NCBI GenBank assembly: GCA_016930835.1
Contig: JAFGGA010000032.1
Location: forward strand, 1 to 52,072
DNA: 52,072 nt
Reading direction: 5' to 3'
From: Deltaproteobacteria bacterium
GTDB lineage: Bacteria > Desulfobacterota > DSM-4660 > Desulfatiglandales > HGW-15
A program made the translations under genes and the position numbers. Of this stretch, positions 1-52,072 are shown piece after piece. Each line of letters starts with the position of its first letter. The first letter of the stretch is position 1. The notes beneath the pieces were generated by a model. It worked only from the letters and a program-made list of their open reading frames with translations. It was not told the DNA's origin and ran no database searches.

Positions 1-207
1 CCTGTGCCCCGTCTACTCCAGCTCTTCAATACCTCTGCTAGAGTATACCACCTTCAAGCTAAACATTCATACCATCTCCTTATTTGAAAACCGTGATTCC
101 TGCCCTTGATCTTTATCATAAATCACATTAAATAGAAACCTTGTTGTTACAATAGTGAATCAGGGATAAACGGCATCGACTCCCAAAATTGACGGGATTC
201 GACCTTT

Positions 208-275
208 TTGCTTATTTACGTGATTGTTTTTCAATAACGTCCATAACAGGTTTCAATTCAGGCTTCCCTTTTTGT
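208..275. repeat. Diverged repeat also seen near 30265
   Basis: About 45 bases here, containing ATAACGTCCATAACAGG, resemble a stretch at about 30275-30325 containing ATAACGTCGATAACAGG, and more weakly the stretch at about 965-990. I judged the similarity by eye at roughly two thirds identity. It has no coding potential that I trust. Confidence 0.35.
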
Positions 276-307
276 AACAATTTAGATCTTTTCAAAATCC
301 AAACATT

Positions 308-335
308 GGATTCCGCGATCAAGTCGCGGAATGAC
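308..335 (+). repeat. REP-like palindrome, locus A, copy 1
   Basis: A 28-base unit made of the hairpin TTCCGCGA-tcaag-TCGCGGAA with short flanks. The same unit occurs at 33506 and 48708, and in inverted orientation at 580, 33587 and 48840. Each locus carries one copy in each orientation, as in paired REP/BIME elements. All copies are intergenic. Confidence 0.8.
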
Positions 336-363
336 AGCGTAAAAGCCAGAGGTGATCAATTTT

Positions 364-545
364 GACGATCCCGTAAAAAGTCGTCACCCCGGTCCCGTAT
401 CCAGTACGGGATAGACTGTAGCCGAGGTCCAGAGTCCATGTAACTATTTGAAAAGACTGGATGCCGGTCTTCACCTGTCTGCGTGCGGACATGCACGGGC
501 AGGCCGGAATGACAGAACAGGTGTTTTTCGACTTTTTACGAGACC
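364..545. mobile_element. Small palindrome-ended insertion nested in repeat locus A
   Basis: A ~182-base insert is flanked by a 9-base direct repeat (ATCAATTTT at 355-363 and 546-554). Near its ends it has a perfect 12-base inverted repeat (CGTAAAAAGTCG at 372-383 against 529-540). The related locus at 33506-33637 lacks this insert and looks like an empty site. The size and end structure suggest a MITE-like non-autonomous element. No transposase is present. Seen directly: repeats and empty site. Inferred: mobility. Confidence 0.5.
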
Positions 546-579
546 ATCAATTTTAGTTTCGTAACCAAGAATTAGAATG

Positions 580-607
580 GTCATTCCGTGACTTGATCGC
601 GGAATCC
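580..607 (-). repeat. REP-like palindrome, locus A, copy 2 (inverted)
   Basis: Inverted partner of the unit at 308-335, with one base difference in the stem (CCGTGA instead of CCGCGA on this strand). The flanking sequence on both sides of the pair also resembles the flanks at 33490-33670, so the repeated unit is larger than the hairpins. Confidence 0.8.
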
Positions 608-667
608 ATGAATTTGACCAAAGTTTTTAAAATCTAAAATCATACCCTTTTTTATTGATTGAGAAAG

Positions 668-928
668 GGGGTACGGGGATCTCATTTCAAGTTTACACCA
701 TTTGTCAGGGGGGGTCGTGGGGACGGCCATTCGACAAGCTCATGGCCCTGAGCCAAGTCGAAGGGCACCTAAATCCTGCAAACCATCCAGTAGCCCCACA
801 GAGTATGGTTATTTACGCGCTGTTTGCTCTTTGTGCCTGTCCTCAATTCCATTCGTCGCAACGAGGGGGGCGGGTAAAAGGCAATGTCGGCTTTTGGGTG
901 TGAACCTGAAAAGAGATCCCCGTACCCC
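668..928. mobile_element. Element with ~32-bp terminal inverted repeats
   Basis: The ends 668-699 and 897-928 are near-perfect inverted repeats (16 identical outermost bases, GGGGTACGGGGATCTC, then a few mismatches). Between them lie 197 bases without a credible gene. A similar end sequence recurs around 30354-30385. This fits a MITE-like non-autonomous element, or the shell of a larger one, but no target-site duplication was identified. Confidence 0.45.
730..762. repeat. Short palindromic repeat
   Basis: TTCGACAAGCTCATGG followed by its approximate inverse ending in CAAGTCGAA: a 33-base imperfect palindrome inside the 668-928 element. Similar palindromes built on TTCGACA-GCTCA are common dispersed repeats in bacterial genomes. 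Confidence 0.45.
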
Positions 929-1007
929 TGAAAGCTGTTTTCGGGCAAGCATGGTAATTGGTGGTTTTTACATAACGGCCATAACCATTTAAGTTTAAGA
1001 ATGAACC

Positions 1008-1523
1008 ATGAAACAATACAATCCACTTACACCAGTTGATATTGCCGCCATTCGGTACATGGTGGAATCTGATCGTTTTTCCATGGGCGGGTCGATCCTG
1101 AATCTCCACGCAAAGGACCCATCCAGGCATGCCCCCAGTCCACGCGAATATGAACCCATTACGTTTGATATGACAGTCCCCATCTCAGCTTATCCCGATA
1201 TCATTGCCTCGGCAAAGGAGGAAAAAGACCGAAGTGGGCTCCCGGCCTATATTTTCAGTCATGCTGGGGATGGGAATCTGCATCTCAAGTTTCTGTGCGG
1301 GAAAAACAATGCCGAGGATTGGGAGACCATTGAACCGGAAAACCATCGAATGGTCTTCAGGGTCTTGGCCCTTGGCGGAACGGCCACGGTGAGGCACGGT
1401 GTGGGTCTGGGCAAAAAACCGTTCATGGCCCATGAAAACGGGAGTGCTTTGAGTAGGATGCAGCGGATCAAGGATCTATTTGATCCCAACGGCATCCTGA
1501 ATCCGGATAAGATATTTCCATGA
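1008..1523 (+). pseudogene. Internally deleted FAD-linked oxidase (GlcD/D-lactate dehydrogenase type)
   Basis: 171 residues, against roughly 460 for intact glycolate oxidase GlcD/D-lactate dehydrogenase proteins. Residues about 7-50 (LTPVDIAAIRYMV and on to SRHAP) look like the N-terminal lead-in of this family. From about residue 54 the sequence is the C-terminal FAD-oxidase domain, with HAGDGNLH, RHGVGLGKK and the final DPNGILNPDKIFP. The FAD-binding (PCMH) domain between them is missing, yet the frame is open across the junction. It should not work as an oxidase. The stop overlaps the mfd start (ATGA at 1520-1523), so translational coupling to mfd may be all that is left under selection. 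Family assignment is firm; calling it a pseudogene is inference. Confidence 0.7.
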
Positions 1524-4500
1524 AGATAGACAATCCATATGTCAAACAGGTGAATAGCTGGTTAGATCAAGGGACTCGGGATATCCAGATTACCGGCATA
1601 ACCGGCACAAGCCGGGGCTTTTTATTGGCCCAAGTGTTATTGGCGGCAGAACGTCCCTCTCTGGTGGTCCTGCCCACGGCGCAGGAGGCCGTTCGCGTTT
1701 ACAGAGAACTGGGATTCTTCCTCCCTGAATCCTTTACGGCACCGGATCCAGGGGATCGCCGGCTATATGAATTCCCCGTTTATGACATTTCCCCTCTGGC
1801 CGGTCTTAGCCCGCATCAGAATGTCATCAATAGACGACTCCAAGCCCTATATGCCTTGAAATCTGAGAAAAGTCCCATCGTCATCACGTCCGTTGAAGCG
1901 GTTCTTTTAAAAATCCTACCCAAAGAGGCCTTTCTAGGCGCCCTGGAATACCTGGAGACCGGCGAAGAAATCGGGAGGGAAAAGCTCATCGCAAAATTGG
2001 AGACGAACGGTTATCAACGTTCATCGCTGGTGGAGGAAATGGGTGATTATTCCGTCCGGGGGGGTGTATTGGACTTCTACCCGCCGCTTTATTCTCGGCC
2101 CGTGCGACTCGAGTTTTGGGGCGATCACATTGAATCCATTCGCCACTTTGAGCCCCTGAGTCAACGGTCCACGGATCACCTGAAGGAGGTGATCCTCCTG
2201 CCTGCCAACGAGATTATCATGGATAACGCGGCCATGAAGCGCGCCAGGTCGAAAGGTCGATTGCCGGAACAGGGCGCCGAAGGCTGTGCCTTTTCCGGGC
2301 AGGAAGCATGGTTGAATCATTTCTATCCCAAGCTTCACACCTTATTGGATTATTTTCCCGCCAACGGCCTTTTGGTACGGCTTGATCCTTATCGACAGAT
2401 TAAGGAACGGGACCGATTCAGGGAGAAGATTCGATCCGATACGGAAAGATTCATGCAGGAGGCCATGGAACGTGGAACCCCCTTTCCCGTAACGGAGGGG
2501 GTCTTATTGTCCGTTGATGAATGGAATGCCGCGTTTGAACCTTTTACCAAGATCGATTTTCACGAATTACCCTTGGAACCCCCCAGCGTGACCTTCAATT
2601 TTTTGGAGATCAAGGGGGCATCCGAGGTGGATGCCGACCTGGACGTAAAGCTTGCCATAAAGGGACGGGTATCCATGGCCCCTTTGGCGGAAAAGATGTC
2701 CGACTGGATGGATCAAGGCGCCAGGGTGGTGTTGGTTTGCAGAACCGAACAGCAAGCCGACCGCCTGAAAGAGATTCTGCGGAATTATGATGTGACTGTA
2801 GAAGAAGTGGCGAAACGGTGGTTTCGGATCTCGCCGCAGAAGGGATTGAGCATTTGCCTGGGCAGGTTATCCAAAGGATTTGCATGGCCCGAGTTGGGTC
2901 TTTATGTCATCAGTGAGGACGAGATCTTCGGGCCAAAGAGATCCAAGGCCAAGGGTAAAAAGGCCACGGATGAGAGAGGGCTGGACTGGACCGGCTTCAG
3001 CCAGCTCAATGTGGGTGACTTGGTCGTGCATCAAGACCATGGAATCGGTCGATACGGCGGCCTCTCCAAGATGGAGGTAGCCAATAAGATCAACGATTTC
3101 GTTATGGTCGAGTATGCAGAAAAGGATCGTCTCTATATCCCCGCGGATCGCATCAGCGTGCTCCAAAAATACATGGGAGCAGACGACCGGGATCCCAAAC
3201 TGGACCGTCTGGGTGGGACGTCCTGGAATGTGGCCAAGCAAAAGGCCAAAAAAGATATCCGGGAGATCGCCAAACAACTGGTGGAGATATATGCCCTCAG
3301 GAGACACAGGGAAGGGTTCGCCTTCTCCAGACCGGACCACACCTTTAAGGAGTTTGAGGCCGCCTTTGAACATGAGGAGACACCGGATCAGATCGCGGCC
3401 ATTGATGAGGTGTTATCCGATATGGGAAAGAATCGCCCCATGGACCGGCTTATATGCGGCGACGTGGGTTATGGCAAAACGGAAGTGGCCATGCGTGCCG
3501 CCTTTAAGGCCGTCACGGACGGCAAGCAGGTGGCACTCTTGGTCCCTACAACGGTCTTGGCGGAACAGCACTATGAGACCTTTAGGAAACGAATGACTCC
3601 TCACGGGATAATCGTGGGTGTGCTCAGCCGTTTTCGGAGCCGAACGGAGCAGAAAGAGATTGTGGGCAAAACCCGGTCCGGGCAGATTGATATCCTGATC
3701 GGAACCCACCGGATACTCCAAAAAGATATCGGTTTTAAGGATCTCGGGCTCTTGATCATTGATGAAGAACAACGTTTCGGGGTCAAACAAAAGGAGAAGC
3801 TCAAACAATACCGGGCCTTGGTGGATGTCCTGGCCCTTACGGCCACGCCTATCCCCAGAAGCCTTCATTTGTCCTTGATGGGGGTTCGCGATCTCAGCGT
3901 CATTGAGACTCCGCCTGAGGAACGATTGGCCATCCAGACCCATCTTTCACACTTTGATGAGGCGACCGTCAAACGGGCCATTGAAACCGAGTTGGCCCGG
4001 GGCGGCCAGGTCTTTTTTGTGCATAATCGCGTAAAGACCATTGCCCGGAGGGCTCAAGAGGTTATGAATCTGGTCCCCGAGGCAAAGGTGGCGGTTGCCC
4101 ATGGGCAGATGCCCGAAAAAGATCTGGAAGAGACCATGATCCGATTTCTCCACAATGAGATCAATGTGCTCGTATGTACAACCATTATTGAATCCGGTCT
4201 GGATATCCCGTCCGCCAACACCATTATCATTGATCAGGCAGATCGTTTCGGCCTTTCTCAGATCTACCAGCTCAGGGGGCGGGTGGGTCGTTCCGCAGAA
4301 AACGCCTACGCCTATCTCCTTCTATCGGATGATTTGCGACTCACCCGCGATGCGGAGAAACGGCTCAAGGCCTTGATGGATTTTTCGGACCTCGGTGCCG
4401 GTATCCATTTGGCCATGCATGATCTAAGGATAAGGGGGGGCGGCAATATCCTGGGATATGCGCAGTCCGGACATATTGCCGCCATCGGCTATGAGTTGTA

Positions 4501-5005
4501 TCTGAGCCTGGTGGAACAGGCCGTGGCGGAGCTGAAGGGGGACGAATGGCATGAGGAGGTCAATCCCGAAATCAATGTGGATCTGCACGCGTACCTGCCT
4601 GAAGATTATATCTCTGATATTGACATCCGCTTGAATCTCTATCGTCGACTATCCAAGCTCACTGAAGAGGCCGATCTGAAGGTAATCGCGGAAGAGATAC
4701 TTGACCGTTTCGGTCCACTGCCGCAGGATGTAGCCAATCTTCTCATGGTCATGGCGGTCAGGTTGGATCTAAAAAGGATACGGGTGAACCGATTGGATGT
4801 CCAAAGGGACGCCCTTATTTTCTCGTTCACCCAAGATTCTCCGGTGGATATCAACCATCTGGTTCAATTGGCTGCCGCGAAACCGTTTCGATACCGATTC
4901 TTATCCGATGCCAAATTACAGGTTCGTATACCAAATGGAACCGTGATCCAGGCCCTGCATGAAGCAAAGGCCGTAATCCAAGAATGGAAACGTGGAGACG
5001 AATGA
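1520..5005 (+). CDS. mfd: Transcription-repair coupling factor Mfd
   Basis: 1161 residues, the usual length for Mfd, the DNA translocase that displaces RNA polymerase stalled at lesions and recruits UvrA. The N-terminal ~450 residues are the UvrB-homology part. Next comes the RNA-polymerase-interaction domain (FSQLNVGDLVVHQDHGIGRY), then the RecG-like motor. The motor has Walker A GDVGYGKT at 647-654, DEEQ at 748-751, TATPIPRSLH, and the helicase motif VI region QIYQLRGRVGRS. The C-terminal TRCF domain follows. Its ATG overlaps the stop of the preceding oxidase remnant by four bases. Nothing unusual was seen in the motifs. Confidence 0.98.
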   Translation: MKIDNPYVKQVNSWLDQGTRDIQITGITGTSRGFLLAQVLLAAERPSLVVLPTAQEAVRVYRELGFFLPESFTAPDPGDRRLYEFPVYDISPLAGLSPHQNVINRRLQALYALKSEKSPIVITSVEAVLLKILPKEAFLGALEYLETGEEIGREKLIAKLETNGYQRSSLVEEMGDYSVRGGVLDFYPPLYSRPVRLEFWGDHIESIRHFEPLSQRSTDHLKEVILLPANEIIMDNAAMKRARSKGRLPEQGAEGCAFSGQEAWLNHFYPKLHTLLDYFPANGLLVRLDPYRQIKERDRFREKIRSDTERFMQEAMERGTPFPVTEGVLLSVDEWNAAFEPFTKIDFHELPLEPPSVTFNFLEIKGASEVDADLDVKLAIKGRVSMAPLAEKMSDWMDQGARVVLVCRTEQQADRLKEILRNYDVTVEEVAKRWFRISPQKGLSICLGRLSKGFAWPELGLYVISEDEIFGPKRSKAKGKKATDERGLDWTGFSQLNVGDLVVHQDHGIGRYGGLSKMEVANKINDFVMVEYAEKDRLYIPADRISVLQKYMGADDRDPKLDRLGGTSWNVAKQKAKKDIREIAKQLVEIYALRRHREGFAFSRPDHTFKEFEAAFEHEETPDQIAAIDEVLSDMGKNRPMDRLICGDVGYGKTEVAMRAAFKAVTDGKQVALLVPTTVLAEQHYETFRKRMTPHGIIVGVLSRFRSRTEQKEIVGKTRSGQIDILIGTHRILQKDIGFKDLGLLIIDEEQRFGVKQKEKLKQYRALVDVLALTATPIPRSLHLSLMGVRDLSVIETPPEERLAIQTHLSHFDEATVKRAIETELARGGQVFFVHNRVKTIARRAQEVMNLVPEAKVAVAHGQMPEKDLEETMIRFLHNEINVLVCTTIIESGLDIPSANTIIIDQADRFGLSQIYQLRGRVGRSAENAYAYLLLSDDLRLTRDAEKRLKALMDFSDLGAGIHLAMHDLRIRGGGNILGYAQSGHIAAIGYELYLSLVEQAVAELKGDEWHEEVNPEINVDLHAYLPEDYISDIDIRLNLYRRLSKLTEEADLKVIAEEILDRFGPLPQDVANLLMVMAVRLDLKRIRVNRLDVQRDALIFSFTQDSPVDINHLVQLAAAKPFRYRFLSDAKLQVRIPNGTVIQALHEAKAVIQEWKRGDE

Positions 5006-5248
5006 ACACGGGATTCTTTTATTCATAAACCCTTGGTGGAGTCCCGACCACGAAGAATGCCCCGCCGATCTAGCCCACGGTGTCAAGGTACCTTGCCGTT
5101 GAAGAGTGAGGCGTCCGAACCATCTGATTTATATGAATATATCCAGTTTGGCGGGCGAATATGATCTTAAAATTCTACTTGCAATTTCCATCATACCTGA
5201 TAGGGTTGTTTATTTGATACCGAACGAAACGGAATGGGATTGTAACCA

Positions 5249-6181
5249 TTGAAACCATTGTCAGCCATTTTGCTTGTCTTTTGTTTTTCGCTCTTAGGTT
5301 GTCATCTGTTTGATGAATCCAATGAGAACATCATCATAACCGTCGGGCAGAGGGAAATAACGGAAGATCAGCTTAAAAACGATGTCAAACGTATTACTTT
5401 TGAGATGGGTATCACGGATCAAGACGCGAGACTCGGCATCCAGACCTTAATAAATAAGGTTATTGATAAATACTTGATCTTGGAATACGGGAAAGAACGT
5501 AACATTACCTTTTCAGAGGATGAATTGGAATCGGCTATTAATGAGATAAAAAAAGATTATCCTGAAGAGATCTTTCAAGACATGCTTTTGGAACGATATG
5601 TGGATTATAAGGAATGGAAGACATGGTTACGGCAAGAGCTTCTTATTCAAAAAATCATCACGGATGCCTTAATGGCTATCCCACCGATTACCTATGAGGA
5701 GATCAAAGAATATTATGAATCTCATCAGGAAGAATTCAAACACCTTCAAAAGGTGGAATTGATGCAGATCGTCACGAGCACACGGGAAGAGGCCAAGGAT
5801 TTGCTTAAAAAGTTGGCAGAGGGGGCCGATATGGGCGAACTGGCCAGACAATTTTCCATTGCGCCGGAGGCGGAGGCCGGTGGATATCTTGGTTGGGTAG
5901 AGAAGGGGGCTTTGGATCTTGCCATGGACAAAGTCATCTTCTCATTGCCTTTAGGAAAGATAAGCACTATTTTAGAGACTCCTTATGGATATCATATTTT
6001 TCGAGTCATTTCCGTCCAACCCGAGGGACACACCTCCCTGCCGGATTCAATGAAATCCATTGAGTCAAAGTTGCTCACTGAAAAGAAGGACCTTTTTTAC
6101 AAGGAGTGGCTGAAGACCTTGAAGTCTCAGTACCCGGTTGTTATCAAGAAAGAAATCATCGACCAATGGAGTTTGGAATAA
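5249..6181 (+). CDS. Peptidyl-prolyl cis-trans isomerase lipoprotein (PpiC/SurA type)
   Basis: 310 residues. The start is TTG: an in-frame stop lies two codons upstream, and a GGAATGGGA stretch precedes it. Residues 1-18 form a lipoprotein signal peptide ending in the lipobox LLGC, so the product is probably tethered to a membrane facing the periplasm. Residues ~30-140 are a SurA N-like helical chaperone region. Residues ~150-250 are a parvulin (PpiC) domain with ELARQFSIAPEAEAGGYLGW and PYGYHIFRV. It would isomerise prolyl bonds and chaperone outer-membrane proteins. Its stop overlaps the next isomerase gene (TAATG), so the two are cotranscribed. Confidence 0.9.
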   Translation: MKPLSAILLVFCFSLLGCHLFDESNENIIITVGQREITEDQLKNDVKRITFEMGITDQDARLGIQTLINKVIDKYLILEYGKERNITFSEDELESAINEIKKDYPEEIFQDMLLERYVDYKEWKTWLRQELLIQKIITDALMAIPPITYEEIKEYYESHQEEFKHLQKVELMQIVTSTREEAKDLLKKLAEGADMGELARQFSIAPEAEAGGYLGWVEKGALDLAMDKVIFSLPLGKISTILETPYGYHIFRVISVQPEGHTSLPDSMKSIESKLLTEKKDLFYKEWLKTLKSQYPVVIKKEIIDQWSLE

Positions 6182-7155
6182 TGAAAGCAAGACATTTATT
6201 GCGGATACTTTTCTTTCTTATCCTCTTCTCGATCCGCATTCCATACTCTCTTCATGCGGAAATCATCAACAGGGTCGTGGCCATCGTGGATGACGACGTG
6301 ATCACGCTCTTTGAGCTGAATCAAATGATCCGGAATGTAACCGGGAACACCCCGGAGGATATTCGCGCCAAAGACGAAGAACAATTTTTCGAGACGCGTG
6401 AGAACGTCCTGAACCTTATGATCGACGATCGGATCGCCCAAAAAAAAGTCAAAGAGCTTGGCATCATGGTTTCCCAGGGCCAGATTGACGCGGAGATTGA
6501 AAACATAAAAAAAAATAATCGAATGACACATGAAGATCTTTTGAATGGGTTAAAGCGTGAAGGGTTAACCTATGAAGTTTTTAGAGAAAATTTAAAAAAA
6601 GATCTGGAAAGGCAAGGGCTGATTAATGCGGAAGTCAAATCAAAGATCCTTATTCGTGAAGAGCAAATCAAAGAGTATTACGATCAACACTATGACGAGT
6701 TTAAAAACGACGAGCAGATTCATCTGGCTGGAATTTTTCTGATCGAAAAAGATTCGACCACTGATGAAAACATGCAAACGCTGATGGAAAAAAGTCAGAT
6801 GATTATAAATGAACTGGACACGGGAAAGGATTTTGGCGAATTGGCGAAACGCTACTCCGATGGCCCGGGTGCCGAGGAAGGAGGGGACTTGGGTACCATC
6901 CTGACGGCCCAACTGGACGAGGACCTCCGCCACATCATTCGTGGTCTGTCCGAAGGTGAAGTAAGCCAACCGATTCAAAGGGGAAACGGGATACAGATTT
7001 TCAAACTCCTGAAAAGGATGGGAGGTGAAACCAGATCATTTGATGAAATCAAGGATTCAATCTATGACCGCCTTTATAGAGATGAAATCAATAAACGATA
7101 TTTGACCTGGATCAAGGATCTCCGTGAGAGTACCTACATGAAGATCATTTTATAA
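6181..7155 (+). CDS. SurA-like periplasmic chaperone/peptidyl-prolyl isomerase
   Basis: 324 residues from the ATG at 6181, which shares one base with the previous stop (TAATG). A longer upstream reading is possible but would overlap the preceding gene and lose the signal peptide. Residues 1-25 are a Sec signal peptide (ILFFLILFSIRIPYSLHA). The SurA N-terminal domain follows, with INRVVAIVDDDVITLFEL, and residues ~175-275 form one PpiC domain (FGELAKRYSDGPGAEEGGDLG). SurA of enterobacteria has two parvulin domains; this one has a single one, as is common outside that group. It probably works with the lipoprotein isomerase just upstream in outer-membrane protein folding. Confidence 0.9.
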   Translation: MKARHLLRILFFLILFSIRIPYSLHAEIINRVVAIVDDDVITLFELNQMIRNVTGNTPEDIRAKDEEQFFETRENVLNLMIDDRIAQKKVKELGIMVSQGQIDAEIENIKKNNRMTHEDLLNGLKREGLTYEVFRENLKKDLERQGLINAEVKSKILIREEQIKEYYDQHYDEFKNDEQIHLAGIFLIEKDSTTDENMQTLMEKSQMIINELDTGKDFGELAKRYSDGPGAEEGGDLGTILTAQLDEDLRHIIRGLSEGEVSQPIQRGNGIQIFKLLKRMGGETRSFDEIKDSIYDRLYRDEINKRYLTWIKDLRESTYMKIIL

Positions 7156-7186
7156 TACATGTTCATTCGGCCAACAAGAGGCGTAT

Positions 7187-8062
7187 ATGTCCACAAAAAA
7201 CAAGAGCGAATTCCAAGAACCCGGATCCGATAACGAATCGGAAGGGTCATCCGGTCCATCGGGATTAGGGACTTCCCTGAAAAACAGGAGGATGGAAAAG
7301 GGGATCAGCATCCATCAATTGGCCCAGATGACCAAGCTCCGGATGCACTTTATCGAGGCACTAGAAAATGAAGACTGGGATAAACTTCCCGCGATGGTTT
7401 TTGTCAAGGGATTCATCCGTTCCTATGCCCAAGCAGTGGATATGGACGCTGAACACCTCCTCACAATCTATCGACAGATTACACCGCAACAAGAAGAGAT
7501 CCCAAGGCCCCTCGTGGTACCTAAATCAAAAACCAGGAAAGGCATCTATGGGGGCATTATCGCTATCGGCATCATTGTTTTCCTCATTTACTATTTCTGG
7601 ACGGATATCCGAACGGTAACGACCATTCCTGATTCCATGAACACTGCGAACACAAGCCCGACCGTGGACGATGTGGAGACCCCAAAACCGGCTCCATTGG
7701 ATCATATCAGCGCGCAAGAGCCAAAAGAGCCGCCGCAATGGCAAGGGGATCTGCGTCTTGTACAGGACGATGAATCCGCCCCTGCGGGTTCAACCCAACA
7801 AGAACTCGTGCTCAAGGCGTTTGTGAATATGAGAACTTGGGTGGAGATCCATATCGATGATCAACCTTCGAAAGATTATATCTTTAATCCGGGTGATAGG
7901 TATGAATGGAAAGCCCAACAGGGTTTCGATATTCTTGTGGGGAACGCCGCCGGGATTGAATTTGATTTCAACGGGGAAAAAATAGAAAATCTGGGTGAGC
8001 CTGCCAAGGTGGTCCGGGTGAGGCTTCCCGAAAATTTCAGGTCATTGATTCGAGAGGAGTAA
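7187..8062 (+). CDS. RodZ-like membrane protein with N-terminal helix-turn-helix
   Basis: 291 residues. Residues ~25-90 are a Cro/C1-type HTH_25 domain (GTSLKNRRMEKGISIHQLAQ). A single transmembrane segment lies at ~119-137 (GGIIAIGIIVFLIYYFW). A Pro/Thr-rich linker and a C-terminal DUF4115 beta domain (~205-285) follow, with LVLKAFVNMRTWVEIHIDD. This is the RodZ arrangement: the HTH contacts MreB in the cytoplasm and the C-terminus is periplasmic, supporting cell shape. Such genes are often labelled as transcriptional regulators. It ends one base before tyrS. Confidence 0.85.
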   Translation: MSTKNKSEFQEPGSDNESEGSSGPSGLGTSLKNRRMEKGISIHQLAQMTKLRMHFIEALENEDWDKLPAMVFVKGFIRSYAQAVDMDAEHLLTIYRQITPQQEEIPRPLVVPKSKTRKGIYGGIIAIGIIVFLIYYFWTDIRTVTTIPDSMNTANTSPTVDDVETPKPAPLDHISAQEPKEPPQWQGDLRLVQDDESAPAGSTQQELVLKAFVNMRTWVEIHIDDQPSKDYIFNPGDRYEWKAQQGFDILVGNAAGIEFDFNGEKIENLGEPAKVVRVRLPENFRSLIREE

Positions 8063-8063
8063 A

Positions 8064-9302
8064 TTGGGAAATATTTTTTCAAATTTTGAAGAGAGAGGCT
8101 TTGTCGAGCAGGTCACGGATAGAGATCTAGTTCATGAACAACTGGAACATGCTACGACATGTTACATCGGGTTCGACCCGACTGCAAGCAGCCTACACGT
8201 GGGAAGTCTTGTTCCCATCATGTCTTTGGCCCATATGCAGAGGGCCGGTCATCGCCCCATAGCCCTCGTGGGCGGGGGGACCACCCTTGTGGGAGATCCC
8301 AGTGGAAGGACGGAGATCCGTCCCATCATGACGCGTGAGATGATCAATAAGAACGCGGAAGGCATAAAGACGCAATTGGCACGATTTATTGATTTCAGCG
8401 ATGGAAAAGCCTTGATGCTGAACAATGCCGACTGGTTGACCGGATTGAATTATATTGATTTTTTAAGGGATATCGGACGTCACTTCAGTGTAAACCGGAT
8501 GTTGGCGGCCGAGAGCTATAAAGCCAGATTAAAGACAGGACTCAGCTTCATAGAATTTAATTATATGCTTCTCCAGGCCTATGATTTTTGGCATCTATTC
8601 AAGCACTATGATTGTCGCCTCCAGATGGGGGGAAATGATCAATGGGGAAATATCCTTGCGGGAGCGGATCTGACCCGTCGTCTTGAAGGGGAAACCATCC
8701 ATGGGATTACATTCCCTCTCATCACGACGTCATCAGGCATTAAGATGGGCAAGACTCATAAAGGTGCTGTATGGCTTGATCCGGAGCTCACATCACCCTA
8801 TGACTATTATCAATATTGGATTAATCAAGAAGACCGCGATGTGGAGCGATTCTTGGCCCTTTTTACATTTCTTCCGATGGATGAAGTGAGAAGGCTTGGG
8901 GCCCTTCAGGGCGCGGAGATCAGATATGCCAAGGAGGTACTGGCCTATGAGGCCACCAAACTGTGTCACGGCACTGAAGAGGCTGAAAATGCAAAGGCCG
9001 CGGCGCGGCAACTTTTCGGTGGAGACACCACCACTCTATCCGATGCCGTACCGAACTACATGATCCATACAGGGGAACTTGATCAAGGCGTTCCAGCATA
9101 TATCCTCTTTGAAAAGACGGGACTATGTAAAACCCGATCGGATGCTCGGCGTCTAATCACCCAAGGTGGAGGATATTTAAATAACAATAAAATACAAACA
9201 TATGATCAAAAAATTGGATTAAATGACATGGTTGACGATTCTATTCTGTTAAGGTCCGGCAAAAAAAAATATGTCCGCATTTCGATTCAAGAACGACCTT
9301 AA
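8064..9302 (+). CDS. tyrS: Tyrosyl-tRNA synthetase
   Basis: 412 residues, full length for the bacterial TyrS group with a C-terminal S4 domain. It attaches tyrosine to tRNA-Tyr. The class I signature appears as HVGSL at ~48-52 and the KMSKS loop as KMGKT (~228-232). The tyrosine-binding region shows YMLLQAYDFWHL and GGNDQWGNI. The S4 RNA-binding domain occupies ~345-405. The start is TTG with AGGAG at 8055-8059 inside the rodZ-like stop region; no in-frame ATG sits near the conserved N-terminus. Confidence 0.97.
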   Translation: MGNIFSNFEERGFVEQVTDRDLVHEQLEHATTCYIGFDPTASSLHVGSLVPIMSLAHMQRAGHRPIALVGGGTTLVGDPSGRTEIRPIMTREMINKNAEGIKTQLARFIDFSDGKALMLNNADWLTGLNYIDFLRDIGRHFSVNRMLAAESYKARLKTGLSFIEFNYMLLQAYDFWHLFKHYDCRLQMGGNDQWGNILAGADLTRRLEGETIHGITFPLITTSSGIKMGKTHKGAVWLDPELTSPYDYYQYWINQEDRDVERFLALFTFLPMDEVRRLGALQGAEIRYAKEVLAYEATKLCHGTEEAENAKAAARQLFGGDTTTLSDAVPNYMIHTGELDQGVPAYILFEKTGLCKTRSDARRLITQGGGYLNNNKIQTYDQKIGLNDMVDDSILLRSGKKKYVRISIQERP

Positions 9303-9333
9303 AAGGCCCTGATGCGTGGTTCTCTTGTTTCGT

Positions 9334-9357
9334 TTGTTCCGGATGAAATGGTATAAT
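9334..9357 (+). promoter_or_regulatory. Candidate promoter upstream of rpoH
   Basis: A perfect -10 hexamer TATAAT stands at 9352-9357, but the -35 region (TTGTTC at 9334 or TTCGTT at 9329) is poor or wrongly spaced. It is the only clear promoter-like signal in the 142-base gap before rpoH. Confidence 0.3.
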
Positions 9358-9444
9358 AAAAGGATTAAATGACCCCATTATAAACGGCTTTTCTATTCCA
9401 TTAGAAACGGGACAAAATTCCCCTTATTTAAAAAGAGCAGTTAT

Positions 9445-10431
9445 ATGATGATTGAAGTAAAAAATACATCGTCTCCTGATCAAGATATATCAAACAATGA
9501 GGATAAGGACCTCAATGAAAAGGAGATGCTTGATTTCAGCCCGGTTGTACAGACCGTGGAACGGGGTCTCATCCCTTATGATCCCCTTCAGATGTACCTG
9601 TTGGAGATCAAAAACTATTCCCTTTTGACAAGAGAGGAAGAGATTGAGCTAGCCATAAGATATAGGGAAAAAGATGATCAAGAGGCCGCTTATCGGCTCG
9701 TCACCTCCAATCTGAGACTGGTGGTGAAGATCGCTATGGATTTCAACAGATATTGGACAAAAAGCCTACTGGACCTGATCCAGGAAGGTAATGTGGGCCT
9801 TCTACAAGCCGTTAAAAAATTCGATCCTTATAGGGGTATTAAATTTTCGTATTATGCATCATTTTGGATCAAGGCCTATATGCTTAAATTTATTATGGAA
9901 AACTGGAAGCTGGTCAAGATAGGCACCACCCAGACCCAAAGGAAATTATTCTTTAACCTGGCCAAAGAGAGAGATCGGCTATTGGCCGATGGCTTTAGTC
10001 CTGAACCCAAACTATTGGCCGAGCGTCTTGATGTGAAAGAAGAAGATATCGAAGAGATGACTCAGCGCCTCAGGGGCGGTGAGGTTTCCATTAATGCCCC
10101 TGTCAGTGATAATGGTAAAGAAGAATATGGCGCTTTTATTTCGGACCAGGCCCAGGACGTGGACGCACAGCTTTCAGACAGCGAAAACAAGGCTATTCTT
10201 CTAAAAAAGCTGGACGAATACAGAGAACGTTTATCGGAAAAGGAATTGGATATTTTTGACAATCGGATCATGGCCGAAGAACCCATGACGCTTCAGGAAT
10301 TGGGGGATAAATATCAGATTTCACGCGAGCGGGTCCGCCAGGTTCAGGTGAAGATCACCAAAGACATTAAGAAATGGCTCATGGAAGAGATCCCCAATTT
10401 CGAGGAGGAATTCTCGGATTACTTGAGTTAA
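9445..10431 (+). CDS. rpoH: RNA polymerase sigma-32 family factor
   Basis: 328 residues. Sigma region 1.2 is at ~50-85, region 2 at ~85-155 (DLIQEGNVGLLQAVKKFDP), and region 4 at ~255-315 (TLQELGDKYQISRERVRQVQ). The RpoH box QRKLFFNL at 165-172 separates it from RpoD-type factors. RpoH directs transcription of heat-shock and protein-folding genes. It is longer than the E. coli protein, with an acidic N-terminal extension of ~45 residues. In other bacteria the RpoH box is involved in chaperone- and FtsH-dependent control. Confidence 0.9.
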   Translation: MMIEVKNTSSPDQDISNNEDKDLNEKEMLDFSPVVQTVERGLIPYDPLQMYLLEIKNYSLLTREEEIELAIRYREKDDQEAAYRLVTSNLRLVVKIAMDFNRYWTKSLLDLIQEGNVGLLQAVKKFDPYRGIKFSYYASFWIKAYMLKFIMENWKLVKIGTTQTQRKLFFNLAKERDRLLADGFSPEPKLLAERLDVKEEDIEEMTQRLRGGEVSINAPVSDNGKEEYGAFISDQAQDVDAQLSDSENKAILLKKLDEYRERLSEKELDIFDNRIMAEEPMTLQELGDKYQISRERVRQVQVKITKDIKKWLMEEIPNFEEEFSDYLS

Positions 10432-10504
10432 CCGTATCTAAACCTTGACCCCTTTCTCCCGATGTATTGGGAGAAAAATCAATAAAAATGGAATAGGTGT
10501 TTTT

Positions 10505-12271
10505 ATGTGTTTCCTAAAACCCATAACATTGGGTGGTTTCAGAAGGATGGGATATGTAATCTTGATCCCGCTATTCTGTGCCCTACTGTCCTGTGCCGGT
10601 GTTCCATCTATGGAGATGGATTCCAAAATCGATCAAAAAATATCCGAGACGGAATTTCAGGTTGTTGAGAAGGATCCACTGATAGATCGATATGCTCATT
10701 TTCTAAAAGCTTCTTTATATGCCTCCCACGGGCAATACGAAAAGGCCAGATTGCATCTCCTGGAAACCCTCCAAGATGATCCGAATTCGCCTTATCTGCA
10801 TAAAAAAATGGCCGTCCTATCCCAAAAGCTGCGTGACACGAAAGGTGCCGTCCAATATGCGAAACGCGCCATTGAACTGGCGCCGGAGGATATCGGGGCG
10901 CGCATTCTTTTGGCAGAAATTTACGCCCTCTCTTCGGATGAAGACGCCGCCATGGATGGCTACCAGGAGATACTCAAACTCAAACCCGATCAGCATAGAA
11001 TACGACTTACGTTGGTAACCATGCTGATCAAAAAGGAAAGATACCATGAGGCACTGGATCATCTGAATACTCTTATTGAACAAGATCCCGATCTGACCAT
11101 CGCTTACTATTATCGGGGAAGGATACAGTTGGAGCTTAAGCAATATCCGGAAGCGGAGAAGGATTATATCAAAGCACTCGAATTGAATGAGGCCATGCAG
11201 CCGGCGTTTTTCGATCTTGCCGGCCTGTATCAATTACAGGAAAGGTTCGAAGAGGCCGTTGATGTATACGAAAAAATGTTGACCTATTATCCATCCAACA
11301 TGTCCGTTAAAGAACGACTGATTAATCTTTACTACAGACTCGGCGATGAGGAAAAGGTTCAAGAACAGGCAGAGGCCATTCAAAAAGAATCCAGCCCGGG
11401 AGACCCTGTGCGTCAAACGCTTGGGCTTATTTATCTAAAAAGCGGCAAGCTGGATGAGGCCGTTATTGAGCTGGATCTCATAGTATCCGCTTGGCCTGAC
11501 GATGATAAATCAAGGTATTATCTTTCGCTGGCCCTTGAGGAAAAAAATGATTTGGAAAAGGCCCTGGAGCATCTTGCTTTGATAAAACCGAAATCTTCGT
11601 TTTACATAAACGCCCAGGTCCATACGGCTTATATCCTGAACGAGCAGGAGAAGGATGAAGAAGCCATCGTTGTCCTTCAAAAGGTCCTTGCCGTTGATCA
11701 AAACAAGATAGATATCTATCTCATGCTCTCTTCCATATATGAAACCAAAGAGGCATTTGTTGATGCCATTAAAATCCTGGAAGATGGCTTGAAAGTCGAG
11801 CAGGACAACCTCGAACTCCTTTTTCGGTTGGGGGTGATTTACGATAAATCCGGTAATAAGGATATGTCTCTTAAACAAATGAGAAGGATATTGGAGCTTG
11901 ATCCTGAACACGCGGACGCCTTGAATTATATCGGGTATACTTATGCGGAGCAGGGGATCAAATTGGATGAGGCCTTGGATCTGATTCAACGGGCCTTGGC
12001 GCTCAAGCCCGACAGCGGTTATATCATAGACAGTTTAGGTTGGGTTTATTATCAGCAAGGATTATATGATGAGGCATTAAGATCCCTTGAAAAGGCTATT
12101 TCTATTGTCCCCAATGATCCGACCATTGCCGAACACCTTGGGGATGCCTATTTTAAGAAAATGCATTACCGGAAATCCTTGGAGATGTATAAAAAAGCAC
12201 TTTCCCTCAATCATATTCAGCAGGATAAAATTAAAGAAAAGATCGAAGCTCTAGAGAGGCTTTTACAATAA
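10505..12271 (+). CDS. Tetratricopeptide repeat lipoprotein
   Basis: 588 residues from the ATG at 10505, chosen because AGGTG lies six bases upstream. The ATG at 10547 also gives a signal peptide but has no room for a ribosome site. The N-terminus carries a lipoprotein signal (YVILIPLFCALLSC), so the protein should be anchored to a membrane on the periplasmic side. The rest is a chain of about a dozen TPR units of 34 residues (for example AIVVLQKVLAVDQNKIDIY and the final SLEMYKKALSLN). TPR arrays bind partner proteins. The LolB-like gene directly downstream suggests a role in envelope assembly, but the partner is unknown. Confidence 0.85.
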   Translation: MCFLKPITLGGFRRMGYVILIPLFCALLSCAGVPSMEMDSKIDQKISETEFQVVEKDPLIDRYAHFLKASLYASHGQYEKARLHLLETLQDDPNSPYLHKKMAVLSQKLRDTKGAVQYAKRAIELAPEDIGARILLAEIYALSSDEDAAMDGYQEILKLKPDQHRIRLTLVTMLIKKERYHEALDHLNTLIEQDPDLTIAYYYRGRIQLELKQYPEAEKDYIKALELNEAMQPAFFDLAGLYQLQERFEEAVDVYEKMLTYYPSNMSVKERLINLYYRLGDEEKVQEQAEAIQKESSPGDPVRQTLGLIYLKSGKLDEAVIELDLIVSAWPDDDKSRYYLSLALEEKNDLEKALEHLALIKPKSSFYINAQVHTAYILNEQEKDEEAIVVLQKVLAVDQNKIDIYLMLSSIYETKEAFVDAIKILEDGLKVEQDNLELLFRLGVIYDKSGNKDMSLKQMRRILELDPEHADALNYIGYTYAEQGIKLDEALDLIQRALALKPDSGYIIDSLGWVYYQQGLYDEALRSLEKAISIVPNDPTIAEHLGDAYFKKMHYRKSLEMYKKALSLNHIQQDKIKEKIEALERLLQ

Positions 12272-12272
12272 G

Positions 12273-13175
12273 TTGCGATCCTTGCGCCACCTTCAAATGG
12301 GCACCGTATCCCGTTGGACGGACATGATGAAAACCTTTCCCTTATTCTTGCTTCTTCTAGCCCTTCCTTGTTACCTCCGTCAAAGAAGGATCCAAGTCCT
12401 CACCATCCTATGCCTCATCTTTATTCCTTTCTCCATGGTTTTCCTTCAAGGCTGCGCCATGACTTCATTCATGTGTTATCAGGAACAACTAAGTCCCGAC
12501 GAAACAGAAACCTTACTATTGGATATCCGGGAGCAGGAAGAAAAGGTCGTTTCTTTTTACGCCGTAGGTCATATCACGGTCAAAGGTTGGATGTGGGAAT
12601 CCGATGCGAGGATATTCATAGCCGGGATCAAAGATCCTTTCAGCCTCAAGATCGAGATCACCCATATGTGGGGTCGTCCCATTCTTCATCTTTTGATTCG
12701 TGACGGAAAATTGGAGGTTCTTTCGTTTGATGAACAAAAGATATATCTGGGTCGTTTTACACCTGAAGCTCTATCCAGGTTCCTCCCGGGTGTCATGGCG
12801 GATCAGGATCTGATCTGGTCTGTTTTAAGGGCCTACCCTTATCTTATAAATGGTTTTCACATCGGAGACCCGGGCCCGGGCCAAATTAACCTGTTTAACC
12901 CCCGGGAAGAAGAAAGGATTGAACTGGATATGGAAACCCTTTTGGTTAAGACTGTGTCCTTCCCTGGACGGGGTATCCATCTGGATTTTTCGAATATTCG
13001 AGAGCATGATAACATAGCCTATGCCGTAGAGGTGAGGATGAGACATGATCACGAAAAAAAGACCCTGATTATTCGTAATGAAAAGATGGTCTTCAATGCG
13101 GACATACCTGATCCCATCTTTACCATAAAGAGGTTGGACTCTTTTAAAATGGTCTATCTGGATGAAGAGGAGTAA
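12273..13175 (+). CDS. LolB/DUF4292-like lipoprotein
   Basis: About 300 residues if the TTG at 12273 is the start. The true start is unsure: ATGs at 12297 and 12324 are alternatives and none has a strong ribosome site. A hydrophobic stretch ends in the lipobox LQGC (~residues 58-61). After that comes a beta-rich domain with a pattern typical of LolB-type folds (VSFYAVGHITVKGWMWESDA and DPFSLKIEITHMWGRPILHL), with a hydrophobic cavity suited to binding lipid or lipoprotein acyl chains. It begins one base after the TPR gene, so the two form an operon. LolB-like function is inferred from fold pattern, not a clear orthology. Confidence 0.6.
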   Translation: MRSLRHLQMGTVSRWTDMMKTFPLFLLLLALPCYLRQRRIQVLTILCLIFIPFSMVFLQGCAMTSFMCYQEQLSPDETETLLLDIREQEEKVVSFYAVGHITVKGWMWESDARIFIAGIKDPFSLKIEITHMWGRPILHLLIRDGKLEVLSFDEQKIYLGRFTPEALSRFLPGVMADQDLIWSVLRAYPYLINGFHIGDPGPGQINLFNPREEERIELDMETLLVKTVSFPGRGIHLDFSNIREHDNIAYAVEVRMRHDHEKKTLIIRNEKMVFNADIPDPIFTIKRLDSFKMVYLDEEE

Positions 13176-13235
13176 GACTTTCAATTTTTTCGCTTGTGAA
13201 TCATTTACCGCCCCTTCTCTCTATGGGAGAATATC

Positions 13236-13574
13236 ATGGATCCTCACAAGATCGTCATTTACCATCACCCGAATCCGGAGTTACGTTCCTTCCTGACCAT
13301 GATTGAGATCTCAACGCATCGCGTGGAACATTTTAAGAAACCGTTAAGCAGCGAATCCAAGGATGTTTTAAAAAAATTGGGTGTGATCGGCGCCGGGATC
13401 GTGAAAGATGTTTTGAATACCCCAGGCATTAAAGAGCTTCATATAAAACCAAAAGAACTCATCGTCAAAAAAGAGGCTGATTGCACATGGGAGGAGATTG
13501 AAGGTAAGGTCATAAAGATATTGAACCACTCATTTCGAAGAAAAGAGATAAGAGTCGTTCACACCAAGAACTGA
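13236..13574 (+). CDS. Nfu/NifU N-terminal-domain protein
   Basis: 112 residues. The pattern VLNTPGIKELHIKPKELIVK followed by DCTWEEIEGKVIKIL matches the Nfu N-terminal domain, normally fused to a C-terminal CxxC iron-sulfur scaffold. Here there is no cysteine pair (one Cys only), so it cannot assemble a cluster by itself. Stand-alone Nfu_N proteins are known but their role is not settled. The ATG at 13236 has GGGAG upstream. Conserved order with the methyltransferase-like gene 20 bases downstream would be worth comparing. Confidence 0.65.
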   Translation: MDPHKIVIYHHPNPELRSFLTMIEISTHRVEHFKKPLSSESKDVLKKLGVIGAGIVKDVLNTPGIKELHIKPKELIVKKEADCTWEEIEGKVIKILNHSFRRKEIRVVHTKN

Positions 13575-13593
13575 TATATCGAGTTGGTTGAGC

Positions 13594-14712
13594 ATGATAT
13601 TCCAAGAACCCCCCTTAGATCACCCCGTTGAAGAAAAGATTCAGTGGGCACGACATTATTATCAATTATTCAAGGACTTTCTTCTTAGAGATGAGGCGGT
13701 ACATGCTTTGCTGAACCAGTTTGAGAAGGCCGCGCGTCTCTCCCGTGAAGCGATGGAGGCTGCAGGTATCATGGATGAATGCAGGGTTTGCGAGGAGGAT
13801 GAAGGCGGATCGTGTTGCGGTGCGGGATTGGAAAACAAGTACAGCGCCGTGCTCCTGTTGACCAATCTTCTTCTTGGGCGGCAACTGCCGGAAAAGCGTT
13901 TTGACCCCAAAGGCTGCTTTTTTTTAGGTAGGACGGGTTGCAGCCTTTTGGCCCGGCATGTCATATGCGTTAATTATCTATGCAAAAAGATCATTGATGG
14001 AATTCCCTCCAATGTGATAGCCGACCTCCGTGAAAAAGAAGGCACGGAACTTCAAATTTTGTTCAGGATCCATGAGCGCATCAAGGACCAATTGAGAGCT
14101 ATTGACGAAAAGACCAAGCGAACCATCGAAGCCGTCGCCCGTTTTTATGATCATAAAATGGTGGGCCATCTTGGACCTTTGGGCTTTCGAAGATCCACGG
14201 ACCTGACCCGATTAGTGGAGTGTCTTTGCCATCTCATCCATCAAGGGTTCCTTTTGCCCGGGAAATCCCTGTTCTTGGACATGGGTTGCGGGGATGGAAG
14301 GGTCAACGTGTTGCTGAGCTACCTGGTTCAAAGTTCCATTGGTATTGAACTGGATGAGTGGACCCTTGATGAATATATCCCTTTAAAAAAAGAACTCGAT
14401 GACCTACTGCAAGGTCGTTCCCTGCTTATTCCACCGGATAATATTCACCTCTTTCATGGAGACTCCCTGGATAAAGGCCTGCAAGAGACGATATTGAAAA
14501 AAACAGGTCTGGGATTTCATGATTTTCATCTGTTCTATACATATCTGACCATGCATGAAGAGTTTGCCGCATTGATCGCACAAAAAGCCCGAAAAGGCGC
14601 GGTATTTATGGTTTATGGATTGGATAAGATCATACCCCGTTTTAAGGGTTTGACGCTATTAACACCGGATAAACCGTTAGCAGGGGTCATTGCCCTTTAT
14701 CAAAAACCGTAA
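13594..14712 (+). CDS. Cys-rich protein with C-terminal SAM methyltransferase-like domain
   Basis: 372 residues. The N-terminal ~150 residues contain grouped cysteines (CRVCEEDEGGSCCGAG, then CFFLGRTGCSLL, CVNYLCKK) that could hold a metal or iron-sulfur cluster. The C-terminal part (~220-372) shows an S-adenosylmethionine motif I, FLDMGCGDGRVNVLLSYL, with acidic motif II GIELDEW. No catalytic NPPY or equivalent is evident, so the substrate cannot be named. The ATG at 13594 is preferred over a TTG two codons upstream; neither has a good ribosome site. It follows the Nfu_N gene closely, which suggests one transcript. Confidence 0.6.
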   Translation: MIFQEPPLDHPVEEKIQWARHYYQLFKDFLLRDEAVHALLNQFEKAARLSREAMEAAGIMDECRVCEEDEGGSCCGAGLENKYSAVLLLTNLLLGRQLPEKRFDPKGCFFLGRTGCSLLARHVICVNYLCKKIIDGIPSNVIADLREKEGTELQILFRIHERIKDQLRAIDEKTKRTIEAVARFYDHKMVGHLGPLGFRRSTDLTRLVECLCHLIHQGFLLPGKSLFLDMGCGDGRVNVLLSYLVQSSIGIELDEWTLDEYIPLKKELDDLLQGRSLLIPPDNIHLFHGDSLDKGLQETILKKTGLGFHDFHLFYTYLTMHEEFAALIAQKARKGAVFMVYGLDKIIPRFKGLTLLTPDKPLAGVIALYQKP

Positions 14713-14720
14713 TGTTAATA

Positions 14721-14749
14721 TTGACTAAGTTCGATAAACCTGTTATATG
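14721..14749 (+). promoter_or_regulatory. Candidate sigma-70 promoter for the FHA/MBL pair
   Basis: TTGACT at 14721-14726 and TATATG at 14744-14749, separated by 17 bases, lie 139 bases upstream of the FHA gene in an AT-rich gap. The -35 is one base from consensus. It directly follows the end of the methyltransferase-like gene, so it would start a new transcription unit. Confidence 0.45.
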
Positions 14750-14887
14750 TTAATGCAAATTAGATCAAGGCATCTATATGAATATTTGCAATTTACATTA
14801 AGAAAAAAACTTGATTAACTACATCAACACAAGACCGGAGAACCATGAAAGGGCCTTTCTAAACGCAACCCATACATCAGGGGAACA

Positions 14888-15322
14888 ATGAATAAAAAAG
14901 ATGAAAAAACCATACGTACGGACAGGCACTACCTTGACAAGGCCAAGGCGGTTGATTCCGGGTTCTCTCGGACATTAGAGATATCGCGGGACACCTTTAT
15001 CGGTGAAATCACATCCAAGCAACATGCCTATCTAGAAGTCCTGGATGAAAAGAATACAAGGTTTGAATTGGGGGAAGCGGAGGCCATCATCGGTCGTACC
15101 CCTGAATGTGACATTCAACTTCCCGCGGGCAATGTTTCCCGAACGCACGCCCGCATCACTTTTCGCAATGAAGAGTATCAGATAGAAGACCTGGAAAGTA
15201 CAAACGGCATCTATGTAAATGGAATAAAAATCGAAAAATGCATTTTGCGGAACCATGATCTTTTGGATATCGGCGGTGTGAAGATTCTTTTTAATGAGGA
15301 AAAGATCAGACAGGAGCCATAA
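14888..15322 (+). CDS. FHA-domain protein
   Basis: 144 residues. The C-terminal ~90 residues are a forkhead-associated domain with the expected core: FELGEAEAIIGRTPECDIQL, then NVSRTHARI and DLESTNGIYVNG. FHA domains read phosphothreonine on partner proteins. The N-terminal ~45 residues are charged and could be a flexible docking segment; they contain several Thr and Ser. It shares one base with the downstream metallo-hydrolase (TAATG), so the two are almost certainly made together and may act as sensor and effector. No serine/threonine kinase is encoded in the window. Confidence 0.88.
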   Translation: MNKKDEKTIRTDRHYLDKAKAVDSGFSRTLEISRDTFIGEITSKQHAYLEVLDEKNTRFELGEAEAIIGRTPECDIQLPAGNVSRTHARITFRNEEYQIEDLESTNGIYVNGIKIEKCILRNHDLLDIGGVKILFNEEKIRQEP

Positions 15323-16206
15323 TGATCTCTGACGGAACAAAGATGCATGTGGGTTTTTGGGGAACTCGCGGGTCCATCTCCACCCCCGGTCGCGTCACGG
15401 AAAAATACGGTGGCAACACCCCTTGTGTGGCCGTAAGGTGCCATGACGTTCAGATCATCTTTGATGCAGGGACCGGGATCCGAAACTTGGGAATCGATCT
15501 CTTGGAAGAAAACAAGAGAGATAAAAGCAACCCGTCCTTGCATCTTTTTCTCAGCCATACCCACTGGGATCATATCCAAGGCCTGCCTTTTTTTCAGCCC
15601 TCATATCTGAAAGATACCAAGCTTAACATCTATGGAAGCCCCAACAAGGAAAAATTCTTGGCCTCGATTCTACAGGATCAGATGAACTATGATTATTTTC
15701 CCGTTTCCATGTCCGCGTTTGCCGCGGATATCAATATTCAAGAGATCATGGAAGATGTGGTTCACCTCGATCCCCTTGCGATCGAATGGCAGGAACAGAT
15801 TTATCACCCTGGAGGATCGGTGCGGTACAAGGTAAGCTTGGACGGGAAGAAGGTCGTTTATGCGACTGACGTGGAATTGAACCGCATTCTGGATGCTAAT
15901 GGGGATAAAGAAAAAAAGGCCATGGATGATTACACCGATTTTATTCAAGGTGTGGATCTCTTGATCGCGGATGCCCAATACACGGATGCCGAATATGCGG
16001 ATAAAATCGGTTGGGGCCATTCATCCATATCGGTCTTATTGGACATTGCATCCAAGGCAAAGGTCAAGCGACTCGCTATTTTTCATCATGATCCGCAACA
16101 TTCGGATAAATTTTTAGATGAACTCTGGGTTTCTAATCGCGCCCGATTTAATACAAACGGCATGGAGTTGTTCTGGGCAAGAGAAGGTATGACCCTCGCG
16201 ATTTGA
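15322..16206 (+). CDS. Metallo-beta-lactamase-fold hydrolase
   Basis: 294 residues. The N-terminus MHVGFWGTRGSISTPG and the metal motif SHTHWDHIQGLPFF (~76-90) place it in the MBL-fold group close to RNase Z and cyclic-nucleotide phosphodiesterases. Further ligands appear as YATDVE (Asp, ~180), DAQYT and GWGHSS, and HHDP near the end. It is probably a cytoplasmic dinuclear Zn enzyme acting on a phosphodiester such as a cyclic nucleotide, but the substrate is not given by the sequence. The ATG at 15322 has AGGAG five bases upstream and overlaps the FHA gene. Confidence 0.85.
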   Translation: MISDGTKMHVGFWGTRGSISTPGRVTEKYGGNTPCVAVRCHDVQIIFDAGTGIRNLGIDLLEENKRDKSNPSLHLFLSHTHWDHIQGLPFFQPSYLKDTKLNIYGSPNKEKFLASILQDQMNYDYFPVSMSAFAADINIQEIMEDVVHLDPLAIEWQEQIYHPGGSVRYKVSLDGKKVVYATDVELNRILDANGDKEKKAMDDYTDFIQGVDLLIADAQYTDAEYADKIGWGHSSISVLLDIASKAKVKRLAIFHHDPQHSDKFLDELWVSNRARFNTNGMELFWAREGMTLAI

Positions 16207-16213
16207 TCATCCC

Positions 16214-16578
16214 TTATACAATCTTTAATACCCCCGCACCCTGAATATCTCCCTGTTTCAGTAAGGTGAGCACATGGTTGGCCTCCTTCAGATCAAACTC
16301 CGGGACCATAGGCTTTGTGCCTGTCTCCACCGCCAGAGGTAAAAACTCCAGAGCGTCTTACCGTGTCACGTTGGCCACGTTCTTGAATTGCTTCTCATGC
16401 CAGAGATGGGTGGTGTATTCCAATTCAGGAATGGGGTAGCAAAATCCTCCGAGACAACCATGTATTCTGCATAACCACCGTTTACATCAGGGGCAACTTT
16501 AAGGGGAAGATGGGCGTAACCTTTCCCCTTCTCTTTGATTGCCACCTCACGGATTTCCTTTAAGACCATTGCCTTCAT
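16214..16578 (-). pseudogene. Remnant of a zinc-dependent alcohol dehydrogenase
   Basis: Pieces of a medium-chain Zn alcohol dehydrogenase appear in order. They are the N-terminus MKAMVLKE (from 16578), the middle piece GGYAEYMVVSEDFA, then after a frame change IPELEYTTHLWHEKQ-FKNVANVTR, a stop codon, and DALEFLPLA to the normal C-terminal end GAGVLKIV (stop at 16214-16216). The catalytic Zn region, the structural Zn region and most of the Rossmann fold are missing. An intact member has ~330-340 residues; about 120 codons remain. So there are at least two internal deletions, one frameshift and one nonsense codon. It lies last in the minus-strand group led by the WYL regulator. Confidence 0.85.
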
Positions 16579-16606
16579 GGCACATCCTATGAAGCTGGGA
16601 TAACCG

Positions 16607-17233
16607 TCATTTGTCCAAATCTTTTAGTATCTTTTTAACCCGCTTCTGCTGGGGACCGGAAATATCAACCATTCGATCTGTCAGGACCTTTTTGAAATCC
16701 TCCTTATTGCCGGCATGGATAGCGGTTAAAGCCCGCTCCGCGTGCTGAGCCACTTCTTTCGGACGGCACATCTCCAGGTGCCGGAACAGGAGCGGAATGA
16801 TCTTTTTCTCATATGCCTTATTGGTGGAAGCGACATTTGCCAGAACAGAAACCCCATTATCCACGGTGATGACCGATCCATGCTCCATGGCCTCCATGAC
16901 CCGATCCAGGTGTTTGAAAATGCTCGGGGCCTCGAGTAAAGCAACGGCTGAAAGGGCTATCATCGCCCCCCACGCCAATCGATTGTTCGGACTGTGGAGG
17001 AGATTGATAAATGATGTTACATAGGGGGCGATGAGTTCGGGCCTGATGTAACCGATCTCATAGAGTACCTTCATGCAATCATTTTGGATGGCCTTGTTTT
17101 TATTGGATAGGTTTTGGACCAGCTCTTCAATATCACTCATCCGCTTCGTCCTTGCCAGCTCTTTTGCCAAGGTCTGATTCTGAGCATTATCACGTTGTCC
17201 CATTGATGATGAAAGTCGATCGATTATGGACAT
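16607..17233 (-). CDS. HEAT-repeat protein
   Basis: 208 residues starting at MSIIDRL; GGAGGTGATCAC just upstream decides this start over longer readings. It is all-helical with repeated ~38-residue units of HEAT/armadillo character (for example LIAPYVTSFINLLHSPNNRL and AQHAERALTAIHAGNKED). There is no signal peptide or membrane segment, so it is cytoplasmic. HEAT proteins are binding scaffolds and no enzymatic motif is present. Its ribosome site lies within the last codons of the DUF3795 gene (four-base gap), so the two are coupled. Confidence 0.75.
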   Translation of the reverse strand: MSIIDRLSSSMGQRDNAQNQTLAKELARTKRMSDIEELVQNLSNKNKAIQNDCMKVLYEIGYIRPELIAPYVTSFINLLHSPNNRLAWGAMIALSAVALLEAPSIFKHLDRVMEAMEHGSVITVDNGVSVLANVASTNKAYEKKIIPLLFRHLEMCRPKEVAQHAERALTAIHAGNKEDFKKVLTDRMVDISGPQQKRVKKILKDLDK

Positions 17234-17237
17234 GTGA

Positions 17238-17585
17238 TCACCTCCTGATGGATTGACGTTTCTGTTTAGCCATATCATCGGCATGCGCTTGAAGCCCGAT
17301 TTTTTTGATCTGTGCAATACACGCAGCCCGATCCGATCGGAAGATCATTCCGAATATCTTTGATATAAAATGATTGTATAACCTGCAATCCATCGGATTC
17401 GTAAATTCTTTACAGACCGCACAGGATGAATAACCCTTTTCCATACAGCATAATCGAACCTTGCACCATGTTGCTTTTTGATTATCATGACAACCTGGAC
17501 AACGTTCCTTAAGATAGGATCTACAGGCCCCGCAGTATAGGCCACAAAAAGCCACAAGGTCGGGGTGGGAAATCATCTCTCTCAT
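17238..17585 (-). CDS. DUF3795 cysteine-rich protein
   Basis: 115 residues starting at MREMISHP, set by GGAGGATCGA upstream. Cysteines recur in the DUF3795 pattern: AFCGLYCGACRSYLKERCPGC, then WCKVRLCCMEKGYSSCAVC and MDCRLYNHF. The family is thought to bind metal, but its function is not established. The C-terminal ~20 residues are basic. It lies downstream of the WYL regulator and four bases ahead of the HEAT gene, as one minus-strand unit. Confidence 0.8.
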   Translation of the reverse strand: MREMISHPDLVAFCGLYCGACRSYLKERCPGCHDNQKATWCKVRLCCMEKGYSSCAVCKEFTNPMDCRLYNHFISKIFGMIFRSDRAACIAQIKKIGLQAHADDMAKQKRQSIRR

Positions 17586-17703
17586 ATTCGATCCTCCTTT
17601 CAATTATATATATTTTTCACACCCATGCTGGAATGCTCGAAAAAAAACGATTCCGTTTCACGAGGTTCCCGCAATTTACAACCATAAATATGACAACTGT
17701 GTG

Positions 17704-18654
17704 TCATATATTTTTTAATGTCTGATATTTTCTTAAGATTTGGAGGCTTTTTTCGAGAATCATACGTTTGAGGTGAGGCGGTTCCAAGACTTCCACCATA
17801 TCGCCATAGCTTAGGATCATGCCGTAGAGCCATTCATCTTCCGGCATAGCGAGTTTAAGGATGATATATCCTTCGGAATCCGTGTCCATGGCGCCGTCCT
17901 TCAGATAGTCTCCTATATGGGCCTTGGCGGATGGATGAAATCGCAATGTGATCTCCATGGCATGTTGCTCCGCCTTCGTATCCATCTCTTTCATGAATTG
18001 GACAACCGTTTTATCCCGCCGTGTAAAATATTTATAAATGGGGCGGACATTCTCCATCCGGGAAAGGCGAAAAAGACGAAAATCATTTCTAAGGCGACAA
18101 AATCCATAAAGATACCATGAAAACCACTTGAACAGGATCGTCATAGGTTCCACCACCCTCTTCGTCATTTCCAAATGGTTATTGGTATAGCCAAATGTGA
18201 TGAGCGTGCGATTCTCAATACTCTTTTGAAGAATGGAAAACAATTCATGGCTGTTCTTCCCGATACTAAACGCACTAAAATCGATATGAAGTTGTTCCTT
18301 TCGGGATAAGATCTCGGTCTGCTGATAATCCCTGATCAACGTTTTCATCTTGTCCAGGGTGGTACGCATGTCTTTATTTTTGAGTGTGGAGCTGATGCTT
18401 TCCAGAGAGGTCAGGATAAAGAAAAGATCATGGGTGTTCATGAGTTGTCGATCAAGCTTGTATTCCTTCATGATCCCATAGCCTCCTTGGGCACCCCTAA
18501 GGGAGAGCAGAGGGATGCCGGCCAGGGCCAGAGTATCCATATCACGCTGGACCGTGCGCACGGATACCTCGAAATGGTCCGCCATCTCCCGGGCCGTGAC
18601 CACATCCCGGTTTATGAGATAAACCAGTTCAGAAAAGAGCCGGTCGATTTTCAT
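17704..18654 (-). CDS. WYL-domain transcriptional regulator (YafY type)
   Basis: 316 residues. Residues ~5-60 are a DeoR-like winged helix (ADHFEVSVRTVQRDMDTL), followed by LLSLRGAQGGYGI, typical for the YafY family. The middle WYL domain (~145-215) contains KWFSWYLYGFCRLRNDFRLF, and a C-terminal WCX extension follows. WYL domains bind nucleic-acid or nucleotide ligands in several phage-defence and stress regulators. The ATG at 18654 has AAGGTG upstream. It leads the DUF3795-HEAT group (119-base gap) and is divergent from the hybrid histidine kinase. Confidence 0.88.
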   Translation of the reverse strand: MKIDRLFSELVYLINRDVVTAREMADHFEVSVRTVQRDMDTLALAGIPLLSLRGAQGGYGIMKEYKLDRQLMNTHDLFFILTSLESISSTLKNKDMRTTLDKMKTLIRDYQQTEILSRKEQLHIDFSAFSIGKNSHELFSILQKSIENRTLITFGYTNNHLEMTKRVVEPMTILFKWFSWYLYGFCRLRNDFRLFRLSRMENVRPIYKYFTRRDKTVVQFMKEMDTKAEQHAMEITLRFHPSAKAHIGDYLKDGAMDTDSEGYIILKLAMPEDEWLYGMILSYGDMVEVLEPPHLKRMILEKSLQILRKYQTLKNI

Positions 18655-18882
18655 ACATCACCTTAATTATGAAATCCTGTACCTTCACCATGGAAATCTC
18701 ATGAGAAATGGGCTACCCAAGATACCCTTATCCCCACTTGATATCAATGTATTATTTGTTTTGGTTTCCTTTTTGGAATCTCTAATACCAAAGAATAAAA
18801 TGAAGCATATTTTTAGGATATAAAGTATGATTCGGGAAAAAACAAGGTTTGTGCCCCCCATATAACAAACGCCATTATATTC

Positions 18883-18910
18883 TTGATAATATTATTCTAA
18901 ATTTTATAAT
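18883..18910 (+). promoter_or_regulatory. Candidate sigma-70 promoter of the hybrid histidine kinase
   Basis: TTGATA at 18883-18888 and a perfect TATAAT at 18905-18910 with 16 bases between them. Transcription would begin near 18917 and leave an unusually long leader of ~180 bases before the ATG at 19099. Confidence 0.55.
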
Positions 18911-18916
18911 AAGCCT

Positions 18917-19098
18917 TGGATCACTCCAGCGACCCGATACCCCGGGGAGCCATCCTCCCGGCTTGAATGGAATCGACAGAAGAAAGGGATTGGGTTAATA
19001 CGCCGGGTAAACAATTGTGGAGAAGGTTAAAGGGGCCGGGGGCATCACCCTCCCGGGTTTACCATTGAGGATCTTTCAAGATCCAGAGGACTCTAAGG
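18917..19098 (+). promoter_or_regulatory. Structured GC-rich 5' leader of the histidine kinase gene
   Basis: In an otherwise AT-rich gap, this leader contains two similar GC-rich hairpins (18942-18961 and 19036-19056, both beginning CCGGGG and ending CTCCCGG). A perfect 7-bp hairpin GGATCTT-tc-AAGATCC at 19069-19084 ends just before the ribosome site AGAGGA (19085-19090). The layout suits a regulatory RNA or riboswitch acting on translation. I do not recognise it as a specific known class. Confidence 0.35.
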
Positions 19099-21339
19099 AT
19101 GTTATCTGAAGGCATCGTCCTCCAATCCGCCGGATCATTGTCAGTGGCCGTTTTGGCCCTGATCATGACCATCCTGCAGACTTTGTTTTTTAACAAAAAG
19201 CCACAATTCAGATGGTATGCTTGGAGTGCAGCCATATCGTTTTCAGCCCTTCTCTATGCTGTCGGCATCTTCATTGAGTACAACACATCGCGGGGATCCC
19301 TCAACCGGTTTTCGGGCATTTTAGAGTTTACGGCCCTGATATGCCTGCTCCATAGCATGTATGGATTTACCTTCTCCTATCTCGGTATCAAGAGCAAATT
19401 ATACCATCCCATAGCGGGTATATGGCATGGGATCATTATCCTGCTGTTATGGTTCACCCCCTACATTGTGTCCGATCAGTTTGTTGAATGGTACTTTTTC
19501 ACGCTACGCAGCCCTTACATTGAACCGGCCTTGGGCCCTATGGGTCCCGTGTTCGAGCTCTATACGGCCATCGCCGCCGTATTTGTGTTGATTACATGGT
19601 TTCGACATAAAGGGGCCGACCCGAAGCACCGCGTTATTTTCCTGGCGGGAATGGGTTTCTGGATCTTGCTGGGCATTCACGACGGTTTGGTCTCCATGGG
19701 AATTTTAACCTTTCAATATACCATGGAATATGGATTCATGGGGTTTGCCATGGTGGTACTCTGGGTGGTTTTTGACAGCTATTTGGAAACAAAGGCCGTT
19801 GAGAAATATCGCGTCATCACGGAATTTACCAACGATTGCATCCTGGTGATACAGGATGGAAAAACCGTTTTTGGGAATCATGCTTTTTGCAGCATGCTGG
19901 GCCGGCCGTTAACCGATTCGGCGGCTCAGGATTTTTTTGATATCATACCACCGGAAAAGCGTGAAATGGCCTTAGAGCTTTATTACACGCTCTTAAACGG
20001 GACTGAGGTGCCTAACCCCAATATGGTCAGTATTCAGAGATCCGATGGTGAAAGAAGACTTTTACAAATCACGTCAAACCCTATTCGATACAGGAATAGG
20101 GCTGCCATCTTGGTCATCATGCGGGATGTGACGGAACAAAAATTGGAGGAGGAAGCCCTCCGGGAAAGTGAAGAAAAAGTACGCCAGTTAAAAAAAATGG
20201 AATCCCTCGGACTTTTGGCCGGTGGAGTCGCTCATGATCTAAACAATGTCCTGTCGGGTATCATCACCTACCCGGAATTGATCTTGATGAATCTACCCCT
20301 AGATAGCGACCTCAGAAAGGACATCGAGACAATCAAAGATTCCGGCAACAAGGCCGCGGCTATTGTCCAGGATCTACTAACGGTGGCAAGAGGAGTCACC
20401 ATCGCGAAAGAACCGTTGAACCTAAATGATGTGGTGAACGACTATTTGAAATCTCCGGAGTTTGAAAAGCTGGTTAGATTCCATCCCTCTGTTTCGTTCA
20501 GAGCTAATCTTTCAATCGATATTTTCAATATTCTAGGTTCTCATTTCCACCTTAAAAAGACCGTCATGAATTTGATTTCAAATGCCGTGGAGGCCATTGA
20601 CGGTCAAGGCGATATCACCATCTCAACGATGAATCGTTATGTTGATCGGCCCTTCGAGGGGTATCATGACGAAATCAAGGCAGGTGAATACGCCATTTTG
20701 TCCATATCGGATAAAGGTCCGAACCTACAGCCCAATGACCTGAGGAGAATATTTGAGCCGTTCTATACAAAAAAGGTCATGGGCAGAAGTGGGACCGGCT
20801 TGGGGCTGACTGTTGTGTGGAATGTGGTCCAGGACCACGAAGGATACATAGAGGTCCTGAGTAATGAAAAAGGCACGAAGTTTAGATTATATTTTCCCAT
20901 CACAAGGGTTGAAGTGCCGGAAAAGGATTCACCTTTACCCATAAAGGATTTTCGAGGAAACGGAGAGATGATCCTGGTGGTTGATGATGTGGAAAGTCAA
21001 AGAATCATCTCCTGTAAAATATTGGAGACCTTGGGATATCGAACCACGGCCGTTTCCAGTGGAGAGGAAGCTGTTGAGTATCTAAAAAATCATTCCGTTG
21101 ATTTAGTCGTATTGGATATGGTCATGGAGCCGGGAATGGACGGTCGTAAAACCTATGAAAAGATCGTCGAGATAAGGCCCAATCAAAAAGCGATTATCGT
21201 GAGCGGGTTTGTTGAACCGGAAGAGGTGAAGGCAACCCAGGAACTTGGAGCTGGTGAGTATGTAAAAAAACCCTTTACCGTTGAAAAGCTGGGAATTGCC
21301 GTGAAAACAGAGCTGATGAAGATATCAATCGTTGAATGA
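19099..21339 (+). CDS. Hybrid sensor histidine kinase with 7TM sensor, PAS and receiver domains
   Basis: 746 residues. The first ~230 form a membrane domain of about seven helices of the 7TM histidine-kinase sensor type (VLALIMTILQTLFF at the start, FMGFAMVVLWVVF as the last helix). A PAS domain follows at ~240-355. HisKA contains phosphoacceptor His379 in LAGGVAHDLNNVLSG. The ATPase domain shows NLISNAVEAI and GTGLGLTVVWNVV. A C-terminal receiver domain (~628-745) has Asp673 in VVLDMVMEP and the conserved Lys in EYVKKPF. No output domain is fused, so a partner regulator or phosphotransfer protein must be elsewhere. Confidence 0.92.
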   Translation: MLSEGIVLQSAGSLSVAVLALIMTILQTLFFNKKPQFRWYAWSAAISFSALLYAVGIFIEYNTSRGSLNRFSGILEFTALICLLHSMYGFTFSYLGIKSKLYHPIAGIWHGIIILLLWFTPYIVSDQFVEWYFFTLRSPYIEPALGPMGPVFELYTAIAAVFVLITWFRHKGADPKHRVIFLAGMGFWILLGIHDGLVSMGILTFQYTMEYGFMGFAMVVLWVVFDSYLETKAVEKYRVITEFTNDCILVIQDGKTVFGNHAFCSMLGRPLTDSAAQDFFDIIPPEKREMALELYYTLLNGTEVPNPNMVSIQRSDGERRLLQITSNPIRYRNRAAILVIMRDVTEQKLEEEALRESEEKVRQLKKMESLGLLAGGVAHDLNNVLSGIITYPELILMNLPLDSDLRKDIETIKDSGNKAAAIVQDLLTVARGVTIAKEPLNLNDVVNDYLKSPEFEKLVRFHPSVSFRANLSIDIFNILGSHFHLKKTVMNLISNAVEAIDGQGDITISTMNRYVDRPFEGYHDEIKAGEYAILSISDKGPNLQPNDLRRIFEPFYTKKVMGRSGTGLGLTVVWNVVQDHEGYIEVLSNEKGTKFRLYFPITRVEVPEKDSPLPIKDFRGNGEMILVVDDVESQRIISCKILETLGYRTTAVSSGEEAVEYLKNHSVDLVVLDMVMEPGMDGRKTYEKIVEIRPNQKAIIVSGFVEPEEVKATQELGAGEYVKKPFTVEKLGIAVKTELMKISIVE

Positions 21340-21423
21340 ACAAAAGCCCTTGTCCTTTCTTTTGGTAAATTCTATGTCGGAGGTATCCAGTGGGAAAACA
21401 GCTCAAAATGTGCATACGCCGCT

Positions 21424-21451
21424 CCTGACCGAAAAAGAACTTTCGGTTAGG
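21424..21451 (+). other. Hairpin between kinase and phospholipase-like genes
   Basis: An inverted repeat with core ACCGAAA and TTTCGGT (10-bp arms, few mismatches, loop of 8) lies 85 bases after the kinase stop. No run of T follows, so it is a weak candidate for transcription termination or RNA processing. Confidence 0.35.
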
Positions 21452-21601
21452 AGGCTTCAAATCAATATCTAAAAAAATGGAAGATTCAGGTTAATAGGAT
21501 TGAAGTGTAGTGGCTTATGCAATCGATTGATCCGGCGTTCAGGCCCTACTTTCAGGACACGATCTTTAAGAATGCTTTTGTCGGAAAAGGAGGGAATGAA
21601 A

Positions 21602-22438
21602 ATGAAAAAATTATATAGGATCGGGCTTATATCAATCGTCATGATATTGATGATGGTCCCAACCATTAGCCAGGCCTTTAGCTCCGCCACCCATATCTAT
21701 ATTGCCGAAAAGGTTTTCAACCCAATCAGGAATAAGATTGACCTTTATTACGGCAGTATGGCGCCTGATATGGCTTTATATGTGGCCGATGCGGTGCGAT
21801 GGCCCTCTGCATTTCTCGATACCCATTATCATTATATGGACCTCAGGTCCTACGCCCGGGGCAATATTCAAACAGCCTTTGCAAAAGGTTGGTTAACGCA
21901 TAATGAAGCATGGGGGGCTGACTATTTTGCTCATATAGAGTATCCATTTGGGAGTGGTAATGATGGTTATGTCATCCAAAAGGCGACTCAGCTTGTTGAT
22001 ATGTTTGAAATGTTGAATATCGAGTTCGCGCATTTTGCCATCGAAGTTGCGATAGATCTATTGCTTAAAAATGACGACCCTTCACTCGGGGGTAAGTTAC
22101 TTTTCGCCAACCTGTTACGTTCCTGGCAGGACCGGAATCTATTGGCAAATGTTTTGGTCTGGCAAGAACGCAGGACGGACTGGTTCACCCTGGCCATGTC
22201 GGAATTGACCTTTCGTAACCTGATTCACCAATACGCCTTGGCCTTTTCATTGCCCGGTCAGCAAGCCAAAGATGCCTTGGCCGAGTTAGGGGTGCAACTG
22301 GCATCTGAAATGTATGGGATAGAGGGGGTTACTCCCGAACAACTTTTCGTGATATTGGATGCGGCCATCAGTCTATGTGTCGCAGACTATCAAGACGTTA
22401 TTCACCACACGATCAATCAAATCAAAAACAACCTATAG
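21602..22438 (+). CDS. Secreted zinc-dependent phospholipase C-like protein
   Basis: 278 residues from the ATG at 21602, with GGAGGG eight bases upstream (an ATG at 21596 is too close). Residues 1-23 are a Sec signal peptide (ISIVMILMMVPTISQAF). The mature part shows the spacing of the zinc-dependent phospholipase C fold: ATHIYIAEK, GSMAPDM, DTHYHYMD, GWLTHNEAWGADYFAH and FAHFAIEVAID. These His/Asp/Glu residues would hold three Zn ions. Substrate (phospholipid or otherwise) cannot be told. A clear terminator follows 15 bases after the stop. Confidence 0.65.
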   Translation: MKKLYRIGLISIVMILMMVPTISQAFSSATHIYIAEKVFNPIRNKIDLYYGSMAPDMALYVADAVRWPSAFLDTHYHYMDLRSYARGNIQTAFAKGWLTHNEAWGADYFAHIEYPFGSGNDGYVIQKATQLVDMFEMLNIEFAHFAIEVAIDLLLKNDDPSLGGKLLFANLLRSWQDRNLLANVLVWQERRTDWFTLAMSELTFRNLIHQYALAFSLPGQQAKDALAELGVQLASEMYGIEGVTPEQLFVILDAAISLCVADYQDVIHHTINQIKNNL

Positions 22439-22453
22439 TCGGAGATTATCAAA

Positions 22454-22481
22454 AGCAGGGTCAAGTGACCCTGCTTTTTTT
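22454..22481 (+). terminator. Rho-independent terminator after the phospholipase-like gene
   Basis: Perfect 10-bp inverted repeat AGCAGGGTCA/TGACCCTGCT (22454-22475) followed by a run of T. Confidence 0.9.
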
Positions 22482-22490
22482 ATTACTAAT

Positions 22491-22844
22491 GGGGGCATTA
22501 ATATTTAGCCACTCTTGTTGTTGATCTTTTAACCGAATTTGGGCAAACAATGTCGACGTTCCATGCCGCCCGGGGAGAGTTCTTTCATCAGTTCCAACTA
22601 TTCGACATAAGCCTTCGGGACGGCATCCAGCCTTCATAATCTTCTGGATGAAGCCCCATCGGAAGGCCTCTCCGACCGAATCCATCTTCCTTGCCTGCAC
22701 GGTAAAATATTCGCGACTGGGGGGCGGTAACGGGATTGGTCGAATTTGAGTTGGAACTTACAAAAGAGCTTCCCCTGGGCGGCATATGTCATCAAAAGAT
22801 TGCCCATTTTCATGTATAAAAAATTATGGTCTTAATAGTAAAAT
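22491..22844 (-). mobile_element. MITE-like repeat, copy 1
   Basis: About 354 bases, alignable over their whole length with 26211-26570 at roughly 80-85% identity by eye. On the minus strand the element begins TTTTACTATTAAGACC and ends near ATTAATGCCCCCATT. An internal pair of 35-base inverted arms (22565-22599 and 22749-22783) has diverged in this copy. It sits directly after the terminator of the phospholipase-like gene. No transposase is encoded. Mobility is shown by copy 2, which splits a gene. Confidence 0.7.
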
Positions 22845-22948
22845 CGAAGAGATGTGAAAATGAGGAGCAAGTTTAGATTGAAAAACAAAAATGGATAAGC
22901 TATACATTTTGATTATATGCATCAGCGCCCTAAAACTGAAAAGGGTAA

Positions 22949-23002
22949 TACCCCCACCCTTTCCTTTCAAATCGAGAAGAATAGGTGGGGGTAAAATTTT
23001 TT
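22949..23002 (+). terminator. Terminator-like hairpin upstream of the URO-D remnant
   Basis: Perfect 10-bp arms TACCCCCACC (22949-22958) and GGTGGGGGTA (22984-22993), loop of 25, followed by AAATTTTTT. No complete gene reads into it from the left. It could end read-through from the repeat or act as an attenuator for the genes at 23079. Confidence 0.4.
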
Positions 23003-23078
23003 CTACGATGCGTGTTCAAGACACCATCAATAAAAGAGAAAAATATGTAAAAAAATAGACTGGAGATTGATTGACCTT

Positions 23079-23612
23079 ATGGATAAGACTCAGGAAAGGC
23101 TTGAGCGTTGGATAGCCGCGGAAGGAATCAACTTTATTGATTCGGACGCGGAGGGCGCCTATATAAAGAGGGCGCGCCGGGTGGCGGACGCGGTTCAACT
23201 CAAGGTACCGGACCGGGTTCCCATCGAGCTGGTCTTTGGTGTGTTTCCGGCCCTGGCTAATGGATATACTGCTGAAGACATTCTTTTTTTTGAGGGAGAG
23301 AACACCTCCCGATTAGAGGTCATTCGTGACATTCCTAAAGGAAAGGCTGTTTATCATTTTGAGCGGGTGGATCTGCGCAAGGCCAAAGAGATATTGGGGG
23401 ATACGGTCTGTATCAGAGGAAACGTCCCGGTTTCACTGCTTCATACAGGGAAACCTGATGACGTTAAGGCTTATGTAAAAAATCTGATTGATATTGTTGG
23501 AAAGGACGGGGGGCTCATCGTGGACAGCGGTTCTATCTTTGACGAGGCCAAACATGAAAATGTAAAGGCTATGGTCGATTTTACCAAGGAATATGGACGA
23601 TATTCATCATGA
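23079..23612 (+). pseudogene. Internally deleted uroporphyrinogen decarboxylase-family protein
   Basis: 177 residues from the ATG at 23079 (GGAG 13 bases upstream; a TTG at 23067 is too close to it). The family (URO-D/MtaA-like proteins) normally has ~350-400 residues. Residues to ~72 match the N-terminal part (RARRVADAVQLKVPDRVPIE to AEDILFF). From ENTSRLEVIRDIPKGKAVYH onward the sequence is the C-terminal third (RKAKEILGDTVCIRGNVPVS, GKDGGLIVDSGSIFDEAKHE). About 190 residues of the barrel are missing without loss of frame. It cannot form the complete active site. Its stop overlaps the glutaredoxin start by four bases. Confidence 0.75.
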
Positions 23613-23866
23613 AAAGAGTCATTATCTACACAACCGGATTTTGTCCTTACTGCGAAAAGGCGAAAAGGCTTTTGGATCAGAAAGGTGTGGCGTATCAGGA
23701 GATTCGTATAGACGAGAATCTCAGGTTGGGGGTTGAGATGAAGCGGAAGAGCGGGGGCCTAAAGAGCGTGCCACAGATCTTTATCGACGATTTTCACGTC
23801 GGGGGCTGCGATGATCTTTATGCTCTTGAACGAGAAAACAAGTTGGATGGATTGCTTAAAGGTTAG
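23609..23866 (+). CDS. grxC: Glutaredoxin
   Basis: 85 residues, typical for a class I glutaredoxin such as GrxC. It has the dithiol active site CPYC (residues 12-15), the cis-proline motif SVPQIFID (~53-60) and the GG motif HVGGCDDL. It reduces disulfides or mixed disulfides with a low-molecular-weight thiol. It starts inside the stop of the URO-D remnant (ATGA), so its translation may still depend on that broken gene. Confidence 0.93.
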   Translation: MKRVIIYTTGFCPYCEKAKRLLDQKGVAYQEIRIDENLRLGVEMKRKSGGLKSVPQIFIDDFHVGGCDDLYALERENKLDGLLKG

Positions 23867-23871
23867 TCAGA

Positions 23872-24183
23872 TTATATATCCTTAAGGATTTCATTATATT
23901 GCATTTTGCTTTCTTTTTTAATGAGAAGATAAGTCTCTTCATAAATCATGGACCTTGGACCAATTGCAACGAAATGAATCTCCATTGGATCTTCTAAACG
24001 ATAGATGATCCTAAATTTCCCAACGCGTATACTTCTCAATCCTTCCAGTTCATCTTTCAAGGGTTTTCCCGAACAAGGTTCTACTATTAGAAGTTTAAGG
24101 GTGCTTTTGATCTTTCTTTTCAGTTCCGGATGTAGGCTGAGGATAAATTTTTTTAGATCGTCAGAGACTTTAAGTTTGTACAT
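23872..24183 (-). CDS. RelE/ParE-family toxin
   Basis: 103 residues, the size of RelE-type mRNA interferases. The core shows LHPELKRKIKSTLKLLI, CSGKPLKDELEGLRSIRVGK and FRIIYRLED, followed by a strand ending VAIGPR. The basic residues fit ribosome-dependent mRNA cleavage. The antitoxin gene lies 11 bases upstream in the same operon. The C-terminus is ~15 residues longer than many relatives. The pair appears intact, unlike the vapBC locus 2 kb away. Confidence 0.85.
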   Translation of the reverse strand: MYKLKVSDDLKKFILSLHPELKRKIKSTLKLLIVEPCSGKPLKDELEGLRSIRVGKFRIIYRLEDPMEIHFVAIGPRSMIYEETYLLIKKESKMQYNEILKDI

Positions 24184-24194
24184 GGTCTGGGAGT

Positions 24195-24458
24195 CTATTC
24201 GCCAAAAAGTTCTTCAAGGGTATAAAGCCTTGCCTTATTCTGTTTTAATGCCTTTAAACCTTTTTTGATCTCTTGAATAAGATCCGGATTGGAGCGAATG
24301 ATGTTTGTTTCCTTCCATCCTTCAAATTCATCCGGGCTGACTAGAACGGCTATTGGGCGGCCGTTTTTTGTGATCATAATCTCCTCATCCATGGTGTTTA
24401 CTTTATCAACCAGGCTGCTGAGTTTCATTTTTGCCTCTGATAAGGATAATGTCTCCAT
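24195..24458 (-). CDS. Phd/YefM-family antitoxin
   Basis: 87 residues from the ATG at 24458, chosen for GGAGGT six bases upstream. The N-terminal ~55 residues are the Phd/YefM DNA-binding fold (LSLSEAKMKLSSLVDKV, then EEIMITKNGRPIAVLVSPDE). The C-terminal ~30 residues, ending TLEELFGE, would wrap the RelE toxin. It should repress its own operon together with the toxin. The order antitoxin then toxin is standard. Confidence 0.88.
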   Translation of the reverse strand: METLSLSEAKMKLSSLVDKVNTMDEEIMITKNGRPIAVLVSPDEFEGWKETNIIRSNPDLIQEIKKGLKALKQNKARLYTLEELFGE

Positions 24459-24583
24459 ATTTTGACCTCCATTTAGATCAATCCGAATTCTGGTCATTTT
24501 ATCGAATGTAATCTTTATCGTCAATAAGAAGAATGAGATGAAACGTGGTCAAGGGAGAAAAAGATTTTATGCTAAGAGGGACC

Positions 24584-25762
24584 TTAACCTGTCACACCGC
24601 CCTCAACCCATTCCTGGATTTGTTCTTTTGTATATCCAAGCGAATCCAAAATCTCTGTGGTGTTTTCACCCGGGATCGGTGCCGACTTCCTGATTTGGCC
24701 GGGTGTTCGGGATAGCTTGATGGGTATGCCGAGTTGTCTGATCTTCCCATATTCAGGGTGATCCACATCCAAGATCATCTTTCTATGGTGGATATGCGGA
24801 TCATCCGGCACCTCATCAAATGAATAGACCGGCGCCACCTGGGTGTCGGCCTTTCTGAGGGTATCAAACCATTCATCCCGTGTCTTGGTCAGGAATATTT
24901 CCTGAACGGCCTTGATCATCTCCTCTTGTTTGGATGGATCATATTGATGAGGGATGAAATCCGGCCTCCCCACGGCCTCACAAAATCGTTCCCAATGTTT
25001 CGGTTCCATGTTGGTGGTGCATATGTATTTGCCGTCCTTTGTCCGCCATTGATGGATTCCCGCACTATCTGAAAAACCTGGGACGGCACCTGTGCGAAAA
25101 TATCTTTGAAAGGCCGAGAGCGCAAATCCCATGGTGCAATCAATCATGCCGATATCGACATGCTGCCCCTGCCCGTCCTTATCCCGAGCCCTCAATGCCA
25201 AAAGGATGCCGATCACGGCGTTGAGACCGGTGGTGATGTCGCCGATGGGGATATTGCGCAACTTGGATAATTGATCCCCACCGATCAAGGATAATAGCCC
25301 CGATAAAGCTAAGGCAACGGGATCATGACCTGGAATGCCTCGATACGGCCCATCCTGACCACTCATGGAGATAGAGCAATAGACGATGCGGGGATTGATC
25401 TTGCGGATGGTCTCATAGTCGAGGTCCATTTTCTCCATAACACCCGGCCTGAAATCCTCCACCAACACATCCTGCTCTTTGACCAGATCGAGGATAATCC
25501 GGCGCGCCTCCGGTCGTCTAAGATCAAGCAAGAGGCTTTTTCGGTTGCGGAGTAAAAATTCCTGTGCCCTGATCTTTTTTCGCTGGATTTCATCCAATCT
25601 CCCTTGAAACTGCATCTGTTCGTGTTTTTCTATCTGTTTGGGATCTTCCACCCGGATAATATCCGCCCCCATATCTCCCAAAACCCATGTACAGTAGGGA
25701 CCCGGTAATGTCCTGGATAGATCCAGCACCTTAATGTCGTCCATTGGCAAAGACAATGTCAT
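24584..25762 (-). CDS. CaiB/BaiF-family (class III) CoA-transferase
   Basis: 392 residues, full length for the formyl-CoA:oxalate/carnitine CoA-transferase family. Signatures include LDLSRTLPGPYCTWVLGDMG near the N-terminus, the catalytic-Asp region HVDIGMIDCTMGF (~residue 200) and the C-terminal QLGIPIKLSRTPG. It moves CoA between carboxylic acids; the acid cannot be read from the sequence. The start is ambiguous because GGAGG lies only one base before the ATG at 25762. A TTG at about 25756 or the ATG at 25744 may be used instead. It stands alone, flanked by toxin-antitoxin loci and repeats. Confidence 0.9.
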   Translation of the reverse strand: MTLSLPMDDIKVLDLSRTLPGPYCTWVLGDMGADIIRVEDPKQIEKHEQMQFQGRLDEIQRKKIRAQEFLLRNRKSLLLDLRRPEARRIILDLVKEQDVLVEDFRPGVMEKMDLDYETIRKINPRIVYCSISMSGQDGPYRGIPGHDPVALALSGLLSLIGGDQLSKLRNIPIGDITTGLNAVIGILLALRARDKDGQGQHVDIGMIDCTMGFALSAFQRYFRTGAVPGFSDSAGIHQWRTKDGKYICTTNMEPKHWERFCEAVGRPDFIPHQYDPSKQEEMIKAVQEIFLTKTRDEWFDTLRKADTQVAPVYSFDEVPDDPHIHHRKMILDVDHPEYGKIRQLGIPIKLSRTPGQIRKSAPIPGENTTEILDSLGYTKEQIQEWVEGGVTG

Positions 25763-25856
25763 TCCTCCGTGTGTTCAAACGATGATTTGTTCTTTCAAGC
25801 CCCACATCGGTGTTTTTGAGCCTCTTCATCATCTCATGAAGTGATGCCTGACTCTG

Positions 25857-25883
25857 CCCTCTCCCTCGATGAGGTGGAGAGGG
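25857..25883. repeat. Small dispersed-repeat hairpin
   Basis: Perfect inverted arms CCCTCTCC (25857-25864) and GGAGAGGG (25876-25883), within a stretch ending in GGTGGGGGG that resembles a widely dispersed intergenic repeat type in bacteria. No gene is seen between it and 25929. Confidence 0.4.
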
Positions 25884-25928
25884 ATTCGGCGTGAGTTTAG
25901 CCGAACGGTTAGGGTGGGGGGCAGTCGT

Positions 25929-26704
25929 TTAATCCGATGATTCATTTTGGCATGTAACACGGGGTTGGATAAAATGGCAAGGCCAAAGGGATTTGGAAGG
26001 AAACATTTGAATGAAATCCGTCATCCGGAAGAGCGAACATACAGAACATGGCGATAATGACATCAATCGTTTTTCGTATGGTGATGCCTGATTTTCGGAG
26101 CTTGCGGTGGTTTTCGGCACTCCGGACAGCGACCTCATATCCGCCCATTTGCTGAAAGGTGAGGGCGCTTAAAAAAGAGCGGGCTGTTTTGAAATCCCTA
26201 TCGGACCCATTAATAGGGTCATTAATATTTAGACACTCCTATTCCCGGTTTTTTATACCGAATTTGGGCAATCCATTTCAACCTTCCATGCCGCCCAGGG
26301 GGAGCTCATTCATCCGTTCCAACTATTCATCATAAGCCTTTGGGACGGCACCTAGGCCTTCATAATCTGCTGGATGAAGCCCCATCGGACGGCCTCTCCG
26401 ACCGAATCCATCTTCCGTGCCTGCACGGTAAAATATTCGCGGCTAGGGGGCGGTAATGGGCTTGGTCGAATTTGAGTTGGAACGGATGAATGAGCTCCCC
26501 CTGGGCGGCATATGTCATCAAAAGATTGCCCATTTTCATGTATAAAAAATGATGGTCTCAATAGTAAAACCCTGTAACACTTCTGTAAGGATCAAATCTC
26601 CAATAATAATGGGCGCATTGGCTAGGTAGTGATCCAGTAGATCCGTTTGCCATGTTGGTGCCATTAAAGTAATCGATCCAAACAGATGAGTCGACCAACA
26701 TCAT
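25929..26704 (-). pseudogene. vapC-like PIN toxin gene, frameshifted and split by a mobile repeat
   Basis: Reading the minus strand from 26704, MMLVDSSVWIDYFNGT is a PIN-domain N-terminus. Near 26655 the frame shifts by one, and the gene continues TWQTDLLDHYLANAPIIIGD and LILTEVLQGF. At about 26570 the MITE-like repeat copy 2 interrupts it. The gene resumes at about 26208 with DRDFKTARSFLSALTF, then GGYEVAVRSAENHRKL and GITIRKTIDVIIAMFC, and loses frame again near the C-terminus (stop at 25929). Together the parts make one VapC RNase, now dead. Its start overlaps the stop of the vapB remnant (ATGA). This precise split gives the boundaries of the inserted element. Confidence 0.88.
26211..26570 (-). 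mobile_element. MITE-like repeat, copy 2, inserted in vapC
   Basis: A 360-base element, homologous to 22491-22844, lying between the two halves of a vapC gene. It carries perfect 35-base inverted arms at 26290-26324 and 26475-26509, beginning GCCGCCCAGGGG, around a 150-base loop. Its outermost ~24 bases form imperfect inverted repeats of the type ACTAT..G..CAT.A.T.TTTA. No target duplication could be set with certainty. No transposase is present in the window. Confidence 0.75.
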
Positions 26705-26895
26705 TGATCCGACCTCATTGAATCGAGAACGCCCTCCCATTTCAGTCTTCCGCGAAGTTTTTTAATTCGCTCCTGCTTTTTCATCTGAACCAATCATTTC
26801 AACCCGGTTTCGACAACGGCTTTTTTGGTTTTGATTTTGGTGAGTTCCATTGCCTCATTCATAAGTTCATCGTTTATGATTTTATTTGTTCGCAT
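26701..26895 (-). pseudogene. vapB-like antitoxin gene with an internal stop
   Basis: From the ATG at 26895, MRTNKIINDELMNEAMELTK and IKTKKAVVETGLK are followed by TGA, then in the same frame LVQMKKQERIKKLRGRLKWE and GVLDSMRSDQ. Without the TGA this is a normal ~64-residue VapB ribbon-helix-helix antitoxin with its toxin-binding tail (LRGRLKWEG). The nonsense codon removes the toxin-binding half. A large palindrome lies just upstream. The DNA-binding half (33 residues) could still be made. Confidence 0.85.
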
Positions 26896-26906
26896 AAAAT
26901 CTCTCA

Positions 26907-26946
26907 ATATGATGTGTATGGTTGCTATGACATATACACATCATAT
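26907..26946. promoter_or_regulatory. Palindromic operator of the vapBC operon
   Basis: Arms ATATGATGTGTATG (26907-26920) and CATATACACATCATAT (26931-26946) match over 13 bases with a 10-base spacer, 12 bases upstream of the vapB ATG. This is the expected position for autoregulation by a VapB dimer pair. The operator is intact although both genes are broken. Confidence 0.65.
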
Positions 26947-27017
26947 GAGGGTCAAGATAAATATCCAGCCAGATATATCCCATTGACATGTAACCGGGGA
27001 TAAGCCATTATCCAGCC

Positions 27018-30000
27018 ATGACATTCATTGCCGACCTCCATATCCACTCCCGTTTTTCAAGGGCCACTTCGCGTGACCTGAACCCAGAAAATTTGTCCTT
27101 TTGGGCGCAGAAAAAAGGGATCAAAGTTATTGGAACGGGCGATTTTACCCATCCTGAATGGATTGCCGAACTCCGTGAAAAACTGGTGGAGGAAGAGAGT
27201 GGTCTCTATGGATTGACCCCGGATCTGGAGAAGGCCATCCAAGAGGAGGTTCCAGAATCCTGCCGAGGACCGGTCCGCTTCCTCCTATCGAGCGAGATCA
27301 GCTGTATTTACAAGCGGGACGGCAAAACACGGAAGCTCCATCACCTGATCCTTATGCCGGATTTTGACTCGGTCATCAAACTGAATCAACAGCTGGACCG
27401 CATCGGGAACATCAAATCGGACGGCCGACCCATACTGGGCCTGGATTCCAGGGACCTATTGGAGATCGTGCTTGAGGCCAGTGACAGGGCCTTTTTTATC
27501 CCGGCCCACATCTGGACCCCGTGGTTTTCCGTGTTCGGCTCCAAGTCCGGGTTTGATACCCTGGAGGAATGTTTCGGTGACCTGGTTCAATATATCCACG
27601 CCCTTGAGACTGGCCTTTCCTCGGACCCGCCCATGAACCGCTTGTTGACCGCCTTGGATAGGTATACCCTGGTGTCCAATTCGGATGCCCATTCCGCATC
27701 CAAACTGGGCCGCGAGGCCAATCTCTTTGATACGGATCTGGGTTATGATGCGATGATCCGGGCCATGACCACGACCGACGGTTTTCAGGGGACCATCGAG
27801 TTCTATCCCGAAGAGGGCAAGTACCATATGGATGGGCATCGGAAATGCCAGGTCCTTTTTCATCCCCATGAAACAAGGGAACATCAAGGCATCTGTCCTT
27901 CATGCGGCAAACCCCTAACCGTGGGGGTGCTTCACCGCGTGGTCGAGTTGGCGGATCGGGACCATCCAATATTAACCAAGGATTTCTTTTCTCTCATCCC
28001 TTTAACCGAGATCCTGGCCGAGATCCATGGCTGCGGCCCGGCCACGAAAAAGGTGATATCCCTTTATGGAGACTTGCTTTCAACCTTGGGACCGGAACTT
28101 CGTATTCTGATGGATGTACCGCTAAAAGAGATTGAGGAGGCTGGAGGTGCCCTTCTGGCAACGGCCATTGACCGGATGCGTAAGGATGAAGTGATCAAGC
28201 AGGAAGGGTATGACGGTGAATACGGGGTCATTCACCTGTTTCACCAATCCGAAATGGCCCAACTATGCGGGCAACAAGCCCTTTTCGATATGCCGAAAGA
28301 AGAGATAAGTAAAAAGCAAGAGTCTTTGCCTGCATCCAAACCTTCAAGACAAAGGTCTAAGAAACAAGGTGGCCAATGGGAAACACCTGGTGGCGATCCC
28401 ATATTAGATCCCTTGAATCCCGAACAAAAGGAGGCGGTACTTCATCAAGGCGGCCATCTCTTGATTGTGGCCGGACCCGGCACCGGTAAGACCATGACCC
28501 TGTCCCACCGTATTGCTCACATGATCCATTCTGGTTGGTTGTCATCGGACCGGATCCTGGCCCTCACGTTTACCAATAAAGCGGCCAGGGAGATGAAAAA
28601 ACGGATTGACGCCTTGATCTCCAAGGAGGAACTGGGGCGTGTCAAGGTGGCTACTTTTCATGGTTTTTGTCTGGAGGTGCTGAGGGAGCATGGAGAGCGA
28701 TTGAATCTCCCACAGGATTTCAGGCTCTGTTCGGAGTCGGACGTGCCCATTATCGCAGGAGAGGTTGTCGCCGGGTTCAACAAAGGGAAACGTTATTTGA
28801 CAGTGTTTTTAAAAGACCTCCCCATCATGAAGACGAATGATGTCATGCGAGAAGAGATACAAACATTTGAACAAGATCTTTTGGAGATCTTTCAACGCTA
28901 TCAAGAAAAACTTCGTGGATTGAACATGCTGGACCTGGATGATCTGGAGGTGGAAACCCTGCGGCTTTTTCAAGATCATCCGGACGTTGTGCACGCCTAT
29001 GGTGAACGGTTTGAACAGATCTTTGTGGATGAGTATCAGGATACCAATCCTCTCCAGGTCCAAATATTAAAAAAGATGGTGAGGGCGGATTCATCCGGGA
29101 TCTGTGCCATTGGGGACCCGGATCAGGCCATCTACGGATTTCGAGGCGCGGATGTGCAAAATTATTACGATTTTGAAAGGGATTTCCCGGGTGCCAAAAA
29201 GATCGCACTCCTGAAAAACTATCGTTCCACACAGGTCATCCTGGATGGGGCCGCCGGAATCATGGGTAAAGGTGAATCCCTTGAGGGTGTGGTAGGAAAG
29301 GGAGATTCCATTCGCATGGCGGTTTGTCAGACCCAGGCCGAAGAGGCGGAGATGGTGGTGGAGCAGATCGAAAAAATCATCGGCGGGACATCCTATTTTT
29401 CTCTGGACAGCGGCAGGGTGGCCTCCCACGAAGGGGGTGAAGATCTGAGTTTCGGGGATATGGCTGTTTTGTTTCGTTTAAATATTCAGGGTAATGATCT
29501 TCAAGAGGCCTTTGTGAGGGCCGGAATCCCATTTATCCGTTCCGGTGAGAAGCCTTTGATCAGCCGATACCCTGTTAATATTTTATTTCGCCTTTTCCAG
29601 GCCGTCCATTTCCCGCAAATCGAATATTATCGAAGGGCCTATCTGGATCTCGGGGTCAATGAAACCGGAAAGGGGGAAAAAGTCCTTCAAGGGTTTGATC
29701 CGGACATGGCCCTTTCAGACCTCATCGACTGGGCCGTTTCCGCGCATGGATTTGACCTGACATCCGATGAAGCCAAAGAGTCGTTACGTCGCGTTAGGGA
29801 ACTGGCCTTTGATTTTGACGGGGATATGGGGTCTTTTCTGGATATTCTTTCCTTGGATAGGGGCATCGATCATGAGGCCCTCCGTGGTGACCGGGTCGCA
29901 CTCATGTCGCTCCATGCGGCCAAGGGCCTGGAATGGCCGGTGGTGTTTATAGTCGGGTGTGAAGACAAAATGATCCCCTGCACCCTTTTCGGCGATTGCA

Positions 30001-30224
30001 ATGAGGGTGAAGAGAAGCGGCTTTTTTACGTGGGCATGACCCGTGCCCGTCAACGTCTCATCCTGTCCCATGTTAAACGCAGAAAGGTCAACGGTCCTCT
30101 ATGGGACATGGACCCGTCTCCATTTATAGAGATGATACCCAAACATTTATGTGAAACCCTGGAGCGTGCCGGATGGAAACGCAAGGCCAAGGCCCATCAA
30201 CAACTTAGTCTATTTGGTAATTAG
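27018..30224 (+). CDS. PHP-domain phosphoesterase fused to a UvrD-type helicase
   Basis: 1068 residues. Residues 1-~410 are a PHP-like metal-dependent domain (FIADLHIHSRFSRATS, GTGDFTHPEW, ISCIYKRDGK, VSNSDAHSASKLG) with a zinc-finger-like CPSCGKPL at about 293-300. After a basic linker, residues ~465-1055 are a superfamily 1A helicase. It has Walker A GPGTGKTMT at ~484-492, DEYQD at 671-675, GDPDQAIYGFRGAD, LMSLHAAKGLEWPVVF and YVGMTRARQRL. The PHP part resembles proteins usually encoded alone (TIGR00375). The fusion suggests a motor coupled to a phosphoesterase or nuclease in DNA repair. The start ATG has only a weak ribosome site. Confidence 0.9.
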   Translation: MTFIADLHIHSRFSRATSRDLNPENLSFWAQKKGIKVIGTGDFTHPEWIAELREKLVEEESGLYGLTPDLEKAIQEEVPESCRGPVRFLLSSEISCIYKRDGKTRKLHHLILMPDFDSVIKLNQQLDRIGNIKSDGRPILGLDSRDLLEIVLEASDRAFFIPAHIWTPWFSVFGSKSGFDTLEECFGDLVQYIHALETGLSSDPPMNRLLTALDRYTLVSNSDAHSASKLGREANLFDTDLGYDAMIRAMTTTDGFQGTIEFYPEEGKYHMDGHRKCQVLFHPHETREHQGICPSCGKPLTVGVLHRVVELADRDHPILTKDFFSLIPLTEILAEIHGCGPATKKVISLYGDLLSTLGPELRILMDVPLKEIEEAGGALLATAIDRMRKDEVIKQEGYDGEYGVIHLFHQSEMAQLCGQQALFDMPKEEISKKQESLPASKPSRQRSKKQGGQWETPGGDPILDPLNPEQKEAVLHQGGHLLIVAGPGTGKTMTLSHRIAHMIHSGWLSSDRILALTFTNKAAREMKKRIDALISKEELGRVKVATFHGFCLEVLREHGERLNLPQDFRLCSESDVPIIAGEVVAGFNKGKRYLTVFLKDLPIMKTNDVMREEIQTFEQDLLEIFQRYQEKLRGLNMLDLDDLEVETLRLFQDHPDVVHAYGERFEQIFVDEYQDTNPLQVQILKKMVRADSSGICAIGDPDQAIYGFRGADVQNYYDFERDFPGAKKIALLKNYRSTQVILDGAAGIMGKGESLEGVVGKGDSIRMAVCQTQAEEAEMVVEQIEKIIGGTSYFSLDSGRVASHEGGEDLSFGDMAVLFRLNIQGNDLQEAFVRAGIPFIRSGEKPLISRYPVNILFRLFQAVHFPQIEYYRRAYLDLGVNETGKGEKVLQGFDPDMALSDLIDWAVSAHGFDLTSDEAKESLRRVRELAFDFDGDMGSFLDILSLDRGIDHEALRGDRVALMSLHAAKGLEWPVVFIVGCEDKMIPCTLFGDCNEGEEKRLFYVGMTRARQRLILSHVKRRKVNGPLWDMDPSPFIEMIPKHLCETLERAGWKRKAKAHQQLSLFGN

Positions 30225-30530
30225 TATTGGCTGTCATTGGTGTTCAGGATAAATTCGATTCGCCCTTGTTGCTTCTTTAAGTTATGGTTTTTTGATAACG
30301 TCGATAACAGGGCAAAGTTAAGGTTTAATCTTTTTGTGCGTGAATCATGTGGGGATACGGGCATCTCTTTTCAGAGGTGAACGAATGAGAAGCAACAAAA
30401 GTATGTAAACTGTCCCCATATCCTGCTCAATAGCACAAGACCTCGTTTAGAATCTACCATCAAAAGATCGGGCGATTTTGTTTTGTGAAGAGAAGATTCA
30501 CATGATCTTGAATGTTTCAGGAGATTATTT
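30225..30530. other. Gene-free stretch with repeat sequence before glpA
   Basis: Contains an 11-base perfect inverted repeat TTGTTGCTTCT/AGAAGCAACAA (30266-30276 and 30388-30398). It also has a ~45-base segment related to 208-275 and a GGGGATACGGGCATCTCTTTTCA stretch related to the ends of the 668-928 element. Probably an old non-autonomous repeat. No gene or firm promoter is seen. Confidence 0.4.
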
Positions 30531-32081
30531 TTGAAAACACAGGTTCTTATCATCGGTGGGGGGATCACCGGAACCGGCTTGGCGCGTGATCTGGCTTTGC
30601 GAGGGGTTGAATGCATCCTGGTCGATAAACGGGACATTAATGCCGGGGCCTCCGGCGGCAACCACGGCCTTTTGCATAGTGGGGGGCGTTATGTGGCCAC
30701 GGATCCGGTTGCCGCTAGGGAGTGTCATGAAGAAGGCGAGCTTTTAAAACATCTGGCTCCTCAATGTATCGAAGATACTGGTGGATTGTTCATAGCGGTT
30801 GAAGGTGATGATGAAAAATATATTGCCGATTTTCCCAGCCTTTGTGCTCAATGCGGGATTCCCATCCAGCCTATGGACCCCGAACAAGCACGTGAAATTG
30901 AACCGGCCCTTTCCGAGAAGGTCATCGCGGCTTATAGCGTTCAAGACGCCGCGGTTGATCCATTCATGCTGTCCCTGGAAAACCTTTCTCACGCTCAAGA
31001 ATTGGGGGTGAAATGGCTGAGCCATACAAAAGTCCGCGGTTTTGAAATAAGGAATTCCCGGATCCGATCGGTCCGATTGGAATACACGCAAACGGCCGAG
31101 GAGGTTGCTATCGAAGCGGACATCGTCGTGAATGCAGCCGGCGCTTGGGCCGGTCTGGTAGCCGGGTTGGCCGGAATACCGATTCATATCCTTTATTCAA
31201 AAGGAACACTTTTGATAACCCAAAGTCGAATCACTCGGCGCGTCATCAATCGTTTACGACCTGCTTCGGACGCGGATATTGTTGTGCCTGGCGGCGTGGT
31301 ATCCATTGTGGGAACCACATCCATCCGGATCGATGACCCGGACGACGCCTATCCGACCATTAAGGAGGTTGATCTAATCATAGATGACGCCAAGGTCATG
31401 ATTCCCGCTCTGGACAAAACCCGATATGTCCGGGCTTATTGCGGTGTGCGACCGCTATTCGGCTCAGCGGAGGGCGATGGCGATCGCAGTGTGAGTCGGG
31501 GATTTACCGTCATGGATCATGGCGGGCAAGGGATCAATAATTTTATCACCATTACAGGCGGTAAATTGACGACCTATCGACTGATGGCTGAGAAGACCGC
31601 GGACCTGGTATGCCAGCACCTGGGGGTATCCAAGCCCTGTCTCACGAGAACCAAACCACTACCGGCATCGCATCATGATAGATGGACCGAACCCGCCCTC
31701 GCCCCAAAGGTATGGCTCAAAGATCATGGGCGGGATGATGTCATTTTGTGCGAATGCGAGATGGTCCCCAAAAGCGTAGTGGATTCAATTATAGATTCTA
31801 TCCACCAATACGGCGGCAAGGCTGATCTCCATAGCATCGGGCTGCGCAGCCGCATCGGGAAAGGGCCTTGTCAGGGAACCTTTTGCGGCCCACGCGTAAT
31901 GAGCTATTTGTTTGATCGGGGAGAGCTGAGCGCGGATCAATGTCTTCAAAGTCTTCGCGACTTCGCCCGAGGGCGATGGAAGGGTCTTCATTCGATTCTT
32001 TGGGATCAACAGCTCAAACAGGTTGAGTTGTTAGAAGCCATGGAGTGCGGGATGCTGGGATTGGAGTTAAAAGAAGAATGA
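30531..32081 (+). CDS. glpA: Anaerobic glycerol-3-phosphate dehydrogenase subunit A
   Basis: 516 residues. It oxidises sn-glycerol 3-phosphate to dihydroxyacetone phosphate with FAD. The N-terminus VLIIGGGITGTGLARDLALR is the dinucleotide-binding loop, and NAGASGGNHGLLHSGGRY is typical of GlpA. The DAO domain runs to ~370. The C-terminal domain has the BFD-type [2Fe-2S] cysteines CECEM and GPCQGTFCGP. The start is TTG, supported by AGGAG at ~30518. It overlaps glpB by four bases. No glpC (the membrane iron-sulfur subunit) follows, so electrons must leave by another partner. Confidence 0.93.
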   Translation: MKTQVLIIGGGITGTGLARDLALRGVECILVDKRDINAGASGGNHGLLHSGGRYVATDPVAARECHEEGELLKHLAPQCIEDTGGLFIAVEGDDEKYIADFPSLCAQCGIPIQPMDPEQAREIEPALSEKVIAAYSVQDAAVDPFMLSLENLSHAQELGVKWLSHTKVRGFEIRNSRIRSVRLEYTQTAEEVAIEADIVVNAAGAWAGLVAGLAGIPIHILYSKGTLLITQSRITRRVINRLRPASDADIVVPGGVVSIVGTTSIRIDDPDDAYPTIKEVDLIIDDAKVMIPALDKTRYVRAYCGVRPLFGSAEGDGDRSVSRGFTVMDHGGQGINNFITITGGKLTTYRLMAEKTADLVCQHLGVSKPCLTRTKPLPASHHDRWTEPALAPKVWLKDHGRDDVILCECEMVPKSVVDSIIDSIHQYGGKADLHSIGLRSRIGKGPCQGTFCGPRVMSYLFDRGELSADQCLQSLRDFARGRWKGLHSILWDQQLKQVELLEAMECGMLGLELKEE

Positions 32082-33382
32082 ATTTGGACCCCATGGAATG
32101 TGATTTAGCCGTCATTGGGTGTGGAATAGCAGGTATGGCGGCCACGATGTTCGCGGTAAACCGTGGGTTATCCACGTGCCAGGTGGGGAGCCCTCGTGAG
32201 ATTGGATTCGCCAGTGGTTTATTGGATTTGCTTGGCATACACCCCATCAGTGAGGCCAAGCCATGGCATGATCCTTGGGCAGGCTTGGATGCCCTGGTTC
32301 GCGATGTTCCGCAACACCCTTATGCCAAGTTAAACAAATCAGACATCCGTGCCGCCTTTGACGAATTATTGGAATTTTTGAAAAGTGCGGGATTGCCCTA
32401 TTCCAGGCATCCTGAATATAATAGCTCGATCATAACCCATATTGGAACCATGAAGACAACCTATGGCGTCCCCGAAACCATGTGGAAGGGAGTTGAGGCC
32501 TTTGAGCAAAAAAAACCTTGTCTGATAGTGGATTTTACCAGTCTTAAGGGATTTAATGCCGGCCTGATTGTGAATAGATTAAAACCAAGCTGGCCCGGGC
32601 TGTGTGCCGCTCGAATCGATTTTCCCGTCAACAGACTCATGGCGGAGGTTCTGCCCGAACATATGGCCAACACCCTTGCCACACCCAACAATCGCGAACA
32701 ACTGGCGCAACTGATCCGGCCGCACGTGAATGACGTGGAATTCGTGGGGATTCCGGCGGTTTTAGGATTGTATCGACCTACCGATATCGCGTCGGATATA
32801 TCACAAAGGGTTGGGGTGCCGGTCTTTGAGATTTCCACGATGCCGCCGGCCATTACAGGTTTACGGCTTAAAGAAGCCTTTGAACGTGGAATGGGTGAAA
32901 AAAGGGCTCATTATTTTCCTAGAAACCATGTTACGGGTGTAAAACATGAGAAGACCGGGAGGTTTAAAGTCTCCATTGGACCTGATAATGTGAGTCAAAC
33001 GGTGTTATCAAAAGGGGTCGTTCTTGCAACAGGACGGTTTATTGGTGGCGGATTGCACGGGGATCGAACCAATATCCGGGAAACCCTTTTTGATCTTCCG
33101 GTATACCAACCCGAAACGCGAACAAAATGGCACCGGGTGGACTTTCTGGACCGGCGCGGGCATTTGATCAATCAAGCCGGATTGGAAACAGATGATCACT
33201 TTCGGCCTCTGGCGTCGAACGGTCGACCGGCCTTTGAAACGTTATTCGCAGCGGGTTCCATATTGGCCCACCAAGATTGGAAACGCATGAAATGCGGTGC
33301 TGGATTGGCCGTAGCCACGGCCTTCGGAGCGGTGAGAGCTTTTGTTGACCATTTTCGCTCAAAAAATTATGTGTCTAAGTGA
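32078..33382 (+). CDS. glpB: Anaerobic glycerol-3-phosphate dehydrogenase subunit B
   Basis: 434 residues from the ATG at 32078, which overlaps the glpA stop (ATGA). Flavoprotein with an N-terminal nucleotide-binding loop CDLAVIGCGIAGMAATMFAV and a C-terminal return of the fold at AAGSILAHQDWKRMKCGAGL. GlpB pairs with GlpA and passes electrons on toward the quinone pool, normally through GlpC. Length agrees with the family (~420). The missing glpC is the main oddity. Confidence 0.92.
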   Translation: MNLDPMECDLAVIGCGIAGMAATMFAVNRGLSTCQVGSPREIGFASGLLDLLGIHPISEAKPWHDPWAGLDALVRDVPQHPYAKLNKSDIRAAFDELLEFLKSAGLPYSRHPEYNSSIITHIGTMKTTYGVPETMWKGVEAFEQKKPCLIVDFTSLKGFNAGLIVNRLKPSWPGLCAARIDFPVNRLMAEVLPEHMANTLATPNNREQLAQLIRPHVNDVEFVGIPAVLGLYRPTDIASDISQRVGVPVFEISTMPPAITGLRLKEAFERGMGEKRAHYFPRNHVTGVKHEKTGRFKVSIGPDNVSQTVLSKGVVLATGRFIGGGLHGDRTNIRETLFDLPVYQPETRTKWHRVDFLDRRGHLINQAGLETDDHFRPLASNGRPAFETLFAAGSILAHQDWKRMKCGAGLAVATAFGAVRAFVDHFRSKNYVSK

Positions 33383-33505
33383 GCAAGGTTATTTCCAGTA
33401 ACATCACATTGTAAAAGACTGTTTAACCACCCGCTTCGCTAGAGACGCTGAGGATGAAAAGAAGAGGATTTGTAACCATTCGGGTTTTTTTAAATCCAAA
33501 CGATC

Positions 33506-33533
33506 GGATTCCGCGATCAAGTCGCGGAACGAC
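33506..33533 (+). repeat. REP-like palindrome, locus B, copy 1
   Basis: Same 28-base unit as 308-335, with one difference in its tail. Flanks on both sides also match locus A. Confidence 0.8.
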
Positions 33534-33586
33534 CGTGCAAAAACCAGAGGTGATCATTTACAGTCACGTAACCAAAAACTAGGCTG

Positions 33587-33637
33587 GTCATTCCGCGACC
33601 CCTCATCAAGTGCGGGGCAGGCTTGATCGCGGAATCC
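33587..33637 (-). repeat. REP-like palindrome, locus B, copy 2 with internal insert
   Basis: Inverted unit as at 580-607 but with about 23 extra bases (CCTCATCAAGTGCGGGGCAG) inside the loop. Confidence 0.7.
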
Positions 33638-33904
33638 ATAGGCTCGTGCCAAGTTTTTTAAAAATCCGGTAATGATACGAATATTTTTGATTTGCAGGGA
33701 GACGCTGGCAAATTAAAAGTTTCAGCAGTAAACCTGCATGAAGTTATGGCCGTCAAGCATGGCACTCCCTCTTTATCGTTATCTCCCGATTGGGAAAAAA
33801 GGACACTCTGCTCAAACGAGTGAAGCGAATGGGCGGTGAAAAACTTTTAGTAATAATTATTGAGTGAGTCTCCAGTTTTAATGAACGTAGCAAGGAGGTA
33901 AATA

Positions 33905-35416
33905 ATGGCGCAATATATCGGCTCCGTTGATTTGGGAACCACCAGCAATCGTTTCATCATTTTTGATCATACCGGGCAAATAAAAGGGGTGGCCCAAAAA
34001 GAGCATGAGCAGATATTCCCTAAACCAGGATGGGTGGAACATGATCCCATGGAGATCTGGTACAACACCCAGGATGTGATTCGAGAGGCCTTGAGCAAGA
34101 GCGGCGTGACAGGCAGCGACCTTGCCGCTATTGGCGTGACCAACCAGCGCGAGACCACGGTGGTGTGGGATAAAACCACGGGCAAACCCTATTACAATGC
34201 GATTGTGTGGCAGTGTATGCGCACGGCCGATATCTGTAAAGACCTGGAGGCCGGACGCGGACAGGATCGCTTTCGGGCCAAGACGGGTCTGCCCATCGCC
34301 ACCTACTTTTCAGGCCCGAAGATTCGATGGGTACTGGATAATGTCCCTGATGCCAAGGTGGGTGTTGAAAAAAGCCAGGCCCTTTTCGGTACCATCGAGA
34401 CCTGGTTTATCTGGTGGTTGACCGGTGGCCCGGACGGCGGGGCCCATGTGACCGATGTCAGCAATGCCAGCCGGACCATGCTTATGAATCTGGAAACATT
34501 GCAGTGGGATGACGAGATCCTCGAAATCATAGGTATCCCCGGGGGCATTCTCCCTCGAATCGTTCCCTCCATGGACACCGACACCTGGGGCACAACTCGC
34601 AAAGATGGGCCACTGGGCGCTGAAATACATGTATGCGGTGCCCTGGGAGATCAGCAGGCCGCACTGGTGGGGCAGACCTGTTTCTCTGAAGGTGAAGCCA
34701 AAAACACTTATGGCACCGGTTGTTTTCTGTTATTGAATACCGGCCATAAGCCCGTGCCGTCATCGCATGGCCTGATAACGACCGTGGCCTATCAGATGCG
34801 TGGACAAAAACCCGTCTATTGTCTGGAGGGGTCCATTGCCATTGCCGGTGCCCTGGTGCAATGGCTGCGCGATAACCTGGGGATGATTAAAAGTGCGAAA
34901 GAGATTGAGGCCATGGCCAAGACCGTGGAAGACAGCGGAGGCGCCTATTTTGTGCCGGCCTTTTCCGGCCTGTTTGCCCCCTATTGGCGGGCCGATGCCA
35001 GGGGCGCTCTGGTGGGTCTGACGCGCTATATCAACAAGGGTCACATCGCCCGGGCTGTGTTGGAGGCCAATGCCTACCAGACCTTGGATCTGGTGGAGGC
35101 CATGAACAAGGATTCGGGCGTGGAGCTGAACAAGCTCAAGGTGGACGGCGGAATGGTGGCCAATGAATTGTTGATGCAGTTCCAGTCAGACATTCTAAAT
35201 GTCCCGGTCATCAGGCCCCGGGTGACGGAGACTACGGCCCTTGGTGCCGCCTACGCCGCTGGACTGGCGGTGGGATTCTGGCCGGACATGGAGATCCTAC
35301 GTCAGTATTGGGCCGTGGACAAGACCTGGGAACCCCGAATGTCGGCCCAGGATCGCGAACAAGGGATACGCGGCTGGAAAAAGGCCGTGGAAAGAACCTT
35401 TCATTGGGTGGATTGA
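33905..35416 (+). CDS. glpK: Glycerol kinase
   Basis: 503 residues, full length. It phosphorylates glycerol with ATP to glycerol 3-phosphate, the substrate of GlpAB upstream. FGGY-family signatures are present: [15 protein letters not shown] at the N-terminus, [17 protein letters not shown] for glycerol binding, [13 protein letters not shown] for the ATP site, and [20 protein letters not shown] near the C-terminus. AAGGAGGT just upstream is a very strong ribosome site. It is separated from glpB by 522 bases of repeats, so it probably has its own promoter. Confidence 0.97.
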
Positions 35417-35567
35417 TTTTACAATCCAAGGTTGTTTCACCACTCGCTTCGCTTAGGGACACGGGGGACACGGAGATTGATCAATGGTCGATTGCAGGCA
35501 GGGCCTTCACACAAATTGTTGAAATAATCCCCAACGGTCTCCTGCCTTGAAGAATATCCTAAGGTTG

Positions 35568-36533
35568 TTATCCCTGTTTCAAAGCCACTGTAAGTGAATT
35601 CATCTTCTGCCTGGCGTCATTAAACACACCCGAGAGGTTCAGTGAGTGGTTTGCAAAAATACTGTCCGGATCACCGTTGAACACGATAAGGGGTTCAAAG
35701 TTGCAGCGTCTTAAATCCTCCAATATGATATCAACCAGATCCATGGAGTTTTTATCCTGAAGCACGGAATAAAAATCTTTCCTGATAGCCTTGAATGATA
35801 AATGCAGTGCATAGGCAACACCCTGGGCGTAATAAAAGTTATCATCAATTTCGTGCCAAGGTATTATCAGTTCAGTATCATCTGATTTTAATAAACTCTC
35901 CGCATCCTTTTCCTTTGAAGATACCGGTCCGGTATATCCGGCCGCACTTAACAACCTTGTATTTACACCACCCATAAGGGATATATATTGATCTAAAAGT
36001 TGAACCAGATTGTCCGCTCTGGGGAAAAAGGTTGATTTCCCGGAAATCAGGTTTTCATAATATTTTTCCAGATTGTCATATCCCTGCTGCCATTTACTTT
36101 CAGCCGATGGGAACCACCATTTATAAGGATCATTGGATAGTGATGTAAAGGCCGCTTCAGCAAAAGGATCAAGCTTATCGGTTGTTCTCAGTCTGGTGAG
36201 ATTATCACGAAGGACCCTTGTATTATACCTGACCACCTCAAGCTGACCAATTTGGAAATTAGGCATGTTGTCGAGCAGGACAGTAGGCCAGAAAAGATCA
36301 TTAGGCAGCCAGTTATCTTTCATCTGCTCGATTAATGCCTGATTGGCCTTAACAAAATAGATACCATCTTTACTGCCGGTAATCGTAGAAAGGTCCACCG
36401 GTTCAGGTTTTATGGAATTTTTCATCATTACAATAATACAAAAAATGATGAGCACCAGAATGATTAAGGGGATAATGTACATACGCTTCAGGATGTTTTT
36501 TCCGGGACCTGAATTTTCTTTATTTTCAGCCAT
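35568..36533 (-). CDS. DUF2333 family membrane-anchored protein
   Basis: 321 residues starting at MAENKENSG; GGAGGAACGCT directly upstream decides this over a longer reading. Residues ~18-38 form one transmembrane helix (YIIPLIILVLIIFCIIVMM), leaving ~280 residues outside the cytoplasm. The body and the C-terminal end FANHSLNLSGVFNDARQKMN match the DUF2333 pattern. Function is unknown; no catalytic motif is visible. It is convergent with glpK and lies upstream of nothing obvious in its own direction. Confidence 0.75.
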   Translation of the reverse strand: MAENKENSGPGKNILKRMYIIPLIILVLIIFCIIVMMKNSIKPEPVDLSTITGSKDGIYFVKANQALIEQMKDNWLPNDLFWPTVLLDNMPNFQIGQLEVVRYNTRVLRDNLTRLRTTDKLDPFAEAAFTSLSNDPYKWWFPSAESKWQQGYDNLEKYYENLISGKSTFFPRADNLVQLLDQYISLMGGVNTRLLSAAGYTGPVSSKEKDAESLLKSDDTELIIPWHEIDDNFYYAQGVAYALHLSFKAIRKDFYSVLQDKNSMDLVDIILEDLRRCNFEPLIVFNGDPDSIFANHSLNLSGVFNDARQKMNSLTVALKQG

Positions 36534-36588
36534 AGCGTTCCTCCAAGATAAATATTTTGGTTCTTCTCCCAACGAGTTGGAAGAAAGT

Positions 36589-36996
36589 GATCAAGGATTC
36601 AAGGGTTCAAGCGTTTTTCTTCTAACGATTTTATCAAGGCTTCAAGCATCCTTTCGACTTCATGAATCTTATCTGTGATAGCTTCTACTATATCTCTACC
36701 GATGTAGTTAAAAACTCCGGATAGCATTACTTGCGTTTCCAGTTCACAATTTGATCCATAGGCTATATATAGAGATTTGGGGTAATCTGCTGTCATCTTA
36801 CGTCCATAGCCCTCTGCAATATTTGATGGAACTGACACAACAGCTCGTCTGATCTGTGAAGTCAAACCGAATTTTTCATCCTTTGGAAATCCGGCAGTTA
36901 TTCTATAAACTTCCAAACATAGCTGATAGGACTTTTGCCAAACCTACAATTCTTTGTAATTTTTAAGCATTGCACTCGAATCCTTGAATCCTTATC
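36589..36996. repeat. Inverted repeats flanking the four-helix-bundle gene
   Basis: The arms at 36589-36611 and 36975-36996 are ~22-base inverted copies (AAGGATTCAAGG core, one gap and two mismatches). The left arm contains the stop codon of the enclosed gene; the right arm lies just before its ATG. They frame a ~400-base unit that could have moved as one piece. Confidence 0.6.
36599..36970 (-). pseudogene. Four-helix-bundle protein (23S rRNA intervening-sequence type) with a nonsense codon
   Basis: From the ATG at 36970: MLKNYKEL, then TAG (36944-36946), then VWQKSYQLCLEVYRITAGFP, LTSQIRRAVVSVPSNIAEGY and GRKMTADYPKSLYIAYGS. This is the ~120-residue four-helix-bundle family named from rRNA intervening sequences and also related to diversity-generating-retroelement accessory proteins. 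The TAG replaces what is normally a codon before VWQ. A 105-residue product could still start at a TTG (36916), but helix 1 would be cut. The gene is framed by inverted repeats. Confidence 0.75.
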
Positions 36997-37215
36997 ATCG
37001 GTCAATTCATTTGAAGATGATCTAATATTTTCATCTTACCATATCAAATCCAATCAGATTTTGCCTCAAGAAAATGAGCCAGCCTACCATAGCTGACGGA
37101 TGAATAATCACAAAAATAAGGGCGTCCATAACTTCCCCATGGAATTTGTGACCTAAGGGTCATTTTTTTCCATCAGTTCTATTTTTCAATCCTTATTTTA
37201 TCCAAATATTAAGCT

Positions 37216-37233
37216 TGACTGATAACCCAGTCA
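37216..37233. promoter_or_regulatory. Putative regulator operator, site 1
   Basis: TGACTG-ATAACC-CAGTCA, a perfect palindrome with 6-base arms. Related sites lie at 37317-37334 and 40176-40193. Its centre is 101 bases upstream of that of site 2. Confidence 0.6.
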
Positions 37234-37289
37234 TAATACTATAAAATTCATTATTAATATAATTTCATTCATTTACGTCAATAAAATCC

Positions 37290-37318
37290 TTGACAATGAT
37301 ATCGGCCATAAATATAAT
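37290..37318 (+). promoter_or_regulatory. Consensus sigma-70 promoter of the catabolic cluster
   Basis: TTGACA at 37290-37295 and TATAAT at 37313-37318 with exactly 17 bases between: a full consensus promoter. Transcription would start near 37325, leaving a ~145-base leader. A consensus promoter usually means tight control by a repressor, and a palindromic operator overlaps its start. Confidence 0.85.
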
Positions 37319-37334
37319 ACTGGGCAGTCAGTCA
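37317..37334. promoter_or_regulatory. Putative regulator operator, site 2
   Basis: ATACTG-GGCAGT-CAGTCA, the inverse form of site 1 with weaker left arm. It overlaps the end of the -10 box and the expected transcription start, the classical place for a repressor. Confidence 0.6.
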
Positions 37335-37380
37335 TAAAGTAGATCGTTGTTTATTTTTTTAACTTAGGAGATAAAAGAGG

Positions 37381-37434
37381 GCCTAATGAGTGCTCATGCA
37401 GCCATTGCCCTTTTTGGATGGGCACTCATTAGGC
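37381..37434 (+). promoter_or_regulatory. Strong hairpin in the leader of the catabolic cluster
   Basis: The 17-base arms 37381-37397 and 37418-37434 pair completely, with one U-G pair, around a 20-base loop. They begin GCCTAATGAGTGC. The hairpin ends 36 bases before the reductase ATG and is followed by no T run, so it may protect the mRNA or control translation rather than terminate. Confidence 0.6.
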
Positions 37435-37470
37435 ATGGAAATCTATCAAACAATCAATAAGGAGGAAAAC

Positions 37471-38742
37471 ATGACCGAGACAAAACAGAACACTTCCGAA
37501 AATTATCCCGAATTGTTCCAACCGCTAAAGATTGGACCGGTGGAGATCAAGAACCGATTTGCCATGTCGCCTACCTGCATCGATGCCATTGAGCCGGGTG
37601 GTTTTGTAGGTGACCGCATCATATACTTTTTCGCTGCACGGGCGAGGGGAGGCGCAGGTCTCATTTTCACCCTTCCTGCCGAGATTGAGCCCAACATCAC
37701 CAGCGTTAAATATATGAATCCTTGGCTGTACAACAGTCTTCACTTACCCGGGTGGTCCGAGCTTGCGGAAACGATTCATGCCTGGGGAGCAAAGAGCTTC
37801 GTGGAGGTTTCACCCGGAGGCCCCGGCAGGTTGGGAGCCCTTTTGGGAGACGGCAATGCTCTGGCCCCTTCACCTGTACCCATAAATATGGACCCAGAAC
37901 TGGTTGTCTCCAAAAAAGCTCGGAAACTATGGGAAAAGAGGGGTCTGGACCTCGAAGCCCATTATCATATTCAGAATGTATATCCCATGCCGAAAGAAAT
38001 AACAGTGGAAGAGATACACCGGATTGAGGACCAGGTGGCCAATACTGTCTACTTATCGGAGCAGGCAGGGTTTGACGGGGCTGAGGTGCACACGGCACAC
38101 GGTGTACTGGGAGCCAACTTTCTATCGCCTTATACCAACCTCAGGAAGGACGAATATGGCGGGAGCATGGAAAATCGGACCAGATTTACCCGGAATATCC
38201 TCGAACGGGCAAGGAGAAAAATCAGTAAAAATTTCGCGCTGGGAATCCGGATCAGTGCGGCGGAACATGTGCCCGGAGGCCTCACCGCGGAGGAAACAGC
38301 GGAGATCTGTCAATACCTTGAACCCTATGTCGATTTCTTTGATCTATCAAACGGTGTCCATCATGAATCTCATACATTTATGATCCCCGATGAAGACGGA
38401 ACTGTCATTGAGGAAGGCGCCGTGATCAAAAGGGCTGTCAAGGTTCCGGTGATCACCCCTTCCATACATAATCCAGAATTGGGAAGAAAAGCGATACTGG
38501 AAGGGAAAACAGACATGATGGCATCCAGCAGGCAGCTCATAGTGGATCCTGACTATCCGAACAAAGTCAGAGAAGGGAAATCGTACCGGAAATGCATCAA
38601 GTGCCTTCTTGGGTGCACAGGCAGGATTGACATAGGCTTGCCATTGAGATGTGAGCTTAACCCCGACGTGTTGCTGGAATATAGGGATCCTGAATTGGAT
38701 CGAAGAAATGCTCCCAACAAGAAGACATTCACGATCCGCTAG
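37471..38742 (+). CDS. Old-yellow-enzyme-type flavin oxidoreductase with Fe-S motif
   Basis: 423 residues from the ATG at 37471, set by AAGGAGG upstream. The FMN-binding barrel shows ELFQPLKIGPVEIKNRFAMS at the start, the active-site stretch EVHTAHGVLGANFLSPYTNL and DEYGGSMENRTRF. Near the C-terminus, CIKCLLGC plus a further Cys (~375-395) would bind [4Fe-4S], as in 2,4-dienoyl-CoA reductase and BaiCD/BaiH-type enzymes. The FAD/NAD domain those enzymes carry is absent. It is therefore an ene-reductase needing a separate electron donor, plausibly the NuoEFG-like subunits of the cluster. Substrate inferred: an enone or ring diketone. Confidence 0.85.
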   Translation: MTETKQNTSENYPELFQPLKIGPVEIKNRFAMSPTCIDAIEPGGFVGDRIIYFFAARARGGAGLIFTLPAEIEPNITSVKYMNPWLYNSLHLPGWSELAETIHAWGAKSFVEVSPGGPGRLGALLGDGNALAPSPVPINMDPELVVSKKARKLWEKRGLDLEAHYHIQNVYPMPKEITVEEIHRIEDQVANTVYLSEQAGFDGAEVHTAHGVLGANFLSPYTNLRKDEYGGSMENRTRFTRNILERARRKISKNFALGIRISAAEHVPGGLTAEETAEICQYLEPYVDFFDLSNGVHHESHTFMIPDEDGTVIEEGAVIKRAVKVPVITPSIHNPELGRKAILEGKTDMMASSRQLIVDPDYPNKVREGKSYRKCIKCLLGCTGRIDIGLPLRCELNPDVLLEYRDPELDRRNAPNKKTFTIR

Positions 38743-38817
38743 AACAAAGACTATTCCACGACGGGAAATAGGACATGGCATACCGAAGTTCCGCCCTGCT
38801 AATCGATAGAGGAGAAT

Positions 38818-40071
38818 ATGAATAACCTGTCAGAAACGAGATTACCTACTATAGAAGAACGCTTGGCCCTTTTGACAAAATGGAAGGGCGCACATAGATT
38901 CGACAAGGATGTGCTGAGTGCGAAAGTGCCTGAAGGCAGCTACATCGGGAATGAAACAGCCTCCTCGGATAACATTAGACGCTGGGCAACCGCGATGGGT
39001 GACCTGAACTCCCGCCACTTGGTTCCTGATTATGCAGCTAAAACAAGATACGGCCGTCTTGTGGCTCCGCCCCTTTTCCTTCAGAGTATATGCTTTGTGG
39101 GAGCCGGGATGCTGGAAACCGAAATTGAGGGGGCGCGAGGATTTCACAGCGGTTCTGATTGGAATTTCTACAAACCTGTTCTGGAGGGTGATGTCATTGA
39201 TTTCGATGGCTTTACGGTTATCGACGTCAAGGCGGTACGAAGTGAATTCAGTAGTGAAATGATCGTCATCACCGGGGCATGCCAGTATCGGAACCAGATC
39301 AAGGACACGGTCGGCTTGGTCAAGGGTTTCGTCCACAGTTCGGCTGGTGACGCATCGGCCAGGGCAACAGGTAAATATCAACAGATTGCGAAACCTTATC
39401 GCTATACGGAGGAGGAACTGCGCAAAATCGAAGAAGACAAGGATAAGGAGAAGATGCGCGGAAGCGAGCCGAGGTATTGGGAAGAGGTTGCCGAAGGTGA
39501 TTCCATTGGTCATTTGGTGATAGGCCCGCATACGATCATGGATACCATAGCCCATATCGCAGGAACCCAGGGATGTTTTGCCCTGGCTGGCACAGGGAGC
39601 CGTCTCACCAGGACGTGGATCAAAAATATGCTTCTGAAAGGCAGTAAAAACGGTCCTGAAATATGGGATGCACGGATCAATGCCTTTGTAAACGGTGAAC
39701 TGGCGCACCTCGACTACGATCTCGGGAGGGCGACCGGAGCACCGGGAGCTTATGATACAGGGGCTGAAAGGGAATGCCTTGGATCGGTTCTGCTCACCAA
39801 TTGGATGGGCGATGACGGGTTTCTATGGAGATACAGCGTCCGGTTTGTTCGATTCGTAGTTCACGGCGACACAAACTGGTTCCGGGGCAGGATAGCAAAG
39901 AAGTATATCGATGACGGCAAGTGCTGCGTGGATATGGACCTGTGGGCTGATAATCAAAGGAACGACAAGACCGTATTAGGCAGCGCAACCGTGATCTTAC
40001 CATCCAAAGAGCATGGCCCCGTGGTTTATCCGCACCCCCGTACCATCGAGGACATTATGTCGAAGGATTAG
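38818..40071 (+). CDS. Double-hotdog MaoC-like (de)hydratase
   Basis: 417 residues with two hotdog domains. The first (~20-180) resembles the FAS1-type dehydratase domain, with MGDLNSRHLVPDYAAKTRYG and LVAPPLFLQSI. The second (~225-410) begins RYWEEVAEGDSIGHLVIGPH, a MaoC-type opening. It would add water to, or remove it from, an enoyl-CoA or related intermediate. A GAGGAG ribosome site lies before the ATG at 38818. It is the second gene of the cluster, 75 bases after the reductase, in the same direction. Confidence 0.8.
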   Translation: MNNLSETRLPTIEERLALLTKWKGAHRFDKDVLSAKVPEGSYIGNETASSDNIRRWATAMGDLNSRHLVPDYAAKTRYGRLVAPPLFLQSICFVGAGMLETEIEGARGFHSGSDWNFYKPVLEGDVIDFDGFTVIDVKAVRSEFSSEMIVITGACQYRNQIKDTVGLVKGFVHSSAGDASARATGKYQQIAKPYRYTEEELRKIEEDKDKEKMRGSEPRYWEEVAEGDSIGHLVIGPHTIMDTIAHIAGTQGCFALAGTGSRLTRTWIKNMLLKGSKNGPEIWDARINAFVNGELAHLDYDLGRATGAPGAYDTGAERECLGSVLLTNWMGDDGFLWRYSVRFVRFVVHGDTNWFRGRIAKKYIDDGKCCVDMDLWADNQRNDKTVLGSATVILPSKEHGPVVYPHPRTIEDIMSKD

Positions 40072-40525
40072 ACATGTAACCGGGATTAAGTATGAGTCGC
40101 AATCATTTCAGATGATGCCCGTAATTGAGGACTATATTCTTCCTCAACGGACGATATATCGCCGGAAAAAAAGCGTAACTGATGGACCAGTCAGGCAGGT
40201 GAAACGAATACAATATAAGGGATTTAAAGCCTGCGAGAAAGTTTATCGAATGATGATTTTTTGCGGAGAATATATAAAGGATCCTAAGGACAATTTTTAC
40301 GGGTGGTGAGTCAACCCATGAATGTTATTACAAATCGGCCGGTTATATCTATATGAATCATGAAATCATCATTGATAAACGGAGTGGGAAAGTGGTAATC
40401 CATTAGACTCGTGCTTGGAGTACATGACGATAATCAAGAAATTAGGCGGTTTTGGATACAATGTGTCCGGGTGATATCGGTTTGTGGATCATTTAATATC
40501 TGAATTGAGATAAGGAGAAAATCGG
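40072..40525 (+). other. Gap upstream of the hybrid regulator gene
   Basis: A 454-base AT-rich gap with no credible gene. It holds operator site 3 (40176-40193). About 15 bases later TACAAT (40209-40214) could be a -10 box. AGGAG before 40526 serves the regulator. Short reading frames here lack any recognisable pattern. Confidence 0.5.
40176..40193. promoter_or_regulatory. Putative regulator operator, site 3
   Basis: TAACTG-ATGGAC-CAGTCA, 14 of 18 bases identical to site 1, upstream of the regulator gene. This suggests autoregulation. Confidence 0.55.
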
Positions 40526-41686
40526 ATGAAGATAGGTGAACTTGAAAAGAGAACCGGTTTCAACAGAAAAGACATATACAAGCTCATCCAGATGGGGTTG
40601 CTGGGCCAACCCGCGAAGCTTGGGTCCAATCAGTTTGTCTTCGAGGATGGCCATGTTTTGGCGCTGGAAAAGATAGCCCAGCTTCAAAGGCCGGAAACGG
40701 ATGACGACCCGAAATTCAGATCAACCAGTAGGTCTGACGGTCCCGTATCTACGGATGGAAAACCCCTTTCGTTCGACAAAAAGAAACAAATCATGGATAA
40801 GGCGATCTCGCTCTTTTCCAAGAACGGCTTTGAAAACACGAAGCTCAGCGATATTACCGAAAGTCTCGGTATGGCAAAAGGAACCTTTTATCTCTATTTC
40901 AAGAGCAAGAAAGACCTCCTCATTGAGTGTATCAGCCAACTGAGCGCCAATGTTGTCGAGAGGGAGAGCTGGGAACAACTCCGTAGCGAACCAGACTTCA
41001 TCCGCAGGCAGAGGATAAGTTTATCTCAATTCCTGAAAGCTTTCCCCACATTTAATGGAATCCATATCCTTCTTGCCGCTTCACTTCAAAGTGATGATCC
41101 CGAAATCGTGGAAAAGGCCAAAGATTATTTCAGGATGCTTTCCCGCTGGCTTAGAAGTGACCTGAAGCGGGCAATCGATGATAAGGCCGTGCGGGAGGTC
41201 GACACCGTTATCATGAGCGCCCTTATGCTCGGCATGGCTCAAGGTTTGGGGACAATGATTTCCATCTATCCTGAATATACCAAGGAACAGGGAATTGATG
41301 CCTTCATCGACTTACTTCAAAGGGGGATCATTTCTGCGAAAGCAGAACAGTCGAAGGCCGCCTGCTGGGAAGTCACGGACACATCAGGTTATCGTGTTAG
41401 ATTGGTCGACCTCCTTTTCGATGGAAATCCACACCTCTCCATCGAATTGGGGCAAGGTGAGGTGCAAGTTCCATGTGAGAGGATTTCGTCCCTGCGGATA
41501 GACAGAAGTGACAATGGGCTAATGGCCGAAATGGCCATTGACGAAGGCCAAAACAGATCCTTTGTGGTGGACGGCAAGAGCGTTTTGTCCGGCAGACTTG
41601 GCTATGGTGTATACAAAGTTCATATGGAAAGATTGTCTACGATTTTTGGAATCCCGGAAACCGAGAACACAGCGGCGGAACCATAG
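40526..41686 (+). CDS. Three-domain regulator: MerR-like HTH, TetR, C-terminal beta domain
   Basis: 386 residues. Residues 1-~55 resemble a MerR-type winged helix (MKIGELEKRTGFNRKDIYKL IQMGLL). Residues ~85-270 are a TetR repressor: KKKQIMDKAISLFSKNGFEN, then ITESLGMAKGTFYLYFKSKK, and a ligand-binding helical body. Residues ~285-386 are an extra beta-rich domain (VRLVDLLFDGNPHLSIELGQ and SGRLGYGVYKVHMERLSTIF) that I cannot name. TetR proteins are usually ~200 residues, so this is a fusion. It lies inside the catabolic cluster and probably binds the three palindromes at 37216, 37317 and 40176. Confidence 0.82.
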   Translation: MKIGELEKRTGFNRKDIYKLIQMGLLGQPAKLGSNQFVFEDGHVLALEKIAQLQRPETDDDPKFRSTSRSDGPVSTDGKPLSFDKKKQIMDKAISLFSKNGFENTKLSDITESLGMAKGTFYLYFKSKKDLLIECISQLSANVVERESWEQLRSEPDFIRRQRISLSQFLKAFPTFNGIHILLAASLQSDDPEIVEKAKDYFRMLSRWLRSDLKRAIDDKAVREVDTVIMSALMLGMAQGLGTMISIYPEYTKEQGIDAFIDLLQRGIISAKAEQSKAACWEVTDTSGYRVRLVDLLFDGNPHLSIELGQGEVQVPCERISSLRIDRSDNGLMAEMAIDEGQNRSFVVDGKSVLSGRLGYGVYKVHMERLSTIFGIPETENTAAEP

Positions 41687-41830
41687 CTTTCTCCGTTTGA
41701 TCCAAGTACTGGCTGAATCTCCCGCAAGCTTGGAATCCGAATCTGAGATTAAGCGGCTAGTGCGGATCGTGGTCACTTTGACCGCGTGGACACCACGACG
41801 GAAGACCTTTCAAAGAGAAGGAGCATCATT

Positions 41831-42634
41831 ATGAACACGATGAATTTAGTATCCAGGCTGAAGTTCGAGGAGTACAAGGAGAAATATGCGGACTTTATCA
41901 GGATGGAGCGAAGAAACGGGATTATCCTTCTGCGAATGCATCATAACGGGGGGCCTGTTCTGTGGAACGAGGCTATGCACAATGCTCTGCCCCAGGCTTT
42001 CCATGACGTGGGCAATGATATGGAAAACCAGGTCATGATCCTTACCTCTACTGATCCGTACTGGATAGGAGAAAGTGATCCCAATGCAGAGTTTCGGTTT
42101 GATTACGATACCTACTATGTAGATGCAACGAAGCTGCTTGTAAACCTGATCTTCGATGTCGACATCCCTACCATTGCAGCCGTCAACGGGCCCGGTTTTC
42201 ACACCGAGATTGCGCTTTTATGCGACATTACAATCTGCACCGAAGATAGCGTCTTTCAAGACGCCCATTTTTCGGTAGGATTTGTCCCGGGCGATGGACA
42301 GCTTCTAACATTCCAAGAACTGATTGGCGTTAAGCGTTCGGCATATGCCCTTTATACAGGTGAACAAATCGATGCCAGAACAGCTTATGACTGGGGGATG
42401 GTCAATGAAATCGTTTCTAAAGACGGGCTGGTAGCCCGCGCGTGGGAAATTGCCGGAAAAATCATGAAGCAGCCACGTGCAACCCGATGCTTGACCCACC
42501 AACTCCTGACCCGCCCCTGGAAACGCCGTCTGATCAATGATTTTCAGGGTCATGTAGCTCAAGAAGGCTTTGCGGCTCGTTTGGACGCACCTGATCATGA
42601 TCTGAATCGGATAAAGGATACATGGGACAAGTAA
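41831..42634 (+). CDS. Crotonase-fold beta-diketone hydrolase (6-oxocamphor hydrolase-like)
   Basis: 267 residues from the ATG at 41831 (AAGGAG seven bases upstream). It is of the crotonase fold but without the catalytic Glu of enoyl-CoA hydratases. Instead it keeps the residues of 6-oxocamphor hydrolase (H122, H145, D154, E244, numbering from memory) at matching spacing. These are His124 (GFHTE), His146 (AHFSVG), Asp155 (VPGDG) and Glu245 (VAQEG). It also shares HHNGGPVLWNEAMH near the N-terminus. That enzyme splits a cyclic beta-diketone by retro-Claisen hydrolysis, without CoA. A ring-opening role in this cluster is strongly suggested; the exact diketone is inference. Confidence 0.82.
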   Translation: MNTMNLVSRLKFEEYKEKYADFIRMERRNGIILLRMHHNGGPVLWNEAMHNALPQAFHDVGNDMENQVMILTSTDPYWIGESDPNAEFRFDYDTYYVDATKLLVNLIFDVDIPTIAAVNGPGFHTEIALLCDITICTEDSVFQDAHFSVGFVPGDGQLLTFQELIGVKRSAYALYTGEQIDARTAYDWGMVNEIVSKDGLVARAWEIAGKIMKQPRATRCLTHQLLTRPWKRRLINDFQGHVAQEGFAARLDAPDHDLNRIKDTWDK

Positions 42635-43027
42635 GCGATACTCCAGGGAAGAAAAAGAGAAGAGTGGCAAAAAACCAGGTAAGGGAGTCCATGATTTGGA
42701 TAAGAACAGTTTAAAGTAGCCCACGGGCGCCGCGGAGTCCACCGCTATGCTTGTACCCATCAAGTTTGAGGCATACGATATCCGGATTATGGAGCGGGCT
42801 TGTCTGGCAATCGGCTGAGAGCATAATCCCATCTTCCGGCGGATTTCTCAAGCTGTTTAAGCAGATAGCGTGCGACTTGAAAGAAACTATTCGTTCACGC
42901 CGGCAGTGGACAGTTGTCCACCCATGGCGGTCGAACAAAAATAAGAGATGGTAAGTACAAAGAACCAAAACAGAATTGTGGGCACTCCAGCCTATACACA
43001 GGAGGCTCCATAAACGGGGATTCAAAC
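42635..43027. other. Gene-free gap before the acyl-CoA ligase
   Basis: 393 bases with no gene, repeat or clear promoter that I can support. AGGAGG at ~43000 is about 20 bases too far upstream to serve the ligase ATG at 43028; GGGGATT is closer. Confidence 0.4.
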
Positions 43028-44656
43028 ATGGAGGAAACAAGACTAAGTATGGGAGCACATCGGCAACCTGCGAAACAGTTTCAAATGATGGAGGAGCTTA
43101 TCACCAGTGCGAGGGAGATTTCCGCTCCAGAGCAGATTATTTTGGAAAGGGCAGGCGGTGGACATCTTGAGATGGGCGAGTGTCTGACGAATATCGACAG
43201 GATATCAAACATGTTTGTGGAATTGGGATTCCGGAAAAATCGTAATGTTGCGGTTTTCCTGCCCAATTGTCTGGAATACGCATACTTTTATCTGACTCTA
43301 GGCCGGCTTGGTATAACCGTTCTTCCCGTCAATCAGTTTCTGAAGGGAGAGCCCTTGAGTTATGTGCTGAACCATTGCGATATTGAATTCTTGATAACAA
43401 ACAAAGAGCTTTTTCTTAATGTCATCAACCCCATATCGGAAAGTTTGGAGCACGTTCATTGTGTTATATTTCTTGACGAAAAGGTCCCAACGGAAAAGTT
43501 CGAATCAACCGCGATATTCTCGGACTTTAAAAATTTTTCGTCCGATTTTAAACAACCTTGGCCCGTAAACGCAACGGATGTGGCGGTTATATGGCTTACT
43601 AGCGGAACTACAGGCTTGCCCAAAGGGGTCGTTTGCACACAAGAGTATCTGCTGCAAAGGATGTCCTACAGCGTGGAATTCTTCGGTCTCAATTCTCGCG
43701 ACGTCATCTATTTCATTCTACCCATGTATCACATCCCATTCTATACTTGGGGAGTGCCGATGGCCATGGCAGCGGGATGCAAGCTCGTTTTCGTTGACTG
43801 GTTCAGCGCGAGCAAGTTTTGGGAGCATGCCGCCACATATCAGGCGACAGTGGTCTACTCGACCGGAACCATCATTCCGATATTACTCAAGAGCCAGATG
43901 GGAGAGTTCGAACAAGAAGCAAGAGAACGGATCAGATTCTGGGGTGCTTGGCCTGTCGATCAACCGGAAGTGGTATTTAAACGGTGGCCGAAAACGAGAT
44001 TCGTGTCCGGATACGGGCTGAGTGAATACGCCCTTGCCACGAATCATTTCTATAATGAAAAGGATATGTCACAAGGCCCGGCTACACCTTTCACAGAGTT
44101 GAAGATATGCGATCCTGATACGGGCGAGACGCTTCCCACGGGCGTCTCCGGGGAAATAGTGGTCCGCAGCAAACTGGGACCGGGTTTCATGATGCAATGT
44201 TATTACAAATCCCCTGAGGCTACGATCAAAACAATCCGGGACGGATGGCTATACACCGGGGACGGAGGTTATCTGGACGATAAGGGGAAACTGCACTTTG
44301 TCGACCGCCTGAAAGACTCGGTGAGGGTGGGGGGAGAGAACGTGCCATCGGTTCAGGTAGAGGGCATCATTGCGAGCCATCCAAAAATTGCGGAGGTGGC
44401 GGTAACAGGTGTGAAGGGCGAGTTGGGTAGCGACGAGATCGCAGCACACTTGGTACTTAAGGAAGGAGAACACCTTGCCGCTGAAGAATTTTTTCAATTC
44501 TGTGAAGATAGAATGGCTTACTTTATGGTTCCCGGGTATCTCCGGATCCATAAGGAGCTGCCGAAGACAACCAATCTGAAGGTTCAAAAATATAAGCTCA
44601 GAGAAGAAGGTCTGACCGAAGATTATTTTCGCAGAGCGGGACCGAAAAGAAGATAG
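43028..44656 (+). CDS. AMP-forming acyl-CoA ligase
   Basis: 542 residues from the ATG at 43028; upstream in-frame codons show no family similarity. Motifs of the ANL superfamily: the phosphate loop TSGTTGLPKG at 191-200, YGLSEYALA (A5), YTGDGGYLDDKGKLHFVDRL with the A7/A8 region, and the C-terminal catalytic Lys in NLKVQKYKL. It activates a carboxylic acid as acyl-AMP and then acyl-CoA. Similarity in outline to CaiC-type carnitine/crotonobetaine ligases is seen, but the substrate may be the acid released by the diketone hydrolase encoded just upstream. Confidence 0.9.
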   Translation: MEETRLSMGAHRQPAKQFQMMEELITSAREISAPEQIILERAGGGHLEMGECLTNIDRISNMFVELGFRKNRNVAVFLPNCLEYAYFYLTLGRLGITVLPVNQFLKGEPLSYVLNHCDIEFLITNKELFLNVINPISESLEHVHCVIFLDEKVPTEKFESTAIFSDFKNFSSDFKQPWPVNATDVAVIWLTSGTTGLPKGVVCTQEYLLQRMSYSVEFFGLNSRDVIYFILPMYHIPFYTWGVPMAMAAGCKLVFVDWFSASKFWEHAATYQATVVYSTGTIIPILLKSQMGEFEQEARERIRFWGAWPVDQPEVVFKRWPKTRFVSGYGLSEYALATNHFYNEKDMSQGPATPFTELKICDPDTGETLPTGVSGEIVVRSKLGPGFMMQCYYKSPEATIKTIRDGWLYTGDGGYLDDKGKLHFVDRLKDSVRVGGENVPSVQVEGIIASHPKIAEVAVTGVKGELGSDEIAAHLVLKEGEHLAAEEFFQFCEDRMAYFMVPGYLRIHKELPKTTNLKVQKYKLREEGLTEDYFRRAGPKRR

Positions 44657-44690
44657 GGAACATGGAAGCGGATGAGCAGGAGGTTTGGAT

Positions 44691-47672
44691 ATGCATGCAA
44701 AAAGAATTATCTTCGAGGTGCTGCTATTTGGTATGTATCAGGTATTGAAGCACACGGCCAGGAAGTATCCGGCTTTCAGAGAACGGCTCAATGAACACAA
44801 CTGTCTAGTGCAGTTAAGGCTGAAGGATAAGTCCGCCGGAAGGTATTTGCAATTCGAAAATGGAAGGATAAAGTCGAAAAGGGGGCTTCACTCTCATCCC
44901 GACGCGGAGTTAATTTTTGATTCCGCGGATTCGGCGGTCCAAACATTCGCATCACCCCGGGATTTTCAGGGGCGAATCGACGCCGCGAAAAACTTCCGTT
45001 TTTTGCCTACAGGGCCCGAAGTTTTAACCACATGGTTTATGGAACTTCTCAGCCTGATGCAAAGCGCAAATGTCCTGCTAAAGGGAGACTATGGAATCGA
45101 TCTGGGCAACGGGGTGAAGAGGTATACAAACCTCACGACCGGAGGGCCCGTATTTGTCTATGTGAAAGGCGGAAGGATACTCAGGGTCACACCGATCGAG
45201 TTCGATGAATCCGATGCCCAGCCGTGGACGATAGAGGCCCGGGGGAAAAGTTTCACCCCTCCCCGGAAGGCAACCGTAAGCCAGTATGCGCTCGCGATAA
45301 AATCCATGGTCTACTCTCCTGATCGGCTTCTCTACCCGATGAAACGGATCGATTTTGACCCCGAAGGAGAACGAAATTGCCAGAATCGTGGCATCTCCGG
45401 GTATGAACGGATCACTTGGGATGAGGCGCTCGATATTGTTGCCAACGAGATCAGGAGGGTGAAGAAACAGTATGGGCCTGGGGCGATCTTCTCCAGCCAC
45501 GGCTCGCACCATATGCTAGGCAATATCGGTTATTGGTGTAGCGCCTTGGCAAGGCTGACGAACAGCATAGGGACAAGTATCTGTATCAATAACCCCGATA
45601 GCTGGGAAGGCTGGCATTGGGGGGCCGAACACCATTGGGGCAATTCCATGAGAGTCGGAGGCCTGGAGCCCTATGGTACCGTCGAGGACTGTCTCAAAGA
45701 ATGCGAGATGGTGGTATTCTGGTCGAGCGACCCCGAGTCAACGGGCGGTGTATATCACGCAATGGATGGTACGATTCGAAGATTCTGGCTGAAAGACTTG
45801 GGGATCAAAGTCGTACATATTGATCCTTATCTGAATCATACCGCCGGCTTGCTCGGGGGAAAATGGCTCGCGCCTAGACCGGGAGCGGGTAACGCCATGG
45901 CTCTGGCCATCGCCTACGTGTGGATGACCGAGGGGTTGTATGACAGAGATTATGTCGCCGAAAGAACGACGGGTTTCGAGAAGTGGCGCGAATATGTCCT
46001 CGGCAAGGAAGATGGGATACCTAAAACGCCAGAATGGCAGGAAGCTGAGACAGGCGTCGCCGCAAAGGATGTGAGGGCCCTTGCGAGGGAATGGGGTTCC
46101 AAGAGGACCTATCTTGGAGTAGGAGGACCGGGGAATATGGTGGGCGGGGCAGGTCGTGAAGCCACGGGCACTGAATGGGCCAGATCCATGGTATGTCTGA
46201 TGGCAATGCAAGGCCTCGGAAAACCAGGCGTGAATATGGGCAATCTCCAGTTCGCGACCCCACTAGATACGAAGTTTTTCTTTCCTGGTTATGCCGAGGG
46301 CGGTATGGGTGGAGATGTGTTCGGGATGAGCGAACTGATCCTCAATATGTATCAGAGAATGCCGCAGATGCCCACGCTGAATACGGTAAAACAACTCGTG
46401 CCCCGCTTGCGAATTCCTGAAGCTTTGAAGGGGGAGTCGATCGAGGCTTACATGACGGCTCACCTCACCACAAATGAACAATTTTTAAAATTCGGATACC
46501 CAGCACCCGGCCACTCGCCCATTAAACTGTACTACAAGTACGGAGGGTCATACATCGGTACGATGAATGACACCAATCGATTCGTCAAGTCCTACCGAAA
46601 TGATAAATTGGAATTCGTGGTTAATCAGTCGATCTGGAACGAAGGTGAGGCCAGGTTTGCGGACATTATTCTCCCGGCTTGCACGAACTTCGAGCGGTGG
46701 GATATAGGCGAGTCGGGAAATTGCGGGGGATTCAACCAAAACAGCTATCTCGGGCTCAACCATCGGCTGATGGTCATGCAGCATAAATGCATCGAGCCGA
46801 TTGGGGAATCCAAATCGGATTACGACATCTGTTATGAGATAGCAAAAAGGCTCGATCTTGGCCTTTATTATTCGGAAGGCATGAGTGACTATGATTGGTG
46901 TAGAAGATTATTCGATGGGACTGATCTTCCCAAGGTAATCAGTTGGAGAAAGTTTCTTCGAAAAGGCTACTATGTCGTTCCAGCCCCTTCAGAAGCTCGC
47001 CGCGATCCAGTCGCTATGCGATGGTATCAGGAGGGCAGAAAGAAGGACACTCCTGAGGCCCCGCCTGCTCCCTGCGACTATGTCGGGAATTGGCTGGAGG
47101 GAGTGGCAACCCAGACGGGTAAGATCGAATTCGAGTGTTCGAGCCTAAAGCGGTTTGACCCCAATGACCCGGAACGACCCACCATAACAAAGTTCATCCC
47201 TTCTTGGGAGGGAATACACACCACTGAGCTCTTTGAAAAGTTTCCGCTCCAGTTGATCACGCCGCATGCCAGGTATTCTTATCATACCCATCAGGATGGA
47301 AAAGATAGCTTTATCAACGATATTAAAGACCATCGTACTTTAATCGGAGGTTACTATTACTGGATTATCAGGTTGAACCCCGTGGATGCGGATGCGAGAT
47401 ACGTTACGGACGGAGATCTTGTGAAGGTTTACAACGATCGCGGCGCGGTGATCTGCGCAGCCCAGGTGACTAGGAGGGTTCGGCCAGGTGTCGTCCATTC
47501 TTACACTTCGTGTGCGAAATACGAACCCATCGGCGATCCCGGCTACTCTCCGGATCGCGGCGGATGTATGAACCTTCTTACTCCTAGCCGCAATATTATC
47601 AAACGATCCCATTCGCACGCAGCAAATTCCTGTCTTGTCCAGATTGAAAAATGGCAGGAGGAGGTGAAGTAA
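44691..47672 (+). CDS. SCP2-like domain fused to transhydroxylase-type molybdopterin large subunit
   Basis: 993 residues from the ATG at 44691 (AGGAGG seven bases upstream). Residues ~1-145 resemble an SCP2 sterol-carrier fold (LVQLRLKDKSAGRYLQFENG, HSHPDAELIFDSADS). From ~150 the protein closely follows the large subunit of pyrogallol-phloroglucinol transhydroxylase (AthL, DMSO-reductase family): GGPVFVYVKGGRILRVTPIE, ARGKSFTPPRKATV, NPDSWEGWHWG. It lacks an N-terminal Fe-S motif, as AthL does. Mo ligand Ser304 and neighbours Asp303/Trp305, His273, Tyr281 and Tyr534 match S175, D174/W176, H144, Y152 and Y404 of AthL (numbering from memory). AthL Arg153 is Trp282 here, so the substrate may differ. 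No Tat signal, hence cytoplasmic. Confidence 0.9.
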   Translation: MHAKRIIFEVLLFGMYQVLKHTARKYPAFRERLNEHNCLVQLRLKDKSAGRYLQFENGRIKSKRGLHSHPDAELIFDSADSAVQTFASPRDFQGRIDAAKNFRFLPTGPEVLTTWFMELLSLMQSANVLLKGDYGIDLGNGVKRYTNLTTGGPVFVYVKGGRILRVTPIEFDESDAQPWTIEARGKSFTPPRKATVSQYALAIKSMVYSPDRLLYPMKRIDFDPEGERNCQNRGISGYERITWDEALDIVANEIRRVKKQYGPGAIFSSHGSHHMLGNIGYWCSALARLTNSIGTSICINNPDSWEGWHWGAEHHWGNSMRVGGLEPYGTVEDCLKECEMVVFWSSDPESTGGVYHAMDGTIRRFWLKDLGIKVVHIDPYLNHTAGLLGGKWLAPRPGAGNAMALAIAYVWMTEGLYDRDYVAERTTGFEKWREYVLGKEDGIPKTPEWQEAETGVAAKDVRALAREWGSKRTYLGVGGPGNMVGGAGREATGTEWARSMVCLMAMQGLGKPGVNMGNLQFATPLDTKFFFPGYAEGGMGGDVFGMSELILNMYQRMPQMPTLNTVKQLVPRLRIPEALKGESIEAYMTAHLTTNEQFLKFGYPAPGHSPIKLYYKYGGSYIGTMNDTNRFVKSYRNDKLEFVVNQSIWNEGEARFADIILPACTNFERWDIGESGNCGGFNQNSYLGLNHRLMVMQHKCIEPIGESKSDYDICYEIAKRLDLGLYYSEGMSDYDWCRRLFDGTDLPKVISWRKFLRKGYYVVPAPSEARRDPVAMRWYQEGRKKDTPEAPPAPCDYVGNWLEGVATQTGKIEFECSSLKRFDPNDPERPTITKFIPSWEGIHTTELFEKFPLQLITPHARYSYHTHQDGKDSFINDIKDHRTLIGGYYYWIIRLNPVDADARYVTDGDLVKVYNDRGAVICAAQVTRRVRPGVVHSYTSCAKYEPIGDPGYSPDRGGCMNLLTPSRNIIKRSHSHAANSCLVQIEKWQEEVK

Positions 47673-47673
47673 T

Positions 47674-48513
47674 ATGAAGAAATGGCGAATGATCATCGAC
47701 GTGGAACGTTGTGAGGACTGCAATTGCTGCTATATGGCGTGTAAGGATGAACATTGCGACAATTCTTTTCCAGGGTACAGCCCGGGTCAACCGAAACATG
47801 GACATAGGTGGATCGAAATATTTCGCAAAGAGAGGGGAAAAGGTTCTTTGACGGATGTCTTCTATCTTCCCGTTCCGTGCATGCACTGCAACAATCCCCA
47901 ATGCATGACAAAGGCGAAGAACGGGGCTATCAAAAGGCGAAGTGACGGGATAATCCTGATCGATCCGGAAAAAGCACTGGGGCAAAAAGAACTGGTCGAC
48001 GCCTGCCCCTATGGAGCTATCTACTGGAATGATGAGATGAATATACCGCAGAAATGTACCTTCTGCGCCCATCTCATCAATGATAAGTGGAAGGCGCCAA
48101 GGTGTGTTCAGGCCTGTCCAACTGGCGCACTCCGGGCGGTGTGCGTCGAGGATGAAGAATTCCGGGAGATAATTGACAAGGAAGGCTTGGCCCCCTACAA
48201 ACCGGAGTTGGGAACCGATCCGAACGTCTTTTACAAGAACCTTGACCGATTCACTAAGGCTTTTATAGCCGCCAGCGTTGCCAAGAGGGTCGATGGCATA
48301 TCGGACTGTGCGGAAGGCGCGCATGTGACATTGATCAAGGACGGGAAGAAGATCGGGGAGTTAATTACGGACAACTATGGTGATTTTAAGTTCGACGGCC
48401 TGGAAGAGAATAGTGGTGCTTACACAATCTCGATAGAAGCGGACGGATTCAGGGAGAAGACCATGGAAGTCCACCTGACAGAGAGCATCTATATGGGTGA
48501 CATTTACTTGTAA
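47674..48513 (+). CDS. Transhydroxylase-type Fe-S small subunit
   Basis: 279 residues. Cysteine groups CEDCNCCYMAC, CMHCNNPQC, CPYG, CTFC and CVQACPTGAL would hold three [4Fe-4S] clusters, and HRWIEIFRKERGKG follows the AthS pattern. Residues ~210-279 form a transthyretin/Cna-B-like beta domain (AHVTLIKDGKKIGELITDNY to IYL), the same unusual C-terminal domain found in the AthS subunit of Pelobacter acidigallici. This makes the pair a true transhydroxylase-type complex rather than a general molybdoenzyme. It starts one base after the large-subunit stop with GGAGGTG upstream. Confidence 0.92.
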   Translation: MKKWRMIIDVERCEDCNCCYMACKDEHCDNSFPGYSPGQPKHGHRWIEIFRKERGKGSLTDVFYLPVPCMHCNNPQCMTKAKNGAIKRRSDGIILIDPEKALGQKELVDACPYGAIYWNDEMNIPQKCTFCAHLINDKWKAPRCVQACPTGALRAVCVEDEEFREIIDKEGLAPYKPELGTDPNVFYKNLDRFTKAFIAASVAKRVDGISDCAEGAHVTLIKDGKKIGELITDNYGDFKFDGLEENSGAYTISIEADGFREKTMEVHLTESIYMGDIYL

Positions 48514-48707
48514 AAGGATTGTCTGTTCATATATTCCCGGAGAAGGAGGCACCGAAGCTCTTGATTATAAGCTGTCTTTATTCATAACCGGGACTCAACT
48601 CAAGGTGGATGGCGTAACCACCACCCAGTGATGTTTTACTACTGGCGAAACCACAGACTTGAAAAGAAAGGTAACACTTTAGCTGTTTTCACAATATCTA
48701 AACAACT

Positions 48708-48735
48708 GGATTCCGCGATCAAGTCGCGGAATGAC
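48708..48735 (+). repeat. REP-like palindrome, locus C, copy 1
   Basis: Identical 28-base unit to 308-335, in the gap between the transhydroxylase and gldA genes. The rest of this 417-base gap (48514-48930) has no gene; a GC-rich segment (GGGCGCGGCGCAGGCAGG) lies between the two copies. Confidence 0.8.
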
Positions 48736-48839
48736 CTGTCTACCGCGTCGGGCGCGGCGCAGGCAGGCGGAAAAGGGGAAATCATAAGAAAAAAATAAGA
48801 TGCGTGCTTCATAAAGATGCAGCGATAGTAAAATCGAAC

Positions 48840-48867
48840 GTCATTCCGCGACTTGATCGCGGAATCC
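48840..48867 (-). repeat. REP-like palindrome, locus C, copy 2 (inverted)
   Basis: Exact inverse of the unit at 48708-48735; the two point at each other across ~104 bases. The pair could form a large stem in RNA and may separate the transhydroxylase and gldA messages. Confidence 0.8.
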
Positions 48868-48930
48868 AAATTTTGCATCTCATCATTTTCAAAGGGCTAA
48901 ACTAGCACAAAGAAAGGAGACTTTTCGACG

Positions 48931-50037
48931 ATGTATAGCATAATGATAGCCCCAGGCAGATATGTACAAGGTCCCGGCGTGCTCGACAAGATCGGGGATC
49001 ATATACGTCACCTGGGTGACAAGGTGTTCTTCATCGGGGGACCTACGGCCATTGAAATCGTGAAACAAAAGGCCGGCGAAAACCTTAAAGAGAATGAAAT
49101 GAAATTTCATTTTGAGCCCTTTACGGGCGAGTGCACAAGGGCGAGCGCGGCCGCGCTCACCGAAAAGGCGAAGTCATTTGGTGCTCAGGTCATCGTCGGG
49201 ACCGGTGGTGGAAGGACCATCGATACGGCCAAGGCCGTGTCCCACGAGCTTGCTTGTTTTCTGGTCATCGCGCCGACCGTGGCCTCCAACGATGCCCCTT
49301 GCAGTGCTCTGTCCGTCCAGTATGATGAAAACCATATGCTCGACCGTTTTCTGATCCTGAGACGGAACCCTGATGTGGTGCTGGTGGATTCACGGGTCAT
49401 CGTGCAGGCCCCGACGCGGTATTTCGTGGCGGGTATGGGGGATGCGCTCGCTACCTGGTTTGAGGCATTTACCTGTACGAAGTCCATGGCGAAAAACCTC
49501 CCCGGTGGGGTGAGTACGGCGGCGGCCCTCAATCTGGCCAGGCTCTGCTTCGACACCTTGATGGAATATGGGGTCTCCGCCAAACTGGCTGTGGACGATA
49601 ATGCGCTTACCCCTGCAGTGGAGCGGGTTATAGAAGCCAATACCCTGTTGAGCGGCCTGGGATTTGAGAGTTCAGGACTTGCCGCGGCCCATGGAATTCA
49701 TGAAGGGCTCCATGTCCTGGAGGGCGCGGGCGATAAACTCCATGGAGAATTGGTGGCCTTTGGAACGCTTGCTCAGATGGTCTTTGAGAATTACGACAGG
49801 AAGGAAATCGATCGCGTGTTGACCTTCTGCCATGATGTCGGTCTTCCCGTCACATTGGAACACTTAGGGGTCAAGGACGCCTCCCCAGAAAAGATATTGA
49901 AGGCAGCAGAAGTGTCCTGTATGGAAGGTTTGACCACGCATAACTCATATCTTGAAATCAATCCGGAACGGATTCTGGGGGCCATTCTGGGTGCCAATGC
50001 CCTGGGCAAGGCCTTCTTAAAGTCACTTGAAGCGTAA
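48931..50037 (+). CDS. gldA: Glycerol dehydrogenase
   Basis: 368 residues, the length of GldA (iron-containing alcohol dehydrogenase superfamily, Zn-dependent). It oxidises glycerol to dihydroxyacetone with NAD, or the reverse. The NAD loop is GTGGGRTIDTAKAV. Metal ligands are Asp in GMGDALATWFEA, His in GLAAAHGIHEGL and His in LHGELVAFGTL. AGGAG precedes the ATG. It could serve the glycerol genes 13 kb upstream, or handle a hydroxy-ketone made in the ring-degradation cluster it sits in. The sequence favours glycerol; the location leaves the second option open. Confidence 0.88.
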   Translation: MYSIMIAPGRYVQGPGVLDKIGDHIRHLGDKVFFIGGPTAIEIVKQKAGENLKENEMKFHFEPFTGECTRASAAALTEKAKSFGAQVIVGTGGGRTIDTAKAVSHELACFLVIAPTVASNDAPCSALSVQYDENHMLDRFLILRRNPDVVLVDSRVIVQAPTRYFVAGMGDALATWFEAFTCTKSMAKNLPGGVSTAAALNLARLCFDTLMEYGVSAKLAVDDNALTPAVERVIEANTLLSGLGFESSGLAAAHGIHEGLHVLEGAGDKLHGELVAFGTLAQMVFENYDRKEIDRVLTFCHDVGLPVTLEHLGVKDASPEKILKAAEVSCMEGLTTHNSYLEINPERILGAILGANALGKAFLKSLEA

Positions 50038-50109
50038 GCCGGTTCACCGCTTGAGGACAGGCAAGGTTTCGACCAGTGCCGGCTCTTCGGATCTGGAGGA
50101 AATGAACGG

Positions 50110-51222
50110 ATGGGAAAGGTTCATGTTGTCATAGACGGCCGTGAGGTAACCGGGGAGAAAGGGGAGACCATCCTTAAGGTAGCGAGACGAGAGGGTGTGG
50201 ATATCCCTACTTTGTGCCACCGGGAGGAGATAACCCCCAGCGGGGTTTGCAGAATCTGTGTCGTCGAGGTGGAAGGCTTATCCAGACTGGTCGCCTCCTG
50301 CCATACCCCGATCTCCGATGGGATGATCATACATACGGCCTCACCCAAGGTGCTTCTATCCAGGCGGGTAACATTGGAGTTGCTCATGGCAGGGCATAGC
50401 GGTTCGTGTGTCGAGGACCCGCTCGCGGATTCATGTGAGTTGCACCAGTTAGCCTCCAAGATGGAGATGGGTCCTCCACGGTTTTCCGTGAAGCATCCGA
50501 GGATCTACCCAATGGAGGTAAACAACCCGTATGTGGTGAGGGATCTCTCCAAATGCATTCTATGCAGGCGTTGTGTGGGGGCGTGCGATGAAGTGGCACA
50601 ACAGTCTGTTTTCTCTATCGGGTATCGAGGGGTCCACCATAAGATTATTGTTGGTGCGGACGGTCCCCTCGATTGTGAAGTGTGCCGGGACTGTGGTGTA
50701 TGCATCGATTTCTGCCCCACAAACGCCTTGAAACCGGCCGCTGGAAGAGGTCATCCCGATGTACCGAATGCGGCCTGGAACAAAGGGGGGTCGCGTTCGA
50801 TGGAAAGGCCCTCGATGCGGAAAGGCCTGCTGGAGGAACTGAAAAAGGAGCAGATCGAATGCCGGTTTGTAAGCGAGGCGGCAATGGCGCGGCTCAAGGA
50901 GCATTTTCACACCACACTCGGTGAAGTCTACGGCCTGACCACTTTTTACTCTTTCCTGTCCACTAAACCCACCGGCAGAAATATCATCAGGGTCTGCAAG
51001 AGTCTCCCGTGTTTTCTGAAGAACGGCATCTTGCTCCTGAAAGCCATCAAAAAGGCCATTGGAATCGGCCCCGGGGAAACCACGGTAGACGGGAGGTTTT
51101 CACTGGAACTTACGAACTGCATTGGGGCATGCGACAGGGCCCCGGCGATCATGGTGAATCACGACGTATATGGGGATGTCACGGAAGAGAAAATCCCCGG
51201 GATTCTGGAGGACTACAAATGA
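50110..51222 (+). CDS. Fusion of NuoG-like N-terminal Fe-S domains and NuoE-like domain
   Basis: 370 residues. Residues 1-80 are a [2Fe-2S] ferredoxin domain (PTLCHREEITPSGVCRIC). Residues ~95-115 match the His-Cys [4Fe-4S] segment, but the second Cys is Asp (HSGSCVEDPLADSC). Residues ~150-215 hold two [4Fe-4S] motifs (CILCRRCVGAC and CEVCRDCGVC-IDFC). From ~255 the chain is NuoE-like, with FVSEAAMARLKEHF, VYGLTTFYSF and [2Fe-2S] Cys in VCKSLPC and NCIGACDRAP. It resembles subunits of soluble NAD-linked formate dehydrogenases, hydrogenases and flavin-based bifurcating complexes. The NuoF-like gene follows at 18 bases. It probably couples NADH to the reductase of the cluster. Confidence 0.85.
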   Translation: MGKVHVVIDGREVTGEKGETILKVARREGVDIPTLCHREEITPSGVCRICVVEVEGLSRLVASCHTPISDGMIIHTASPKVLLSRRVTLELLMAGHSGSCVEDPLADSCELHQLASKMEMGPPRFSVKHPRIYPMEVNNPYVVRDLSKCILCRRCVGACDEVAQQSVFSIGYRGVHHKIIVGADGPLDCEVCRDCGVCIDFCPTNALKPAAGRGHPDVPNAAWNKGGSRSMERPSMRKGLLEELKKEQIECRFVSEAAMARLKEHFHTTLGEVYGLTTFYSFLSTKPTGRNIIRVCKSLPCFLKNGILLLKAIKKAIGIGPGETTVDGRFSLELTNCIGACDRAPAIMVNHDVYGDVTEEKIPGILEDYK

Positions 51223-51240
51223 TAGGGTTGGGAGGTGAAT

Positions 51241-52072
51241 GTGCCTGAAAGAAAATTGGTGCTGAGACACTGCGGGAAAATCGATCCGGAGGATATTTCT
51301 ACTTACCTGGCCTCAGGGGGCTTCCAGGGGTTGAAAAGGGCGCGGGATGAGATGTCGCCAGCGGAAGTGGTTGAGGAAGTGAAGGCCTCTGGCCTTCGAG
51401 GAAGGGGTGGTGCGGGTTTTTCTTGCGGTGTCAAGTGGGAGATGGTAGCCACATCTGAGAGTCCTGAAAAATTTTTTATTTGCAATGCCGATGAAGGTGA
51501 GGTTGGGACTTTCAAGGACAGGATCATGCTTGAAAAGGATGCTTTCAGCCTTATGGAGGGGATCCTGATCGCCTGTTACGCACTCGGGGTTGGGCATGCC
51601 TTTCTTTACCTGCGAGAGGAGTACTCCTTTTTGGCGGGGAGGCTGCAAAAGGCCATAGATCAGGCTACGCGCGAAGGATTTTGTGACGGAACGGTGATCG
51701 AAATGGTGGAGGGTGCGGGAGCCTATGTCTGCGGCGAAGAGAGCGCCCTCATGGAATCCATTGAAGGAAAAAGGGGAGAACCCCGGTATAGGCCCCCCTT
51801 CCCTACGGATCAGGGACTCTTCGGTAAACCTACTGTTGTGAACAACGTGGAGACGTTGATGAACATCCCCTGGATCATCACTCACGGCGCCGGTGCCTTC
51901 AAGCAGATTGGAGTGGAGAAGAATTCCGGCACCAAGGTTTTTTGCGTCATCGGCGATGTGGAAAGACCCGGCGTTTATGAACTGGCCCTGGGGAGCACGG
52001 TTGAGGAACTCGTACTGGAACATGCAGGAGCCCGGGACGTGCGGATGGTCCAGGTGGGGGGAGGCGGCGGAC
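51241..52072 (+). CDS. NuoF-like NADH-binding flavoprotein (runs off the window)
   Basis: 277 codons are visible and the frame is open at the window end. The start is GTG with GGAGGT upstream. Motifs of the 51-kDa subunit: GLRGRGGAGFSCGVKWEM (NADH/FMN loop), NADEGEVGTFKDR, GAYVCGEESALMESIEGKRG and VNNVETLMN. The C-terminal Cys motif for the N3 cluster lies beyond the window. It binds FMN and takes electrons from NADH, passing them to the Fe-S clusters of the preceding fusion protein. Which complex it belongs to depends on the genes that follow. Confidence 0.9.
   Translation, partial: MPERKLVLRHCGKIDPEDISTYLASGGFQGLKRARDEMSPAEVVEEVKASGLRGRGGAGFSCGVKWEMVATSESPEKFFICNADEGEVGTFKDRIMLEKDAFSLMEGILIACYALGVGHAFLYLREEYSFLAGRLQKAIDQATREGFCDGTVIEMVEGAGAYVCGEESALMESIEGKRGEPRYRPPFPTDQGLFGKPTVVNNVETLMNIPWIITHGAGAFKQIGVEKNSGTKVFCVIGDVERPGVYELALGSTVEELVLEHAGARDVRMVQVGGGGG

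Follow-up and report, generated by a model that had tools for sequence, protein, structure and literature searches.

The anaerobic breakdown of phenols governs how peat, sediment, and gut lose carbon, and the genes known so far chiefly concern small soluble phenols such as phloroglucinol. 6-Oxocamphor hydrolase, a crotonase, is established as hydrolysing non-CoA cyclic diketones, and UbiJ-SCP2 is a lipid-binding protein of the ubiquinone pathway. The closest described systems were as follows: (i) pyrogallol–phloroglucinol transhydroxylase (PGTH) of Pelobacter acidigallici (4v4c); (ii) resorcinol hydroxylase RhL/RhS of Azoarcus anaerobius, the substrate of which was a meta-diphenol (PMC10100899); (iii) the canonical phloroglucinol pathway of Clostridium scatologenes (PGR, DPGC cyclohydrolase, HOHDH, and TAL), in which ring reduction was followed by retro-Claisen opening (PMC10470551); and (iv) 6-oxocamphor hydrolase / beta-diketone hydrolase (1o8u, 2j5g). 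Resorcinol reduction is described as proceeding by a ferredoxin-dependent reductase, with hydrolytic cleavage as the next step (PMC10470551).

Gene layout and unit boundaries

The window (52,072 nucleotides) was an entire contig (C82) of a metagenome-assembled genome (MAG) with an estimated contamination of 3.8%, and its terminal part displayed the following features:

37215..37335, + strand: candidate promoter/operator (consensus match only; predicted)
37456..38742, + strand: old-yellow-enzyme (OYE) family reductase (PF00724, 185 bits)
38818..40071, + strand: double-hotdog MaoC-type (de)hydratase (PF13452, PF01575)
40526..41686, + strand: TetR-family regulator (PF00440, residues 89-135) with MerR-like HTH at the N-terminus
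41831..42634, + strand: 6-oxocamphor hydrolase / beta-diketone hydrolase-type crotonase, candidate ring opener (178 bits to 1o8u)
43028..44656, + strand: AMP-forming acyl-CoA ligase (PF00501 and PF13193)
44685-47672, + strand: Mo subunit, entire gene (match to PGTH large subunit, 991 bits)
44685..45119, + strand: SCP2-like domain at the N-terminus of the Mo subunit (approximately residues 1-145)
45120..47672, + strand: transhydroxylase-family molybdopterin catalytic domain (PF21423, PF00384, PF01568)
47674..48513, + strand: iron-sulfur (FeS) subunit of the PGTH small-subunit type, with C-terminal beta-barrel (PF13247, PF13620; 4v4c_B)
48707-48735 and 48840-48868: arms of a perfect 29-nt inverted repeat, probable unit end
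48931..50037, + strand: gldA-type glycerol dehydrogenase (NF006941, 462 bits over cut-off)
50110-51222, + strand: NuoG-N/NuoE fusion, NADH-linked electron-transfer module
51235-52071, + strand: NuoF, incomplete at the contig end

The region from 37.4 to 48.5 kb is tentatively read, at somewhat less than even confidence, as a second, substrate-specialised polyhydroxybenzene module beside a canonical phloroglucinol route of the same genome. The preliminary description had placed the OYE, MaoC, regulator, crotonase, ligase, and both Mo-enzyme subunits on one strand, and each of them was indeed found on the + strand; it had overlooked the SCP2-like domain, the changes in the Mo active site, the MaoC–regulator gap (454 bp), the inverted repeat together with the FeS–gldA gap (417 bp), and the extent of the window as an entire MAG contig. 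The candidate promoter contained a perfect TTGACA-17-TATAAT at 37290-37318, flanked by two copies of ACTGGG-NNN-TCAGTCA at 37215-37231 (-) and 37319-37335 (+). Spacing was tight between ligase and Mo gene (28 bp) and between Mo and FeS genes (1 bp), but three wider intergenic gaps (454, 144, and roughly 390 bp) weakened the reading as a single operon. The ligase ATG at 43028 was a matter of judgement, with the frame open from 42914, and the MerR-like N-terminus of the regulator was judged by eye from sequence. Membership of gldA and the Nuo genes in the unit was rejected on account of the inverted repeat, the 417-bp gap, and the glpA/glpB/glpK-like genes (recognized by eye) upstream at 30.5-35.4 kb; these genes look like a separate unit, and gldA probably lies outside the ring pathway.

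The SCP2-type Mo enzyme and the canonical route on C137

The window Mo enzyme shared with PGTH both subunits (991 bits to 4v4c chain A; 274 bits to chain B over residues 1-266) and a catalytic fold over 848 residues, and it belonged to the same Ser-coordinated Mo lineage as RhL/RhS. We take the PGTH active-site positions to be H144, Y152, R153, D174, S175, W176, W354, Y404, C557, and Y560. Seven of the ten were kept in the window copy (Mo ligand Ser175 plus H144, Y152, D174, W176, Y404, and C557), while R153W, W354M, and Y560F were changed, resulting in the signature HYWDSWMYCF versus HYRDSWWYCY in PGTH. Most of the short PGTH-type copies in related genomes retained all ten residues. The window enzyme further differed from PGTH in carrying an N-terminal SCP2-like extension of approximately 145 aa and in being sister to the PGTH clade rather than nested in it: the SCP2-type Mo enzymes (SCP2-Mo) formed a clade of their own (support 0.96), sister to PGTH plus its short relatives. 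This clade, which was spread over Desulfobacterota, SAR324, and anaerobic and aerobic Proteobacteria, had W/Y in place of R153 and F/M in place of W354, and retained H144, Y152, S175, W176, Y404, and D174, the last being I in the Salipiger copy. On aerobe plasmids SCP2-Mo was accompanied by an acyl-CoA synthetase and, in most cases, also by VOC, FAH, and FadL/OmpW-type genes.

Pfam SCP2 matched 7 of 14 clade members, with a best E-value of 3.6e-4 and with the window member (0.13) below the Pfam cut-off, and no PDB sequence was matched by a profile built from the domain. An AF2 model of the domain (pLDDT 67, moderate confidence) retrieved UbiJ-SCP2 and other SCP2 structures as top fold-search matches (TM about 0.5-0.6). 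Because of the active-site differences from PGTH and the added SCP2-like domain, pyrogallol is unlikely to be the main substrate of the window Mo enzyme; the label of a pyrogallol–phloroglucinol transhydroxylase-like protein, given by the preliminary description, held for the match of both subunits but not for the three substituted residues, the extension, and the sister-clade position.

Judged by gene content, the canonical phloroglucinol route is predicted to be encoded on contig C137 of the same genome: one cluster contained an SDR closest to phloroglucinol reductase, a cyclase bearing the cyclohydrolase marker W20/Y22, and 3HCDH, BKACE, and cupin genes, while its Mo gene was a broken, decayed remnant. 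Between 37.4 and 48.5 kb of the window, no SDR, cyclase, 3HCDH, or BKACE genes were found. The window Mo/FeS pair might thus supply the C137 route, with OYE, MaoC, crotonase, and ligase being accidental neighbours from an unrelated alicyclic/terpenoid pathway; this account, unlikely but still to be reckoned with, would fit the C137 gene set that lacks an intact Mo gene, the residence of SCP2-Mo inside the canonical phloroglucinol cluster at six loci of related Desulfobacterota, and the poor conservation of the window gene set (see below). It is opposed by the 28-bp ligase–Mo spacing and by the ancestry of the window Mo gene, which was not orthologous to the copy in the family's cluster and grouped with Rhodospirillales and aerobe-plasmid copies (support 0.987), whereas the C137 remnant was nearer to the family copies (57% vs 47%). 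That the window Mo was the family's phloroglucinol-cluster gene relocated was considered and rejected on the evidence of the tree and of the C137 remnant.

The crotonase and its relatives

Among PDB entries, the window crotonase was closest to 6-oxocamphor hydrolase (178 bits), followed by the beta-diketone hydrolase of Anabaena (149 bits); no other crotonase exceeded 77 bits, so that the best match stood 100 bits above ordinary crotonases. All five diagnostic active-site residues common to 6-oxocamphor hydrolase / beta-diketone hydrolase (1o8u, 2j5g) were retained (W40, H122, H145, D154, and E244), bearing out the diketone-hydrolase residues noticed earlier and supporting the crotonase as a candidate beta-diketone hydrolase. 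Unlike 6-oxocamphor hydrolase, it belonged to a separate subfamily from anaerobe-type genomes, with approximately 40% identity to the plasmid-borne relatives of aerobes.

Relatives were found in genomes that also carried SCP2-Mo: (i) in a Rhodospirillales genome, a crotonase gene was followed by PGR-like SDR, 3HCDH, and FAH genes; (ii) in a Desulfobacteraceae genome, it was followed by a PGR-like SDR gene; and (iii) further relatives were present in SAR324 and G077. SCP2-Mo thus occurred in 4 of 8 crotonase-bearing genomes besides the window's own, versus 7/84 genomes of the class and 6/394 of the phylum sample, base rates that give only a rough yardstick as the outside crotonase genomes belonged to other phyla; within the class and phylum samples alone, the co-occurrence was not significant. 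A role of the crotonase in opening reduced polyhydroxybenzene rings, as proposed by the preliminary description, is plausible because the residues are kept and relatives lie beside PGR-like SDR genes in two unrelated SCP2-Mo genomes, but the SDR-linked crotonases belonged to a clade that excluded the window copy.

The same neighbourhoods bear on the bolder claim that the window enzymes replace the described phloroglucinol enzymes altogether, with pyrogallol converted to phloroglucinol, the ring reduced by OYE, and the product opened by the crotonase. Every enzyme type for such a pathway was there, and PGR-like SDRs did adjoin crotonase relatives; the reductase in those clusters was, however, an SDR and not an OYE, the Mo active site was unlike that kept by PGTH and most of its short relatives, and the genome already had the predicted canonical route, so that the window would not encode the sole one. 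The replacement claim is only partly borne out, and a complete replacement pathway is very improbable.

Loose parallels only were seen on aerobe plasmids, where the crotonase adjoined a cyclase-family gene (H1 and H2) or an SDR plus an alkene reductase (Pantoea plasmid). At a Phycisphaerae locus (L077), a crotonase was clustered with a transhydroxylase relative of a third subclade, which was not counted as SCP2-Mo.

Proposed scheme and its OYE and MaoC steps

Under the preferred reading as a second, substrate-specialised module, a hydrophobic (alkyl- or acyl-substituted) polyphenol would be docked by the SCP2-like domain, and a hydroxyl would be moved or added at the Mo centre, leaving ring hydroxyls in meta position and permitting tautomerisation to a diketone. 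The ring would be reduced by the OYE or by the PGR-type SDR whose gene lies outside the window in the same genome; the cyclic 1,3-diketone would be opened by the crotonase through CoA-independent retro-Claisen hydrolysis; and the freed acid would be activated by the ligase, with MaoC hydrating or dehydrating a CoA-ester intermediate. Underlying the scheme are the family assignments, the residues of the active sites, the SCP2-like fold, the placement in the clade, and the neighbouring genes; from these we infer which substrate is used, in what order the reactions run, what donates the electrons, and all of the activities. It would share with the canonical pathway the logic of ring reduction followed by retro-Claisen opening, but with OYE for SDR, crotonase for Mn cyclase, and acyl-CoA ligase plus MaoC in place of HOHDH plus BKACE. 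The added, putatively fat-binding domain of the Mo enzyme, near a putative diketone-opening crotonase, suggests an undescribed anaerobic route for greasy phenols beside the normal phloroglucinol route. More generally, and more doubtfully, the SCP2-fused Mo subfamily may admit hydrophobic polyhydroxybenzenes to degradation, with the crotonase replacing the Mn cyclohydrolase in some anaerobes. If true, this would offer a set of genes that could be tested on substituted or lipophilic phenols, and the ring-opening step would gain a second enzyme family.

The OYE (best PDB match NCR 6qkg, 132 bits) had a [4Fe-4S] motif CX2CX3CX11C and HxxH but no NAD(P)H domain, and MaoC kept its D-x4-H motif (residues 62-67). 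The OYE architecture would fit a ferredoxin-type donor and hence a reductive (alkyl)resorcinol route, in which OYE would yield cyclohexane-1,3-dione, the crotonase 5-oxohexanoate or an alkyl homolog, and ligase and MaoC would act on the acid and its CoA ester, the Mo enzyme feeding or modifying the ring. The ferredoxin use and ensuing hydrolytic cleavage of the described resorcinol reduction (PMC10470551) agree with this, as does the hydrolysis of non-CoA cyclic diketones by this crotonase type. The likeness, however, is to described biochemistry, the Mo enzyme would not be needed, and OYE and crotonase relatives were not neighbours elsewhere; the route is thus considered distinctly unlikely. 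Literature on resorcinol-reductase genes, alkylresorcinol catabolism, and SCP2–molybdopterin fusions yielded nothing useful.

The preliminary description had suggested a search for the same gene set in other Desulfobacterota genomes and had taken failure to co-occur with the transhydroxylase as one of two refuting outcomes. Homologues of OYE, MaoC, and crotonase were present in 6, 10, and 3, respectively, of the 85 genomes of the class, an OYE query against plasmids gave no match, and the window was the only place where the Mo enzyme was accompanied by all four of OYE, MaoC, ligase, and crotonase. Half of the refutation was observed: the full set was not found elsewhere, and the nearest OYE relatives adjoined AOR-type genes rather than the Mo enzyme. 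Homologues of OYE and MaoC adjoined AOR-type and SDR/CaiB/3HCDH genes, and given these neighbourhoods both were rejected as conserved partners. Two SCP2-Mo loci (L128 and L131) did have adjacent OYE-family genes, one of which was the long form.

Gene content and limits of the unit

The window was the complete contig of a metagenome-assembled genome (4.7 Mb, 224 contigs), and NuoF was therefore truncated at the contig end. Every gene named in the preliminary description was recovered on the + strand where it had been placed, and one of them had an apparent additional domain:

Window 40526-41686, + strand: TetR regulator with putative fused N-terminal MerR-type helix-turn-helix

Upstream of the OYE gene (window 37215-37335), a candidate promoter with a perfect sigma-70 consensus was flanked by two near-identical candidate operator sites. 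The 417-bp gap between the FeS gene and gldA contained a perfect 29-nt inverted repeat (arms 104 nt apart, window 48707-48868), which looked like a small mobile repeat or attenuated terminator; because of this gap and the glp-like genes located upstream, gldA and the Nuo genes more likely formed a separate unit. A search of other genomes for the same gene set, as proposed earlier, found the five-gene set nowhere else. Two candidate conserved partners were rejected: (i) OYE, whose window-type relatives (44-47% identity) adjoined AOR-type genes and (ii) MaoC, whose relatives adjoined SDR, CaiB, and 3HCDH genes. OYE-family genes adjoined SCP2-Mo, the transhydroxylase relatives with an N-terminal SCP2-like domain, in genomes G159 and G431.

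The Mo/FeS enzyme

The large Mo and small FeS subunits matched chains A and B of pyrogallol-phloroglucinol transhydroxylase (PGTH) with 991 and 274 bits, respectively, but the window enzyme, judged by sequence, is distinct from plain PGTH. Its Mo subunit had ~145 additional N-terminal residues; Pfam SCP2 was matched in 7 of 14 members (best E 3.6e-4; window member E 0.13), and the top fold matches of an AlphaFold model (pLDDT 67) were SCP2 proteins, UbiJ-SCP2 among them. At the active-site positions, which we chose from the PGTH structure, SCP2-type proteins displayed R153 to W/Y and W354 to F/M, with Y560 to F in addition in the window copy, while most short copies from the same or related genomes kept the PGTH residues exactly in the alignment. 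In the tree, the SCP2 types formed one clade (0.956), whose sister group comprised PGTH and its short relatives. A third transhydroxylase-type group carried the active-site signature HYKDSWEYAY (loci L015-L017, L024-L026, L031, and L077); its L077 gene adjoined amidohydrolase, hydantoinase-like, and TRAP transporter genes.

Canonical phloroglucinol cluster and crotonase

SCP2-Mo directly adjoined a 3HCDH, SDR, BKACE, and cupin cluster in six Desulfobacterota loci, five of which also had the cyclase; the phloroglucinol pathway of Clostridium scatologenes comprises the same gene set (PMC10470551). The window's genome harbored this cluster on another contig, C137 (confirmed by Pfam). The closest PDB entries of the C137 SDR were 5g4k/5g4l (253 bits versus 170 for the next), which in our reading correspond to the phloroglucinol reductase of Clostridium sp. 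BAA-442. The C137 cyclase had W20 and Y22, reported to separate cyclohydrolase from isatin hydrolase (PMC10470551). The cluster ended in a decayed Mo fragment (C137, locus L051, 7840-8640) with internal stops, one at the R153 position, and contained no FeS gene, while relatives had intact Mo and FeS genes there; the fragment showed 57% to the relatives' copies versus 47% to the window copy. The window's genome yielded no intact gene for plain PGTH.

The crotonase scored 178 bits against 6-oxocamphor hydrolase and 149 bits against Anabaena beta-diketone hydrolase, versus 77 bits for the next crotonase, and all five diagnostic residues were kept, bearing out its earlier assignment by diketone-hydrolase residues. 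It was rare, being present in 3/85 genomes of the class and 3/395 of the phylum sample (window genome counted in both), and scanning 85,000 species yielded five convincing loci, including: (i) L075 (Rhodospirillales), where it was followed by SDR, 3HCDH (37%), and FAH, the SDR having 45% to that of C137 and likewise 5g4k as best PDB match, by a narrow margin; (ii) L076 (Desulfobacteraceae), where SDR (45%) followed; and (iii) L077 (Phycisphaerae), where it shared one cluster with the third-group transhydroxylase relative. The window crotonase branched outside the clade of SDR-linked crotonases. Full-length SCP2-Mo (57-64%) also occurred in the genomes of L075, L076, and L078 (SAR324) and in genome G077. 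SCP2-Mo was found in 4/8 crotonase-bearing genomes (window's excluded) versus 7/84 and 6/394 in the samples, which covered one class and one phylum (binomial P 0.003 and 4e-6, respectively); inside these two samples alone, the association was not significant. Several crotonase-bearing genomes also had cyclase-family genes, and thus the crotonase is no strict cyclase replacement. G074, a Deltaproteobacteria genome of the window's family without SCP2-Mo, contained three separate diketone-hydrolase-type crotonase paralogs (L046, L047, and L048). An arylsulfotransferase gene (PF05935) lay near the L078 crotonase (L078 1670-2962), and visual inspection of L112 and L050 showed similar-looking genes near their Mo loci; such genes might point to sulfated phenols.

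Proposed route and plasmid-borne relatives

In the proposed route, SCP2 would dock a hydrophobic polyphenol, the Mo centre would transfer or add hydroxyl, the keto tautomer would be reduced by OYE or the C137 SDR, the crotonase would perform CoA-free retro-Claisen hydrolysis, the ligase would provide CoA activation, and MaoC would carry out a hydration or dehydration. This whole sequence, from docking through the MaoC step, is offered tentatively, as a possibility slightly short of probable; protein families, residues, domain, and neighbourhoods were observed, and from these we infer the rest. The gene set put forward in the preliminary description is real and interesting, but it is a new variation on known chemistry, short of the full replacement of the phloroglucinol route proposed there.

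SCP2-type pairs were also carried by plasmids of aerobes:

L088-L094: SCP2-fused Mo/FeS pairs, on plasmids of Burkholderia, Ensifer, Paraburkholderia, Salipiger, Sinorhizobium, Cupriavidus, and Rhizobium

The pair lay near acyl-CoA synthetase and FAH genes on the Burkholderia, Paraburkholderia, Ensifer, Cupriavidus, Rhizobium, and Sinorhizobium plasmids, with VOC and FadL/OmpW-type genes also nearby on the annotated ones. This cluster is apparently new to description and may represent an aerobic route for lipophilic phenols. The Sinorhizobium copy was seemingly split by an insertion, and the Salipiger copy had a gene setting different from that of the remaining plasmid copies.
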